From Microvirga lupini (GTDB lineage: Bacteria > Pseudomonadota > Alphaproteobacteria > Rhizobiales > Beijerinckiaceae), in contig KI911961.1 in NCBI GenBank assembly GCA_000517005.1, positions 19,163 to 69,838 of the forward strand: DNA of 50,676 nucleotides. Direction: 5' to 3'. Under the pieces are notes generated by a model that had not been told where the DNA came from, did not search any database, and saw only the letters and a list, made by a program, of their open reading frames with translations. The position numbers were made by a program, and so were the translations under genes. This document shows, in pieces, positions 1 through 50,676 of this stretch (its first letter is position 1; each line of letters opens with the position of its first letter).

Positions 1-27
1 TGTCGAGCGATAACGAGCCGATCTCAA

Positions 28-50
28 AATTATTCCGCAACGGAATAATT
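28..50. repeat. Perfect 10-bp inverted repeat
   Basis: AATTATTCCG (28-37) and CGGAATAATT (41-50) are perfect reverse complements around a CAA loop. No T-tract follows on the plus strand, so it is more like an operator than a rho-independent terminator, although it could end a gene left of the window. It lies about 115 bases before the first gene in AT-rich accessory DNA. Confidence 0.6.
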
Positions 51-163
51 GCATCTTACTTAAGAAAATAAGTTGACGAAGCTGATCTTCTGGAATTATC
101 AATTCATCAGGCTCACATTTTCGGAGCCGCAAGCAATTCATAGATTTTATTTGGAAATTTTTC

Positions 164-706
164 GTGCCTAAACTACACATTACACATACCGAGCAAGCCT
201 CGGAGCCTAACTCTTATGCTATTACTGTATCAGTCATATCTCCCAATGGCGAAATAACTAAAAGTCGCCTGTCCGCCGATGAACTTCAAGTCCTCTCGTG
301 CGCCGCCATACCCATGAACGGTGCCTTTACGGCGCTTTACTGGTGGAGCCCTGAGTTCCGCGTGGCGCGCCGGAACGAGTTCGGGGAAAAGCTATTACAG
401 CAACCCGGCGCGCGCCTTGTTCGGCGGGTGGGTCACCCTCGTCCAAAGCAAATTTCCGGCAACGCATATTTGCAGACAGGCATAGAGCGGATGTACGCGG
501 TTGATCTGAACTCAAAGCTTACAAGGACGGAGATCAAAGAGGGGACGACCCTGCTTCTCAAAGGAGATTGGTTCCTGTCACACGATACTGCTCGCGAGAT
601 TGATCTTCTTCTGTGTGAGACTTGGGACGATGCCCAACTCGCAATGCGGACGTTTGATGGGGTACTGAGCCCCTTCTGTCAGCAAGTATCAGCCGCAGTC
701 CAGTAG
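164..706 (+). CDS. Hypothetical protein, accessory region
   Basis: I do not recognise this 180-residue protein. It starts at a GTG preceded by AT-rich DNA, has no signal peptide or membrane segment, and looks soluble and of mixed composition. It sits in the lower-GC block that ends at tRNA-Phe, so it is probably cargo of the integrative element whose integrase lies downstream. About 260 bases separate it from the next gene, and I see no gene in that gap. The coding call rests on frame length and on there being no better frame on either strand. Confidence 0.6.
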   Translation: MPKLHITHTEQASEPNSYAITVSVISPNGEITKSRLSADELQVLSCAAIPMNGAFTALYWWSPEFRVARRNEFGEKLLQQPGARLVRRVGHPRPKQISGNAYLQTGIERMYAVDLNSKLTRTEIKEGTTLLLKGDWFLSHDTAREIDLLLCETWDDAQLAMRTFDGVLSPFCQQVSAAVQ

Positions 707-967
707 CATTTAACACAAGTTCCGCAACTGGTTGCGCCGGTTGACACTCCTGTAGAATGTTGAAGGTTGAGTAGCCGGGATCGGCTGCTCAACACCATAC
801 ACTAATTTGACTATCGCATAAGCGAACTCGCCAGATGACTACAGCGCTCCGGAGCCGCCTCTCCGTCGAATCTCGAAGATCGGGTAGCCATTCCCGGTCC
901 CGGCTTTTTGTCGGTGCATCTTCGAGCATTTCATTATGGAATTTTCTATTTTGGTACGGGGGCTGTC

Positions 968-1222
968 GTGACGAAGCCCCGCCATCAATGTGTACCACCT
1001 CCAGGCGCAATCATTATTACTCTGGAACAAGCAGCAGCAGCGGTTAGCATCAACCCAGCGTCATATCTCAAGCTTCAAGAGGCTGGATACATGCCACGGG
1101 CACGTCGGTTCCCGCTACTCAAACGCAAGGGCTATGTTCTTGACGAGGTCAAGGCCGCTGCATTGGCCCTGCCAGTCGATGATGACGATGACGACGATGC
1201 AACCTCACATGGGGTGTGGTGA
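968..1222 (+). CDS. Small HTH protein, putative excisionase
   Basis: An 84-residue protein using a GTG start at 968, chosen because a G-rich ribosome-binding stretch lies just upstream and the predicted DNA-binding region starts soon after. Residues about 15-60 read like a winged-helix excisionase/AlpA-type domain: a short helix (TLEQAAAAVSI), a turn, then a helix with basic residues (PRARRFPLLKRKGY). The C-terminus carries seven consecutive aspartates. The stop is three bases before the integrase start, so the two are probably co-transcribed, as expected for an xis-int pair. The directionality role is inferred from context. A longer form starting at 908 is possible but less likely. Confidence 0.6.
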   Translation: MTKPRHQCVPPPGAIIITLEQAAAAVSINPASYLKLQEAGYMPRARRFPLLKRKGYVLDEVKAAALALPVDDDDDDDATSHGVW

Positions 1223-1225
1223 TCA

Positions 1226-2549
1226 ATGGCAGCGAAATCTCTGTCGAAATCCGAGCGCGCCAAGCTACTGAAGTCGGCTCGTAATGCACTGGCGAGCTTC
1301 GAGTATTGCTATGCCGAGGTGAGCCGTCATGGGAAGCTCCAAGTCTATTTCTGGCGCGGTAAGGGGCATCCAAAGGCCCGCATTCGCGAGAACCTCAACA
1401 CCCAGGAGTTTATGGCAACCTACTGGGCCTTTCGGAATGGGCACGCCGTCCCAGGACAGGCGACAGAACTCAACCTTCAGCCGCAACCGGTTTCATCGAC
1501 TCCACCCGCGCTGAAGAAGGCGAAGATTGGTAATGGCGTCCGGACTCTCGGCTGGCTCATCGACCAATATCAAGCCTCGAATGAGTGGAAGGGATACAAG
1601 AACTCGACCAAGACGGCGCGCGGGAACATTTTCAAGCTCATCCGGCAGGAACCCCGATCCAAATCACCCCGATTACTCCTTCGAGGACTGTCCCCTAGAC
1701 AAGTTCACAACACAGTACGTCAAATACCTTCGGGACAGTCGTATCAAATGGGTGGTCCAGCGCGACGAGGAGGTCATCGAAGCGGTAGTAGGAGAGATAG
1801 TTGCAGGGGCAGGGGCAGCGGCAGACGCCGACGACTTGGTCCAAGTAGCGACGAACAAGGAATCGGCCAACAGTTGGCTGAAGGCCCTCCGGGCGCTGTT
1901 TAAGTGGGCGGTAAACGACTCGTACTTAGGCATTCACGAGAATCCATGCCTTCCTGTTGCATTGTATCGGAGCAGCAAGGACGGCTTTCATTGTTGGACG
2001 CCGCAGGAGATCGCCATTTTTCGGGAGCGCTATTCAGTAGGCACGAAAGAGCGTCTGGCGATGGAGCTTCTCCTATTTACGCTCCAGCGCCGTTCGGATG
2101 TAGTCCAAATGGGGCGGCAGTGGCTGAAGGAAGACTCCAAGGGGCGGCCCACGTTCAAGTTCACACAGAGCAAGAACAAGGGCACTGATCGCGAGACCAA
2201 GGCGGTAGTTCCCTACTTCCCTGAGCTTCGCGCAATTGTAGAGGCGACCCCTGGTGTAGGTGACATGGTCTTCTTGCTATCCGAGCACAGGAAGCCGTTC
2301 AAACCGGAAAGCTTCACGAACTGGTTCCGGGATGTCTGCGACAAAGCTGGGCTTCCTGATTGTTCCGCCCATGGACTTCGGAAAGCCGGTGTCGTTGAGT
2401 TGATCCGGCTTGAATATCGCCGGGAGCAAATCATGGCCATTACCGGACACACTACGGCGAAAGAGTTCGACCGCTACGCTCGGACTTACGCGCGGGACCA
2501 CGGTGTGGAACAGCTTGTGGATGATTGGTTGGAAAAGAATACCGCGTGA
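1226..2549 (+). pseudogene. Tyrosine recombinase (integrase), frameshifted
   Basis: Phage/island integrase in two frames. The N-terminal frame (from ATG 1226) holds the arm and core-binding region. After about 1655 the protein continues in the +1 frame to 2549. Removing one C from the run at 1652-1655 gives a continuous protein of about 440 residues. The catalytic set is intact in the second part: Arg at about 2088-2093 (LQRRSDVV), His-x-x-Arg at 2370-2381 (HGLRK), His at 2448 (ITGH) and the nucleophile Tyr at 2475 (FDRY). It would integrate the element at the adjacent tRNA-Phe gene. It is either inactivated or carries a sequencing error. A programmed frameshift is less likely, as no slippery heptamer is evident. 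Confidence 0.85.
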
Positions 2550-2569
2550 AGGGCGCGAATGAGAATCAG

Positions 2570-2596
2570 GGGGTCGCTTCGGCGGCCCCTTTTTTG
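2570..2596 (+). terminator. Rho-independent terminator of the integrase
   Basis: GGGGTCGC (2570-2577), loop TTCG, GCGGCCCC (2582-2589), one G-T wobble, followed by a T-tract at 2590-2595. It lies 20 bases after the integrase stop. Confidence 0.85.
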
Positions 2597-2723
2597 TGGG
2601 CCAAGACCGTACCCGGAAGAACAAGTCAGGATCGAATCTTTCTTACCTTACTTTCTTACCTGCGAGGCTGGATAAGAAATCTGAGGCTGAAAGCCTTGTA
2701 AACTAAGGACTTTTGAAGGGAGA

Positions 2724-2745
2724 TGGTGCCCAGGGGCGGAATCGA
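2724..2745. other. Putative attachment site (tRNA-Phe 3' end)
   Basis: Tyrosine integrases commonly recombine at the 3' end of a tRNA gene, with the int gene next to the junction. Here int ends 175 bases from the tRNA-Phe 3' end. The exact core cannot be set because the other att copy lies left of the window. Inference from arrangement only. Confidence 0.5.
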
Positions 2746-2799
2746 ACCACCGACACTGCGATTTTCAGTCGCATGCTCTACCAACTGAGCTACCTGGGC
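2724..2799 (-). tRNA. tRNA-Phe (GAA)
   Basis: A 76-nt cloverleaf on the minus strand with acceptor GCCCAGG pairing CCTGGGC, D-arm GCTC/GAGC, anticodon loop CTGAAAA giving GAA, T-loop TTCGATT and an encoded CCA (2724-2726). Its 3' end faces the integrase, so this end is the probable attachment core of the element to the left. The gene is complete, so the recombination restored it. Confidence 0.97.
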
Positions 2800-2901
2800 A
2801 TCCGATGCGCGGCAAGGCCGTGCGCGTCGTGGAGGGGTGTATAGTCAGACCTGCGCCGCATGTCCAGCGCTTCGAGCGACAAAAATTTCCGGGAAATTCA
2901 T

Positions 2902-3105
2902 TCAGGCTTCCCGGTCGTCCTCATCGCGGTCGTCTTCCTCGCTCTCGACGGCCGGAATCGCATAGCTGCCGGAGAGCCAGCGATTCAGATCCACATCGGC
3001 GCAGCGCTTGGAGCAGAAGGGTCGGTATTCCGGCTGGCTGGGCTTGCCGCAGATCGGGCATTTGCCGGACGAAACCTGCGGCCTGTTCTCGTTGGCGGCG
3101 TTCAT
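2902..3105 (-). CDS. yacG: DNA gyrase inhibitor YacG
   Basis: A 67-residue protein with the YacG four-cysteine zinc knuckle CPICGKP (residues 16-22) and FCSKRCADVDLNRWL (from about residue 30), then an acidic tail. In E. coli YacG binds GyrB and blocks DNA binding by gyrase. The gene follows maf by 83 bases on the same strand, a common alphaproteobacterial pairing. Length and motifs match the family. Confidence 0.95.
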   Translation of the reverse strand: MNAANENRPQVSSGKCPICGKPSQPEYRPFCSKRCADVDLNRWLSGSYAIPAVESEEDDRDEDDREA

Positions 3106-3188
3106 TGTGCGCCTCCTTTCCTTGCTGATGGCAACGTGGTTGCCCGCACGCCGTCGCGCAAGACAGCTCAGAAGACAGGGAAATGGCT

Positions 3189-3851
3189 TCAGGCGGCGTC
3201 AAGCCAGCTGAACCGGACGGGATAGCCCTCCCCGTCAAGCAGGGCGGCCGCTTCGTAGAGGGGCAGGCCCACGACGTTGGAATAGGAGCCGACGAGCTTG
3301 ACCACGAAGGTGCCGGCGCGCCCCTGGATGGCATAGCCTCCCGCCTTGCCGCGCCACTCGCCGGAGGCGAGATAGCGCTCGAACTCGTCCCGGGAGAGGC
3401 GCTTGAAGCGGACGCGGGTTTCCACCAAACGCTCGCGGACGGTGTCCTTCGGCGTGATGAGGCAGATGGAGGTGTAGACCCGGTGGGCGCGGCCCGAGAG
3501 CAGCCTCAGGCAGCCGGCCGCCTCATCCACGAGCTCCGTCTTGGGCAGGACCCGCTTGCCGACGACCACGACGGTGTCGGCGGAGAGAATGTAGGAATCC
3601 TTCAGGTCTTCGCGGGTGCGGGCAACCTTGCGGGCCACCTCCGCCTTCGAGCGGGCCAGCCGCTTGGCCAGTTCCTTGGCGCCCTCGTTCTTGAGGGGCG
3701 TCTCATCCACATCGGCCGGCAGAAGGGCATCGGGCTCGATGCCGGCCTGCTGCAGGAGAGCGAGCCTGCGCGGCGAAGCCGACGCGAGAACGAGCTTCGG
3801 ACGCCGGCTGGGATTCGACACCTCGGAAGAAGACGCCACTTTTCTCTCCAC
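3189..3851 (-). CDS. maf: Maf-family nucleoside triphosphate pyrophosphatase
   Basis: A 220-residue Maf/YceF-type house-cleaning pyrophosphatase that hydrolyses non-canonical or methylated NTPs. The phosphate-binding motif ASASPRR is at about residues 23-29, the conserved VDE at about 48-50, SADTVVV in the middle, and the GYAIQGRAG loop near the C-terminus. The annotated start is a GTG at 3851, and another GTG four codons later is possible. It lies between pssA and yacG on the same strand. Confidence 0.95.
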
Positions 3852-3936
3852 GTTCCAAGCCCCTTCAGTATACGCACAAGGGCCAATAGCTACGCCGGGT
3901 CACAACATGGCACCGGGGGCGGTTGAATCAAGTCGG

Positions 3937-4791
3937 TCAAGCGACGGGAGGCGGCTCGATCCCGGACGGGGACGGCTTGGTCTCCGGATTGCTCTTGGCG
4001 TCGAGCCGTTCCAGCCTGCGGTACCGCATCACGCTGATCGGGATCATCAGCAGGAACACAACCGTAATCAGGCTCAGCATTTCCCAGGGGAAGCTGACGA
4101 GCAAACCGAACGCCGCGACGGACAGGACGAAGATCGGCAGAACCCATTGGCGCGGCACGTATTTGCCCATGGTCTTTCCCGAATAGGTCGGGATGGTCGA
4201 GACCATGAGGAACGCAATGCCCACCACATAGACGAGGATCACGGGCGCAACGGAGGAGTCCTGAATGGGTGTGCCGAGAAACGACAGGTAGAGCGGCAGC
4301 AGGGCGCACATGGCGCCCATGGGAGCCGCCATGCCCACGAAGAAATTCTTTTTCCATTCTGGCCGGTTGGGATCATCGATCATGACGTTAAACCGAGCCA
4401 GACGAAGAGCCGCCGCAATCGCAAGCACGATGGAGCCGATCCAGCCCACCCGTCCCAGTTCGTGCAGGACGAAACTGTAGATGATCAGCGCCGGGGTGAC
4501 GCCGAAATTCAGGAAGTCGGCCAGGGAATCGAGTTCCGCGCCGAAGCGGGAGGTTCCCTTCAGAAGGCGGGCGATCCGGCCGTCGACGCCGTCCAGGAAG
4601 GCGGCCACGATAACCGCCACGACCGCCCTTTCGTATTGCCCGTCGAAGGCCAGCCGGATGGCCCAGAGCCCCAGACAGAGAGCGATCAAGGTGATGATGT
4701 TCGGGGCGATCATCCGGAACGGGACCGGCTTGAACAGCCGCTTGCGCGGTTCGTTCGGATCCGGTGCGAAGGGCGGAAAGAGGTCACTCAT
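3937..4791 (-). CDS. pssA: CDP-diacylglycerol-serine O-phosphatidyltransferase
   Basis: A 284-residue integral membrane enzyme making phosphatidylserine from CDP-DAG and serine. The CDP-alcohol phosphotransferase signature is intact: DGVDGRIARLL, then GAELDSLAD, with spacing matching DGx2ARx8Gx3Dx3D. Several hydrophobic segments follow. psd lies 139 bases upstream on the same strand, so the two steps to phosphatidylethanolamine are encoded side by side. Confidence 0.97.
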   Translation of the reverse strand: MSDLFPPFAPDPNEPRKRLFKPVPFRMIAPNIITLIALCLGLWAIRLAFDGQYERAVVAVIVAAFLDGVDGRIARLLKGTSRFGAELDSLADFLNFGVTPALIIYSFVLHELGRVGWIGSIVLAIAAALRLARFNVMIDDPNRPEWKKNFFVGMAAPMGAMCALLPLYLSFLGTPIQDSSVAPVILVYVVGIAFLMVSTIPTYSGKTMGKYVPRQWVLPIFVLSVAAFGLLVSFPWEMLSLITVVFLLMIPISVMRYRRLERLDAKSNPETKPSPSGIEPPPVA

Positions 4792-4930
4792 GGCAACAAC
4801 CTAGGAGGAGCCAGCTCAAGCGGCAAGCAGAGCTGGGCAGTTTGCGCGTGATGGAAGAAGCGCAAACCGCGGTAGACGGTTCCGTCCAAAGAACCCGCAG
4901 GGAAGGCCCTCTCCCCTGCAGGCGCAAACA

Positions 4931-5632
4931 TCAGCCCACGCGGTACTGGCGCGCAGGCTCGTTGGCGGTCAGGTCCGCGAGCACTGTCTCGCCCGCGACG
5001 GCCGTCTGGCCGAGGCCCACGAGAACCTGGGCATTGAGCGGCACGAAGATGTCGAGGCGGGAGCCGAACCGGATGAGGCCGAAGCGCTCGCCGGTGCTCA
5101 AATGCTCGCCCACCTTCACGAAGGAAACGATGCGGCGCGCCACGAGGCCGGCGATCTGGACCACCCCGATCTTGGTGCCTGCCGTCTCGATCACGAGGGC
5201 GTTGCGCTCGTTGTCCTCGCTCGCCTTGTCGAGCTCCGCGTTGAGGAAGAGGCCTGGCGTATAAAGGATCTGGGCGATCCGGCCCGTGACCGGCGAACGG
5301 TTCACGTGGCAGTCGAACACGTTCATGAAGACCGAGATCCGGGTCATCGGCTCGGGCGGCAGGTCGAGCTCGGCCGGGGGCACGGCGGTGGTGATGAGGT
5401 TCACCCGGCCATCGGCGGGGGAGACCACGAGGCCTTCCCGGATCGGCGTCACCCGCGGGGGATCCCGGAAGAAGTAGCAGACCCACACGGTCAGGATCGC
5501 GCCGATCCAGCCGAGCGGCGACCACAGCCACGCCAGCACGATCGTCGCAAACAGCGCGATCAGGATGAAGGGATAGCCCTCCTTGTGGATCGGCACGAAA
5601 ATGCGGCGCATCGATTCCAGGATATCGGTCAT
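4931..5632 (-). CDS. psd: Phosphatidylserine decarboxylase
   Basis: A 233-residue short-form decarboxylase (the PSD-A type found in alphaproteobacteria). One or two N-terminal membrane segments (residues about 20-50) precede the catalytic domain with SPADGRV and [13 protein letters not shown]. The self-cleavage site is RFGSRLD (about residue 187-193), whose Ser becomes the pyruvoyl group. It converts phosphatidylserine to phosphatidylethanolamine, downstream of the pssA reaction. Confidence 0.97.
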
Positions 5633-5684
5633 ATTTTCACAGCCTCAAAGCTTTTGCGTGGGATGGCAGGCGGAAACGTTTCCG

Positions 5685-7595
5685 TCAACCTGCCACGCTC
5701 TCGGGGCTGCGCTCTTCCTCCTCGGCCCGCTTGAGGGTCTCGCGCGCCTGATCCGCCTCACGCTGGCGGTTCCACATGGCAGCGTAAACCCCGCCATGGG
5801 CCAGAAGGCTCGCATGGTTGCCGCGCTCGACCACCCTCCCCTGGTCGAGGACGATGATCTCGTCGGCGCCGATGACTGTGGACAACCGATGGGCGATCAC
5901 GAGAGTGGTCCGCCCCCGGCTGACCCGGTCGAGGGCGTCCTGGATCTCCTTCTCGGTGAAGGTGTCCAGCGCCGAAGTCGCCTCGTCGAGGACCAGGATT
6001 GGAGGGCTTTTGAGGATGGTGCGGGCGATGGCCACCCGCTGCTTCTCGCCGCCTGAGAGCTTCAGGCCGCGCTCGCCCACGGGCGTGTCGTAGCCTTCCG
6101 GTAGGAGGCTGATGAAGCGGTCGATTTGGGCCAGGCGGGCGGCCCCCCTCACCTCCTCCGGGCTCGCATCCCAGCGGCCATACTGGATGTTGTAGCCGAT
6201 GGTGTCGTTGAACAGCACCGTGTCCTGCGGGACCATGCCGATGACCTTGCGCAAGCTCGCCTGCTGCACCTCGGCGATATCCTGCCCGTCGATGAGGATG
6301 CGGCCGCTGGTGGGCTCGTAGAAGCGGAACAGCAGGCGGGAGATGGTCGACTTGCCGGCGCCCGAGGGGCCGACGATGGCAACCGTATGCCCGGCCGGCA
6401 CCTCGAAGCTCACGCCCTTGAGGATGGGACGCTCCGGGATATAGGCGAAATGCACGTCCTCGAAGCGCACGACACCCTCGGCCACCTGCAGCGGCTCGGC
6501 GCCGGGCCTGTCCTGGATCTCGGGGTTGCGCTCGATGATCGCGAACATGTCGTCGATGTCGATGAGAGCCTGTTTGATCTCGCGATAGAGCATGCCCATG
6601 AAGTTCAGCGGGATGTAGAGCTGCACCAGCATGGCGTTGACGAGCACGAAGCTGCCGATGGAAGCGCGTCCCGCCATGATGTCCCGCGCAGCCAGAACCA
6701 TGACGATGGCCATGCCGATGGAAAAGATCACGGCTTGGCCCGCGTTGAGTACGGCGAGCGACGTATAGGTCTGGGTCGAGGCCTTCTCGAACTTCTCCAT
6801 GGAGCGGTCGTAACGGGCGGTTTCCCGCTGCTCGGCGCCGAAATACTTCACCGTTTCGTAGTTCAGGAGCGAGTCGACCGCCTTGGTGTTCGCATCCGTG
6901 TCGGAATCGTTCATCTGCTTGCGGATCGAGATCCGCCACTGGGTCGCCTTGTAGGTATAGGCGAGATAGACGACGACCATGACGAAGACGACGGCCGAAT
7001 AGAGCCAGTTGAACTCCCAGGCGAGCAGGCCCAGCACCAGCAGGAACTCGAGGATCGTCGGCAGCAAGGTGAGCACCACGAGGCGGGACAATTCCTCGAT
7101 GCCCTCGCGGCCGCGCTCCAGCACACGGGTCAAGCCGCCGGTCTTACGCTCCAGATGGAAGCGCAGGGACAGGCGGTGCATGTGCTCGAAGGTCTGCAGG
7201 GCGAGATTGCGCACCGCATGCATGGCGACCTTGGCGAAGAGACCGTCGCGCAGCTGGGTCAGAACCGCCATGAGGATGCGGGTGATGCCGTAGATCACGG
7301 TCAGCAGGATCGGGGCTTTCCAGAGCCAGGAGCCGGCGGTCGCAGCAGCTTCGGCGCCCTGATTGCCGCCCGTGACCGCCACAAGCGCGTCCGTCGCCCA
7401 TTTGAAAGCGAACGGCGTGACCATGGTGACACCCTTCGCCACCAGCAGGAGGCCGAAGGCCAGGAAGACCCGTCGCTGAAGATCGGGCCTGCCGTGAGGC
7501 CAGAGATAGGGCCAGAGCTTCGTCCAGGTGGCCGCCAAACCGTTGGGCCTTGGCGCAGCAGCGCTCGTCGATGGGACGGCGGTGGAGGGAGGCAT
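5685..7595 (-). CDS. Atm1/HMT1-type ABC exporter (fused permease-ATPase)
   Basis: A 636-residue half-transporter. An N-terminal six-helix exporter domain (about 60-340) is followed by an ATPase with Walker A GPSGAGKST, signature LSGGEKQRVAIARTIL, Walker B ILVLDEATSALD and the H-loop IAHRLST. The sequence resembles bacterial Atm1 proteins, which export glutathione-derived compounds and take part in metal tolerance and Fe-S homeostasis. I chose the ATG at 7595 (MPPSTAV); an upstream start at 7691 would add 32 low-complexity residues. psd follows 52 bases downstream. The substrate is inferred. Confidence 0.92.
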   Translation of the reverse strand: MPPSTAVPSTSAAAPRPNGLAATWTKLWPYLWPHGRPDLQRRVFLAFGLLLVAKGVTMVTPFAFKWATDALVAVTGGNQGAEAAATAGSWLWKAPILLTVIYGITRILMAVLTQLRDGLFAKVAMHAVRNLALQTFEHMHRLSLRFHLERKTGGLTRVLERGREGIEELSRLVVLTLLPTILEFLLVLGLLAWEFNWLYSAVVFVMVVVYLAYTYKATQWRISIRKQMNDSDTDANTKAVDSLLNYETVKYFGAEQRETARYDRSMEKFEKASTQTYTSLAVLNAGQAVIFSIGMAIVMVLAARDIMAGRASIGSFVLVNAMLVQLYIPLNFMGMLYREIKQALIDIDDMFAIIERNPEIQDRPGAEPLQVAEGVVRFEDVHFAYIPERPILKGVSFEVPAGHTVAIVGPSGAGKSTISRLLFRFYEPTSGRILIDGQDIAEVQQASLRKVIGMVPQDTVLFNDTIGYNIQYGRWDASPEEVRGAARLAQIDRFISLLPEGYDTPVGERGLKLSGGEKQRVAIARTILKSPPILVLDEATSALDTFTEKEIQDALDRVSRGRTTLVIAHRLSTVIGADEIIVLDQGRVVERGNHASLLAHGGVYAAMWNRQREADQARETLKRAEEEERSPESVAG

Positions 7596-7726
7596 ACGCG
7601 AGAATCCAATCGAGATATCGGATCTCGATATAGGCGATCGGCGGGATGAATTCACCCCGAGACTGTAATTGTTCCAGGTTATCCGGGACACATCATCAGT
7701 TCAGGCGTGTCCAGCCGATGAGCGCT

Positions 7727-9049
7727 TCAGTTGCTCTTCGCCTCCGGATCGCCAGGCAGCACGAAAACCTGGCCGGGATAGATCAGATCGGGATTTCGGA
7801 TCTGCTCCTGGTTGGCGCCGTAGATCACCGTGTAGCGCAGGCCCTTGCCATAGACCCGCTGGCTGATCCGCCAGAGATTGTCGCCGCGGGACACGATGGT
7901 GGTGTTGATGTTGGGGATCACGACCGTTCCGACACTGGCCATCTGACCTTCAGGCAAGGCAGAGGCCACATCGCGGGAAGGCTGGGCGGAGGAGCCGGTC
8001 GGCTGAGGCGCCGTAGGAGCCTGAGGCTGCGCCGAAGCGACCTGAACCGGCACGTTGAATCCCACTTCGGCGCGCGACCTGACCTGTCCTGAGACCGGAT
8101 CCACGTCATCCAGCCGGATCCGGTAATCGCCGGGCTTCACGCCGCTGCCGATCGAGAAGGACACCTTGCCGTCCCCGCCCGCTCCGCCGGGAGCGATGAA
8201 GCTCTCGTTGAGGTAGAGGCGCACGGTCGCTCCGGGTGCCGACTGGCCGGACACGAAGAGTTTGCCCTCCTCGGCCTCGACGGTCACGATCTTGATCTCG
8301 GGCCGGGGGGCCGGTTGCGCTGGTGAAGGAGGAGCCGGTGGCGGAGAAACCGTCGGCGCGACGCCGGCCTGCTGCTGCGGGCCCGGCTGAGCCGGCTGAG
8401 GCTCTGCCGGCTTGGCGTCCTTGGCGTCAGCCGTCTTCGATTCGGGCTTGGGCTCCTCGGCCACCTTGGCCGGCGGCTCGGGGTTGGACAGAACCACGGT
8501 CGGCTTGTCGGGCGTTGTCAGGGTGACGAGCGGCCGCGTCTTGGCATCGGTAATGACGACCGTCACGCTTTGGGCCGAGCGCTGGCGGGTGCCGTCCGGC
8601 GCAATGGATTGCAGCACCACCAGATGCGACCCGGGCGGCAGAGGCGGAGGCACGATGGCGAACAGGCCCGAGGCGTCGGCTGCGGCGCGGGCGTGAACCT
8701 GATCGCCACGCAAGAGCTCGATGGTCGCCCCGGGAGCCGCGCGCCCGGCAATCACGCTCTCGCCGTCCGGTTCGACCCGCACCAGGTCGAAAGACGGTGC
8801 GACGGGCGCATCCTTGGCCTGCGCCGGGGGTGTCTCGCCCGGAGGCGCCGGCTTGGTGGCAGCCTGCTGGCCCGGTGCCGCCTGAGACGGAGCGGATGGC
8901 TGGGCTGTTTGAGCCGGAGCCGTGTTCTGCGGGGTATCGGGCGTGCCGGACCAGGACCAGTAAAGCACCCCGAGGAGGACTGCGACAACGGCTGCAGCGG
9001 CGGCGCCAAGCAACGCAATTGTACCTTTAATTTCCTTCGGATGCGCCAT
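7727..9049 (-). CDS. LysM-domain envelope protein
   Basis: A 440-residue protein with start MAHPKEIKG at 9049. A single N-terminal membrane anchor (residues about 8-30) is followed by a Pro/Ala-rich linker, two bacterial Ig-like stretches (about 80-180 and 240-330), another Pro/Ala-rich part, and a C-terminal LysM motif (about 385-438; SRGDNLWRISQRVYG to IYPGQVFVLP). It probably sits in the inner membrane and binds peptidoglycan. Longer upstream starts exist but would put basic residues before the anchor. It is divergent from the LOG gene, so the intervening 80 bases must hold both promoters. Confidence 0.9.
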   Translation of the reverse strand: MAHPKEIKGTIALLGAAAAAVVAVLLGVLYWSWSGTPDTPQNTAPAQTAQPSAPSQAAPGQQAATKPAPPGETPPAQAKDAPVAPSFDLVRVEPDGESVIAGRAAPGATIELLRGDQVHARAAADASGLFAIVPPPLPPGSHLVVLQSIAPDGTRQRSAQSVTVVITDAKTRPLVTLTTPDKPTVVLSNPEPPAKVAEEPKPESKTADAKDAKPAEPQPAQPGPQQQAGVAPTVSPPPAPPSPAQPAPRPEIKIVTVEAEEGKLFVSGQSAPGATVRLYLNESFIAPGGAGGDGKVSFSIGSGVKPGDYRIRLDDVDPVSGQVRSRAEVGFNVPVQVASAQPQAPTAPQPTGSSAQPSRDVASALPEGQMASVGTVVIPNINTTIVSRGDNLWRISQRVYGKGLRYTVIYGANQEQIRNPDLIYPGQVFVLPGDPEAKSN

Positions 9050-9129
9050 GGTGCTTTTTCTCGAACGCGGCACTTTCGTGCATTTAAGCCGTTTATCTTT
9101 CAAAAGGCTACGGCCATAAAGGACAAATA

Positions 9130-9786
9130 ATGCCCTACGACTCAGCGCGGGAGGCTCCCCGCTTCCCCGAAATGCCAATGCCATCCATCAGATCGATCAA
9201 ATCCATTTGCGTTTATTGCGGCTCCGGCTTCGGGGACGACCCCGTTTTCGCTGAGAATGCTGCGTTATTGGGCCGCCTCATGGCCGAACAGGGCATCAAT
9301 CTGGTCTATGGCGGCGGCAATGTGGGGCTCATGGGCACGGTGGCCCAGTCCGTTCTCGATCACGGCGGTTATGTCACAGGGATTATCCCGGATTTTCTGA
9401 AGTCCCGCGAGAAGCTGCTCGACGATGTGCAGGAAACCATCGTCGTGCCCGACATGCATACCCGCAAGCGCCTGATGTTCGAGAGAGCCGACGCCTTCGT
9501 CGCCCTGCCCGGCGGCATCGGGACCCTGGAGGAACTGGTCGAGCAGATGACCTGGTCGCAGCTCGGCCGTCACACCAAGCCGATCCTGATGCTGAGCACC
9601 AAGAGCTTCTGGAAGCCGCTCCTCACCCTGATCGCCCATATGCGCGAACAGGGTTTCATCCGGCCCGGCCTGGAGCTCAATTATCTCGTGGCCGAACGGG
9701 TCGAAGACGTCATTCCCATGCTCGAAAACGCCGCCCGGCGCATCGGGATCGTGAGCAACGAAGAGGCGATCGAGAGCCGGTTCTAG
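9130..9786 (+). CDS. LOG-family (TIGR00730) Rossmann-fold hydrolase
   Basis: A 218-residue protein of the LOG / lysine decarboxylase-like family, which releases cytokinin bases or related nucleobases from nucleoside 5'-monophosphates. The diagnostic PGGIGTLEE is at about residue 127, and YGGGNVGLMG in the N-terminal half binds phosphate. The start could be 9130 or an internal ATG some 14 codons later (MPMPSIRS); the CVYCGSG strand begins shortly after both. The older label lysine decarboxylase is wrong for this family. Confidence 0.93.
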   Translation: MPYDSAREAPRFPEMPMPSIRSIKSICVYCGSGFGDDPVFAENAALLGRLMAEQGINLVYGGGNVGLMGTVAQSVLDHGGYVTGIIPDFLKSREKLLDDVQETIVVPDMHTRKRLMFERADAFVALPGGIGTLEELVEQMTWSQLGRHTKPILMLSTKSFWKPLLTLIAHMREQGFIRPGLELNYLVAERVEDVIPMLENAARRIGIVSNEEAIESRF

Positions 9787-9793
9787 GAAGCAA

Positions 9794-10244
9794 TCATCCT
9801 GTGCGGGACAAAATCAGCCCGCCCAGGATCATGCCGGCCGCGAGGAGCCGCTGCCAGGTGATCGCTTGCACGGGCAGCCCGAAGGCCCCCACGGCATCGA
9901 GAACCAACGCGGCAGCCACCTGACCGAAGACCAGAGCCGCCACGGTGCTGACCACACCGAGCTGCGGCACGCCCCAGATCACGATGGCGACATAGAAGGC
10001 GCCGAGGAAACCTCCGAGCCAGGACCACCAGGGCGCCGCAGCGACGGCACCGCCGGACGGCCACGAACCCCGAAAGACGCTGATCGCCGCCAGGATCAGA
10101 AAACCAATCCCGAACGAGATGCAGGCCGCCAGCACTGGATCGCCGAGGGATCGCGCCAGGGCGGCATTTGATGGGTGCCTGAGACGAGAGAAACACACCG
10201 CCCAGAAGGATGCCTAGGAGCGGCAGCAGGATAGAGATGTTCAT
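9794..10244 (-). pseudogene. DMT-family transporter (DUF606/YdcZ), frameshifted
   Basis: The start MNISILLPLLG (ATG 10244) and first membrane helix are in one frame up to SSQAPI. The rest of the protein (NAALARSLGDP onward, four more hydrophobic segments, to ILSRTG) is in another. One extra T in the run at 10167-10169 (AAA on the coding strand) explains the break: with two As the text reads SSQAPINAALARS, as in intact family members. The span is 451 bases, one more than a whole number of codons. It is a small inner-membrane protein of unknown substrate. Sequencing error is as likely as real decay. Confidence 0.85.
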
Positions 10245-10295
10245 GAGACTGCCTGGAATGAAGCTCGGTTTCAGCAACCTCGAATTCATATACTG

Positions 10296-10397
10296 CCCTC
10301 ATCCTGAGGAGGCGCGCGGCGCCGTCTCGAAGGAGCTTCCAGAGTGCACTGGAGCCTCCTTCGAGACGCAGCCTCACAGCTGCTCCTCAGGATGAGG
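10296..10397. repeat. Palindromic repeat family 1, copy A
   Basis: Bounded by CCCTCATCCTGAGGA and TCCTCAGGATGAGG, with internal arms GTCTCGAAGGAG and CTCCTTCGAGACG, so the whole unit folds into one long hairpin. Related copies are at 14807-14919 and 20760-20862. This copy separates the DMT gene from cimA. Confidence 0.9.
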
Positions 10398-10418
10398 TCA
10401 AGCATTGCAAAAATCTTA

Positions 10419-12014
10419 TTAGAGCGACGCCCCGCTCTTGAGAAGCTTGTAGACCATGGAATCGGTCAGCGCCTGGAACGAGGCGTCGATGATGTTGGCC
10501 GACACGCCGATGGTGGTCCAGCGCTCGCCGGAACCGTCCATGAACTCGATCAACACGCGCGTCACGGCATCCGAACCGCCCTGATAGATGCGGACCTTGT
10601 AATCCACCAGCTCCAGATCCTGGATCAGGTTCTGATACTTGCCGAGATCCTTGCTCAACGCCACGTCGAGGGCATTCACCGGACCGTTGCCCTCGGCGGC
10701 GGAGATCAGCACCTCGTCGCCCACGCGCACCTTCACGATGGCCTCGGAGGCGGTGACGAGTTCGCCGACCGCGTTGAAGCGGCGCTCCACGTTGACGGAG
10801 AAGCGCTCCACGTCGAAGAAGGCCGGGACCTCGCCCAGCATGCGCTTGACCAGAACGTAGAAGGACGCGGCGGCGCCTTCGAAGGCAAAGCCCTGCGCTT
10901 CCTTGCGCTTCACCTCGTCGAGCACGCGCGCAATGCGCGGATCGCCCTTTTCCAGCTCGAAGCCGCAGCGCTTCAATTCGGCGAGAATGTTCGATTGCCC
11001 GCCCTGATCCGACACCAGAACTTTTCGCACATTGCCGACGACTTCCGGCTCCACATGCTCGTAGGTGCGCGGATCCTTCAGCACGGCGGAGGCATGGATG
11101 CCGGCCTTCGTGGCAAAGGCGCTCGCGCCCACGAAAGGCGCATGGCGGTTCGGCTGCCGGTTGAGGATTTCGTCCACCTGCCGCGAGACATGGGTGAGCT
11201 GACTTAAAGCATCGCCAGTGACGCCGAGATCGAACCGGGCGGCATAGCCGTCCTTCAGCTTCAAGGCACCGATGAGCGTGATGAGGTTGGCGTTGCCGCA
11301 GCGCTCGCCCAGACCGTTGAGCGTACCCTGGATGTGGCGCGCGCCCGCTTCCACGGCCGCGAGCGAATTGGCGACCGCGCAGCCGCAATCGTCATGGGCA
11401 TGAATGCCGACATGCGTGCCCGGCACCACCTTCGTCACCGCCGTGACGATCTCCGTCACCTCGTGCGGCAGCGTGCCGCCATTGGTGTCGCAGAGCACGA
11501 TCCAGCGCGCGCCGGCCTCGTAGGCCATCTTCACGCAGGAAAGCGCGTAATCGGGATTGGCCTTGTAGCCGTCGAAGAAATGCTCGCAATCGACGAGCAC
11601 CTCGCGTCCCTTGGCGCGGGCGGCTTCGACGCTCTCATGGATGCCGGCGAGATTTTCATCAGGCGTGGTCTCGAGCGCCACGCGCACATGATAATCCCAG
11701 GATTTCGCAACGAAGCAGATCGCATCGGCCTCAGCTTCGAGCAAAGCCGCGACGCCGGGATCGTTCGAGACGGAGCGCCCTGCCCGCTTCGTCATGCCGA
11801 AGGCGGTGAACTTGGCGTTCTTCGTGCGCTTCTCGGCAAAAAAGGCGGTATCGAGCGGGTTCGCGCCCGGATAGCCGCCTTCCACGTAATCGATGCCGAG
11901 CCTATCGAGGAGCGTCGCGATCGCCTTCTTGTCATCGAGGGAGAAGTCCACGCCGGTTGTCTGCGCCCCATCGCGCAGGGTGGTGTCGAAGAGGTAGACG
12001 CGTTCACGACTCAT
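10419..12014 (-). CDS. cimA: (R)-citramalate synthase
   Basis: A 531-residue enzyme condensing pyruvate and acetyl-CoA to citramalate for a threonine-independent isoleucine route. The HMGL-like barrel starts with LFDTTLRDGAQTTG (residues about 8-21) and includes the metal-binding IHAHDDCGCAVANS and the signature NGLGERCGNANL. The C-terminal part (about 400-525) is a LeuA-type allosteric domain, usual for isoleucine feedback. The start MSRERVYLF (12014) overlaps the end of the GNAT gene by four bases (ATGA), implying translational coupling. The sequence is of the TIGR00977 type rather than 2-isopropylmalate synthase. Confidence 0.95.
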   Translation of the reverse strand: MSRERVYLFDTTLRDGAQTTGVDFSLDDKKAIATLLDRLGIDYVEGGYPGANPLDTAFFAEKRTKNAKFTAFGMTKRAGRSVSNDPGVAALLEAEADAICFVAKSWDYHVRVALETTPDENLAGIHESVEAARAKGREVLVDCEHFFDGYKANPDYALSCVKMAYEAGARWIVLCDTNGGTLPHEVTEIVTAVTKVVPGTHVGIHAHDDCGCAVANSLAAVEAGARHIQGTLNGLGERCGNANLITLIGALKLKDGYAARFDLGVTGDALSQLTHVSRQVDEILNRQPNRHAPFVGASAFATKAGIHASAVLKDPRTYEHVEPEVVGNVRKVLVSDQGGQSNILAELKRCGFELEKGDPRIARVLDEVKRKEAQGFAFEGAAASFYVLVKRMLGEVPAFFDVERFSVNVERRFNAVGELVTASEAIVKVRVGDEVLISAAEGNGPVNALDVALSKDLGKYQNLIQDLELVDYKVRIYQGGSDAVTRVLIEFMDGSGERWTTIGVSANIIDASFQALTDSMVYKLLKSGASL

Positions 12015-12520
12015 GACGACAATTTCCTGTCTTCCTGCGGTGTCAGGCGCTTTTCCATGGTGGTGGTGCCGAGCCATTCATCGCCGAGCGGCATCGTGTT
12101 GCGGCGCTGCGGCTGGAATCCGTGCTTCTGGAAGAAGGGCAGCGCATTGTCGCTGACTTCCGCCACGAGACGCGCGGCGCCGCGCGCGCCGGCAAGCTTC
12201 TCGACGGCGTCGTAGAGCATCGTGCCGATCCCCTGCCCGGCCACGGCGGGATGCACGTAGAACAGGTCGATCAGCTCGTTGTCCTTGAGCGCGATGAAGC
12301 CGACCGGAGAGCCCTCGACGGTGGCGATCAGGGTCAGGCTCTTCGTCAGCCTCTCAGCGAAGGAATCGTCCTCGGCGCGAGCGATCCAGGCTTCCTGCTG
12401 GCTCTCGCTGTAATCCTCGCCCGTCAACTCGGCGATGCTCTCCTCGTAGATATCGACGAGAACCGGCAGATCCGCCGGCAGGAAGGGACGAAGCCCCGGT
12501 TTCGGCGATGCCTGTCCCAT
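12011..12520 (-). CDS. GNAT-family N-acetyltransferase
   Basis: A 169-residue acetyltransferase. The acetyl-CoA-binding motif A is VHPAVAGQGIGTMLYD (about 99-114), and the C-terminal FFQKHGF motif is typical of GNATs. The start ATG at 12520 overlaps the stop of the preceding small ORF by one base (TGATG), and the end overlaps cimA by four. The substrate cannot be told from sequence. The position between cysS and cimA reflects operon structure rather than a known functional link. Confidence 0.9.
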   Translation of the reverse strand: MGQASPKPGLRPFLPADLPVLVDIYEESIAELTGEDYSESQQEAWIARAEDDSFAERLTKSLTLIATVEGSPVGFIALKDNELIDLFYVHPAVAGQGIGTMLYDAVEKLAGARGAARLVAEVSDNALPFFQKHGFQPQRRNTMPLGDEWLGTTTMEKRLTPQEDRKLSS

Positions 12521-12675
12521 CAGCGTGCACCCCCATTCTTGAATGTGCAGCACATTTCACACGCGTCATGGCCGGGCTTGTCCCGGCCATCCCGATGAGA
12601 AGAGCGCCAAGCTTTTCGGATCGGGATCACCAGCACAAGGCCGGTGATGACGGTGGAGAAACTCATGACGCTCAT
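12520..12675 (-). CDS. Small 51-codon ORF coupled to cysS
   Basis: A reading frame whose ATG overlaps the cysS stop by four bases (ATGA) and whose stop overlaps the GNAT start (TGATG). Residues 1-23 form a hydrophobic membrane-like segment ([20 protein letters not shown]), and the remainder contains [10 protein letters not shown], which is simply the translation of the palindromic repeat at 12564-12600. I read it as a small membrane protein whose tail was replaced by repeat insertion, or as a coupling ORF with no product of its own. A GGAGGT stretch lies ahead of the start. Confidence 0.45.
12564..12600. repeat. Palindromic repeat family 3, copy A
   Basis: ATGGCCGGGCTTGTCCCGGCCAT is an exact hairpin: ATGGCCGGG and CCCGGCCAT around CTTGT. 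It is flanked by CGTC and CCCGATGAGA. A near copy is at 36574-36613. When translated it gives the well-known spurious DGRDKPGHD peptide. Confidence 0.9.
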
Positions 12676-14141
12676 CGCGCCACCTCCCAGGTGGTCGTGC
12701 CGTCCTTGTTGTCCTTCACGACGACGTTCATCGCCGCAAGCTCATCGCGGATGCGATCGGACTCGGCCCAGTTCTTGGCGGCGCGCGCCTCCTTGCGGGC
12801 GGCGATCAGGGCTTCGACCTGCGCAGGATCGACACCGAGAGAAGCCTGCTTGCGAGCCTTCCAGGCCTCGGCTCCTTCGAGCAGGAAGCCGAGCGCACGA
12901 AGATTTGCCCCGAGCTCCTCGTGAGCGCCCTGTCCGTCGAGGGCATGGAGCTCCGCCAGCATCTTTGGCGTGTTGAGATCGTCCGCGAGCGCTTCGACGA
13001 TGTGGTCCGAGAGGAAAGCCGTCTCGCCCCTCCCCGCCAGCTCATACCAGCGGTCGAGGGTCTTCTCGCTTTCCTCCAGTCCCTTCACCGTCCAGTCGAT
13101 GGGCTGGCGGTAATGGGTGCGCAGCATGTTGAAGCGCAAGACCTCGCCGGGCCAGTCCTGCAGCAGTTCGTTGATGGTGAAGAAGTTGCCGAGGGACTTC
13201 GACATCTTCTCCCCTTCCACCTGCAGGAAGCCGTTGTGCATCCACACATTGGCCATGCGCGGCGTGTCGAAGGCGCAGCAGGACTGCGCGATCTCGTTCT
13301 CATGGTGCGGGAAGACGAGGTCGATGCCGCCGCCGTGGATGTCGAAGATCTCGCGGGCAGTCGCATCGTCGCAGGAAAGTCTTGTCTCGAAGGCCTGGAC
13401 CAAGTGCTTCCAGGACATGGCCGAGCACTCGATGTGCCAGCCGGGACGCCCTGGCGTCTTAATGCCGGCCGGCGACGGCCAAGCGGGATCTTTCGGCCCC
13501 GAGGGCTTCCAGAGCACGAAATCCATCGGATCGCGCTTGTAGGGCGCTACGTCCACGCGGGCGCCGGAGAGCAGCTCGTCGAGGGAGCGCTTCGAGAAGG
13601 CGCCGTATGGCGGCACGTTCGGCAGCTTCTCCATGGCGGCGACCGAGAAGAGCACGTGCTCCTCGGCCACATAGGCCGCTCCGCGGGCGATCAGCCGCTC
13701 GATGATCATGCGCATCTCGTCGATGTGCTCGGTCGCCCGGGGCTCGATGAAGCGCGGAGGCTTGCCCGCCTCGTTCACGTCCTCCGGCATGAGCACGCCC
13801 AGCGCCCGGATATCGGCGTGGAACTGCTCTTCCGTTTTCTGGGTGACGACGCGGATGGCCTCGTTGTGGGGCAGACCCGGGTAATCCCGGGCGGCACGGG
13901 CGTTAATCTTGTCGTCCACATCGGTGATATTGCGCACATACGTGACAGCTTCCTTACCGTAAACATGCCTCAGCAAACGGAAGAGAAGGTCGAAGATGAT
14001 GATCGGGCGGGAGTTGCCAATGTGGGCGTAGTCGTAAACGGTGGGTCCGCAGACGTAGAGGCGCACGTTCTCAGGATCGATCGGGACGAAAGCGTCCTTC
14101 GACCGGGTCAGCGTGTTGTAGAGCCTCAAGCTTGCCGCCAT
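12672..14141 (-). CDS. cysS: Cysteinyl-tRNA synthetase
   Basis: A 489-residue class I aminoacyl-tRNA synthetase charging tRNA-Cys. The zinc/HIGH region [15 protein letters not shown] is at about residues 31-45, the domain WHIECSAMS in the middle, HHENEIAQS holds zinc ligands, and the KMSKS loop is [11 protein letters not shown] at about residue 315. Length is normal. It leads a coupled series of minus-strand genes (small ORF, GNAT, cimA). Confidence 0.97.
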
Positions 14142-14431
14142 GAAACCAAATCCCTGTCAGGCCGCAGGCCGGAGGATGGTTTCGATCTTGGAATGAGAAC
14201 GAGACGGCTCCAGCCAGCGAAATGCGCTAGCCGCAAATAATCCCGGAAATGAGGATCGTTGCCGTGTTCATGAAGCCATCAATGCCTTTTCGGCTTTGGG
14301 ACGTCAAGGTTTCCTATTCGGTAAGCATGTTTTATTTGCACAGCCGCATGAAACGCGTTGTGGCCAAGCGCGTTAGAGCTTTGTTCACGCACACTCGTGG
14401 CATAATGGCCCGAGTTCAACAAAAGAGGTCT

Positions 14432-14758
14432 ATGATGCGCCGCGCATTCACCATGCTCGGGATGGGTACTGTCGTGTTTCTTGCAGCCGCGTCCTTAACG
14501 CTGCTCCCCAACGGCACCAAGGCCTCTTCGACTGAAGCCACCTTCATGGTTCCCGCCGCCGACGGCTACGGCGTCGCGGAATGCCTGATCACAAACCAGG
14601 CCTGTGGCCAAGTTGTGACAAACGCCTGGTGCGAGGCCCATGGCTATGCGAAGGCGGTTTCCTATCGGCAGATCACCTCGGATGAGGTCACGGGCAACAT
14701 CCAGAAAGCATCGCTCGGCCCCAAGGAGCCGCCGGTCTCCGTGACCTGCTCGAACTGA
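14432..14758 (+). CDS. Hypothetical secreted protein
   Basis: A 108-residue protein. I chose the ATG at 14432 because AAGAGGT sits just upstream and the product then begins with a signal peptide (MMRRAF, a hydrophobic core, then a likely cut near TKASS). The frame is open back to 14249 but that part looks non-coding. The mature part has four cysteines (AECLITNQACGQ, NAWCEAHGY, VTCSN), consistent with two periplasmic disulfides. The family is not recognised. Confidence 0.8.
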   Translation: MMRRAFTMLGMGTVVFLAAASLTLLPNGTKASSTEATFMVPAADGYGVAECLITNQACGQVVTNAWCEAHGYAKAVSYRQITSDEVTGNIQKASLGPKEPPVSVTCSN

Positions 14759-14806
14759 GATCGATCACACCTAAGAGTCCGGCCCATCATTCGCCCCTTC
14801 CCTAAG

Positions 14807-14919
14807 CCCTCATCCTGAGGGGATTGCGTCAGCAATCCGTCACGAAGGACGAGGGCGACTTCAGCGCTCTCTGGACCCTCCTTCGAGACGCCTGCTCCGC
14901 AGGCTCCTCAGGATGAGGG
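14807..14919. repeat. Palindromic repeat family 1, copy B
   Basis: Outer arms CCCTCATCCTGAGG and CCTCAGGATGAGGG. The centre differs from copies A and C but keeps CTCCTTCGAGACG. It lies between two convergent genes and runs into the 3' end of the LysR gene, supplying its stop codon. Confidence 0.9.
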
Positions 14920-15831
14920 TAGTGATTGATGAGCCAGCCTCTGAGTCGGCATAGGCGCTAGCATGGCCCGGGCGGTCGTTAGGACGGCTCGGGTCACATC
15001 GGTAAGCAGAGGACCGACAATCCGGCTCTGCTGCCAAAACAAGGGCACCTCCAGCTGTTCTGACGGTTCAAGCGCTACCAAGCGACCCGCGCGGATATGC
15101 TCCTGAACCGTCGTATCCAGGTTCATCCCCCATCCCAATCCCGCAAGAGCCGCGTCCACGAAGGCCTGCGATGACGGCAGCCAGTGGACGGGCGGCCTGA
15201 CATCCACGCCAAGGGCACGCCGAAGCCAGATCGCCTGGAGTTGATCCTTCTGATTGAAAACGAGACACGGCGCACGAGCAGCCGATTGCTCGTTCAACCC
15301 GTCCGGCAACCATCGTTCCACGTATCCAGGACTGGCTGTCGCAAGGTACTTTAGGTTGCCCAAGGGATAGCAGTTACAGCCCTGGATCGGCTTGCCGTAC
15401 GAGGTCACGGCCGCCACGACCTCGCCTTGCCGCAACCACTCGGCGCTGTGATCCTGGTCATCCACCACGAGATCGAACAGGAATCCCTCCGTCTCCGCCA
15501 TAGCCGGGATGAACCAGGTGGCGAGGCTGTCCGCGTTGACCGCAAGGCGTAAGGTCACCGGGCCGGTCTCGGGCTCCAGGCCGGGTAGGCTCTGGCGGAG
15601 AGAGCTTTCGAGCAGGGCGACCTGCTCCACGTGCTGGCACAGGCGCTGGCCGGCTTCGGTCGCCAAGCAGGGCTGCCCTCGGATGACGAGAACGGTTCCG
15701 ATCCGCTCCTCCAGCAATTTGATCCGTTGCGAGACCGCCGAGGGTGTCACATTCAGCTGCTGGGCTGCCCGCTCGAAGCTGCCGGTGCGCACCACGGCGG
15801 CGAGAGCGGAGAGGAGAGTATAATCGAGCAC
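14908..15831 (-). CDS. argP: LysR-family regulator ArgP
   Basis: A 307-residue LysR regulator with a winged HTH at residues 1-60 (AAQQLNVTPSAVSQRIKLLEE) and a substrate-binding domain after residue 90. Overall similarity to ArgP/IciA and the divergent LysE-type exporter 94 bases away indicate control of basic amino-acid export. The start is GTG at 15831. The last residues (LPSS) and the stop codon come from palindromic repeat copy B, so the C-terminus may differ from relatives. In E. coli ArgP senses arginine and lysine; the effector here is inferred. Confidence 0.9.
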   Translation of the reverse strand: MLDYTLLSALAAVVRTGSFERAAQQLNVTPSAVSQRIKLLEERIGTVLVIRGQPCLATEAGQRLCQHVEQVALLESSLRQSLPGLEPETGPVTLRLAVNADSLATWFIPAMAETEGFLFDLVVDDQDHSAEWLRQGEVVAAVTSYGKPIQGCNCYPLGNLKYLATASPGYVERWLPDGLNEQSAARAPCLVFNQKDQLQAIWLRRALGVDVRPPVHWLPSSQAFVDAALAGLGWGMNLDTTVQEHIRAGRLVALEPSEQLEVPLFWQQSRIVGPLLTDVTRAVLTTARAMLAPMPTQRLAHQSLPSS

Positions 15832-15881
15832 AGGATTAGTTTTTCTAAATCAAGATCAGAGACTTTAACTGTCCTAATCCT
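15832..15881. promoter_or_regulatory. Divergent argP-exporter control region
   Basis: AGGATTAG (15832-15839) and CTAATCCT (15874-15881) form a perfect 8-bp inverted repeat with a 34-base spacer, between the GTG of argP and the exporter start at 15926. This is where a LysR autoregulator and activator would bind. The function is inferred from position. Confidence 0.5.
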
Positions 15882-15925
15882 AACGTCGGCCCTAGGGAAC
15901 GTCGACTCCCGTTCGGACCATCGAC

Positions 15926-16537
15926 ATGACCGCTCCCCTCCTCGCCGGTTTCCTGCTCGGCCTCAGCCTCATCCTGCCCATCGGGGCCCAGAACGCCTTC
16001 GTGCTGCGCATCGGCCTTCGCGGCGAGCACGTGCTCGCGGTGTGCCTCACCTGCGCGCTTTCGGACGCCGTGCTCATCCTGGCCGGCGTTTCAAGCTTTG
16101 CGCAGCTCAGCGCACGAGTGCCCTGGGCCGAGACGATCCTGCTCTATGGGGGCGCCGCTTTCCTTCTCGCCTATGGAGCACGCAGCTTCATGGCCGCCTT
16201 CGGGTCCGCCTCCTTAAGGCCGTTCGAGGCGGCACCGGAAAGCCTGAGTCGGGTGGTTCTCACCTGCCTTGCCTTCACTTGGCTCAATCCGCATGTCTAT
16301 CTCGACACGGTGGTCCTGATCGGCTCGATCTCAACCCAGTTCGACGAGGGCAAAGGATGGTTTGCCGCTGGCGCGATGACGGCTTCCTTCGTGTTCTTCT
16401 TCTCCCTCGGGTTCGGCGCCCGGCTCCTGAAGCCGCTCTTCGCCCGGCCCGTCACCTGGCGCATTCTCGATATCGCCATCGGTCTCATCATGTGGGCGAC
16501 GGCCGCGAGGCTGCTGCTGAACGGGAGCGCGGGCTGA
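15926..16537 (+). CDS. LysE/ArgO-family amino acid exporter
   Basis: A 203-residue inner-membrane protein with about six hydrophobic segments. The N-terminal GLSLILPIGAQNAFVLR is the LysE/ArgO signature, and TWLNPHVYLDTVVLIG is the second conserved motif. It should export arginine and/or lysine by proton exchange. It is divergent from argP, its presumed activator. It ends 12 bases before the convergent creA gene. Confidence 0.93.
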   Translation: MTAPLLAGFLLGLSLILPIGAQNAFVLRIGLRGEHVLAVCLTCALSDAVLILAGVSSFAQLSARVPWAETILLYGGAAFLLAYGARSFMAAFGSASLRPFEAAPESLSRVVLTCLAFTWLNPHVYLDTVVLIGSISTQFDEGKGWFAAGAMTASFVFFFSLGFGARLLKPLFARPVTWRILDIAIGLIMWATAARLLLNGSAG

Positions 16538-16549
16538 CGGCCGTCGTCC

Positions 16550-17056
16550 TTACGACTTCAGCCATTCCCCGCATTTCGGCGGGACTTCCGTGCCCCAGGG
16601 CATCAGAGGGACGGTCGAGGTGGAGTTCTTCGGCGAGCCCTCGATGGGCCGGTCCGAATAGACCATGTAGACCAGGGTGTTGCGTTTCGCGTCGCAGCCG
16701 CGGACGATCTGCATCTTCTTGAAGATCAGCGACCGGCGCTCGCTGAACACCACGTCGCCCTGGCCGAATTTCTGCTTGAACTTCACCGGCCCCACCTGCC
16801 GGCAGGACAGCGAGATGTCGGAGACCTCCTCGGCCACACCGAAAGTGCCGGAAATGCCGCCGCGCTCCGGGGTCGTGTAATGGCAGGCCACGCCCTCGAC
16901 CAAGGGATCGTCGATCCCGTAGACCGCGAGCTTGTCATCCGGGGTCAGCGCCCGCCAGACCGTGGATTTCTTGAAGATCAGGTCAGGCTCCTGGGCTGTG
17001 GCACCCGTTACGGCAGCCATCGTCAGGGTCAGGGCCAAAGCGATTCGAGCAAGCAT
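16550..17056 (-). CDS. CreA-family periplasmic protein
   Basis: A 168-residue protein of the CreA family (unknown function, widespread in proteobacteria). A signal peptide covers residues 1 to about 22 (cut near ATAQ). The mature part has the family motifs DPLVEGVACHY, GGISGTFGVAEE and SDRPIEGSPKNSTS. I prefer the ATG at 17056; an in-frame TTG at 17068 has no spaced ribosome-binding site. Confidence 0.93.
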   Translation of the reverse strand: MLARIALALTLTMAAVTGATAQEPDLIFKKSTVWRALTPDDKLAVYGIDDPLVEGVACHYTTPERGGISGTFGVAEEVSDISLSCRQVGPVKFKQKFGQGDVVFSERRSLIFKKMQIVRGCDAKRNTLVYMVYSDRPIEGSPKNSTSTVPLMPWGTEVPPKCGEWLKS

Positions 17057-17119
17057 CTTTCCATTCAACTCCCACGGTTACGCTGTCATGTGGGGATGGT
17101 TCGAGCCTTTGACGAGAGC

Positions 17120-17504
17120 CTACTCGGGATGGTGGCACACGATGCAGATCTTGTTACCGTCGAGGTCGCGAAAGTAAGCTCCGTAATAGTTACGGTGATA
17201 ATGCGGCCGCAGGCCCGGCCCGCCCTCATCCGTGCCGCACTGCTCCATGGCGGCGGCATGGCAGGCATCGACAAGGCTGCGCTTCGAGGCGAGCAGCGCG
17301 ATCATAGAGCCGTTGCCCACGCTGGGTTCCCGGCCGTCGAACGGGCGCACGGCCAGGAATTGCGGCCGCCCGCCGGGCAGGCCCCCAGCCGATGATGGCC
17401 TCGTCCGAGAACCGCACCTCAAGACCAAGGATACCGAGCACCGCGTCATAGAAGCGCTTCGCCCGAGCGAGGTCATTTGCCCCGATAGTCGTATGGGAGT
17501 ACAT
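17120..17504 (-). pseudogene. VOC/glyoxalase-like protein, frameshifted
   Basis: The N-terminal frame (MYSHTTIGANDLARAKRFYD, from 17504) gives the first beta-alpha-beta unit up to IIGWG. The remainder (LPGGRPQFLAV to the metal-site strand YYGAYFRDLDGNKICIVC) is in another frame. Dropping one base from the C5 run at 17382-17386 joins them as a normal VOC protein of about 127 residues. The span of 385 bases is one over a multiple of three. Substrate unknown; relatives are often called glyoxalase or bleomycin resistance proteins without proof. Confidence 0.85.
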
Positions 17505-17659
17505 GCAGGATCACTTTTCGGAGTCGCTGTTCGCGAGAAGCTAGACAGCTTCCCTCGAAGGGGGCAAGGCGTTAATCACAATAGGGTCAAATTCCAGCGG
17601 CACATGACCCGCTACCCAGGCATTCGACGCCGCAACGGACCGGTTCTGCGATCAGCTCT

Positions 17660-18781
17660 ATGGCAAAGACATCTTTTCTCCGCTCCCTCATCGCTGTAAC
17701 GGCTTTTCTGGCTGCCGGTCAGGCAGCCTATGCCCAATCGGCGCACTGCCAGCGTTTCCAGGCTGAACTGGCGGCCCTGGAGCGCAGCGGCGGGAGTGCG
17801 CCGACCGGCCAGATGCAGGCCCAGCGGATGGAGATCAACCGCCTCGTCGGCTATTACCGCAATATCGGCTGCGAGCGCGGACCGCTCGGCTTCCTCTCCG
17901 GCCCGGCCCCGGCCGAATGCGGCTCGATCGCCCAGCAGATCCGCCAGCTCGAGGCCGGCTATGCCCGCCTCGCCTCCCAGGCCGTCGATCAGGGCCAGAT
18001 CGACGCACGCCGTCGGCAGCTCCAGGTGGCGATCCAGCAGACCTGCTCCACGGACCAGCCGCGCGGCTTCTTCGAATCCCTGTTCGGCGCCCCGCGTCAG
18101 CCGCAGCAGGAAATCATGCCCGAGGGGCAGCCGATCATCGCCGATGACGGCCCGCCCTCTATGGGCGGCGGACGCCTGATCTGCGTGAAGACCTGCGACG
18201 GCTCCTTCTTCCCATTGGTCACCCCTCCGGGCGGCGGGCAGAGCGCCAACGAGATGTGCCAGTCTCTCTGCCCCGGCACGGAAACCCTGGCCTTCGCCTA
18301 TCCGGGTGGCGACCAGGGCCTCAACCGGGCCGCCTCGCTCTCCACGAACCAGCCCTATACGTCGCTGGCGAACGCCTTCAAGTTCCGCAAGACCTTCGAC
18401 GAGAGCTGTGCCTGCAAGAAGCCCGACGAGAGCTGGGCCGTGGTCCTGCGCAAAGCGGAGAGCATGCTCCAGCAGCGCAAGGGCGACCTGATCGTCACCG
18501 CCGAGAAGGCGGAAGAGCTCTCCCGGCCGAAGACGCAGGCTGCCCGCAAGGCGGCCGACAAGAAAGCCGACGAGGAGACCAAGGAAGCCGCCGAGATCGC
18601 CGCCGCTGCCCCGACCGCCAGCAAGGAATCGGCCGGTATCGGCCCGCAATCCATCGAGACCGACACCGTGGTGCGCCAGGGCGAGGGCTCGAAGCAGGAA
18701 GTCGTCGCGGGCAACGGCCAGAAGAAGACGGTGCGGGTGATCGCGCCCAACCTGATCCCGGTTCCGCACGCGCAGAACTGA
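17660..18781 (+). CDS. DUF2865 secreted protein
   Basis: A 373-residue protein with a signal peptide (residues 1 to about 25, AYAQ). The middle region (about 160-270) carries the DUF2865 features [18 protein letters not shown] and [16 protein letters not shown]-terminal residues 30-110 look helical, and the C-terminal third is rich in Lys/Glu/Ala and probably coiled. Cysteines occur in pairs, fitting periplasmic disulfides. The function is unknown; the family occurs mainly in Hyphomicrobiales. No operon partner is evident. Confidence 0.92.
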
Positions 18782-18853
18782 TTGTCCAACGACGAGTACT
18801 TCCTCCCGGACAGCGCCAGCCGATCTGGGATCGTCGTCAGGACGTTACGCGAG

Positions 18854-18967
18854 TTTCCCTCCCCCTTGTGGGGAGGGATTAAGGGTGGGGGTGCCGACGC
18901 TGGACTGGACCAGCATGGCGCTCACACCTCCACCTCCAACTCCTCCCCACAAGGGGGAGGAGAGTTC
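18854..18967. repeat. Palindromic repeat family 2, copy A
   Basis: CTCCCCCTTGTGGGGAGG on one side and CCTCCCCACAAGGGGGAG on the other, with inner G/C-rich arms (GGGTGGGGGTG and CACCTCCACC). A long imperfect hairpin between the DUF2865 gene and the ABC operon. The second copy is at 42391-42504. Confidence 0.9.
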
Positions 18968-19010
18968 GCGTCCATTCCGCGCCGCCTACAGTCATGCTAT
19001 TACGCGCGCC

Positions 19011-19982
19011 ATGAAACTGCTCGATTCCCTTGAGATGCCCCGGCCCGCGGGCACGTCCGATCCGATCATTGCCGTCTCCGGCCTCAGCAAGACCTACGCA
19101 TCAGGCTTCCAGGCCCTGAAGACGGTCGACCTGGAGATCCGCCGTGGCGAGATCTTCGCGCTGCTCGGTCCCAACGGCGCCGGCAAGACGACCCTGATCA
19201 GCATCATCTGCGGGATCGTCAATCCGAGCACGGGCACCGTCACGGCCGACGGCCACGACATCATCCGCGACTATCGGCCTGCGCGCACCAAGATCGGCCT
19301 CGTCCCGCAGGAACTCACCACCGATGCCTTCGAGAGCGTATGGGCGACGGTGACGTTCAGCCGGGGGCTCTTCGGCAAGCCGCCGAACCCCGCCTATATC
19401 GAAAAGATCCTGAAGGACCTTTCCCTCTGGGAGAAGCGCGACAGCAAGATCATGACGCTCTCGGGCGGCATGAAGCGCCGGGTCATGATCGCCAAGGCCC
19501 TGTCGCACGAGCCCAAGATCCTCTTCCTCGACGAACCCACGGCCGGCGTCGACGTGGAGCTGCGGCGGGACATGTGGAACATGGTCAGGCGTCTGCGGGA
19601 GAGCGGCGTCACGATCATCCTGACCACCCACTATATCGAGGAGGCCGAGGAGATGGCCGACCGGATCGGGGTGATCAGCAAGGGCGAGATCATCCTGGTC
19701 GAGGACAAGAACCTCCTGATGCAAAAGCTCGGCAAGAAGCAGCTCACCCTGCACCTGCAGAGCCCCCTCTCCGCCCTGCCGCCGGAGCTGCGATCCGAAA
19801 ACCTGAACCTCTCCGCCGACGGCAGCGAACTGGTCTACACCTTCGACACGCAGACGCAGGAGACGGGCATCGCCGGCCTTCTGCGCCGCCTGAACGAGCA
19901 CGGCATCGACTTCAAGGACCTGCAGACCTCCGAGAGCTCGCTGGAGGAGATCTTCGTCAGCCTGGTCAGGGGGCGCTCATGA
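19011..19982 (+). CDS. ABC-2 type transporter, ATP-binding protein
   Basis: A 323-residue ATPase with start [10 protein letters not shown] at 19011, because the open frame upstream to 18885 is palindromic repeat. Walker A is GPNGAGKTT, the signature [15 protein letters not shown], Walker [15 protein letters not shown], and the H-loop [15 protein letters not shown]. It resembles the YadG/NodI/CcmA group that pairs with ABC-2 permeases. The stop overlaps the permease start (ATGA), so the two form one exporter. Substrate unknown. Confidence 0.93.
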
Positions 19983-20740
19983 ATTTCTACGCAATCAAGG
20001 CCATCTATCTCTTCGAGATGGCGCGCACCTGGCGCACGCTGATGCAGAGCATCGCCTCGCCGGTGCTCTCGACCTCGCTCTATTTCATCGTCTTCGGCTC
20101 GGCCATCGGCTCGCGCATGGCCAATATCGACGGCGTGAGCTACGGTGCCTTCATCGTGCCCGGCCTGATCATGCTCTCCATCCTGACGGAGAGCATCTCG
20201 AACGCCTCGTTCGGCATCTACATGCCGAAATTCACCGGCACCATCTACGAGCTCCTCTCCGCCCCCATCTCGGCGATCGAGACGGTCATCGGCTATGTGG
20301 GGGCGGCTGCCACCAAGTCGGTGATCATCGGCACCATCATCCTCGTCACGGCGCGGCTCTTCGTGGATTTCTCCATCGAGCACCCTCTCTGGATGATCGC
20401 CTTCCTGGTCCTGACCTCCGTCACCTTCAGCCTATTCGGCTTCATCATCGGCATCTGGGCCGACAGCTTCCAGAAACTGCAGGTCGTCCCACTGATGATC
20501 GTCACGCCCCTCGCCTTCCTCGGCGGCAGCTTCTATTCCATCAACATGCTGCCGCCGTTCTGGCAGACGGTCGCCCTGTTCAACCCGGTGGTCTATCTGG
20601 TGAGCGGCTTCCGCTGGAGCTTCTACGGCATCGCCGATGTGGGCGTGACTTTAAGCCTCGTCATGACCCTGGTCTTCATGCTGATCTGCCTCAGCGCCAT
20701 CTGGTGGATCTTCAGGACGGGGTACAAGATCAAGGCTTGA
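19979..20740 (+). CDS. ABC-2 type transporter, permease
   Basis: A 253-residue membrane protein with about six hydrophobic segments, starting at the ATG that overlaps the ATPase stop. The ABC-2 family motif region near the C-terminal half is [19 protein letters not shown] and [13 protein letters not shown]. It resembles YadH. With the preceding ATPase it should export a drug, lipid or polysaccharide; which of these cannot be told. It ends 19 bases before palindromic repeat copy C. Confidence 0.93.
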
Positions 20741-20759
20741 TATCTCAAGACACACTCAA

Positions 20760-20862
20760 CCTCATCCTGAGGACCAGACGAAGTCTACGTCTCGAAGGAG
20801 CCTCCAGAGTGCACTAGAACCTCCTTCGAGACGGTCGCTTCGCGACCTCCTCAGGATGAGGG
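20760..20862. repeat. Palindromic repeat family 1, copy C
   Basis: Outer arms CCTCATCCTGAGGA and TCCTCAGGATGAGG, inner arms GTCTCGAAGGAG and CTCCTTCGAGAC. It sits between the convergent ABC permease and gltX genes, where a long hairpin could end both transcripts. Confidence 0.9.
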
Positions 20863-20891
20863 TGTGTTTGTTAGTTACTCGCTGCGAGGCT

Positions 20892-22232
20892 TTACGCCAC
20901 CTGCCCTGACAGCCGTGCCTTCGCCCGCTCGGGGCCGATCAGCGGCAGCAGCGCCCCAAGCTCCGGACCGTGATCGAGCCCGGTGAGCGCGAGCCGCAGC
21001 GGCATGAACAGCGCCTTGCCCTTCACGCCGGTGGCCGCTTTCACGGCCTCCGTCCAGGCCTTCCAGGTGGCCGCATCCCAGGGAGCCTCCGGCAGAACGC
21101 CCGTGGCCGCCTCGATGAAGGTCTTGTCCTCGATCACCGGTGTCACCGGACCGCGCACCACATTCGCCCATTCGACCGCATCCCTGACCTTCGTCAGGTT
21201 GCCGCGCACGGCGAGCCAGAACGCCTCGCCCGCATCCGCGCCGAGCTCAGCCAGACGCTCGCGGGCGGCCTCGTAGGGCATCTCGTGGATGAGACGGGCG
21301 TTCAGGTGCTCCAGCTCGCTCTCATCGAATTTCGCCGGGGCGCGGGAGATGTGGGAGAAATCGATCAGGCGGGCGAGTTCGTTGAGATCGGCCACAGGCC
21401 GCACGGCCTCCGCCGAGCCTACGAGCACCGCGAGCGAGGCCACCGCCTGGGGTTCGAGCCCGGCATCGCGCAGGCCCTTGATCGAGAGATGGCCGAGGCG
21501 CTTGGACAGGCCCTCGCCGCTCGCCGTGATCAGCAGGCTGTGATGGGCGAAGGTAGGAGCGCTCGCGCCCAGAGCCTCGAAGATCTGGATCTGCACCGCC
21601 GTGTTGGTGACGTGGTCCTCGCCGCGGATCACATGGGTCACTTTAAGCTCGACGTCATCCACCACCGAGGGCAGCGTGTAGAGATAGGTCCCGTCCTCGC
21701 GCACCAGCACCGGGTCGGAAAGCGAGCTGCAATCCACGTGGCAATGGCCGCGCACGAGATCGTCCCAGGTGACATTCGTGGGCTCGAGCTGGAAGCGCCA
21801 ATGGGGTCGCCGCCCCTCCTGTTCGAGCCTTGCCCGGTCCTCGTCCGTGAGCTTGAGGGCCGCCCGGTCGTAGATCGGCGGCAGACCACGGGCGAGCTGG
21901 CGCTTGCGGCGGAATTCCAGCTCTTCTTGCGTCTCGTAGCAGGGATAGAGGCGCCCGACCGCCTTCAGCCGCTCGGCGGCGGCGTCATAGAGATCGAACC
22001 GGTCCGACTGGCGGACGATCACATCGGGAGGAATACCGAGCCATTGAAGATCGGTCTCGATGGAGTCCGCATATTCCTTCTTCGATCGCGCCAGATCCGT
22101 ATCGTCGAATCGCAGGATGAAGGTGCCGCCTTCCCGTCGCGCATAGAGCGCGTTGAGCAGGGCGACGCGGGTGTTGCCGATATGGATGTGCCCGGTCGGA
22201 GACGGGGCGAAGCGAACGATGGGCTTGGACAT
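20892..22232 (-). CDS. gltX: Glutamyl-tRNA synthetase
   Basis: A 446-residue class I synthetase with start MSKPIVRF (22232). The HIGH motif is [10 protein letters not shown], and the KMSKS loop is the variant [10 protein letters not shown] (about residue 240). Alphaproteobacteria often carry two GluRS paralogues, one of which also charges tRNA-Gln. This short form with the LSKR loop is one of them, but sequence alone does not say which tRNA it prefers. Confidence 0.95.
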
Positions 22233-22359
22233 GGGAAACCCTATGGCGAAGGGCAGCGCGCCGCGCAAGTGCCGCAAAGCCCTTCACCCCGATGCCTCTT
22301 TGCTTTTCGCACAAGCCCTCCTATGCCCGCCGGCGTCGCAACCTGGGCCAAAAAATGCT

Positions 22360-23184
22360 TCAGATTGCCCGCGCGATCATTTCGACGGGAGCAATCGTGC
22401 CGCGTTCGAGAACGGCCATCACGTTGCCGATGCGCTCCGGCATGTCTGCCCCGAGGATACGAGGACCGAGGGCCGGCATGCCTTCCCTCGCGATCTTCTC
22501 GCGCATCTCGCGCCCTAACGTGAGGACGAAGTCGCGCCGGTTGCGCTCCTTTTCAATCTCGAAGCCGCTGGCCGCCAAAAGCCGTCGATAGGTCTCCGGC
22601 CGTTCGACGAAGCTCGTGGCCTGCGTCATGGCCCAGGGCATGGGATAGGGAAGCTCGCCTTCGCCAATCTGCATGATGTCATAGACGCCAAAGCGCCCGC
22701 CGGGCTTCAGCACGCGCCGGACCTCGGAGAAGAGCGTCGCCTTATCGGCGATGTTCATCCCCACATGCATGAGCAAGGCCCCGTCGAACGTGCCGCCCTC
22801 GAACGGAAGCGTCAGGGCGCTTCCCTGCCGGAAGGAGACCCGATCCGCGAGCCCGCAACGTCTCGTGAGCGCGACCGCGACTTGGACGAACTCCTCCGTG
22901 AGATCGATTCCCGTCACTCGGCAGCCGAGCGCTACCGCGAGATGCCGTGCCGGGCCGCCGATGCCGGAGCCGACGTCGAGAACATGGGAATCGCGCGAGA
23001 AGCCGAGTTCCCGCGCGAGTTCGTCGGTTTCCGCGTACCAGCCGAGATGGAACTCGTCGATGCTTGAGAGATCCGTATTGGCGAGCTTGTCAGGATCCTT
23101 CCCGCTCTTCGTCAGTGCGTCGAGAATTGCGCCTTCGAGCCCGCCCCGGGTATATTGGCTTGCCACCTGCCGCTCGATGTCCAT
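22360..23184 (-). CDS. SAM-dependent methyltransferase
   Basis: A 274-residue class I methyltransferase, start MDIERQ at 23184. The SAM-binding glycine loop is VLDVGSGIGGPAR (about residues 67-79), followed by acidic GIDLTEEF and the post-motif LKPGGRFGVYD. It resembles the UbiE/sarcosine-dimethylglycine group that methylates small molecules. It is separated from gltX and nadE by over 100 bases each. Substrate unknown. Confidence 0.88.
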   Translation of the reverse strand: MDIERQVASQYTRGGLEGAILDALTKSGKDPDKLANTDLSSIDEFHLGWYAETDELARELGFSRDSHVLDVGSGIGGPARHLAVALGCRVTGIDLTEEFVQVAVALTRRCGLADRVSFRQGSALTLPFEGGTFDGALLMHVGMNIADKATLFSEVRRVLKPGGRFGVYDIMQIGEGELPYPMPWAMTQATSFVERPETYRRLLAASGFEIEKERNRRDFVLTLGREMREKIAREGMPALGPRILGADMPERIGNVMAVLERGTIAPVEMIARAI

Positions 23185-23345
23185 GGGATGTTCCCATCGA
23201 GATTGCGCACGAGGCTCCAGCCCCTCGCGCTCGTGCATGCTTCGCCCCTGGAAAACCACACGCTGCCGCCCAGAATCCAAGCTCCGGGAGCATGGTCGAG
23301 ACGATAAGCCCGCTTTCGCTCCAAAGTGAGGCAGGGACCGTCCCC

Positions 23346-25079
23346 CTACACGTCCTGCGAACCCACACGCGGCTTGCCCATGGCGCGCTCCAAGGCTTCG
23401 TCATTCCGGTGCGCCGCGAGCCCCTGGTCGCGATAGCGATTGACGATGGGATAGCGGCGGTCGCGGCCGAAATTCTTGCGCGTCACCTTCACGCCGGGCG
23501 CGGCCTGGCGGCGCTTGTATTCGGCAATGTAGAGCAGGCGTTCCACCTTCTTCACGACCTCCAGATCGTAGCCCTTCGCGACGATCTCCGAGACGCGCAG
23601 TTCATCCTCCACCAGACCACGCAGGATCTCGTCGAGATCCTCGTAGGGCGGCAGGGAATCCTGGTCCTTCTGGTTCTCACGGAGTTCAGCGGTGGGCGCC
23701 TTGGTCAGGATGTTCTCCGGGATCACGATCCCATCCGGTCCAAGCGCCCCCTTCGGCTTCCAGCGGTTGCGCAGGGCCGAGATGCGGTAGACCTCCATCT
23801 TGTAGAGGTCCTTGATCGGGTTGAAGCCGCCGTTCATGTCGCCGTAGATGGTGGCATAGCCTACTGACATTTCCGACTTGTTGCCGGTGGTCACCACCAT
23901 GGCGCCGAACTTGTTCGAGATTGCCATGAGGATGGTGCCGCGGGCGCGGCTCTGGAGGTTCTCCTCCGTGATGTCGCGCGGTCTGCCCTCGAAGAGCGGC
24001 TGCAGCGAGGCCTCGAAGCCTTCCACGGGCGCGGCAATCGGCAGGATATCGTAGCGGACGCCGAGCGCCTTGGCGCAGTCCTCCGCGTCCTTCAGCGACT
24101 CGCCGGAGGTGTAGCGGTAGGGCAGCATCACGCAATGCACCCGCTCAGGCCCGAGCGCATCGACCGCCATTGCGGCGCAGATCGCCGAATCGATGCCGCC
24201 GGACAGCCCGAGCACCACGCCCGGGAAGCGGTTCTTCTCCACGTAATCGCGAAGCCCCAGAACGCAGGCGGCGTAATCGGCCTCCTCGCCCTCCTCCACC
24301 GTGACGATGGGAGCCTCGCGGCAGACCCAGCCCTCCTCACCCTTCGTCCAGGTGGTGAGCGCGACTGTCTCCTCGTTGGCGGGCAACTGGCAGGCGAGCG
24401 AGCAATCGGCGTTGAGCACGAAGGAGGCGCCGTCGAAGACCAGTTCGTCTTGGCCGCCGACTTGGTTGAGATAGACCAGCGGGAGCCCGCTCTCGGTCAC
24501 GCGCGCGGCGGCAATGTTGAAGCGCTCCTCGGTCTTGCCGCGCCAATAGGGAGAGCCATTGGGCACGAGGAGCATCTCGGCGCCGGTCTCGGCGAGGCAT
24601 TCAACGACATCGCCGGTCCAGATATCCTCGCAGATCGGAAGGCCGAGGCGAATGCCACGGAAATTCACGGGCCCGGGCAGCGGCCCGGCGGCGAAATTGC
24701 GCTTCTCGTCGAAGACTCCGTAATTCGGCAGGTCGACTTTGAAGCGCACGGCAGTCGAGCCATTGTCGAGGAGCGCATAGGCGTTATAGAGCTCGCCCTC
24801 CTCCCGCCACGGCAATCCGATGAGCACGCCGGGACCACCGTCCGCCGTCTCGCGGGCAAGCCGTTCCAGCGCAGCGCGGCAGGAATCCTGAAAGGCGGGC
24901 TTCAGCACGAGGTCCTCGGCGGGATAGCCCGCCAGGAACTGCTCGGCGAACATCACGAGATCGGCCCCGAGCCGGGCCGCTTCCGCGCGGGCCACCCGCG
25001 CCTTCTCTTCGTTGCCTGCCACATCGCCGACAATGGGATTGAGCTGGGCGAGAGCGATCTTGAGCGTGTTCTGAGTCAT
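23346..25079 (-). CDS. nadE: Glutamine-dependent NAD+ synthase
   Basis: A 577-residue two-domain enzyme, start MTQNTLKIAL at 25079. The N-terminal nitrilase-like amidohydrolase (1-270) has the Glu (FAEQF) and Cys (PICEDIW) of the catalytic triad. The C-terminal synthetase has the PP-loop LGLSGGIDSA (about 302-311) and TTGNKSEMSVGY. It makes NAD+ from deamido-NAD+ with ammonia channelled from glutamine. Length is typical of this form. Confidence 0.97.
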   Translation of the reverse strand: MTQNTLKIALAQLNPIVGDVAGNEEKARVARAEAARLGADLVMFAEQFLAGYPAEDLVLKPAFQDSCRAALERLARETADGGPGVLIGLPWREEGELYNAYALLDNGSTAVRFKVDLPNYGVFDEKRNFAAGPLPGPVNFRGIRLGLPICEDIWTGDVVECLAETGAEMLLVPNGSPYWRGKTEERFNIAAARVTESGLPLVYLNQVGGQDELVFDGASFVLNADCSLACQLPANEETVALTTWTKGEEGWVCREAPIVTVEEGEEADYAACVLGLRDYVEKNRFPGVVLGLSGGIDSAICAAMAVDALGPERVHCVMLPYRYTSGESLKDAEDCAKALGVRYDILPIAAPVEGFEASLQPLFEGRPRDITEENLQSRARGTILMAISNKFGAMVVTTGNKSEMSVGYATIYGDMNGGFNPIKDLYKMEVYRISALRNRWKPKGALGPDGIVIPENILTKAPTAELRENQKDQDSLPPYEDLDEILRGLVEDELRVSEIVAKGYDLEVVKKVERLLYIAEYKRRQAAPGVKVTRKNFGRDRRYPIVNRYRDQGLAAHRNDEALERAMGKPRVGSQDV

Positions 25080-25301
25080 GATACCTGCGGATTTAGCGCG
25101 CCGCCGAGGGTGCAGCAATGCAAGGGTAAAGCTTTCCCGTGCACTCTTAAACGCTCATCGGGCAGGGCTGATCCCACGTCTCTGCATGCGCCTCGCGAAG
25201 GATGGAATCCCGCACTTCAATACTTTCTGCAAAGCTCAAGCTTTGTGGGAACCCACAACAGTCCAGTTCGTTGTTTCCACACGGAACACTGGGAGACTGA
25301 C

Positions 25302-25385
25302 ATGTTGAAAGGCGGCCTGCTCTGGCTTATCGGCATTCCGCTGCCGATCATTCTTATTCTCTTCTTCATGGGCTATCTGAGCTGA
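25302..25385 (+). CDS. 27-residue membrane peptide
   Basis: ATG 25302 with GGGAG eight bases upstream encodes one hydrophobic helix: MLKGGLLWLIG, two prolines in the middle, then ILILFFMGYLS. Residues 6-26 are almost all hydrophobic. A strong terminator follows at 25420, so it has its own small transcription unit between nadE and the DAHP synthase gene. Similar tiny membrane proteins are common in alphaproteobacteria, but I cannot assign a function. Confidence 0.7.
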   Translation: MLKGGLLWLIGIPLPIILILFFMGYLS

Positions 25386-25419
25386 TAGCGAATACGAGTA
25401 GAGTTGCGTACGCGTAAAG

Positions 25420-25448
25420 AAAAAGGGGCGCTTTAGGCGCCCCTTTTT
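25420..25448. terminator. Bidirectional rho-independent terminator
   Basis: AAAAAGGGGCGC (25420-25431), five-base loop, GCGCCCCTTTTT (25437-25448). Perfect 12-bp stem with A-tract and T-tract, so it works on both strands: for the 27-residue peptide gene (plus) and DAHP synthase (minus). Confidence 0.93.
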
Positions 25449-25479
25449 CTTAATCTTAATTGTTAGTCTGCCCAGTCGC

Positions 25480-26865
25480 TCATTCCGCCGCCAGGGCGGC
25501 CGGTTGTTCCCTTGACTGGCGCTCGCGCTTGATGAGCTCCGAGGTCAGGAAGGCGATTTCCAGCGCCTGCTCGGCATTGAGGCGCGGATCGCAATAGGTG
25601 TGATAGCGGTCGCGCAGGTCCGCATCGGTGAGCGCACGGGCGCCGCCGGTGCATTCCGTGACGTTCTTGCCGGTCATCTCCAGGTGGATGCCGCCCGCAT
25701 GCGTGCCTTCCGCCTGATGGATGGCGAAGAAGTCCCGCACCTCGCCCATGACCTTCTCGAACGGCCGGGTCTTGTAGCCCGAGGCCGCCTTGATGGTGTT
25801 GCCGTGCATCGGGTCGCAGGACCACACCACCGTGCGGCCTTCCTTCTGCACCGCACGGATCAAGCCCGGCAGGTGATCGCCCATCTTGTCCGCGCCGAAG
25901 CGGCAGATCAGGGTCAGACGGCCGGCCTCGTCCTCAGGGTTGAGGGTGTCGATGAGCTTGAGCAACCCATCGGCTGAGAGCGACGGGCCGCATTTGAGAC
26001 CGATCGGATTCTTGATGCCGCGCATGTATTCTACATGGGCGTGGTCGAGCTGGCGGGTGCGATCGCCGATCCAGAGCATGTGGCCCGAGGTGGCGTACCA
26101 GTCGCCGGTCGTGGAATCGACGCGGGTCATGGCCTCCTCATAGCCGAGCAGCAGGGCCTCGTGGCTGGTGTAGAAATCCGTTGAGCGCATCTCGGGATGC
26201 GTCTCGGGATCGATCCCGATGGCCCGCATGAAGTTCAGGCTCTCGGTGATGCGCTCGGCGAGCTCGCTGTAGCGGGAGGATTGCGGGGAATCCTTCACGA
26301 AGCCGAGCATCCAGCGATGGGCGTTCTCGAGATTGGCGTAGCCGCCGGTAGCGAAGGCGCGGATCAGGTTGAGGGTCGCGGCCGACTGGCGGTAGGCCAT
26401 GAGCTGACGGCGCGGATCCGGCGTGCGGGCCTCCGGCGTGAAGGCGATGTCGCTGATGATGTCGCCCCGGTAGCTCGGCAGCTCGACGCCATCGATGGTC
26501 TCCGTCGAGGCCGAGCGCGGCTTGGCGAACTGGCCGGCCGCACGGCCGACCTTCACGACCGGCGAGCCGCCCGCATAGGTCAGCACCACGGCCATCTGGA
26601 GGAACAGGTGGAAGAAATCGCGGATGTTGTCGGCCGAGTGCTCGGCGAAACTCTCGGCGCAATCGCCGCCCTGGAGCAGGAAGGCCTCGCCCTTGGCGAC
26701 CTTGCCGAGCGTCCGCTTCAGCTTGCGCGCCTCGCCCGCAAAGACGAGCGGGGGAAAGCCGGCGAGCTGCTGCTCGACGCTCTCAAGCGCCTCAGGGTCC
26801 GGATAGGCCGGAACCTGCTGGATCGGCTTGTTTCTCCAGCTGTCGGGCGTCCACCGCTCGGTCAT
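25480..26865 (-). CDS. DAHP synthase, class II (AroA-II)
   Basis: A 461-residue plant/mycobacterial-type 3-deoxy-7-phosphoheptulonate synthase, first step of the shikimate pathway (phosphoenolpyruvate plus erythrose 4-phosphate). Class II motifs include [11 protein letters not shown] (residues about 63-73), [28 protein letters not shown] and [14 protein letters not shown], which hold metal and substrate ligands. Symbol usage differs between genomes (aroF, aroG, aroH), so none is given. No leader peptide or attenuator is seen within the 170 bases upstream. Confidence 0.95.
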
Positions 26866-27038
26866 GACACTTACCCCCGTGTCCTTTCTTCAATGCTCAT
26901 CGTGCACCGCAACAAGCGGCATGAAAAGGCACCTATACACGACATATTCAAAAAGGCGAGTGTCGAAAGGCCGCGTCCGTGAGGTGTGCCTTCCAGAGGA
27001 CACCCATGCGGCCATGCTCACTGACTTGAGGGTTGCCT

Positions 27039-28088
27039 TCAGAAAGTATACGCGTCAGGACTTTCCTCCGCTTCGAATAATGGCTTTGCCCCCTCAAATA
27101 GTTCTCGTGGAAGCATGCGCATGTCGTTGCTGTCGAACGGCAAATGCTGCAGGTATCGGGAAACAATCTGAGCGACCGCCCTCGCCTGAGCGGCATCGCG
27201 ATGCCGCTTCACCGGATCCCGGTCGGGCTGTTGCGACATCCAAAGCTTATGAGCGGCAAAGACTCTCGGATCGCTCGCGACGATACGAACAGGCCCCCCT
27301 TTCTCGTCGATGGCAGTCGCTTCGAATGGGGGTGCGCTCTCGTGCCATGCCAGACCGTTGATCGGGACGGCTGTGAGCTCGTCCTCCGCGCTTCCGATCT
27401 GAACCCGTTCATTCAGCCACGGAGGATTCCGCTGCGGCTTGATCAGGTCGACGAGATATCCATCCCGGTTGACCGCACGAAACGTCTGGCTCGTTCTCTC
27501 GAAGGATTTGTCCACCTTCCGCAGCAGATCGATAAGCGCAGGCTCGGCGACATTGTCACCCGTGGTGATCCGAAGCGACATCCTGGCATCGAGCAGAAGG
27601 TCGATATCGAGCGTCGTCGTGATGTCGGGATCGACCATGACGCCAGCAACTGCTTCGTAGGCGTAGATCGCATTCGTACCGACGATCCGAATGCCGTTCC
27701 CGAGGAGTCCGGCATCGTTGAGAGCCCGCATGATCCTCGCTCCCACGAGCGGCACGCGTCCGAGTTTGACCGCACGATTGATGGCCGCCTGCCGAGCCAT
27801 GATCTCACGAACGGATGCAAAGCGGTCCTTGGCCTCTTGGCGGGCCCTTTCCCAGTCAGCTTTCTTCCTCTCCGTCTCAGGACTGCGCCGTCCTTCAGAT
27901 TTCTGGCGGCGGTTTCCTGCAGCGTCATAATAGCTGCGAACAAGATACTGCTCGCCTTTGACCTCCTGCCACACGAGCGAGCCGCGGTAGCTCTCGGCAC
28001 GCGACTTGGCCTCGCGCCAAGCCACAAAACGTTGATCCGAATTGACCTTCTCTCGTCTTTGATCGTTGTTAAGCTCTTGAAAGATCAT
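27039..28088 (-). CDS. GSU2403-family nucleotidyltransferase-fold protein
   Basis: A 349-residue protein. Residues 1-110 are charged and helical. A nucleotidyltransferase fold follows, with GTNAIYAYEA (about 137-146) and the acidic pair LDIDLLLD (Asp161 and Asp163), as in the GSU2403-type family (PF12281). Related nucleotidyltransferases act as toxins (AbiEii, MntA), but no partner gene is adjacent. The start ATG at 28088 touches the first arm of an inverted repeat, leaving no Shine-Dalgarno site, so translation may be leaderless. GC is lower than in the flanking genes, so it may be acquired. The toxin idea is inference. Confidence 0.85.
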   Translation of the reverse strand: MIFQELNNDQRREKVNSDQRFVAWREAKSRAESYRGSLVWQEVKGEQYLVRSYYDAAGNRRQKSEGRRSPETERKKADWERARQEAKDRFASVREIMARQAAINRAVKLGRVPLVGARIMRALNDAGLLGNGIRIVGTNAIYAYEAVAGVMVDPDITTTLDIDLLLDARMSLRITTGDNVAEPALIDLLRKVDKSFERTSQTFRAVNRDGYLVDLIKPQRNPPWLNERVQIGSAEDELTAVPINGLAWHESAPPFEATAIDEKGGPVRIVASDPRVFAAHKLWMSQQPDRDPVKRHRDAAQARAVAQIVSRYLQHLPFDSNDMRMLPRELFEGAKPLFEAEESPDAYTF

Positions 28089-28197
28089 AGTTTCAACAGT
28101 TTATCGATCTTTGCTAAATTCTGTTGAAACTCATAGTAGCTCTGTAACGGTGCAGTTTCAACACTTTCCAGCCAAATCCATGAAAGTGTTGAAACTG
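28089..28197. promoter_or_regulatory. Array of four alternating half-sites
   Basis: The 10-mer AGTTTCAACA occurs at 28089-28098 and 28154-28163, and its complement TGTTGAAACT at 28122-28131 and 28187-28196, spaced 33, 32 and 33 bases. They form an 11-bp inverted repeat (28089-28099/28121-28131) and a 16-bp one (28153-28168/28182-28197). The array fills the gap between gor and the nucleotidyltransferase start. It looks like a cooperative operator, with no T-tract for a terminator. Confidence 0.75.
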
Positions 28198-28215
28198 GGC
28201 GGCTGTGCGTTTTGG

Positions 28216-29601
28216 CTATCCCACCGCCACCGGTTTTTTCACCATGATGGGCGTGCGCATGGTCACCAGTTCCTCCGCTGCCGTTGGGTGAACCGCGACG
28301 GTGCGGTCGAAATCGGCCTTGGTGGCCCCCATGGTGACGGCAATGCCGGCGAGCTGGATCATCTCGCCCGCATCGTGCCCCATGATGTGGACGCCCACGA
28401 CCTTGTCGGTCGCCTTGTCGACGATGAGCTTCATGAAGACCCGTTCCCTGCCGCCGGAGAGCGTGGCCTTCATAGGGCGGAAGGCGGTCTTGTAGACGTC
28501 GATATCGCCATAGACCGCCCGGGCTGCCGCCTCGCCGCAGCCGATCACGCCGATCTCCGGCGTCGAGAAAACGGCCGTGGGGATCAGGTCATGGTCGACG
28601 ATGGTGGGCTTGGCCCCGAACACCGTGTCCGCAAAGGCATGGCCCTCACGAATGGCGATAGGCGTCAGGTTGGCGCGATTGGTGACGTCACCCACCGCAT
28701 AGATCGAGGGGATGATCGTCTGCGAGTAGCCGTCCACCGGAATGGCGCCGACCTCGTCGACGGCGATGCCTGCATTCTCCAGACCGAGTCCCTTCGTGTT
28801 GGGCCGCCGTCCCGTGGCGACGAGAACCTGATCGACGGTGAGAATCGAACCATCGGACAGGGTCGCGGCGATGCCGCCAGCCGTCTTCTCAAGGCTCGTG
28901 AGGGTCGTGCTCAGAGCCAGCTTAATCCCGCGCTGGGCATAGGCCTCGCCGAGCGCATCGCGCACATCCTCGTCGAAGCCGCGCAGGAGCTTGTCGCCCC
29001 GGTGCAGCAACGTGACCTCGCTGCCGAGACCGGCGAAGATTCCGGCGAACTCGATCGCGATATAGCCGCCGCCGACGACCAGGATGCGCTTCGGCAGGCT
29101 CTCCAGATGGAAGACCTCGTTGGACGTGATGCCAAGCTCGCCGCCGGGGATGACCGGCTCCAGGGTCGGATGGGCTCCCACAGCCACGAGGATGTAACGA
29201 GCGCGGATGCGCGCGCCGGTCTTGAGCACATGGACCGTATGCGCATCCTCGATCACGGCGCGGCTGTCGACGACCTCGACGCCGGTCTTTTCCAGATTGG
29301 CCCGGTAGATGCTCTCGAGCCGGTCGATCTCCTTGTCCTTGTTGCGGATCAGGGTCGCCCAGTCGAAGCGCGTCTCGCTGAGGCTCCAGCCGAAGCCTTG
29401 CGCATCACGGAAATCGTCGGCGAAGCGGCTGGCGTAGACCATCAGCTTCTTCGGAACGCAGCCGCGGATGACGCAGGTTCCGCCGACCCGATACTCCTCC
29501 GCCAGCATGACCTTCGTGCCGTAGCCCGCCGCGATCCGCGCCGCGCGCACGCCGCCCGATCCGCCTCCGATCACGAAGAGGTCAACATCGAATGAGGACA
29601 T
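28216..29601 (-). CDS. gor: Glutathione-disulfide reductase
   Basis: A 461-residue flavoprotein, start MSSFDVDLF at 29601. The FAD site is VIGGGSGGVRAARIA, the redox-active disulfide GGTCVIRGCVPKK, the second dinucleotide site VVGGGYIAIEFAG, and the C-terminal catalytic HPTAAEE. It reduces GSSG with NADPH. The Atm1-type exporter at 5.7 kb is another part of glutathione physiology, but they are not linked in an operon. Confidence 0.96.
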   Translation of the reverse strand: MSSFDVDLFVIGGGSGGVRAARIAAGYGTKVMLAEEYRVGGTCVIRGCVPKKLMVYASRFADDFRDAQGFGWSLSETRFDWATLIRNKDKEIDRLESIYRANLEKTGVEVVDSRAVIEDAHTVHVLKTGARIRARYILVAVGAHPTLEPVIPGGELGITSNEVFHLESLPKRILVVGGGYIAIEFAGIFAGLGSEVTLLHRGDKLLRGFDEDVRDALGEAYAQRGIKLALSTTLTSLEKTAGGIAATLSDGSILTVDQVLVATGRRPNTKGLGLENAGIAVDEVGAIPVDGYSQTIIPSIYAVGDVTNRANLTPIAIREGHAFADTVFGAKPTIVDHDLIPTAVFSTPEIGVIGCGEAAARAVYGDIDVYKTAFRPMKATLSGGRERVFMKLIVDKATDKVVGVHIMGHDAGEMIQLAGIAVTMGATKADFDRTVAVHPTAAEELVTMRTPIMVKKPVAVG

Positions 29602-29831
29602 GGGGCGATCTCCGCTCAATTCTGCAACTCGGATTCATTCATATAAGGGCGGGTCTTCGACAACGCCGCCCGTCAGCCCCGCTTCGGGAACATGGCTGCT
29701 CACCGCATGCCGAAGCTCTTACGCGAAGGTTCGATAACGATAAAGGTGCAAGGCGCTTGCCGCCCCACTGTTCCCTCTTTAGGGTCTGCCGCGGCTCGCC
29801 GACCCGACGTCGGCGTTAATGGAGGAAACCT

Positions 29832-30803
29832 ATGAGCCAGTTTCGCAAAGGTCTTTGGCGCAGCGCACTCGCTGCGGCGGCCGTGGCAGGATTCGTGACA
29901 TCGGCGGCAGCTCAGATGGAGCTCAAGATCATGGCTCCGGCAGCACCCGGCGGCGGCTGGGACCAGACGGCCCGTTCGATGCAGCAGGCCCTGACTCAAT
30001 CCGGCATCGCCAAGAGCGTGCAGGTCACCAACGTTCCGGGCGCCGGCGGCTCCATCGGCATCGCCCAGCTCGTGAACAATTCCAAGGGTGACGGCAACCA
30101 GCTCATGGTCATGGGCTACGTGATGGTGGGCGCGCTTCTCACCAACAAGTCGCCCATCACCCTCGAGCAGACGACCCCGATCGCCCGCCTGACGGCGGAA
30201 TACGAGGCGATCGTGGTTCCGGCCAACTCGCCGATCAAGAACGCCAAGGTGCTGGCTGATGCCATCAAGGCCGATCCGGCCAAGGTGACCTGGGCGGGCG
30301 GCTCGGCAGGCGGCGTCGACCACATCGCGGCGGCTCTCTTCGCCAAGGCCGCGGGCGCCGATCCGACCAAGATCAACTACATCCCGTTCTCCGGCGGCGG
30401 CGAGGCCCTGGCAGCTATCCTTGGCGGCAAGGTGACGGCCGGCATTTCCGGTTACGGCGAATTCGAGAGCCAGATCAAGGCCGGCAAGCTGCGTCTCATC
30501 GGTCTTAGCACCCCGGCCGACAAGGCCACCGCCGACCTGCCGTCGATCAAGGCGCAGGGCATCGATCTCGAGATCGCCAACTGGCGTGCCGTTGTCGCGC
30601 CTCCCGGCATCTCCGCTGACCAGAAGAAGGCCCTGACGGACGCCATGGACAAGATGGCCAAGTCCAAGGAGTGGCAGGAAATCCTGAAGGCCAAGGGCTG
30701 GGAGGATTCCTACGTGTCCGGTGATGCCTTCGCCAAGATCCTTGCCGACGAGCAGGCGCGCACGAAAGAAGTGCTCACTGCGGTGGGGCTGGTGAAGTCT
30801 TAA
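29832..30803 (+). CDS. Tripartite tricarboxylate transporter, binding protein (TctC)
   Basis: A 323-residue periplasmic receptor. A signal peptide covers residues 1 to about 27 (TSAAAQ). The Bug/TctC fold begins with LKIMAPAAPGGGWDQTAR and includes VTNVPGAGGSIG and WAGGSAGGVDH. It captures a carboxylate (citrate-like or other) for the TctA/TctB membrane proteins downstream. Start preceded by GGAGG. A terminator-like hairpin separates it from tctB, probably setting higher receptor expression. Confidence 0.94.
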   Translation: MSQFRKGLWRSALAAAAVAGFVTSAAAQMELKIMAPAAPGGGWDQTARSMQQALTQSGIAKSVQVTNVPGAGGSIGIAQLVNNSKGDGNQLMVMGYVMVGALLTNKSPITLEQTTPIARLTAEYEAIVVPANSPIKNAKVLADAIKADPAKVTWAGGSAGGVDHIAAALFAKAAGADPTKINYIPFSGGGEALAAILGGKVTAGISGYGEFESQIKAGKLRLIGLSTPADKATADLPSIKAQGIDLEIANWRAVVAPPGISADQKKALTDAMDKMAKSKEWQEILKAKGWEDSYVSGDAFAKILADEQARTKEVLTAVGLVKS

Positions 30804-30825
30804 ATTTCAAGATAAAGGCCGTTGG

Positions 30826-30861
30826 AAGCGCCGCGTTCTCGGAGCGCGGCGCTTCTTTTTT
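30826..30861 (+). terminator. Intra-operon terminator after tctC
   Basis: AAGCGCCGCG (30826-30835), nine-base loop, CGCGGCGCTT (30845-30854), then a T-rich tail. Perfect 10-bp stem. Located 23 bases after the tctC stop and 10 before the tctB start, so it probably gives partial readthrough. Confidence 0.85.
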
Positions 30862-30871
30862 GGGATAACCT

Positions 30872-31345
30872 ATGACCACATCACCCCAGTGGCGCATCGA
30901 CGTGGCAGGTCTCGTCATCGCGCTCATTCTTCTTGTCCTCGCCGGCGTGGTCTGGTGGGACATGACCAAGCTCCAGATTCTCTCCCCTTATGATCTCGGT
31001 CCGAAGGTCATGCCCGTCATCGTCTCGGCCGGCCTGACCCTGCTCGCCATCGGCAACGGCATCGGAGCATTGCGGGGCGATCTCCCAGCCCGCGACAGCC
31101 TCGACTGGAGGCCGATCCTGCTGATCCTCGGCGGACTCGCCTGCCTGATCGTCCTTATCCGCTTCGGCGGCGGCTTCATGATCGGTACGGCCATTCTGTT
31201 CGCGACGACCTCGGCAGCCTTCGGACGCCGCGCGTTCCTGACGGATCTCCTAATCGGAGCCGTGCTGGCCGTCGTCATCTATCTTCTCTTTGCCAAGCTC
31301 TTGACCCTGTCCCTGCCGGCCGGGCCGCTCGAGCGCCTGTTCTGA
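30872..31345 (+). CDS. Tripartite tricarboxylate transporter, small membrane subunit (TctB)
   Basis: A 157-residue integral membrane protein with about four hydrophobic helices (residues about 10-30, 50-70, 80-115, 125-145), as in TctB. It follows the binding protein and precedes TctA by eight bases. It is poorly conserved in sequence, so the assignment rests on size, topology and position. Confidence 0.9.
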
Positions 31346-31353
31346 GGCCCGCC

Positions 31354-32853
31354 ATGGAAGCCTTCACCTCCCTCGCGAGCGGCCTCGCCGTCGCCATTCA
31401 GCCGATGAACCTGCTGTTCGCGCTCGTCGGCGTCCTTCTCGGCACCGCGGTCGGCGTTCTGCCCGGCATCGGCCCGGCGCTCACCGTGGCGCTGCTCCTG
31501 CCGATCACCTTCAAGCTCGATCCGGCCGGCTCCATCATCATGTTCGCCGGCATCTATTACGGCGGCATGTATGGTGGCTCGACCACCGCCATCCTGATCA
31601 ATACGCCTGGTGAAAGCGCCTCCATGGCGACGGCGCTCGAAGGCAACCTGATGGCCAAGGCCGGCCGCGGCGGCCCGGCGCTCGCCACCGCCGCCATCGG
31701 CTCCTTCGTGGCCGGCACGATCGCGACGCTGGGGCTCACGCTGCTCGCTCCCTATCTCGTGGAAATTGCCGTGAGCTTCGGGCCGGAGGATTATTTCGCC
31801 CTGATGGTCGTGGCCTTCGTGACCGTCTCGGCCACCTTTGGCGATTCTCCAATCCGGGGCCTGACCAGCCTCTTCATCGGCCTTCTGCTCGGGCTTGTGG
31901 GCATCGACATTCTCTCCGGCCAGTCCCGCCTCAGCTTCGGCGTGCCGGAGCTCTATGACAATATCGAGGTGACGACCCTGGCCGTCGGCCTCTTCGCGGT
32001 TGGCGAAGCGCTCTATGTGGCCTCGCGCCGGCATGTCCATGAGGAGAAGCTCGAGGCCGTCCGTGGCTCGCTCTGGATGACCAAGGAGGACTGGAAGCGT
32101 TCCTGGAAGCCCTGGCTGCGCGGCACCGCCTATGGCTTCCCGATCGGGGCGCTTCCCGCCGGCGGCGCGGAAATCCCGACCTTCCTGTCCTATGCCACCG
32201 AGAAGCGTCTCACGAAGCATCCGGAGGATTTCGGCAAGGGCGCCATCGAAGGCGTCGCCGGACCGGAAGCCGCCAACAATGCGTCTGCCGCCGGCACCCT
32301 GGTGCCGCTCCTGACGCTCGGCCTTCCGACCTCCGCGACGGCCGCCATGCTGCTCGCCGGCTTCCAGCAATACGGCCTCAACCCGGGCCCCCTGCTGTTT
32401 GCCGAGCAACCCAATCTGGTGTGGGGCCTGATCGCCAGCCTGTTCATCGCCAATGCCATGCTGCTAGTGCTGAACCTGCCGCTGGTCGGCCTGTGGGTCC
32501 GTCTCCTGGCGATCCCGCAACCCTGGCTCTATGCGGGCATTCTGGTCTTCGCCACCATGGGCACCATCGCGGCCAATCCGTCCCCGGTCGAACTCATCAT
32601 GCTGACGGTGTTCGGCGTGCTCGGCTTCCTGATGCGGCGCTTCGACTTCCCCATCGCCCCGGTCGTCGTCGGCCTGATCCTGGGCCCGATCGCAGAAAGC
32701 CAGCTGCGGCGGGCGCTGTCGATCAGCCTGGGCGATCCGATGGTGCTGCTGCAGAGCCCGATCTCGGCGACGCTGCTCGCCATTGCCCTGATCGCCCTGA
32801 TCCTGCCCTTCTTCCTGAAAGGCCTAGGACGCTTCAAGGCGGTCGAGGATTAA
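31354..32853 (+). CDS. Tripartite tricarboxylate transporter, large permease (TctA)
   Basis: A 499-residue permease with about ten or more hydrophobic segments. Conserved TctA motifs include [17 protein letters not shown] (about 32-48), [20 protein letters not shown] and [21 protein letters not shown]. It couples uptake to an ion gradient and works with TctB and TctC. It ends 10 bases before a strong terminator. Confidence 0.96.
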
Positions 32854-32863
32854 CGCTAAAAAG

Positions 32864-32890
32864 AAAGGCCCGGGAAACCGGGCCTTTTTT
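32864..32890. terminator. Bidirectional rho-independent terminator
   Basis: AAAGGCCCGG (32864-32873), loop GAAA, CCGGGCCTTT (32878-32887) and further Ts to 32890. Ends the TctA transcript and, on the other strand, the DUF2059 gene. Confidence 0.93.
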
Positions 32891-32912
32891 CGTATCGGTA
32901 CAGCAACCGATC

Positions 32913-33419
32913 TCAGTTCAGCTGATGCCCGCGCTTGCCCATTTCCTCGCGGGCACGGGTCATGATGAATTCCGAAGTCCTCTGGGTCCAGATCGCCATA
33001 TCGCGGACGATGGCATCGAGAATGCCCGGCTGCAGCTGCACCCATTTCTGGCCGACCGGCGACTTGTAGAAGGTCGTAAGCTCCTTCAGCTCCGCCTCGC
33101 TGAAGCGAGAGGCGAGGATCCGTGCCGTGGCATCGATCATCTCCTTCTTTTTCTGGTCGACCTCAGGACGGATGAGCGCCACCACCTGCTCCAGATCCTG
33201 GCGGATCTCGGGGCGCGTCACGTTCATCTGCTGAAGCTGGTTGAGCATCGGACCGGTCATGGCATCGAAGGCGCCGGTCAGACCGGAGCTGATGGCGACT
33301 TCGCTGGCAGCGGCCAGCTGGCTGGCGCTGGGCTGCTGTGCCTGCTGCGCGAAAGCCGGACTTGCAAGCATGAGCAGCGCGGCGGAGATCGCGGCCAGGC
33401 GGGAGGCGTTGCGGATCAT
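32913..33419 (-). CDS. DUF2059 secreted protein
   Basis: A 168-residue protein, start MIRNASRL at 33419, with GGAG about nine bases upstream. A signal peptide ends near SPAFAQ. The mature, mainly helical part contains the DUF2059 region (LASRFSEAELKELTTFYKSPVGQKW). The function is unknown; the family is common in proteobacterial periplasms. rpiA lies just upstream on the same strand. Confidence 0.92.
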   Translation of the reverse strand: MIRNASRLAAISAALLMLASPAFAQQAQQPSASQLAAASEVAISSGLTGAFDAMTGPMLNQLQQMNVTRPEIRQDLEQVVALIRPEVDQKKKEMIDATARILASRFSEAELKELTTFYKSPVGQKWVQLQPGILDAIVRDMAIWTQRTSEFIMTRAREEMGKRGHQLN

Positions 33420-33449
33420 AGAAGTGGCTCCAATCGTCATAGCTTATGG

Positions 33450-34148
33450 TCAGAGCTGACCGAGTTCGACGAGCCCGTCAGCCGTTGCGAGGATCGCCCC
33501 GGTGGCAAGGCCCAGGAAAAGACCGTGCTCCACCACGCCGGGAATGTTGTTCAGCGTCGAGGCAAGCACGTTCGGCTTGTCGATGCGCCCGAGATGCGCA
33601 TCGAGAATGAAATGGCCCCCATCCGTGACATAGGCCGCCCCGTCGGGGGCATGCCGGAGATGCAGCTCGCCGCCGCTCATGCCGAGGCTGTCCAGCAGCC
33701 TGACGATGGCCCGCTCCGTGGCCGTGAGGCCGAAGGGCGCGACCTCGATGGGGAGAGGAAAGCGACCGAGCTTCGAGACATGCTTCGACCCGTCGGCAAT
33801 CACGATCATCCGCTGGCTCGCGGAGGCGACGATCTTCTCGCGCAGGAGAGCGCCGCCGCCGCCTTTGATGAGGCGCAGGTCGTCGTCGAGTTCGTCGGCT
33901 CCGTCGACCGTCAGGTCGAGGTCCGGGGTCTCGTCGAGGGTCGACAGGGGAATGCCTTCGCGCTGCGCCTGGTCGCGGGTCGCCTCGGATGTGGGAACGC
34001 CCACCACCTTGAGCCCACTCCGGACCCGCTCGCCGATGGCCGCAACGAAATGCGCCGCGGTCGAGCCGGTGCCCAAACCCAGCCTCATGCCGTCCGTGAC
34101 GAGCTCGGCAGCCCGTTCGGCTGCAGCACGCTTGAGATTGTCGCTCAC
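33450..34148 (-). CDS. rpiA: Ribose-5-phosphate isomerase A
   Basis: A 232-residue isomerase interconverting ribose 5-phosphate and ribulose 5-phosphate. Family motifs [11 protein letters not shown] (about 24-34), VDGADELD (about 80-87) and the phosphate loop [11 protein letters not shown] (about 93-103) hold the active Asp, Lys and Glu residues. Length is standard. DUF2059 follows about 30 bases downstream, probably in the same transcript. Confidence 0.97.
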
Positions 34149-34270
34149 TGAAATCCTCTAAGAATGCGTCCGCTCTGGCCTGCGAAAGCTGTTTTGCTCG
34201 CCTCTAGCATGTCAGGACAGTTGAAAGAAAGAACGTTTCACCTTTGGTCGGTCGTAGAATTCCCCGCCTA

Positions 34271-34320
34271 GAGCATCGAACCCAAAAGTGGAATCCGCTT
34301 TTAGGATCAATCCGATGCTC
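34271..34320. repeat. Palindromic repeat family 4
   Basis: Outer arms GAGCATCG (34271-34278) and CGATGCTC (34313-34320), inner arms CCAAAAGTGG and CCGCTTTTAGG around AAT. Only one copy is in the window. Similar elements are common in this bacterial order. Located between rpiA and a secreted protein gene. Confidence 0.7.
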
Positions 34321-34338
34321 CTTCTCTGGACTGGCGCC

Positions 34339-34794
34339 TCAGGGACGCTGCGGCGAGGCCCCCGTACCCGAGCTGGCGCTCGGCGTGGCCGCCGTCGGTG
34401 CAGCCGTCGATGCGGCAGGCGAAGGGGTCATCTGAGGCGTGCAGACCACCCGCTCGTCGAACACGTAGCAGACGCTCATCTGGCCGGTCCGATAATTGAC
34501 CCGGAACACCCCCCCTTCCCGCTCGTGGCGGGAGGCAACCAGTCCATACTCTCCGGGCGTCTGGGCTCCGGCACCCTCGCCTGCACTGTAGCAGAGCGTG
34601 ACCCCGACCGTACCCTCCTGTAGACCATATTGGCAGGAGCTCACCTCGCCGGTGATCCGATCGATCCTATAAATCCTGTTCAGGTCTGTCTGAGGTGCAG
34701 GCACGAACTCATAAGATGCCGCCAGGGCGGTGCCGGAGAGCCCTCCCAGCGCCAGGACTGCCGAAATCAACGCTGCGGAACCAAGGGGCCGCAT
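34339..34794 (-). CDS. Hypothetical secreted protein
   Basis: A 151-residue protein with a signal peptide (residues 1 to about 25, TALAAS). The mature part contains two similar units ending in cysteines: RIYRIDRITGEVSSCQYG and VFRVNYRTGQMSVCYVF, suggesting a small beta-sheet domain with a repeated strand. The C-terminal 35 residues are Ala/Pro/Ser/Thr-rich and probably disordered. Family not recognised. Confidence 0.8.
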   Translation of the reverse strand: MRPLGSAALISAVLALGGLSGTALAASYEFVPAPQTDLNRIYRIDRITGEVSSCQYGLQEGTVGVTLCYSAGEGAGAQTPGEYGLVASRHEREGGVFRVNYRTGQMSVCYVFDERVVCTPQMTPSPAASTAAPTAATPSASSGTGASPQRP

Positions 34795-34885
34795 TCATCA
34801 CTCCATCCGGTAAGAACGAATCAACCATAGGCACCATATCATCCCAAGGCTTGATTCCCTTGCCTCCAGCAGGTAGCCGACCTTC

Positions 34886-35587
34886 ATGGCCATTGATACC
34901 CCGCACAACGTCTCGCCCATCGCCGTCTTCGACCTCGATGGAACCCTGGCAGACACGGCCGGCGACCTCGTCGGGACCCTCAACGTGATCCTCGAACGGG
35001 AGGGCCTCGCCCCCCTGCCAGTGGCCAAGGCGCGCGACATGATCGGCGCCGGCGCACGGGCCCTGATCGAGCGCGGCTTCGAGGCCGCCGGCAAGGAGCT
35101 GACCCCCGCCCATCTCGACGAGCTGTTCCGGCAGTTCATGGTCCATTACGGGGAGAATATCTGCGTCTGGACCGAGCTCTATCCGGGCGTGGCCGCAGCC
35201 CTGGACCGGCTGGAAGAGGCAGGCTTCATCCTGGCGGTGTGCACCAACAAGGTCGAGGAGCATTCGGTGAAGCTGCTCGACGAGCTCGGCATCGGCCACC
35301 GCTTCGCGGCTAATTGCGGCCGCGACACGTTCCCCTATTTCAAGCCCGACCCGCGCCACCTGACCCTGACCATCGAGCACGCCGGAGGAAGCCCGGCCCG
35401 GGCGGTCATGATCGGCGATTCCCGGACGGATATCGTGACGGCGCAGAATGCCGGCATCCCCGTAGTCGCGGTCCCGTTCGGCTATACCGACGTGCCGGTC
35501 CGCGAGTTGGGACCCGATCTCGTCATCGACCATTTCGACGATCTGTTCGCTGCCGTGCAGGCGGTCATGAGGCCGCTGGCGGCCTGA
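34886..35587 (+). CDS. gph: Phosphoglycolate phosphatase (HAD family)
   Basis: A 233-residue HAD hydrolase. Motif I is FDLDGTLAD (about 16-24) with both aspartates, motif II VCTNK, motif III Lys before GRDTFPYFKPDP, and motif IV GDSRTDI. It resembles Gph, which removes phosphate from 2-phosphoglycolate. HAD specificity is hard to read from sequence, so the substrate is likely but not certain. A tRNA-Val gene in the opposite direction follows. Confidence 0.9.
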   Translation: MAIDTPHNVSPIAVFDLDGTLADTAGDLVGTLNVILEREGLAPLPVAKARDMIGAGARALIERGFEAAGKELTPAHLDELFRQFMVHYGENICVWTELYPGVAAALDRLEEAGFILAVCTNKVEEHSVKLLDELGIGHRFAANCGRDTFPYFKPDPRHLTLTIEHAGGSPARAVMIGDSRTDIVTAQNAGIPVVAVPFGYTDVPVRELGPDLVIDHFDDLFAAVQAVMRPLAA

Positions 35588-35654
35588 CGCACGGCAAGTC
35601 CCGTGCGCGACGCATCGCACACGAAAAAGTGAAGCTCGGCTTGTCAGGAAGGAA

Positions 35655-35729
35655 TGGTGGGCGCGACAGGGATTGAACCTGTGACCCTTCGCGTGTGAAG
35701 CGAATGCTCTCCCGCTGAGCTACGCGCCC
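35655..35729 (-). tRNA. tRNA-Val (CAC)
   Basis: A 75-nt cloverleaf on the minus strand: acceptor GGGCGCG/CGCGCCC, anticodon loop TTCACAC giving CAC, T-loop TTCAATC, and an encoded CCA (35655-35657). No integrase or foreign-looking DNA lies beside it. Confidence 0.96.
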
Positions 35730-35976
35730 TGACAAGGGCCTTCTAAAGGCGCAGAACCCCTGGCGTCAAGCCAAAGAAGCAGGTGCCACGCTAAGTATTT
35801 TGTGCCGCGAATTGTGGCACCCTGGCCTTAACCGCTCACTTACGATGTGGCGGGAATGAGGCATTTCCGCACTAGGATTTTATAGCAAAACCTTGATAAA
35901 GCTTGGATCCGAAGCGGGGCTGTTGCGTTGAGCAATTGCAGAACCCGCAACCAACCATGTTTTATCTGAGGCAATA

Positions 35977-36562
35977 ATGGGACGCACTCGCGTTGCCCTC
36001 TCCGGGCTCGTCTGCGCCTTCGTCGCCCTGGCGACGCCGGCTGCGGCATTTACGGCAATCGACCCCCTCACCCGCCAGCCGCTCTACAGCGCGGAAGAGG
36101 CCCTGAAGGCCCAGGCCGCGCCGGTTCCGCGCGAGGTCGTCACCTTCACCGGGCGTTATGCTCCCGGCACCATCGTCGTGTCCACCAGCGAACGCCGCCT
36201 CTGGTACGTGCTCGGCAATGGTCAGGCCATTCAATACGGCGTCGGCGTGGGCCGTCCGGGCTTCACCTGGGCGGGCTCCCACTCCATCACCATGAAGCGC
36301 GAATGGCCGGATTGGCGCCCCCCCGGCAGCCATGCTCAAGCGCCGTCCCGACCTGCCCCGCTATATGAAGGGCGGCCCGGACAATCCGCTCGGCGCCCGC
36401 GCCCTCTATATCGGCAGCACGATCTACCGCATCCACGGATCGAACGAGCCGGAGACCATCGGCGAAGCCGTCTCTTCGGGCTGCATCCGCATGACCAACG
36501 ATGACGTCATGGACCTCTACAACCGCGCCAAGGTCGGCGCGCGGGTCGTGGTTCTTCGGTAA
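35977..36562 (+). pseudogene. L,D-transpeptidase (YkuD), frameshifted
   Basis: A signal peptide (1 to about 24) and the start of the YkuD domain (GTIVVSTSERRLWYVL) are in the first frame up to WPDWRPP. The catalytic part (MLKRRPDLPRYMKGG, then IHGSN and SSGCIRMTNDDV with active Cys) is in the next frame to 36562. Seven Cs at 36318-36324 would be six in an intact gene (WRPPAAMLKRR). 586 bases is one over a multiple of three. If intact it would make 3-3 peptidoglycan crosslinks or anchor proteins in the periplasm. Confidence 0.9.
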
Positions 36563-36573
36563 GCCCCCCCTCC

Positions 36574-36613
36574 CGTCATGGCCGGCCTTGTGCCGGCCAT
36601 CCCGACGTGAAGA
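36574..36613. repeat. Palindromic repeat family 3, copy B
   Basis: ATGGCCGGC and GCCGGCCAT flank CTTGT, closely matching 12564-12600. It begins 12 bases after the L,D-transpeptidase stop and ends before the convergent DUF971 gene. Confidence 0.9.
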
Positions 36614-36628
36614 GCTTCAACCGGCTCT

Positions 36629-36997
36629 TCAACGCACCCGGTCCCGCGACAGCCCTTTGGCTGCCAATTCGTCGAGATAGGCCTGCCACTTCTCCTCCTG
36701 CTCCGCTCCGAGCCGGTAGAGGTAGTCCCAGCCGTAAATCCCGCTGTCGTGCATGTCGTCGAAGATGAGCTTGACGGCGTAATTGCCTACCGGCTCGACG
36801 CCGATGATCTCCACCTCCCGCTTGCCCGGCACTGTTTTGCGCTCGGCGGGACTATGCCCCTGAACCTCGGCCGAGGGGCTCGTCACCCGCAAATATTCGG
36901 CAGGCAGGTCGAAAGCCGTGCCGTCGTCGAAGGCGATGCGCAGGCTGCGCCTGTCCTTGGCAAGGCGGAGTTCCGTCGGCCAGCGCTCAGATGTCAT
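36629..36997 (-). CDS. DUF971 (GBBH-like N-terminal domain) protein
   Basis: A 122-residue protein, start MTSERWP at 36997. A longer open frame runs on to 37888 but it is antisense to moaA. Motifs [19 protein letters not shown] and the C-terminal [12 protein letters not shown] are those of DUF971, related to the N-terminus of gamma-butyrobetaine hydroxylase. The function is unsettled; family members occur beside Fe-S and cofactor genes. Here it is divergent from moaA, an Fe-S enzyme, with 93 bases between. Confidence 0.9.
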
Positions 36998-37090
36998 GGC
37001 CTCGACCCCTTTCCTGGTTTGCCATTTCACGCTAACTGCTTGATCATCAAATTGAAGGCAAGCTTTCGCGCGAACAAGGATTTCTCCGCC

Positions 37091-38128
37091 ATGCGGGCCT
37101 TTCCGGCTCATCTCGAGAATTCCGATACCGGCCGGTCCCTTTTGGATCCGTTTGGCCGGGCGATCACCTATCTTCGCGTGTCGGTGACGGATCGCTGCGA
37201 TTTTCGCTGCGTCTATTGCATGTCCGAGGACATGGCCTTCCTGCCCAAGCGCGACCTGCTCACCCTGGAAGAGCTCGACCGCATCTGTTCGGCCTTCGTC
37301 GACAGGGGCGTGCGCAAGCTGCGGATCACCGGCGGCGAGCCTCTGGTGCGGCGGGACATCATGACCCTGTTCGGCTCCCTGTCCCGTCATCTGGATTCGG
37401 GCGCCCTCGACGAACTCACGGTCACCACCAACGGCTCGCAGCTCGCCCGCCATGCGAAGGACCTCGCCGCCTGCGGCGTGAAGCGGATCAACGTGTCCAT
37501 CGACACCCTCGATGCCGACAAGTTCCGCCGCATCACCCGCTGGGGCGACCTGACCAAGGTGCTGCAGGGGCTCGATGCCGCGCAGAATGCCGGCCTCAGG
37601 ATCAAGATCAACACCGTCGCTCTCAAAGGCGTGAACGAGGACGAGATCGAATCCCTGGTCGAATGGGCGCATGGGCGCGGCATGGACCTCACTCTCATCG
37701 AGGTGATGCCGCTGGGCGAGATCGAAGGGCAGCGTGTCGACCAGTTCCTGCCCCTCTCGCTGGTGCGCGCACGGCTCGCGGCACATTATGAGCTGGAGGA
37801 TCTTGCCGACCGCACTGGTGGACCGGCACGGTATGTGCGGGTGAAGGAGACCGGTGGACGACTTGGCTTCATCACGCCGATGACCCACAATTTCTGCGAA
37901 AGCTGCAACCGGGTGCGTCTCACCTGCACCGGCCAGCTCTTCATGTGCTTAGGGCAGGAGGACGCCGCCGACCTGCGGGCACCGGTGCGCGCTTCCGAGA
38001 GCAACGAGCTTCTCGAACGGGCCATCGTCGATGCCATCGCCCGCAAGCCGAAGGGGCACGACTTCATCATCGACCGGCGCCACGCCCGACCCGCGCTGAG
38101 CCGCCATATGAGCGTGACAGGGGGCTGA
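37091..38128 (+). CDS. moaA: GTP 3',8-cyclase (molybdopterin synthesis)
   Basis: A 345-residue radical SAM enzyme starting molybdenum cofactor synthesis. The first Fe-S site is CDFRCVYC (C-x3-C-x2-C, about residues 36-43), the SAM site includes TGGEPLVR, and the second cluster is [12 protein letters not shown]. The C-terminus ends in the family's Gly-Gly needed for activity. Start ATG 37091 is chosen because the in-frame extension to 36749 overlaps DUF971. The binding protein gene follows 10 bases later. Confidence 0.97.
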
Positions 38129-38138
38129 GCGCTTTTCC

Positions 38139-38942
38139 ATGAGTATGAGAGTTTCCATGTTCGGGCGAAGGCTCGCGATCCTTGCAGGCTTGCTGATCGC
38201 GTTCGCGGGCCATCCCAGCGTTGCGCAGGACGCCGCTGTACCGAAGCGCGCGATCCGTGTCGCCGTTGAGGGCGCTTATCCGCCCTTCAACTTCATCGAT
38301 GCCAACAATGAGCTGCAGGGCTTCGAAGTCGATCTTCTCAAGAGCCTCTGCGAGGCGATGAAGGCTACCTGCGAGCTGGTGCCCCATGCCTGGGACGGCA
38401 TCCTCAAGGGACTTCTGAACCGCGAATACGATGCGGTCATGTCGTCGCTGGAAATCACGGAACGGCGGCAGAAGCGGATTGCCTTCTCCGATCCGTATTA
38501 CCGCATCCCGGCGGTCTTCATTGGCTCCAAGGAGACGGCCCCTGGCGAGGTCACGCCGGCTGCGATGGCCGGCAAGAAGATCGGCACCATCGAGCGCACC
38601 GATCACGAAACCTATCTCAAGACCTTCTACAAGGATTCGGAGATCGTCCTCTTCGCCAAAGCGGAAGAGGCCAATCTCGATCTCCTCGTCGGCCGCATCG
38701 ACGCCGTGTTTGCGGACGAACTGCTCCTCTCGAAATTCCTGGAAAGCCGCGAGGGAGCCTGCTGCCACATCCTCGGCGACGTGCCGGCAGAGCCCGCCTA
38801 TAAGCGCGAGGCCTACGGCATCGGCCTGCGCAAGGACGATGAGGCCTTGCGCGAGCAGTTCAACCGCGCCATCGCGCAGGTGAAGGCGGACGGGACCTAT
38901 GACCGAATCCGCGCCAAATATTTTTCCTTCGACATCAAATAG
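38139..38942 (+). CDS. Amino-acid ABC transporter substrate-binding protein
   Basis: A 267-residue periplasmic binding protein of the LAO/HisJ family, with a signal peptide ending near SVAQ. Family motifs include VAVEGAYPPFNFID (about 42-55), LQGFEVDLLKSLC and FSDPYYR. Two cysteines (GACCHIL) are adjacent. No permease or ATPase gene is next to it, so it must work with a transporter elsewhere. Basic amino acids or octopine/lysine-type ligands are likely from family resemblance only. Confidence 0.88.
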   Translation: MSMRVSMFGRRLAILAGLLIAFAGHPSVAQDAAVPKRAIRVAVEGAYPPFNFIDANNELQGFEVDLLKSLCEAMKATCELVPHAWDGILKGLLNREYDAVMSSLEITERRQKRIAFSDPYYRIPAVFIGSKETAPGEVTPAAMAGKKIGTIERTDHETYLKTFYKDSEIVLFAKAEEANLDLLVGRIDAVFADELLLSKFLESREGACCHILGDVPAEPAYKREAYGIGLRKDDEALREQFNRAIAQVKADGTYDRIRAKYFSFDIK

Positions 38943-39002
38943 TCTCGTTTGACCCACGCTCTCTCACTTCCTAGAACCGAGAGGAAATCTAGGGAGCAGA
39001 CG

Positions 39003-39869
39003 ATGGCGAAGGTTGCATTCCTCGGACTTGGCGTGATGGGCTATCCCATGGCGCGCCACCTCAAGGCGAAGGGCCATGAGGTGACGGTCTACAACCGCAC
39101 GACGGCGAAAGCCGAGCAGTGGGTTTCGGAGAATGGCGGACGCGCCGCCAAGACTCCGCGCGAGGCGGCCGAGGGCCAGGAGATCGTCTTCGCCTGCGTC
39201 GGCAACGACGACGATCTGCGTCAGGTGACGCTCGGTCCCGACGGCGCCTTCCACGGCATGGGCAAAGGCACCATTTTCGTCGACCACACCACCGCCTCGG
39301 CGGAAGTGGCCCGCGAGCTCTACGCCGCCGCCAAGGACAAGGGTTTCAGCTTCATCGACGCTCCCGTCTCGGGCGGTCAGGCCGGCGCCGAGAACGGCGT
39401 CCTCACGGTCATGTGCGGCGGCGATGCGGAGGTCTATGCCAAGGCCGAGCCCGCGATCATGAGCTTTGCCCGCGCCTCCCGCCTCCTGGGCCCCGCCGGT
39501 TCCGGCCAGCTCACCAAGATGATCAACCAGATCTGCATCGCCGGCCTCGTGCAGGGCCTCGCCGAAGGAATCCATTTCGGCAAGAAGGCCGGCCTCGACA
39601 TCGAGGCGGTGCTCGAAGTGATCTCCAAGGGTGCCGCCGGCTCCTGGCAGATGGAGAATCGCGGCAAGACCATGAACCAGGGCAAGTTCGATTTCGGCTT
39701 CGCCGTCGACTGGATGCGCAAGGACCTGTCCATCGTGCTGGGCGAGGCCCGCAAGAACGGCGCCAGCCTGCCGGTTACGGCCCTGGTCGACCAGTTCTAC
39801 GCCGACGTCCAGAAGATGGGCGGCAACCGCTGGGATACGTCGAGCCTGATCGCGCGGCTCGACAAGTAA
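39003..39869 (+). CDS. NAD(P)-dependent beta-hydroxyacid dehydrogenase
   Basis: A 288-residue enzyme of the 3-hydroxyisobutyrate dehydrogenase / tartronate semialdehyde reductase family. The Rossmann motif is FLGLGVMGYPMARHL (about 5-19), the substrate loop FIDAPVSGGQAGAENG (about 117), and the catalytic Lys lies in QLTKMINQ. Start ATG 39003, preceded by a GGGAG stretch. Specific substrate not determinable. It ends 27 bases before a strong bidirectional terminator. Confidence 0.92.
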   Translation: MAKVAFLGLGVMGYPMARHLKAKGHEVTVYNRTTAKAEQWVSENGGRAAKTPREAAEGQEIVFACVGNDDDLRQVTLGPDGAFHGMGKGTIFVDHTTASAEVARELYAAAKDKGFSFIDAPVSGGQAGAENGVLTVMCGGDAEVYAKAEPAIMSFARASRLLGPAGSGQLTKMINQICIAGLVQGLAEGIHFGKKAGLDIEAVLEVISKGAAGSWQMENRGKTMNQGKFDFGFAVDWMRKDLSIVLGEARKNGASLPVTALVDQFYADVQKMGGNRWDTSSLIARLDK

Positions 39870-39895
39870 TCGCCGGCTATCATTTCAAGGATCGA

Positions 39896-39939
39896 AAACG
39901 AAGAGCGCCGGAGCCTCTCTGCTCCGGCGCTCTTCGTTT
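39896..39939. terminator. Bidirectional rho-independent terminator, 18-bp stem
   Basis: Perfect 18-bp stem: AAACGAAGAGCGCCGGAG (39896-39913), loop of eight, complement 39922-39939. The right arm overlaps the stop codon of the convergent caspase-like gene by two bases. Confidence 0.93.
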
Positions 39940-42241
39940 AGCGCATGTTTTCGGGACAGAGACGTACCGGTCGGCAACGCTGCGTGTTGCCTCCGCCCTG
40001 CCCCCCGCCGGACGGCCCGGGAGCGGGACGGGCCTGCTGCGGTCTCTCAATATCACGGCCGGGACGCGGCTGGACCGATGGGCGCGGCGGTTCGCGGAAG
40101 GCGCGCTCCTCGCGAGGTGCCTCCATGCGAGGGGCAGGCCTCGGTTGGACGACTGGCGCCTCCGGACGCTGGATCCGAGGCAAAGGATTCCTACGCTCGA
40201 ACCTCTCCACTGCAGCAGGCCGTTCGCGCTCGATCCGCGGACGCGGTCCATCGTCCCGGCGATAATGGCGCTCTTCCGGCGGTGGCAGCACCCCCGTCGG
40301 ACGGCCGGCAACAGGGGCGGTCCGCTCGGGTCGGATACGTGGATCCGAGCGATCGGGATCGCTCCGTCCGGGCCGCTCCCGTTCGATCTCGATCCGCGGA
40401 CGCTCGGGCCGGGCCTGCCGCGGGAGGATCTCATCCCTGTCGAGGCGCGGATCTCTCGGTCGGGCTGCATCCCGCGCGGGAGCCTTCGGACGGATCCTAC
40501 GGGGATCGGGATCACGCTCGGCGGGGCGCGGACCGCGCGGCGCTTCCGGGCGCAAAGCCGGTTCGCCGATATCGGGTCGGCCGGGACGAAGCCGCTCCTG
40601 CGGAACATTCACAAGTGGAATCGGACGCGCGGGGATACGGCCCGGACGCGTCCGCGGCGGCTCGCCGGGGCGGGCGCCTCTGTCTTCACGCGGCGTTCGC
40701 GGATCGGCCGAGACCGGGATCGGCCGGATCGGCGCGGCAAGTCCGGGCTGGCGCGGAACGACCGGCTGCTCGGGACGAAGACCGCGGCGCGGGCGGGGTC
40801 CGCGTTCGTCGCCCATGAGGGAGCCGAAGACCGGCGGAGCGGCCACCGGAATGGCGACCGGGCCGCGCGGCGTCACCGGCGCGATGGGCTGGTAGAACGA
40901 GCGCGGCGGACGGGCGCGCACCGGAACCGGAATCGCCATCGGGATCGGCAGCACGCCAGCCATGACCGGCGGCGGCGGAGGCTCGCGGATGATGGTGACG
41001 AACTCTTCGTCCTCGTCCCATCGCGGAAGAAGATAGGCCGGCGTCCGGGGCGGCGGCACATCGCGGATGATGGTCACGACCTCCACCACCTCGACTCGCT
41101 CCACCTCGGGCAAGGGCGGCGGCAGATCTTCGTAGACCACCTCCTCGAAGGCTGTCGGCGGGGCGTAAGGCGCGGCCAGGCGCGCCAGCCGGCGCCGGCT
41201 GTCCGCCGCATGCGGTCCGTTCGGATAGCGGCGCAGATAGGTCCAATAGGCCTCCCGCGTATTGCTCGCCAGCGTCCGGCGCCAGATGATGGCTTCGCGC
41301 CGGGCGGCGAGGAGCGCCGTCACGCGGCGGGCGAGGCGATGGTCCGGATAGCGGCGCAGGAAGGCCTGATAATCCTGGATCGTGTCGCGCTCGACTGCGA
41401 TGGCATAGGCCTCTTCGGCCGGCACCTCCTCGATCCGGCGCACCTCGCGCACCAGCGGTGCGGCGACGGCCTCGGCCTGCTCGAAGAAGACGAAGGAGGC
41501 ATCGCCGAGATTGGCCGAGTGCCAGGGGATCTGCAGGCCGTTCGTAGCCTCGTGCGTCCGAAGCCGCGTGCGGGCGAAGACCTCGTCGAGCGCCATGCCC
41601 GGCTGACGGATCATCTCCGCCAGCGCCGTCGCATAGGCGCCATAGGGCCCCTGCCCGTCGGCGGCGACGATGTTGGGAGCCGAGGCGAAGGTCATCAGGA
41701 ACCCGGACGGCGGCTCCATGAGGGCAAGCCCCTTGGCCACCGGTTCGCCCGTGGAGCCGAGCGGGTAATCCCGCGCCATGTCGGCGACGATCACCCGCAC
41801 CTTTGCGGGGCTGCGCTCGAGGGAACGAACGAGATCGGAGAGACGGAAGCCCTCGATCGGCACGTCCACATCGCGCTCAATGCGGGCATCGACCGGCAGC
41901 AGATAATTGTCACCTTCGAGCTGCACGCCGTGGCCGGCCAGATAGACCATCACCGTCGAGCCGGGCTCCAGATCCTGAGCCTTGTCGAGAAAGTCGCGGA
42001 CGAGACTGCGCAGATCGTTGGCGCCAAGATCCCGCCCTTGGATGACCTCGAAACCGGCACTCGTGAGCGTCTGGGCGATCAGGCCGGCATCGTTGACGGT
42101 GGTCGGAAGCGAGCGGCCCTGATAGGCGCCCTGCCCGACGACCAGCGCGAGACGATCCTGAGCCGCCGCCATAGACGCTAGGCCGACGGCGACTGCGAAT
42201 GCAAGTCCGATAAAAACGATAGCACGTTTCAGATGAGACAC
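39938..42241 (-). CDS. Caspase-fold (C14) protein, apparently catalytically dead
   Basis: A 767-residue secreted protein. A signal peptide (1 to about 28) precedes a caspase p20-like domain (30-255) with the His box YLAGHGVQ (His104). The strand that normally ends DACR reads VIVADMARDYP, so the Cys position is Ala156. The following family features (MTFASAPN, AYATALAEMI) are intact. Residues about 270-350 contain TPR-like helices (RYPDHRLARR, RYPNGPHAADS), and about 400-767 is an extremely Arg/Pro-rich, probably disordered tail. It may be a scaffold rather than a protease. Long antisense frames reflect the high GC of the tail. Confidence 0.88.
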   Translation of the reverse strand: MSHLKRAIVFIGLAFAVAVGLASMAAAQDRLALVVGQGAYQGRSLPTTVNDAGLIAQTLTSAGFEVIQGRDLGANDLRSLVRDFLDKAQDLEPGSTVMVYLAGHGVQLEGDNYLLPVDARIERDVDVPIEGFRLSDLVRSLERSPAKVRVIVADMARDYPLGSTGEPVAKGLALMEPPSGFLMTFASAPNIVAADGQGPYGAYATALAEMIRQPGMALDEVFARTRLRTHEATNGLQIPWHSANLGDASFVFFEQAEAVAAPLVREVRRIEEVPAEEAYAIAVERDTIQDYQAFLRRYPDHRLARRVTALLAARREAIIWRRTLASNTREAYWTYLRRYPNGPHAADSRRRLARLAAPYAPPTAFEEVVYEDLPPPLPEVERVEVVEVVTIIRDVPPPRTPAYLLPRWDEDEEFVTIIREPPPPPVMAGVLPIPMAIPVPVRARPPRSFYQPIAPVTPRGPVAIPVAAPPVFGSLMGDERGPRPRRGLRPEQPVVPRQPGLAAPIRPIPVSADPRTPREDRGARPGEPPRTRPGRIPARPIPLVNVPQERLRPGRPDIGEPALRPEAPRGPRPAERDPDPRRIRPKAPARDAARPRDPRLDRDEILPRQARPERPRIEIERERPGRSDPDRSDPRIRPERTAPVAGRPTGVLPPPEERHYRRDDGPRPRIERERPAAVERFERRNPLPRIQRPEAPVVQPRPAPRMEAPREERAFREPPRPSVQPRPGRDIERPQQARPAPGPSGGGQGGGNTQRCRPVRLCPENMR

Positions 42242-42583
42242 GGTTCACGCACCCTTTCACCCGCCCTGCGGGTCTTCGCGAACAGAAAAGGTCAAGGCAG
42301 TTGAATGGACCGTGAACGAAACGGGACAATCGGCCAGAACCAGCATCCACCTGAGCCTCACCCTGAGCGTCCGGCTCATAAAGCGCGGGAACTCTCCTCC
42401 CCCTTGTGGGGAGGAGTGGGAGGTGGGGGTGTCGGCACCAGACCTGCATAGGCTATCGCTCACACCCCCACCCTTGATCCCTCCCCACAAGGGGGAGGGA
42501 AACGAGCGCTACGTCCTTTATCGGCTAGACTTTCAGGATGAGGTGAGAGGTAAGGTGGGCAGGAGATTTGACAGGCCAATTGC
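42242..42583. other. Intergenic region with no gene
   Basis: About 340 bases between the start of the caspase-like gene and the end of a small membrane-protein gene. It holds palindromic repeat family 2 copy B and the caspase-gene promoter region. No open frame with gene-like features was found on either strand. Confidence 0.7.
42391..42504. repeat. Palindromic repeat family 2, copy B
   Basis: CTCCCCCTTGTGGGGAGG and CCTCCCCACAAGGGGGAG at the ends, with GGTGGGGGTG and CACCCCCACC inside. Same architecture as 18854-18967, with a diverged centre. Confidence 0.9.
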
Positions 42584-42790
42584 TCACCGCCGCGTCATCG
42601 TCAGATAGACGACGAAGGCGCCGATGGCGATGGCGAGGCCCATGAGCACCATCTGGCGCGTCTCGCCCGTCAGGGCCGCGTCCCGGTACATCTGGTTGAG
42701 ACGCTCGGCGCGTTCGGGATCGCGCGACATGAAGAGCCCGATCACGATGCTCAGAGTGGCAAGGCCGAGAATCCAGTAAGTGGGGCGCAT
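42584..42790 (-). CDS. Small two-helix membrane protein
   Basis: A 68-residue protein, start MRPTYWILG at 42790, ten bases after the enoyl-CoA hydratase stop and probably co-transcribed with it. Two hydrophobic segments (residues about 5-21 and 48-64) flank a charged loop (MSRDPERAERLNQMYRD). Family not recognised. The longer frame to 43012 is antisense or out of frame with the hydratase. Confidence 0.75.
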   Translation of the reverse strand: MRPTYWILGLATLSIVIGLFMSRDPERAERLNQMYRDAALTGETRQMVLMGLAIAIGAFVVYLTMTRR

Positions 42791-42800
42791 CAGTCTCTCC

Positions 42801-43592
42801 TTACCGTCCCTCGAACCGGGGAGCGCGCTTCTCGCGGAAAGCCGCAATGCCCTCCATGAAATCGTCGCTCGATCCGGCCTCGCTCTGGAGCTTCGCTTCG
42901 AGGTTGAGCTGCGTCTCCAGGTCGTTCGCCAAGCTCTGCGCCACCGCCTGCTTGGTGAGGCAATAGGCGAGCCCCGGCCCCTCCGCGAGTCTGGCGGCGA
43001 AAGCCGCCACATCGACCGCGAAGGAGACGTCGTCGAACACCTTGTAGACGAGGCCCATGCGTTGGGCTTCCTCGGCCGGAACGACCTCGGCGCTCAGCAT
43101 CAGGGCGAGCGCCTGCTTGGGGCCGACGAGGCGCGGCAGGATCCAGGTGCCACCGGCATCCGGAATCAGGCCGATCTTGGCGAAGGCCTCCTGCAGATAG
43201 GCCGAGCGGGCCGCTACGACGATGTCGCAGGCGAGCGCGATGTTCATGGAGGCACCGACCGCCGGGCCGTTGAGGGCGGCGATGGTGGGCTTCGGGTAGT
43301 TGGAGAGCCTGAGCACCAGCGGGTTGTAATCGCGGGTCAGCTCGGGGCCGAGATCGATGCGGCCCTGCTCGTCGCGTTTGAGATCCACCGTCAGATCCTG
43401 GCCCGAGGAGAAGGCCCGTCCCTCCCCGGTCAGCACCACGACCCGCACCGCTTCGTCCCGCTCGCATTGGTCGAGCGTCTCACGCAGCTCCGCGTGCATG
43501 GCGGCGTTGAACGCGTTCATCCTCTCGGGCCGCGCGAGCGTGATCGTCGCGACCGATCCGTCGACGGTGCAGCGCAGGGTGGTCGGGCTCAT
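42801..43592 (-). CDS. Enoyl-CoA hydratase/isomerase (PaaG-like)
   Basis: A 263-residue crotonase-fold enzyme. The oxyanion-hole motifs are GRAFSSGQDL (about 57-66) and NGPAVGASMNIALACD (about 105-120). The conserved IGLIPDAGGTWILPRLVG segment carries an Asp like that of PaaG (epoxyphenylacetyl-CoA isomerase) rather than the paired Glu of classical hydratases. No other phenylacetate genes are nearby, so the pathway is uncertain. A small membrane-protein gene follows closely. Confidence 0.9.
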   Translation of the reverse strand: MSPTTLRCTVDGSVATITLARPERMNAFNAAMHAELRETLDQCERDEAVRVVVLTGEGRAFSSGQDLTVDLKRDEQGRIDLGPELTRDYNPLVLRLSNYPKPTIAALNGPAVGASMNIALACDIVVAARSAYLQEAFAKIGLIPDAGGTWILPRLVGPKQALALMLSAEVVPAEEAQRMGLVYKVFDDVSFAVDVAAFAARLAEGPGLAYCLTKQAVAQSLANDLETQLNLEAKLQSEAGSSDDFMEGIAAFREKRAPRFEGR

Positions 43593-43703
43593 GCCTCAAG
43601 CTCCTTATCGTCGAGCTCGAACATAGTACGGATCGTGGAGGGGAGAACCCGGAAAAGCTCGGCTCCGACTAAGGACGGATGATGGAGTTTTCGGTTCCGG
43701 TGA

Positions 43704-43811
43704 TCAGAGAACGATCACGAAGAAAACACCGAGGCAGAAAATAACGCCCAGCCCGGCGAGAATGAGTGAAGTCCGCCCATTCTCTGTCAAAAGAGATCCT
43801 CGCTTGATCAT
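43704..43811 (-). CDS. 35-residue membrane peptide
   Basis: ATG at 43811 to TGA at 43704. A short polar N-terminus (MIKRGSLLTENGRTS) is followed by a single hydrophobic helix (LILAGLGVIF to VFFVIVL), with positive charges on the inside as expected for a single-pass inner-membrane protein. The ribosome-binding stretch (TAGCGG) is weak. It lies five bases from the end of the next gene upstream, so they may share a transcript. Function unknown. Confidence 0.5.
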   Translation of the reverse strand: MIKRGSLLTENGRTSLILAGLGVIFCLGVFFVIVL

Positions 43812-43816
43812 GGCCG

Positions 43817-44164
43817 CTAGCGTCTGAACGGATAAGGCTGCTCGTTCTTGTGCTGAGCCCTGCGCGGTAGGCTCGGCCAGGGAACAAGGTTGAGATTGGC
43901 AGACTCGTTCATCCCTGTGCCATCGAGAAGGTCCGCAATATCCGCCTCCCGAAAAGCGCTCATCGGCGAAGCATCCCGAGTCAATTCATCTTCGCCGGCC
44001 ACACAATCATAAGGCCGGGCGGTGGATCGTATCTGATACTGCGGCTCGGAACGTCTCGAATCCAGGTAGCCGACAATTGTGTAAGGCTGTTTGCAAATGA
44101 GATGAGGGAAACGCTGCTCCGTATAAAGAACGTGATCTCCAACAGCGAAATGGTGAGCTCTCAT
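43817..44164 (-). CDS. Hypothetical protein with SH3/KOW-like start
   Basis: A 115-residue soluble protein. Residues 1-65 look like a small beta-barrel (FAVGDHVLYTEQRFP, PYTIVGYLDS, EPQYQIRS), a pattern seen in short Hyphomicrobiales proteins of unknown role. It then has a charged linker with ELTRD and an Arg/Pro-rich tail. Start ATG 44164. It is on the same strand as the small genes on both sides. Confidence 0.7.
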   Translation of the reverse strand: MRAHHFAVGDHVLYTEQRFPHLICKQPYTIVGYLDSRRSEPQYQIRSTARPYDCVAGEDELTRDASPMSAFREADIADLLDGTGMNESANLNLVPWPSLPRRAQHKNEQPYPFRR

Positions 44165-44249
44165 GAGGCTACTCCTTCATGACGTCCGTGCAGGCCGCCA
44201 TGCATGGACGGAAGTTCGCCCCCTGCAGTCGATTGACAAACCGAATTGC

Positions 44250-44459
44250 TCAGAAGCGCCGGTCCAGTCCCCAAATCTCGACGTCCTGGGCGGCTACTTC
44301 ATGAGGCAGCACATATCGTTCCTCCACCCGGGCGATCAGCTGTGCCTTCGTCTTGATCTGCGCGAGATCCGACAGGGACAGACGATCCCACTTGGCCTGG
44401 GCATCGCGCATGTGTCGTCCGGCGAAGATATTGTCGTCGTCTTTTTTAATATTCGACAT
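44250..44459 (-). CDS. CsbD-like small stress protein
   Basis: A 69-residue protein. Residues 20-55 (KWDRLSLSDLAQIKTKAQL, then ARVEERY) match the pattern of CsbD/YjbJ stress proteins (KW-x-LT-DL ... QL-x-x-x-QERY). The first 20 residues are highly charged. CsbD proteins are induced in stationary phase or osmotic stress, and their mechanism is unknown. Upstream is AT-rich DNA (44460-44585). Confidence 0.6.
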   Translation of the reverse strand: MSNIKKDDDNIFAGRHMRDAQAKWDRLSLSDLAQIKTKAQLIARVEERYVLPHEVAAQDVEIWGLDRRF

Positions 44460-44585
44460 GAAATGTATTTATCCTCTGCCATGTCAACGGAGCAGGACAC
44501 GCATTGTTCCAAGTTATTGTCGCCAATTTCAGCATATATTTCTTTTTAGCACTAAGTATTTTAAAAAGCATTCTTAAGTATTTTA

Positions 44586-45218
44586 CTATATCTGTGGAAG
44601 CAGTATACGAATTTCGTCCTGCAGCACAGGCAAAAGCTCGGCCTCGAACCAGGAATTAGTCCTAAGCCAGCCGTTATTGCGCCAGGAGGGATGAGGCAGC
44701 GGCAGGATGCGGGGCTTCTGCGGGTTGCTGAGAATGTCCCGCCAGCGCCGGACGGTCCCGGTCAGGCCATCCTTGTACGTGTTACCCATATGCCAAGCCT
44801 GGGCATATTGGCCGATCAGCAGGACGAGGTCGAGATTGGGAAGCGCCTCGAAGAGCGGCCGGCGCCAGGCCTCGGCGCATTCCCGACGAGGACCCAGGTC
44901 GCCGCCCTTGGCGTCCTGGCCCGGAAAGCAGGAGCCCATGGGCACAATGGCGATCTTGGAGGCATCGTAGAACGTGGCCTTGTCGAGCCCCAGCCACTCG
45001 CGCAGCCGCGTGCCCGACCGGTCATCGAATGGAATGCCGCTGGTATGGGCCCGGGTACCCGGCGCCTGGCTGGCGATGCACAGCCGCGCCGTCGCGCTGC
45101 CCTGAATGATCGGCCGCGGCTCATGCGGCAAGGCCGTTCCATAGCGCGGCGCATCGCGGCAGATGCGGCAGGCTTTCAATTGCGATGCGAGATCTTCGAA
45201 ATTCGGTGAGGGATTCAT
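44586..45218 (-). CDS. Uracil-DNA glycosylase superfamily protein, four-cysteine type
   Basis: A 210-residue protein. Cys17, Cys20 (KACRICRD), Cys97 (MGSCFPG) and Cys114 (RRECAEA) match the spacing of the 4Fe-4S ligands of family 4 UDGs. The water-activating loop is ASQAPGTRAHTSGIPFDD, with Gln where family 4 usually has Glu in GEAPG, and the second motif is LPHPSWRNN. It probably binds or repairs deaminated bases, but the changed catalytic residue leaves activity uncertain. Transcribed alone. Confidence 0.88.
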   Translation of the reverse strand: MNPSPNFEDLASQLKACRICRDAPRYGTALPHEPRPIIQGSATARLCIASQAPGTRAHTSGIPFDDRSGTRLREWLGLDKATFYDASKIAIVPMGSCFPGQDAKGGDLGPRRECAEAWRRPLFEALPNLDLVLLIGQYAQAWHMGNTYKDGLTGTVRRWRDILSNPQKPRILPLPHPSWRNNGWLRTNSWFEAELLPVLQDEIRILLPQI

Positions 45219-45336
45219 GCCTATCAGATGGGAATCAGAAAGGGCATAATTGAGAGAGTCGTCCTCGGGCGAAACGTCTCAGCGCGATCTCGAATTGCGG
45301 GCTCCGCTGCGGACTCGGAGATACAACGGAGTTCAT

Positions 45337-45759
45337 ATGAAGCCGCGCATTTCAGTGCTGACGCTTGGAGTGGATAATCTGGAGCGCGCCGTTGCCTTCT
45401 ATCGCGACGGACTGGGGCTCGCGACAGAAGGAATCATCGGTACGGAATTCGAGCACGGTGCCGTCGCCTTCTTCGACCTGCAGTCGGGATTGAAGCTCGC
45501 GGTCTGGGCGCAAGACGACATCGCCCACGATACGGGCCTCCCGAAGACGGCGCGCAGTCCTACAGGCTTCACGATCGGCCACAACGTCTCGAGCAAAAGC
45601 GAAGTTGATGACGTGATGGAACAGGCCCGCAAAGCCGGCGCGACCATCTTCAAGGAGGCCCAGGACACATTCTACGGCGGCTATGCCGGCTATTTCCAGG
45701 ATCCGGACGGGCATGTCTGGGAGATCGTCTGGAATCCTGCCTTCCTCCCGGCCGATTGA
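45337..45759 (+). CDS. VOC-family (glyoxalase-like) protein
   Basis: A 140-residue protein with two beta-alpha-beta-beta-beta modules. Module 1 is MKPRISVLTLGVDNLERAVAFYRD, and module 2 ends GGYAGYFQDPDGHVWEIVWN, with the metal-type Glu near the C-terminus. Start ATG 45337 (the open frame to 45250 lacks a good start context). Substrate unknown. Unlike the VOC gene at 17.1 kb, it is intact. Confidence 0.9.
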   Translation: MKPRISVLTLGVDNLERAVAFYRDGLGLATEGIIGTEFEHGAVAFFDLQSGLKLAVWAQDDIAHDTGLPKTARSPTGFTIGHNVSSKSEVDDVMEQARKAGATIFKEAQDTFYGGYAGYFQDPDGHVWEIVWNPAFLPAD

Positions 45760-45780
45760 CCGGGCCAGCTCCCGGCTGTT

Positions 45781-46284
45781 CTACATGTTCTCCCGGCGCC
45801 AATCCTGAGGCCGCTCGAACTCGCCCTCCCAGAGCCCTGCCGAGCGATTGCGGGCGCGGGTTTCCTCGTAGTCGTAATCGCGCCCGTAGGAGACGGCCCA
45901 GCCATCCTCCACCATGCGGGCGCCGATATCGCGGCCGTTCACGGTGCAACGGGCGAGGATCCGCTGGTAGCGGTCGCGCCCGGTGGCGCGGCAGCGCACA
46001 TTCTCGCCGGAGACGAGATCGATCAGGGCCCGGCGGGAGGTCTCACCGCAGGCATAGGAGCGGCCTGAGCGGGAGCATCTCTGCTCCATCTCGGGCGCGT
46101 CGATCCCCTTGAGGCGGATGCGCGTCTCGCCGATGCGGATCGTATCCCCGTCGGTGACCTGGGCCCTGCCTTCCAGCGAGCGTCCGCTCGGTTTCAGCAC
46201 GAGCCCGGCCCCGCCGGCGAGCGCCAGGGCAACGACCAGAGAGGTGATTCCGCTCGACCGGGAGCGGCGGCCGCGGAATCTCAC
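45781..46284 (-). CDS. Secreted thermonuclease-like (SNase) protein
   Basis: A 167-residue protein with an N-terminal membrane anchor or signal (residues about 12-30). The SNase OB-fold has VTDGDTIRIGETRIRLKGID (about 43-62), ACGETSRRAL with the conserved Glu, and RDRYQRILARC with the catalytic Arg. It should be a periplasmic calcium-dependent nuclease. The start overlaps the cobT stop by four bases, so translation is coupled. Confidence 0.92.
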   Translation of the reverse strand: MRFRGRRSRSSGITSLVVALALAGGAGLVLKPSGRSLEGRAQVTDGDTIRIGETRIRLKGIDAPEMEQRCSRSGRSYACGETSRRALIDLVSGENVRCRATGRDRYQRILARCTVNGRDIGARMVEDGWAVSYGRDYDYEETRARNRSAGLWEGEFERPQDWRRENM

Positions 46285-47306
46285 GACAGGCGCTCGGATA
46301 CTCCCGCCTGACCGAAGGTCGCCATGTCCCGGTGAACGGCCGCCGCCGCCTTCACGAGACCGGCGGCCAGCGCCGCGCCAGATCCTTCGCCGAGCCGCAT
46401 GCCGAGCGCCAGAAGCGGGATCTTGCCGAGACGGGTCAGCACATCCTGATGCGCCCCTTCGGCGCTCAGATGGCCGGCGATGCAGTGATCAATGGTTGAA
46501 GGATGAATGGCGTGCAGGATGGCAGCGGCCGAGGTCGCCACGTAGCCGTCGAGGATCACCGGGATCCGCTGCAGGCGCGCGGCGAGAATGGCACCCGCCA
46601 TGGCGGCGATCTCACGCCCGCCGAGGCGGCGCAGCACGTCGAGCGGGTCCTTCAAGTTGTCGCCGTGATGAGCAATGGCCGCCTCGACCGCCGCCACCTT
46701 GCGCCTGAGGCCCTCGTCATCGACTCCCGTGCCGCGTCCGACCCAATGCTCCGCCGGTCCTCCGTAGAGTGCCGTGTAGATCGCGGCCGCGACGGTGGTG
46801 TTGCCGATGCCCATTTCGCCGATGGCGAGAAGATCGGTGCCGCCGGCGATCGCCTCCATGCCGAAGGCCATGGTGGCGACACAAGCCTTCTCGTCCATGG
46901 CATCCGCTTCAGTGATGTCCCCGGTCGGCATGTCGATGGCGAGGTCGAAGACCTTGAAGCCTAAGCCATAGGCCGCGCAGATCTGGTTGATCGCCGCCCC
47001 GCCCGCCGCGAAGTTCTCCAGCATCTGGCGGTTCACCTCGGAGGGAAAAGCCGAGACCCCCTTGGCCGTGACGCCATGGCTCGCGGCGAAGACGCAGACC
47101 AGCGGACGGTCGACACTCGGCGTGGGCTTCGCCTGCCAGGCGGCGAGCCACTCGGTGATCCGCTCAAGGCGCCCCAGGCTCCCGGCCGGCTTTGTGAGTT
47201 GCTGGTCCCGCAACCGCACGGCCTCGACAGCGGCCTCGTCAGGACCCGGCATGGTCGTGATCAGGCGGCGGATATCGTCGAAAGGTGAGGACACGGCATC
47301 AGACAT
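46281..47306 (-). CDS. cobT: Nicotinate-nucleotide-dimethylbenzimidazole phosphoribosyltransferase
   Basis: A 341-residue enzyme making alpha-ribazole phosphate, the lower nucleotide of cobalamin. Start MSDAVSSPF at 47306. Motifs include SLGRLERIT (about 43), FAASHGVTAKGVSAFP (about 79) and GEMGIGNTTVAAAI (about 172) with catalytic-region residues. It is divergent from cobS (77 bases), which uses its product. The gap is too short for a cobalamin riboswitch. Confidence 0.96.
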   Translation of the reverse strand: MSDAVSSPFDDIRRLITTMPGPDEAAVEAVRLRDQQLTKPAGSLGRLERITEWLAAWQAKPTPSVDRPLVCVFAASHGVTAKGVSAFPSEVNRQMLENFAAGGAAINQICAAYGLGFKVFDLAIDMPTGDITEADAMDEKACVATMAFGMEAIAGGTDLLAIGEMGIGNTTVAAAIYTALYGGPAEHWVGRGTGVDDEGLRRKVAAVEAAIAHHGDNLKDPLDVLRRLGGREIAAMAGAILAARLQRIPVILDGYVATSAAAILHAIHPSTIDHCIAGHLSAEGAHQDVLTRLGKIPLLALGMRLGEGSGAALAAGLVKAAAAVHRDMATFGQAGVSERLS

Positions 47307-47383
47307 GGAGGGCTCCGGCCCATGGGGCATTGCAGAACGCGAAGAGGCGTGACCTATAACGATCCATGCACGCGGGGTGAAGC

Positions 47384-48220
47384 ATGTCGGAGCAATTTGA
47401 ACAGGGCGAGGCCGCGACCATCGGCGGCTGGCAGGCGCTCACGGTCGATCTGGCCCATTGCGTACGCTTCTATTCCCGCCTTCCGGTGCCTGCCCTGCCG
47501 TGGGAGCAGAACGCCCATGCACTGCCGAGCTTCCCGCGCCTGGTGCGGGCAATTCCACTCGCGGGCCTCCTCATCGCTCTCCTGCCGGCAGCTGTGCTGG
47601 GCCTAGCCCTGCTGCTTGATCTCGGTCCATGGCTCGCCGCCATCCTCGCGGTGGCCGCCTTGGTGATGACGACCGGAGCCCTTCACGAGGATGGGCTTTC
47701 CGACGTTGCCGACAGCTTTGGCGGTTCGACCCGCGAAATGCGCCTGGAGATCATGCGGGACAGCCGGATCGGCTCCTTCGGTGCCTCGGCCCTGTTTCTG
47801 GCCCTGGCGCTCAGGATCGGGGCGCTTGCCACTCTCGCCTCCCGCATCGATGGCGGCGCCGTCATCGCCGTGATTCTCATCGTCGCGTCCCTCTCCCGCA
47901 CGGTGGGCCTCATGCCCCTCGTCTTTCTCGCCCCGGCCCGCCGGGACGGCGTGTCCCAGGCGGTCGGGCAGCCGGCGCGGGAGACGTTCTGGCTTGCGGC
48001 GGGGATTGCGGGCGGAATCGCCGTCGTTCTGGGCGCGCTCGCCGGCCTGCCTCCCCTGGGCATAGCCCTGATGCTGGTGCTCTCGGGGCTTTCAGGCGCT
48101 GCACTTACCGGTTTCGCGTCGCGACACCTTGGGGGGCAGACGGGCGATATCGCGGGCACGGCCCAGCAGGTGGCGGAGATCGCTGCGCTGATCGGCCTCT
48201 TGACCGTCATCCAGCCATGA
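47384..48220 (+). CDS. cobS: Adenosylcobinamide-GDP ribazoletransferase
   Basis: A 278-residue integral membrane enzyme (called CobV in some alphaproteobacteria) joining adenosylcobinamide-GDP and alpha-ribazole. Conserved motifs are FYSRLPVPALPW (about 29-40), and HEDGLSDVADSFGGSTREMRLEIMRDS (positions 47684-47764), holding the metal ligands. Several hydrophobic segments follow. It is the final assembly step, next to cobT. Confidence 0.96.
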   Translation: MSEQFEQGEAATIGGWQALTVDLAHCVRFYSRLPVPALPWEQNAHALPSFPRLVRAIPLAGLLIALLPAAVLGLALLLDLGPWLAAILAVAALVMTTGALHEDGLSDVADSFGGSTREMRLEIMRDSRIGSFGASALFLALALRIGALATLASRIDGGAVIAVILIVASLSRTVGLMPLVFLAPARRDGVSQAVGQPARETFWLAAGIAGGIAVVLGALAGLPPLGIALMLVLSGLSGAALTGFASRHLGGQTGDIAGTAQQVAEIAALIGLLTVIQP

Positions 48221-48235
48221 CGACATGAAGGTGAG

Positions 48236-48451
48236 ATGACCCGCGTTTCCAGCCCCTGCATCCGTGTCTGCATGATCGATCCCGAGACGGGCCTCTGCGA
48301 AGGCTGCGGGCGCACGCGGGACGAGATTGCCGGCTGGTATCGGATGAGCGAGGAGGATCGCCAGCGTATCATGGCTGAACTGCCGGAGCGGATGCGTGAG
48401 GCTTTCGCCCTCGAGTCTCCCTTCGCGCCTGAACCCGACAAGGCGGAGTGA
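48236..48451 (+). CDS. DUF1289 small cysteine protein
   Basis: A 71-residue protein with the family pattern [26 protein letters not shown] (positions 48250-48327), whose four cysteines should bind zinc or a cluster, followed by [13 protein letters not shown]. The role is unknown; it often accompanies cobalamin or housekeeping genes. It overlaps the protease gene downstream by four bases. Confidence 0.93.
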
Positions 48452-49164
48452 TGCCAGGGATTCGCGGCGCAGGCCTCCTTCTTCTGCTGGCCGCTCTCCT
48501 GGTGGGGCTGTTCGCCGACGATCCCGTCGGCGAGTTCTCGGCAATGGAGGCTTCCGGCCTTCTGGCTCTGGGCGGCCTCTCCCTGTTCATGGCGGCTTCC
48601 ATCGTCGAGGGCTTCGGCCGCCACTGGACCTATGGCGTCCAGGCTATTGCCGTCAGCGGCGGCGTGCTCATCGCCCTGCTCGTCACCTATGCCTCCCGCG
48701 ACGAGTTGCAGACCGTGATCGACCGCGCCATCGGCGACATCGCGGTCGGCCGCACCGTCGTCACGCCGGAGGGCGAAGTGGTGGCCGCGCGCCGGACGGA
48801 TGGGAGCTTCATGGTGCAGGGCGCAGTGAACGGGCATGAGACCCGCTTCATCTTCGATACCGGCGCCAGCACCGTCGTGCTGCGCGCGGAGAACGCGGCC
48901 GCTCTCGGCTTCAAGCCGGACAGCCTCGATTATTCCATTCCCGTCGCGACCGCCAACGGCGGCGCCCTCGCCGCCCCGGTCGTCATTGATCGCCTGACAA
49001 TCGGCTCGATCGCCGAGCGCAACGTCCGCGCGCTGATCGCCCGCTCGGGTGTCCTCCACGCCAATCTCCTTGGAATGACGTTTCTCGAGCGGCTGGGCTC
49101 CTATGAGGTGCGTGGCAACAGGCTGATCCTGCGAGCGAAGAGAGATATCAGCCGATCGGATTGA
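48448..49164 (+). CDS. Membrane retropepsin-like aspartic protease (TIGR02281)
   Basis: A 238-residue protein with about three N-terminal membrane segments (residues about 8-28, 35-52, 65-85) and a C-terminal retroviral-type aspartic protease domain with the active site [12 protein letters not shown] (about residue 134) and [12 protein letters not shown]. It is a clan AA protease of the TIGR02281 group. Start is GTG 48448 or the next codon, ATG 48451. It ends three bases before the convergent ADYC gene. Confidence 0.92.
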
Positions 49165-49167
49165 ACA

Positions 49168-49964
49168 TCACCGGGCTGTCCGATCCGTCACGACCGACTG
49201 GTTGAAGATGAGGGCGCGGGAATCGGCCCGCATGGCTTCCTCGTTGCAGGCTTCCGGTCCCAGGCGGCCCTTCAGGCGCGGGTAACGCTCGGCCAGTTGT
49301 TCGAGGGTGATGTTGTCGGCGATGCGCGGATGGGCGACGCAGATCGCCCCTTCCGGTCCCCAGGCCGCCTCGAATTCCATACCGGCGGCAGCCCCTGGAT
49401 CCTGAATCCCGAACCGGTCGTGGAGATTGACCAGAGTACCGTTTCTCGTGCTGGGGTGATCGTCCCCTCCGTAATCGGCGCGGAGCAAATGGATGCAGGC
49501 CTGAAGAAGGTCGCGCATCGGCACACCTTCCCTGGTCTCCCAGGGGCGATATCCGAACAGAACGCACTTGCCCTCGGCGCCGCTGGTGCAGGTGAGATTG
49601 AAGCCGCCCTTCCCGTCCGGTAATGCGAAGGCCGCACGGCGCCCGCTCGGATCCGCGTGGCAGAGATCGCTCATGGCCCCGTCGGCCTGGCGCACCGACA
49701 TGCGATAGAGCGGCAAGGGCGCGCGAAGGATCGTCCGATCCTCCTCGAAGCCGTCGATCCGAACCTCCAGGTCCTGCTGACTGCCCCCAGGATCAGCTTC
49801 AGCCCGATGAGACCATCCCGGCGCAGGACCCGGCCATCGCCCAGCCTCAGGACCAGCTCGGCATCCTCGAGCCGGATCTGCCCTTCGAGGGCGAGCGCCG
49901 AATGACTTGTCCCAAGAGCAAGGGCGAGAATCAGACTGAGAACGATGAAAAAGGATTTGCGCAT
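49168..49964 (-). pseudogene. ADYC-domain secreted protein, frameshifted
   Basis: A signal peptide and N-terminal strands (MRKSFFIVL to LIGLKLIL, from ATG 49964) are in one frame. The ADYC domain (ADPSGRRAAF, CIHLLRADYGGDD, AAWGPEGAICVAHPR, YPRLKGRLG-EAC) is in another down to 49168. Restoring one C in the run at 49784-49788 gives LILGGSQQDLEVRIDGFEE and a protein of about 265 residues. ADYC proteins are secreted and of unknown function. Cysteines occur in pairs, suggesting disulfides. The classical ADYC tetrad reads ADYG here. Its neighbours upstream carry NG-x3 repeats. Confidence 0.8.
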
Positions 49965-50014
49965 GACTTTAACGGCTCCCCAGTTCTCCGAGGAGCCGCT
50001 CCTCGTTGATGAGC

Positions 50015-50248
50015 CTACTTGAGAAGGACGCGAGAGCCGTCCGTCAGGACGACGGCTTTGATCTGCCCCTCGCCGGCGGCGCTCTGCGGCACGAACCCAT
50101 TGATAACCATGCCGTTCGCGCTCAGGCCGTTTGCACCATTCGGCGGTGGCCTTTCGTCGTCGATGGCGGCGAACCAGACCCGAGCCTCCGTGGCCGCGAC
50201 AAGCCCAAGCCCCAAGGCAAGGGCGACTGATAGAGAACGGATCTTCAT
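50015..50248 (-). CDS. Small secreted NG-repeat protein
   Basis: A 77-residue protein, start MKIRSLSVAL at 50248 with GGGAG upstream. A signal peptide ends near ATEARV. The mature part has NGANGLSANGMVINGF (period-5 NG spacing) and ends QIKAVVLTDGSRVLLK, similar to the end of the next gene (LKAIILQDD). The two look like paralogues. It precedes the ADYC gene by 50 bases on the same strand. Confidence 0.75.
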   Translation of the reverse strand: MKIRSLSVALALGLGLVAATEARVWFAAIDDERPPPNGANGLSANGMVINGFVPQSAAGEGQIKAVVLTDGSRVLLK

Positions 50249-50388
50249 GATGATCTCCCATTGTGGTTGGAGCCATGTCCAGGCTGGATCATGGCCGGCT
50301 CCATCAGTTAGGGCGAACATTATTGCAGAAAACCCATCATATGTTATTTAGTTTCAAATCGTGCGCGATCGCACATGGCCCTCCGGGG

Positions 50389-50490
50389 GCCTCTTCAAGA
50401 TCGTTGGGATGAAGGCCGGCAGGCCGAGCCCGCGATCTGGGAGAAAGAGTAAGCCTCCTCACGGCTTGAAGAGGCTCCTTGCTTCATCCC
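50389..50490 (-). promoter_or_regulatory. Interleaved inverted repeats (leader structure)
   Basis: GCCTCTTCAAG (50389-50399) pairs with CTTGAAGAGGC (50465-50475), and GGGATGAAG (50406-50414) pairs with CTTCATCCC (50482-50490). The order A-B-A'-B' is a pseudoknot topology. AGCCTC (50452-50457) competes locally for GAGGCT (50471-50476). This 264-base gap separates the two NG-repeat genes. Confidence 0.5.
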
Positions 50491-50512
50491 TGCATTATCT
50501 AATGATCAGGAC

Positions 50513-50676
50513 CTAATCATCCTGCAAGATAATCGCCTTGAGGCTCAGTTCCGCAGACTTTTCGGTGCCATTCACGCTGAGCCCGTTCACGCTCAAGCCG
50601 TTCACACTGAGGCCATTCACACTCAGGCCATTAACACTTAAGCCATTCACGCTCAGACCATCGACGCTCAGGCTGT
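50513..50676 (-). CDS. LSVNG pentapeptide-repeat protein (partial)
   Basis: The 3' part of a gene running off the right edge on the minus strand. The visible 53 codons are seven units of the pentapeptide LSVNG (one LSVD, one starting at the edge), then GTEKSAELSLKAIILQDD and a TAG stop at 50513-50515. N-x-x-x-x-N periodicity of five, one Leu and one Val per unit, could form a beta-helix. It is not the standard pentapeptide consensus, since Gly replaces the central Leu. The N-terminus, presumably with a signal peptide, lies outside. Confidence 0.75.
   Translation of the reverse strand, partial: SLSVDGLSVNGLSVNGLSVNGLSVNGLSVNGLSVNGTEKSAELSLKAIILQDD
50570..50674. repeat. 15-bp tandem repeat
   Basis: Seven units such as ATTCACGCTGAGCCC at 15-base spacing, continuing beyond the edge. 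Changes are mostly at third codon positions (CTC/TTG/CTG/TTA for Leu; AAC/AAT for Asn), which keeps LSVNG. It is coding, not an intergenic satellite. Confidence 0.9.

Follow-up and report, generated by a model that had tools for sequence, protein, structure and literature searches.

Pentapeptide repeat proteins (PF00805, PF13599) share a strict five-residue period with the NG arrays described here, and secreted members are already known, such as the YjbI-type proteins of Caulobacter (PMC12864828). YjbI is an exported pentapeptide protein that acts at the cell surface and has a link to envelope-stress signalling; two pairs of Cys are conserved in it, its charged tail is said to cross the outer membrane, and no ADYC partner is mentioned in the sections consulted. 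The second system relevant to this study is the ECF43 sigma factor with a Hanks-type receptor kinase (PknS/EcfK and PknT/EcfP; PMC13147305). As described there for Xanthomonas citri, PknS phosphorylates the sigma factor that belongs to it, and kinase versions lacking the periplasmic region do not complement.

The window (the whole stretch of DNA analysed, 50,676 nucleotides) derives from the Microvirga lupini genome, which is 9.63 Mb in size and assembled in 160 contigs. At its right end, three features are present on the minus strand (NG1, NG2 and the ADYC gene), as the preliminary description had stated, and the corrections to that account concern a frameshift in the ADYC gene, a gap of 100 N in NG1, and a third paralogue, P0002, which was found beyond the gap when the sequence was extended to the right. 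The features are as follows:

49168..49964, minus strand: ADYC (PF20032) gene, following NG2 and frameshifted in this assembly
49964-49782, minus strand: ADYC frame 1, signal-peptide-like start
49788-49168, minus strand: ADYC frame 2, most of the ADYC domain, motif RADYGGD
50015..50248, minus strand: NG2, 77 aa, contracted repeats NGANGLSANGMVINGF, tail IKAVVLTDGSRVLLK, signal-peptide-like N-terminus by eye
50513..50676, minus strand: NG1, an NG-repeat gene of which the window contains the 3' part; LSVNG units and tail LSLKAIILQDD; runs off the window edge
50567..50673, minus strand: tandem array of NG1 (Tandem Repeats Finder), 15-base, 7.1 copies, 77% matches
5553-5828 of locus L002, beyond the gap: third NG paralogue, P0002, 91 aa

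The 50 nt spacing between NG2 and the ADYC gene makes it likely that these two form one transcript; NG1 lies 264 nt upstream of NG2, and a scan of the area for promoters and terminators gave results at chance level only. The window edge abuts the 100 N (nt 3840-3939 of L002), so that an assembly gap interrupts the repeat array of NG1 itself, leaving seven LSV(D/N)G units that can be read. To the left of the gap there is a signal-peptide-like start, without NG units in a clear frame. A contig that stops inside an NG array in another locus (L086, G022:C65) is a further sign that such arrays break assemblies. Besides P0002, the sequence beyond the gap carries a gene that we take to encode a tRNA-dihydrouridine synthase-like protein. 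In NG2, which shows 73% identity to its counterpart in Microvirga tunisiensis, there are ANGLSANGMVINGF and the tail besides the signal-peptide-like N-terminus; the earlier designation of these proteins as secreted stands to the extent that their N-termini fit by eye. The intact ADYC protein of a relative aligns to two successive frames that meet at nt 49782-49788, and the gene is therefore frameshifted in this assembly, through either an assembly error or a real break.

Other genes were noted in passing. A retropepsin-type aspartyl protease gene (PF13650; nt 48448-49164, plus strand) adjoins the ADYC gene, and the site that it forms with CobS-like and dihydrouridine-synthase-like genes (recognised by eye) is partly common to the Microvirga loci L063, L069 and L080 and is not common to L065, L070, L072 and L091. 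Further to the left (nt 39938-42241, minus strand), the window encodes a protein of 767 aa that looks exported, carries a caspase domain (PF00656, E 3e-34) and has a long tail rich in Arg and Pro.

Compared with the pentapeptide repeat proteins of PF00805 and PF13599, the NG arrays differ in that their constant residue is Asn. NG1, NG2 and P0002 gave no match to PF00805, and neither model matched among the Microvirga and rhizobial NG proteins tested; the PF00805 cut-off of 20.2 bits was passed, at 27.6 bits, by one of five tested partners from the order to which genome G212 belongs. The cut-off of the GLTT repeat (PF01744; 21) was exceeded by NG1 (26.5 bits) and P0002 (25.3 bits), with no match for NG2, but since PF01744 is a 28-position low-complexity model that matches by period and composition, this is not taken as kinship. 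An NCBIfam match to DotG/IcmE was also rejected as one of composition. Unlike YjbI, NG2 and the readable part of NG1 contain no Cys and end in a short hairpin-like tail; P0002 has a single Cys, situated within its signal-peptide-like start. By analogy, YjbI might serve as a model for how NG works.

The ADYC family is common in Myxococcota. A literature search found no function or partner of PF20032 in print; a search on the motif strings likewise returned nothing that looked related. The ADYC gene of the window matches PF20032 with an E-value of 4e-38 (131.7 bits, nt 49171-49716, cut-off 27; 136.7 bits in the genome search), and its relatives are also far above the Pfam cut-off. Within the genus the gene is widespread, being found in 32 of 37 genomes (own genome included), compared to none of the 24 searched that belong to different families within the order, i.e. 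32 of the 61 relatives searched. All twelve related loci retrieved by protein search are from Microvirga, and the gene is absent from all 12 genomes listed in the phylum sample that share the family but not the genus. Elsewhere, ADYC was detected in 2 of 398 genomes of the phylum sample and 3 of 385 of the class sample (own genome counted in both), in 7 of 150 genomes of the order of G212, and in plasmid records from three Rhizobium and one Neorhizobium, two of which had their neighbourhoods examined.

The pairing of NG with PF20032, suspected from the window, was found in other genomes as well. A small exported-looking partner with period-5 Asn repeats, the tail, or both adjoins ADYC on the same strand in 49 of 50 testable genes, which come mostly from Microvirga; the others belong to a separate order of the phylum, to two rhizobia and to a further alphaproteobacterium. 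These genes were listed from the collected loci by a profile built on 13 Microvirga proteins, which gave 54 rows and 52 distinct genes after merging the two rows each of L002 (the frameshifted window gene) and L085; two more, the first gene of L006 and that of L123, were left out because only 16 and 157 nt of contig precede the match. Partners were recognised by script in 47 cases, and those of L124 and L126 were added from separate inspection. The sole testable ADYC gene without a partner is the fragmentary one of L085, a locus where NG and ADYC may have been lost together. Runs of at least three period-5 Asn repeats occur beside most ADYC genes, and in 47 cases the partner is upstream, mostly 2-137 nt away (the distance between the partner's stop codon and the beginning of the ADYC match). 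On the two rhizobial plasmids it is downstream and has NA units, an arrangement that would speak for the independence of the pairing. As a base rate, the same loose criterion for partners is passed by 59 of 2031 ORFs within 1.5 kb of ADYC; at distances above 2.5 kb it is passed by 9 of 4434, a figure that includes two true NG paralogues.

The association also appears when searched in the reverse direction. With P0002 as query, a match was obtained in 26 of 32 ADYC-bearing Microvirga genomes versus none of five without ADYC. An NG profile run against the 385 class genomes gave one credible foreign match (G560, E 2e-12). The sample has two ADYC carriers besides the window's own genome, and G560 is one of them. 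There, about 250 nt separate the NG match from the end of contig C128, and contig C60 opens with ADYC, positions that fit adjacency of the two genes but are not proof of it. The second carrier, G775, was missed by the NG profile despite its NA-type partner. On reading, matches in G484, G734 and G774 proved to be low-complexity stretches of unrelated frames, one in G024:C2 (E 0.005) also sits in an unrelated frame, and G726 gave a match outside the credible set.

The repeat unit varies considerably between lineages. In Microvirga it is NGLST, NGLSV, NGLSA, NGRNL or NGLAF, with NR units in L070 and L072, while Rhizobium has NAITA, G775 has NALDS/NALTD, and the order of G212 has LNGxx units, in several cases alongside LQGxx. 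Where Gly changes to Ala or Arg, Asn stays constant. Some partners are down to one or two NG and have kept the tail, and several Microvirga genomes carry tandem NG paralogues. Within a single protein, units that are identical in amino acids commonly differ in DNA: L063 has ten NGLSV units with ten DNA sequences, L080 has eight NGLSA units with eight, and the five readable NGLSV units of NG1 likewise have five. Across 30 Microvirga arrays mean pN was 0.19 versus a mean pS of 0.68, and in seven arrays of other lineages the means were 0.33 and 0.69 (ratio 0.88 in L114); pN is an overestimate for the repeats, because the last unit of each run, leading into the tail, was included. Relative to what random codon choice would give, silent differences amount to 0.44 to 1.17 in ten arrays and to 0.11 in an array of 23 units. 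As units identical in protein yet divergent at silent sites indicate that the pentapeptide is under selection, the old arrays of Microvirga have been kept alike as protein by selection. Recent slippage as the origin of all arrays is rejected on the basis of the same silent divergence, except for the 23-unit array of L083, where 22 of the 23 units are identical in DNA and which is the one clear recent expansion among the arrays measured. Each NGLS unit displayed uses AGC or AGT for serine, in keeping with descent by duplication. The match of units inside one molecule, and not from one molecule to another, suggests like-on-like stacking. An AlphaFold2 model of the 23-unit relative has a mean pLDDT of 52, with the repeats mostly below 50.

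In the same model the tail forms a short hairpin (pLDDT about 88), and comparison of profiles built on 10 NG1-type and 9 NG2-type tails (chosen by the authors) gave a probability of 95.9 and an E-value of 6e-9, in support of the earlier proposal that NG1 and NG2 are paralogues with a common tail and unlike repeat numbers. By eye, it seemed likely that the tail mimics the N-terminal hairpin of ADYC (LPDG is found in both proteins of L070 and L072), but the tail profile had its best window there in only 5 of 41 ADYC proteins, these being the ones, among 47 pairs, whose partner tail has the turn. Mimicry was rejected, and with the failure of this test the docking of the tail on ADYC is something that we can only infer.

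Six Cys are invariant in 51 aligned ADYC sequences. The Cys that gives the motif its name is replaced by Gly or Ser in 42 of them (as in RADYGGD of the window), and it is strictly coupled to a second Cys, lying in CPRL or, in two sequences, in CSGL/CPGL: nine sequences have both, 42 have neither, and there are no mixed cases. Seven of the nine are from the order of G212 and two are rhizobial. The simple reading is that a disulfide was lost as a unit, although this may rest on one or two events. The structure model of ADYC (pLDDT 74, pTM 0.69) has a beta-rich N-terminal part and a mixed C-terminal part, and no structural relative of it was identified.

In the order of G212 the pair has regulatory neighbours. 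Seven loci of 9-15 kb each, whose neighbours were scanned as 10 chosen ORFs, have an ECF sigma factor (TIGR02999, PF07638) beside the pair in five cases and a membrane Ser/Thr kinase with TPRs in five; both are present in L125, L127, L129 and L130, the sigma factor alone in L114, the kinase alone in L126, and neither in L128. At an E-value of 0.001 there were 208 TIGR02999 matches in seven genomes (about 36 Mb), so that one would be expected within 5 kb of a given gene in about 6% of cases. The observed five of seven is well above expectation, but these genomes are related to one another. In each of the five kinases a single strongly hydrophobic stretch, within residues 396-434, separates the kinase domain from the TPRs; basic residues precede it, and the TPR part is thus probably periplasmic. 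A TIGR02999 sigma factor with a single-span TPR kinase is the layout given for PknS in PMC13147305; the likeness to ECF43/Hanks-type systems concerns the order of G212, where the sigma factor is a member of TIGR02999.

Among seven Microvirga loci that were gene-called, no ECF sigma factor or Ser/Thr kinase was recognised (by eye, from the first 60 residues). Signal-transduction genes of other kinds recur near the pair in lineages without ECF or kinase neighbours: L113 and L124 each have a hybrid histidine kinase, joined in L124 by a response regulator; L123 has a sigma-70 factor, Microvirga L065 encodes a LuxR-type protein, and a gene of L112 is annotated as LuxR-type. Adjoining the pair in L072 is a recA gene (Pfam; nt 4946-6058), and the opposite flank has a DinB-like gene (by eye); in L124, a gene that resembles recA by eye (nt 6173-7336) is near the pair.

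The occurrence of NG and ADYC together in distant bacteria as well indicates that they are probably a two-part cell-envelope module. In the specific form that we favour, at a probability of roughly 0.4, ADYC would bind the tail-bearing NG repeat protein, with optional wiring to a kinase. Both proteins would leave the cytoplasm by Sec. The repeats may stack like with like, either as a pentapeptide-type beta-solenoid or as an in-register fibre, with turns made by Asn-Gly, and such stacking would account for units that match within one protein while the proteins differ. The short tail hairpin could dock on ADYC, perhaps on its N-terminal beta-barrel, and the assembly may report on, or remodel, the envelope. 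In loci with the kinase, the periplasmic TPR region of this protein may sense the assembly, or the sigma factor may control the pair. A bolder version, which we regard as doubtful, is that of an undescribed class of envelope machine, in which a secreted protein built of Asn-ladder pentapeptides that match one another exactly would be combined with a dedicated, disulfide-locked ADYC protein recognising the tail, and which in some bacteria would feed a sigma-factor kinase through its periplasmic TPR part; the unit differs between lineages and paralogues (NGLST, NGLSV, NGRNL, NAITA, LNGxx) but is kept uniform within the molecule.

It is also conceivable, if unlikely, that NG is simply a surface or matrix polymer, i.e. 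a structural fibre or adhesive coat for which ADYC provides the anchor or assembly factor, without a signalling role. Exported-looking, low-complexity repeats with like-with-like units, their copy-number variation and the tandem Microvirga paralogues would all suit such a polymer. Several partners are tiny, however, with one to three units and fewer than 100 aa, which is short for a fibre, and structure alone does not explain the sigma factor and kinase neighbours in the order of G212.

Rather improbable in our estimation is a precursor and its maturase, with NG as a repeat-coded precursor (leader, identical cores and a follower-like tail) and ADYC as an exported enzyme responsible for its cleavage or modification, for example at Asn. 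The alike units under selection, the one conserved tail, a copy number that varies up to 23 and the dedicated neighbour gene are what such a system would be expected to have, as are the invariant polar residues of 13 aligned ADYC proteins and the constancy of Asn when Gly changes to Ala or Arg. Against this, the units follow one another without a spacer, several partners keep only one or two of them, and the ADYC and NG proteins scanned matched no enzyme family.

Two small linked genes without an assigned function may suggest defence, or a toxin-immunity pair, and a defence module had been put forward in the preliminary description. This we consider very unlikely, as none of six proteins matched PADLOC models at an E-value of 0.01, a tblastn search of phage records found no relative, three pattern-based scans of viral contigs confirmed none, and both genes look exported. 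Low-complexity matches to GLTT, Lamprin and DotG show how easily composition matches, and the 23-copy array is a recent DNA expansion, but that the two genes are chance neighbours, or the NG repeats slippage products or a wrong-strand artefact, can hardly be credited given that 49 of 50 cases are paired where the base rate is near 0.2%, that silent sites diverge while the protein is conserved, and that the partner lies on the ADYC strand in each counted case.

As 49 of 50 testable ADYC genes have a neighbour of one kind, PF20032 becomes a testable two-protein system. The pentapeptide that stays identical despite divergence of its DNA indicates selection for self-matching repeats and points to a specific architecture, and the sigma factor and kinase neighbours found in one order offer a readout.
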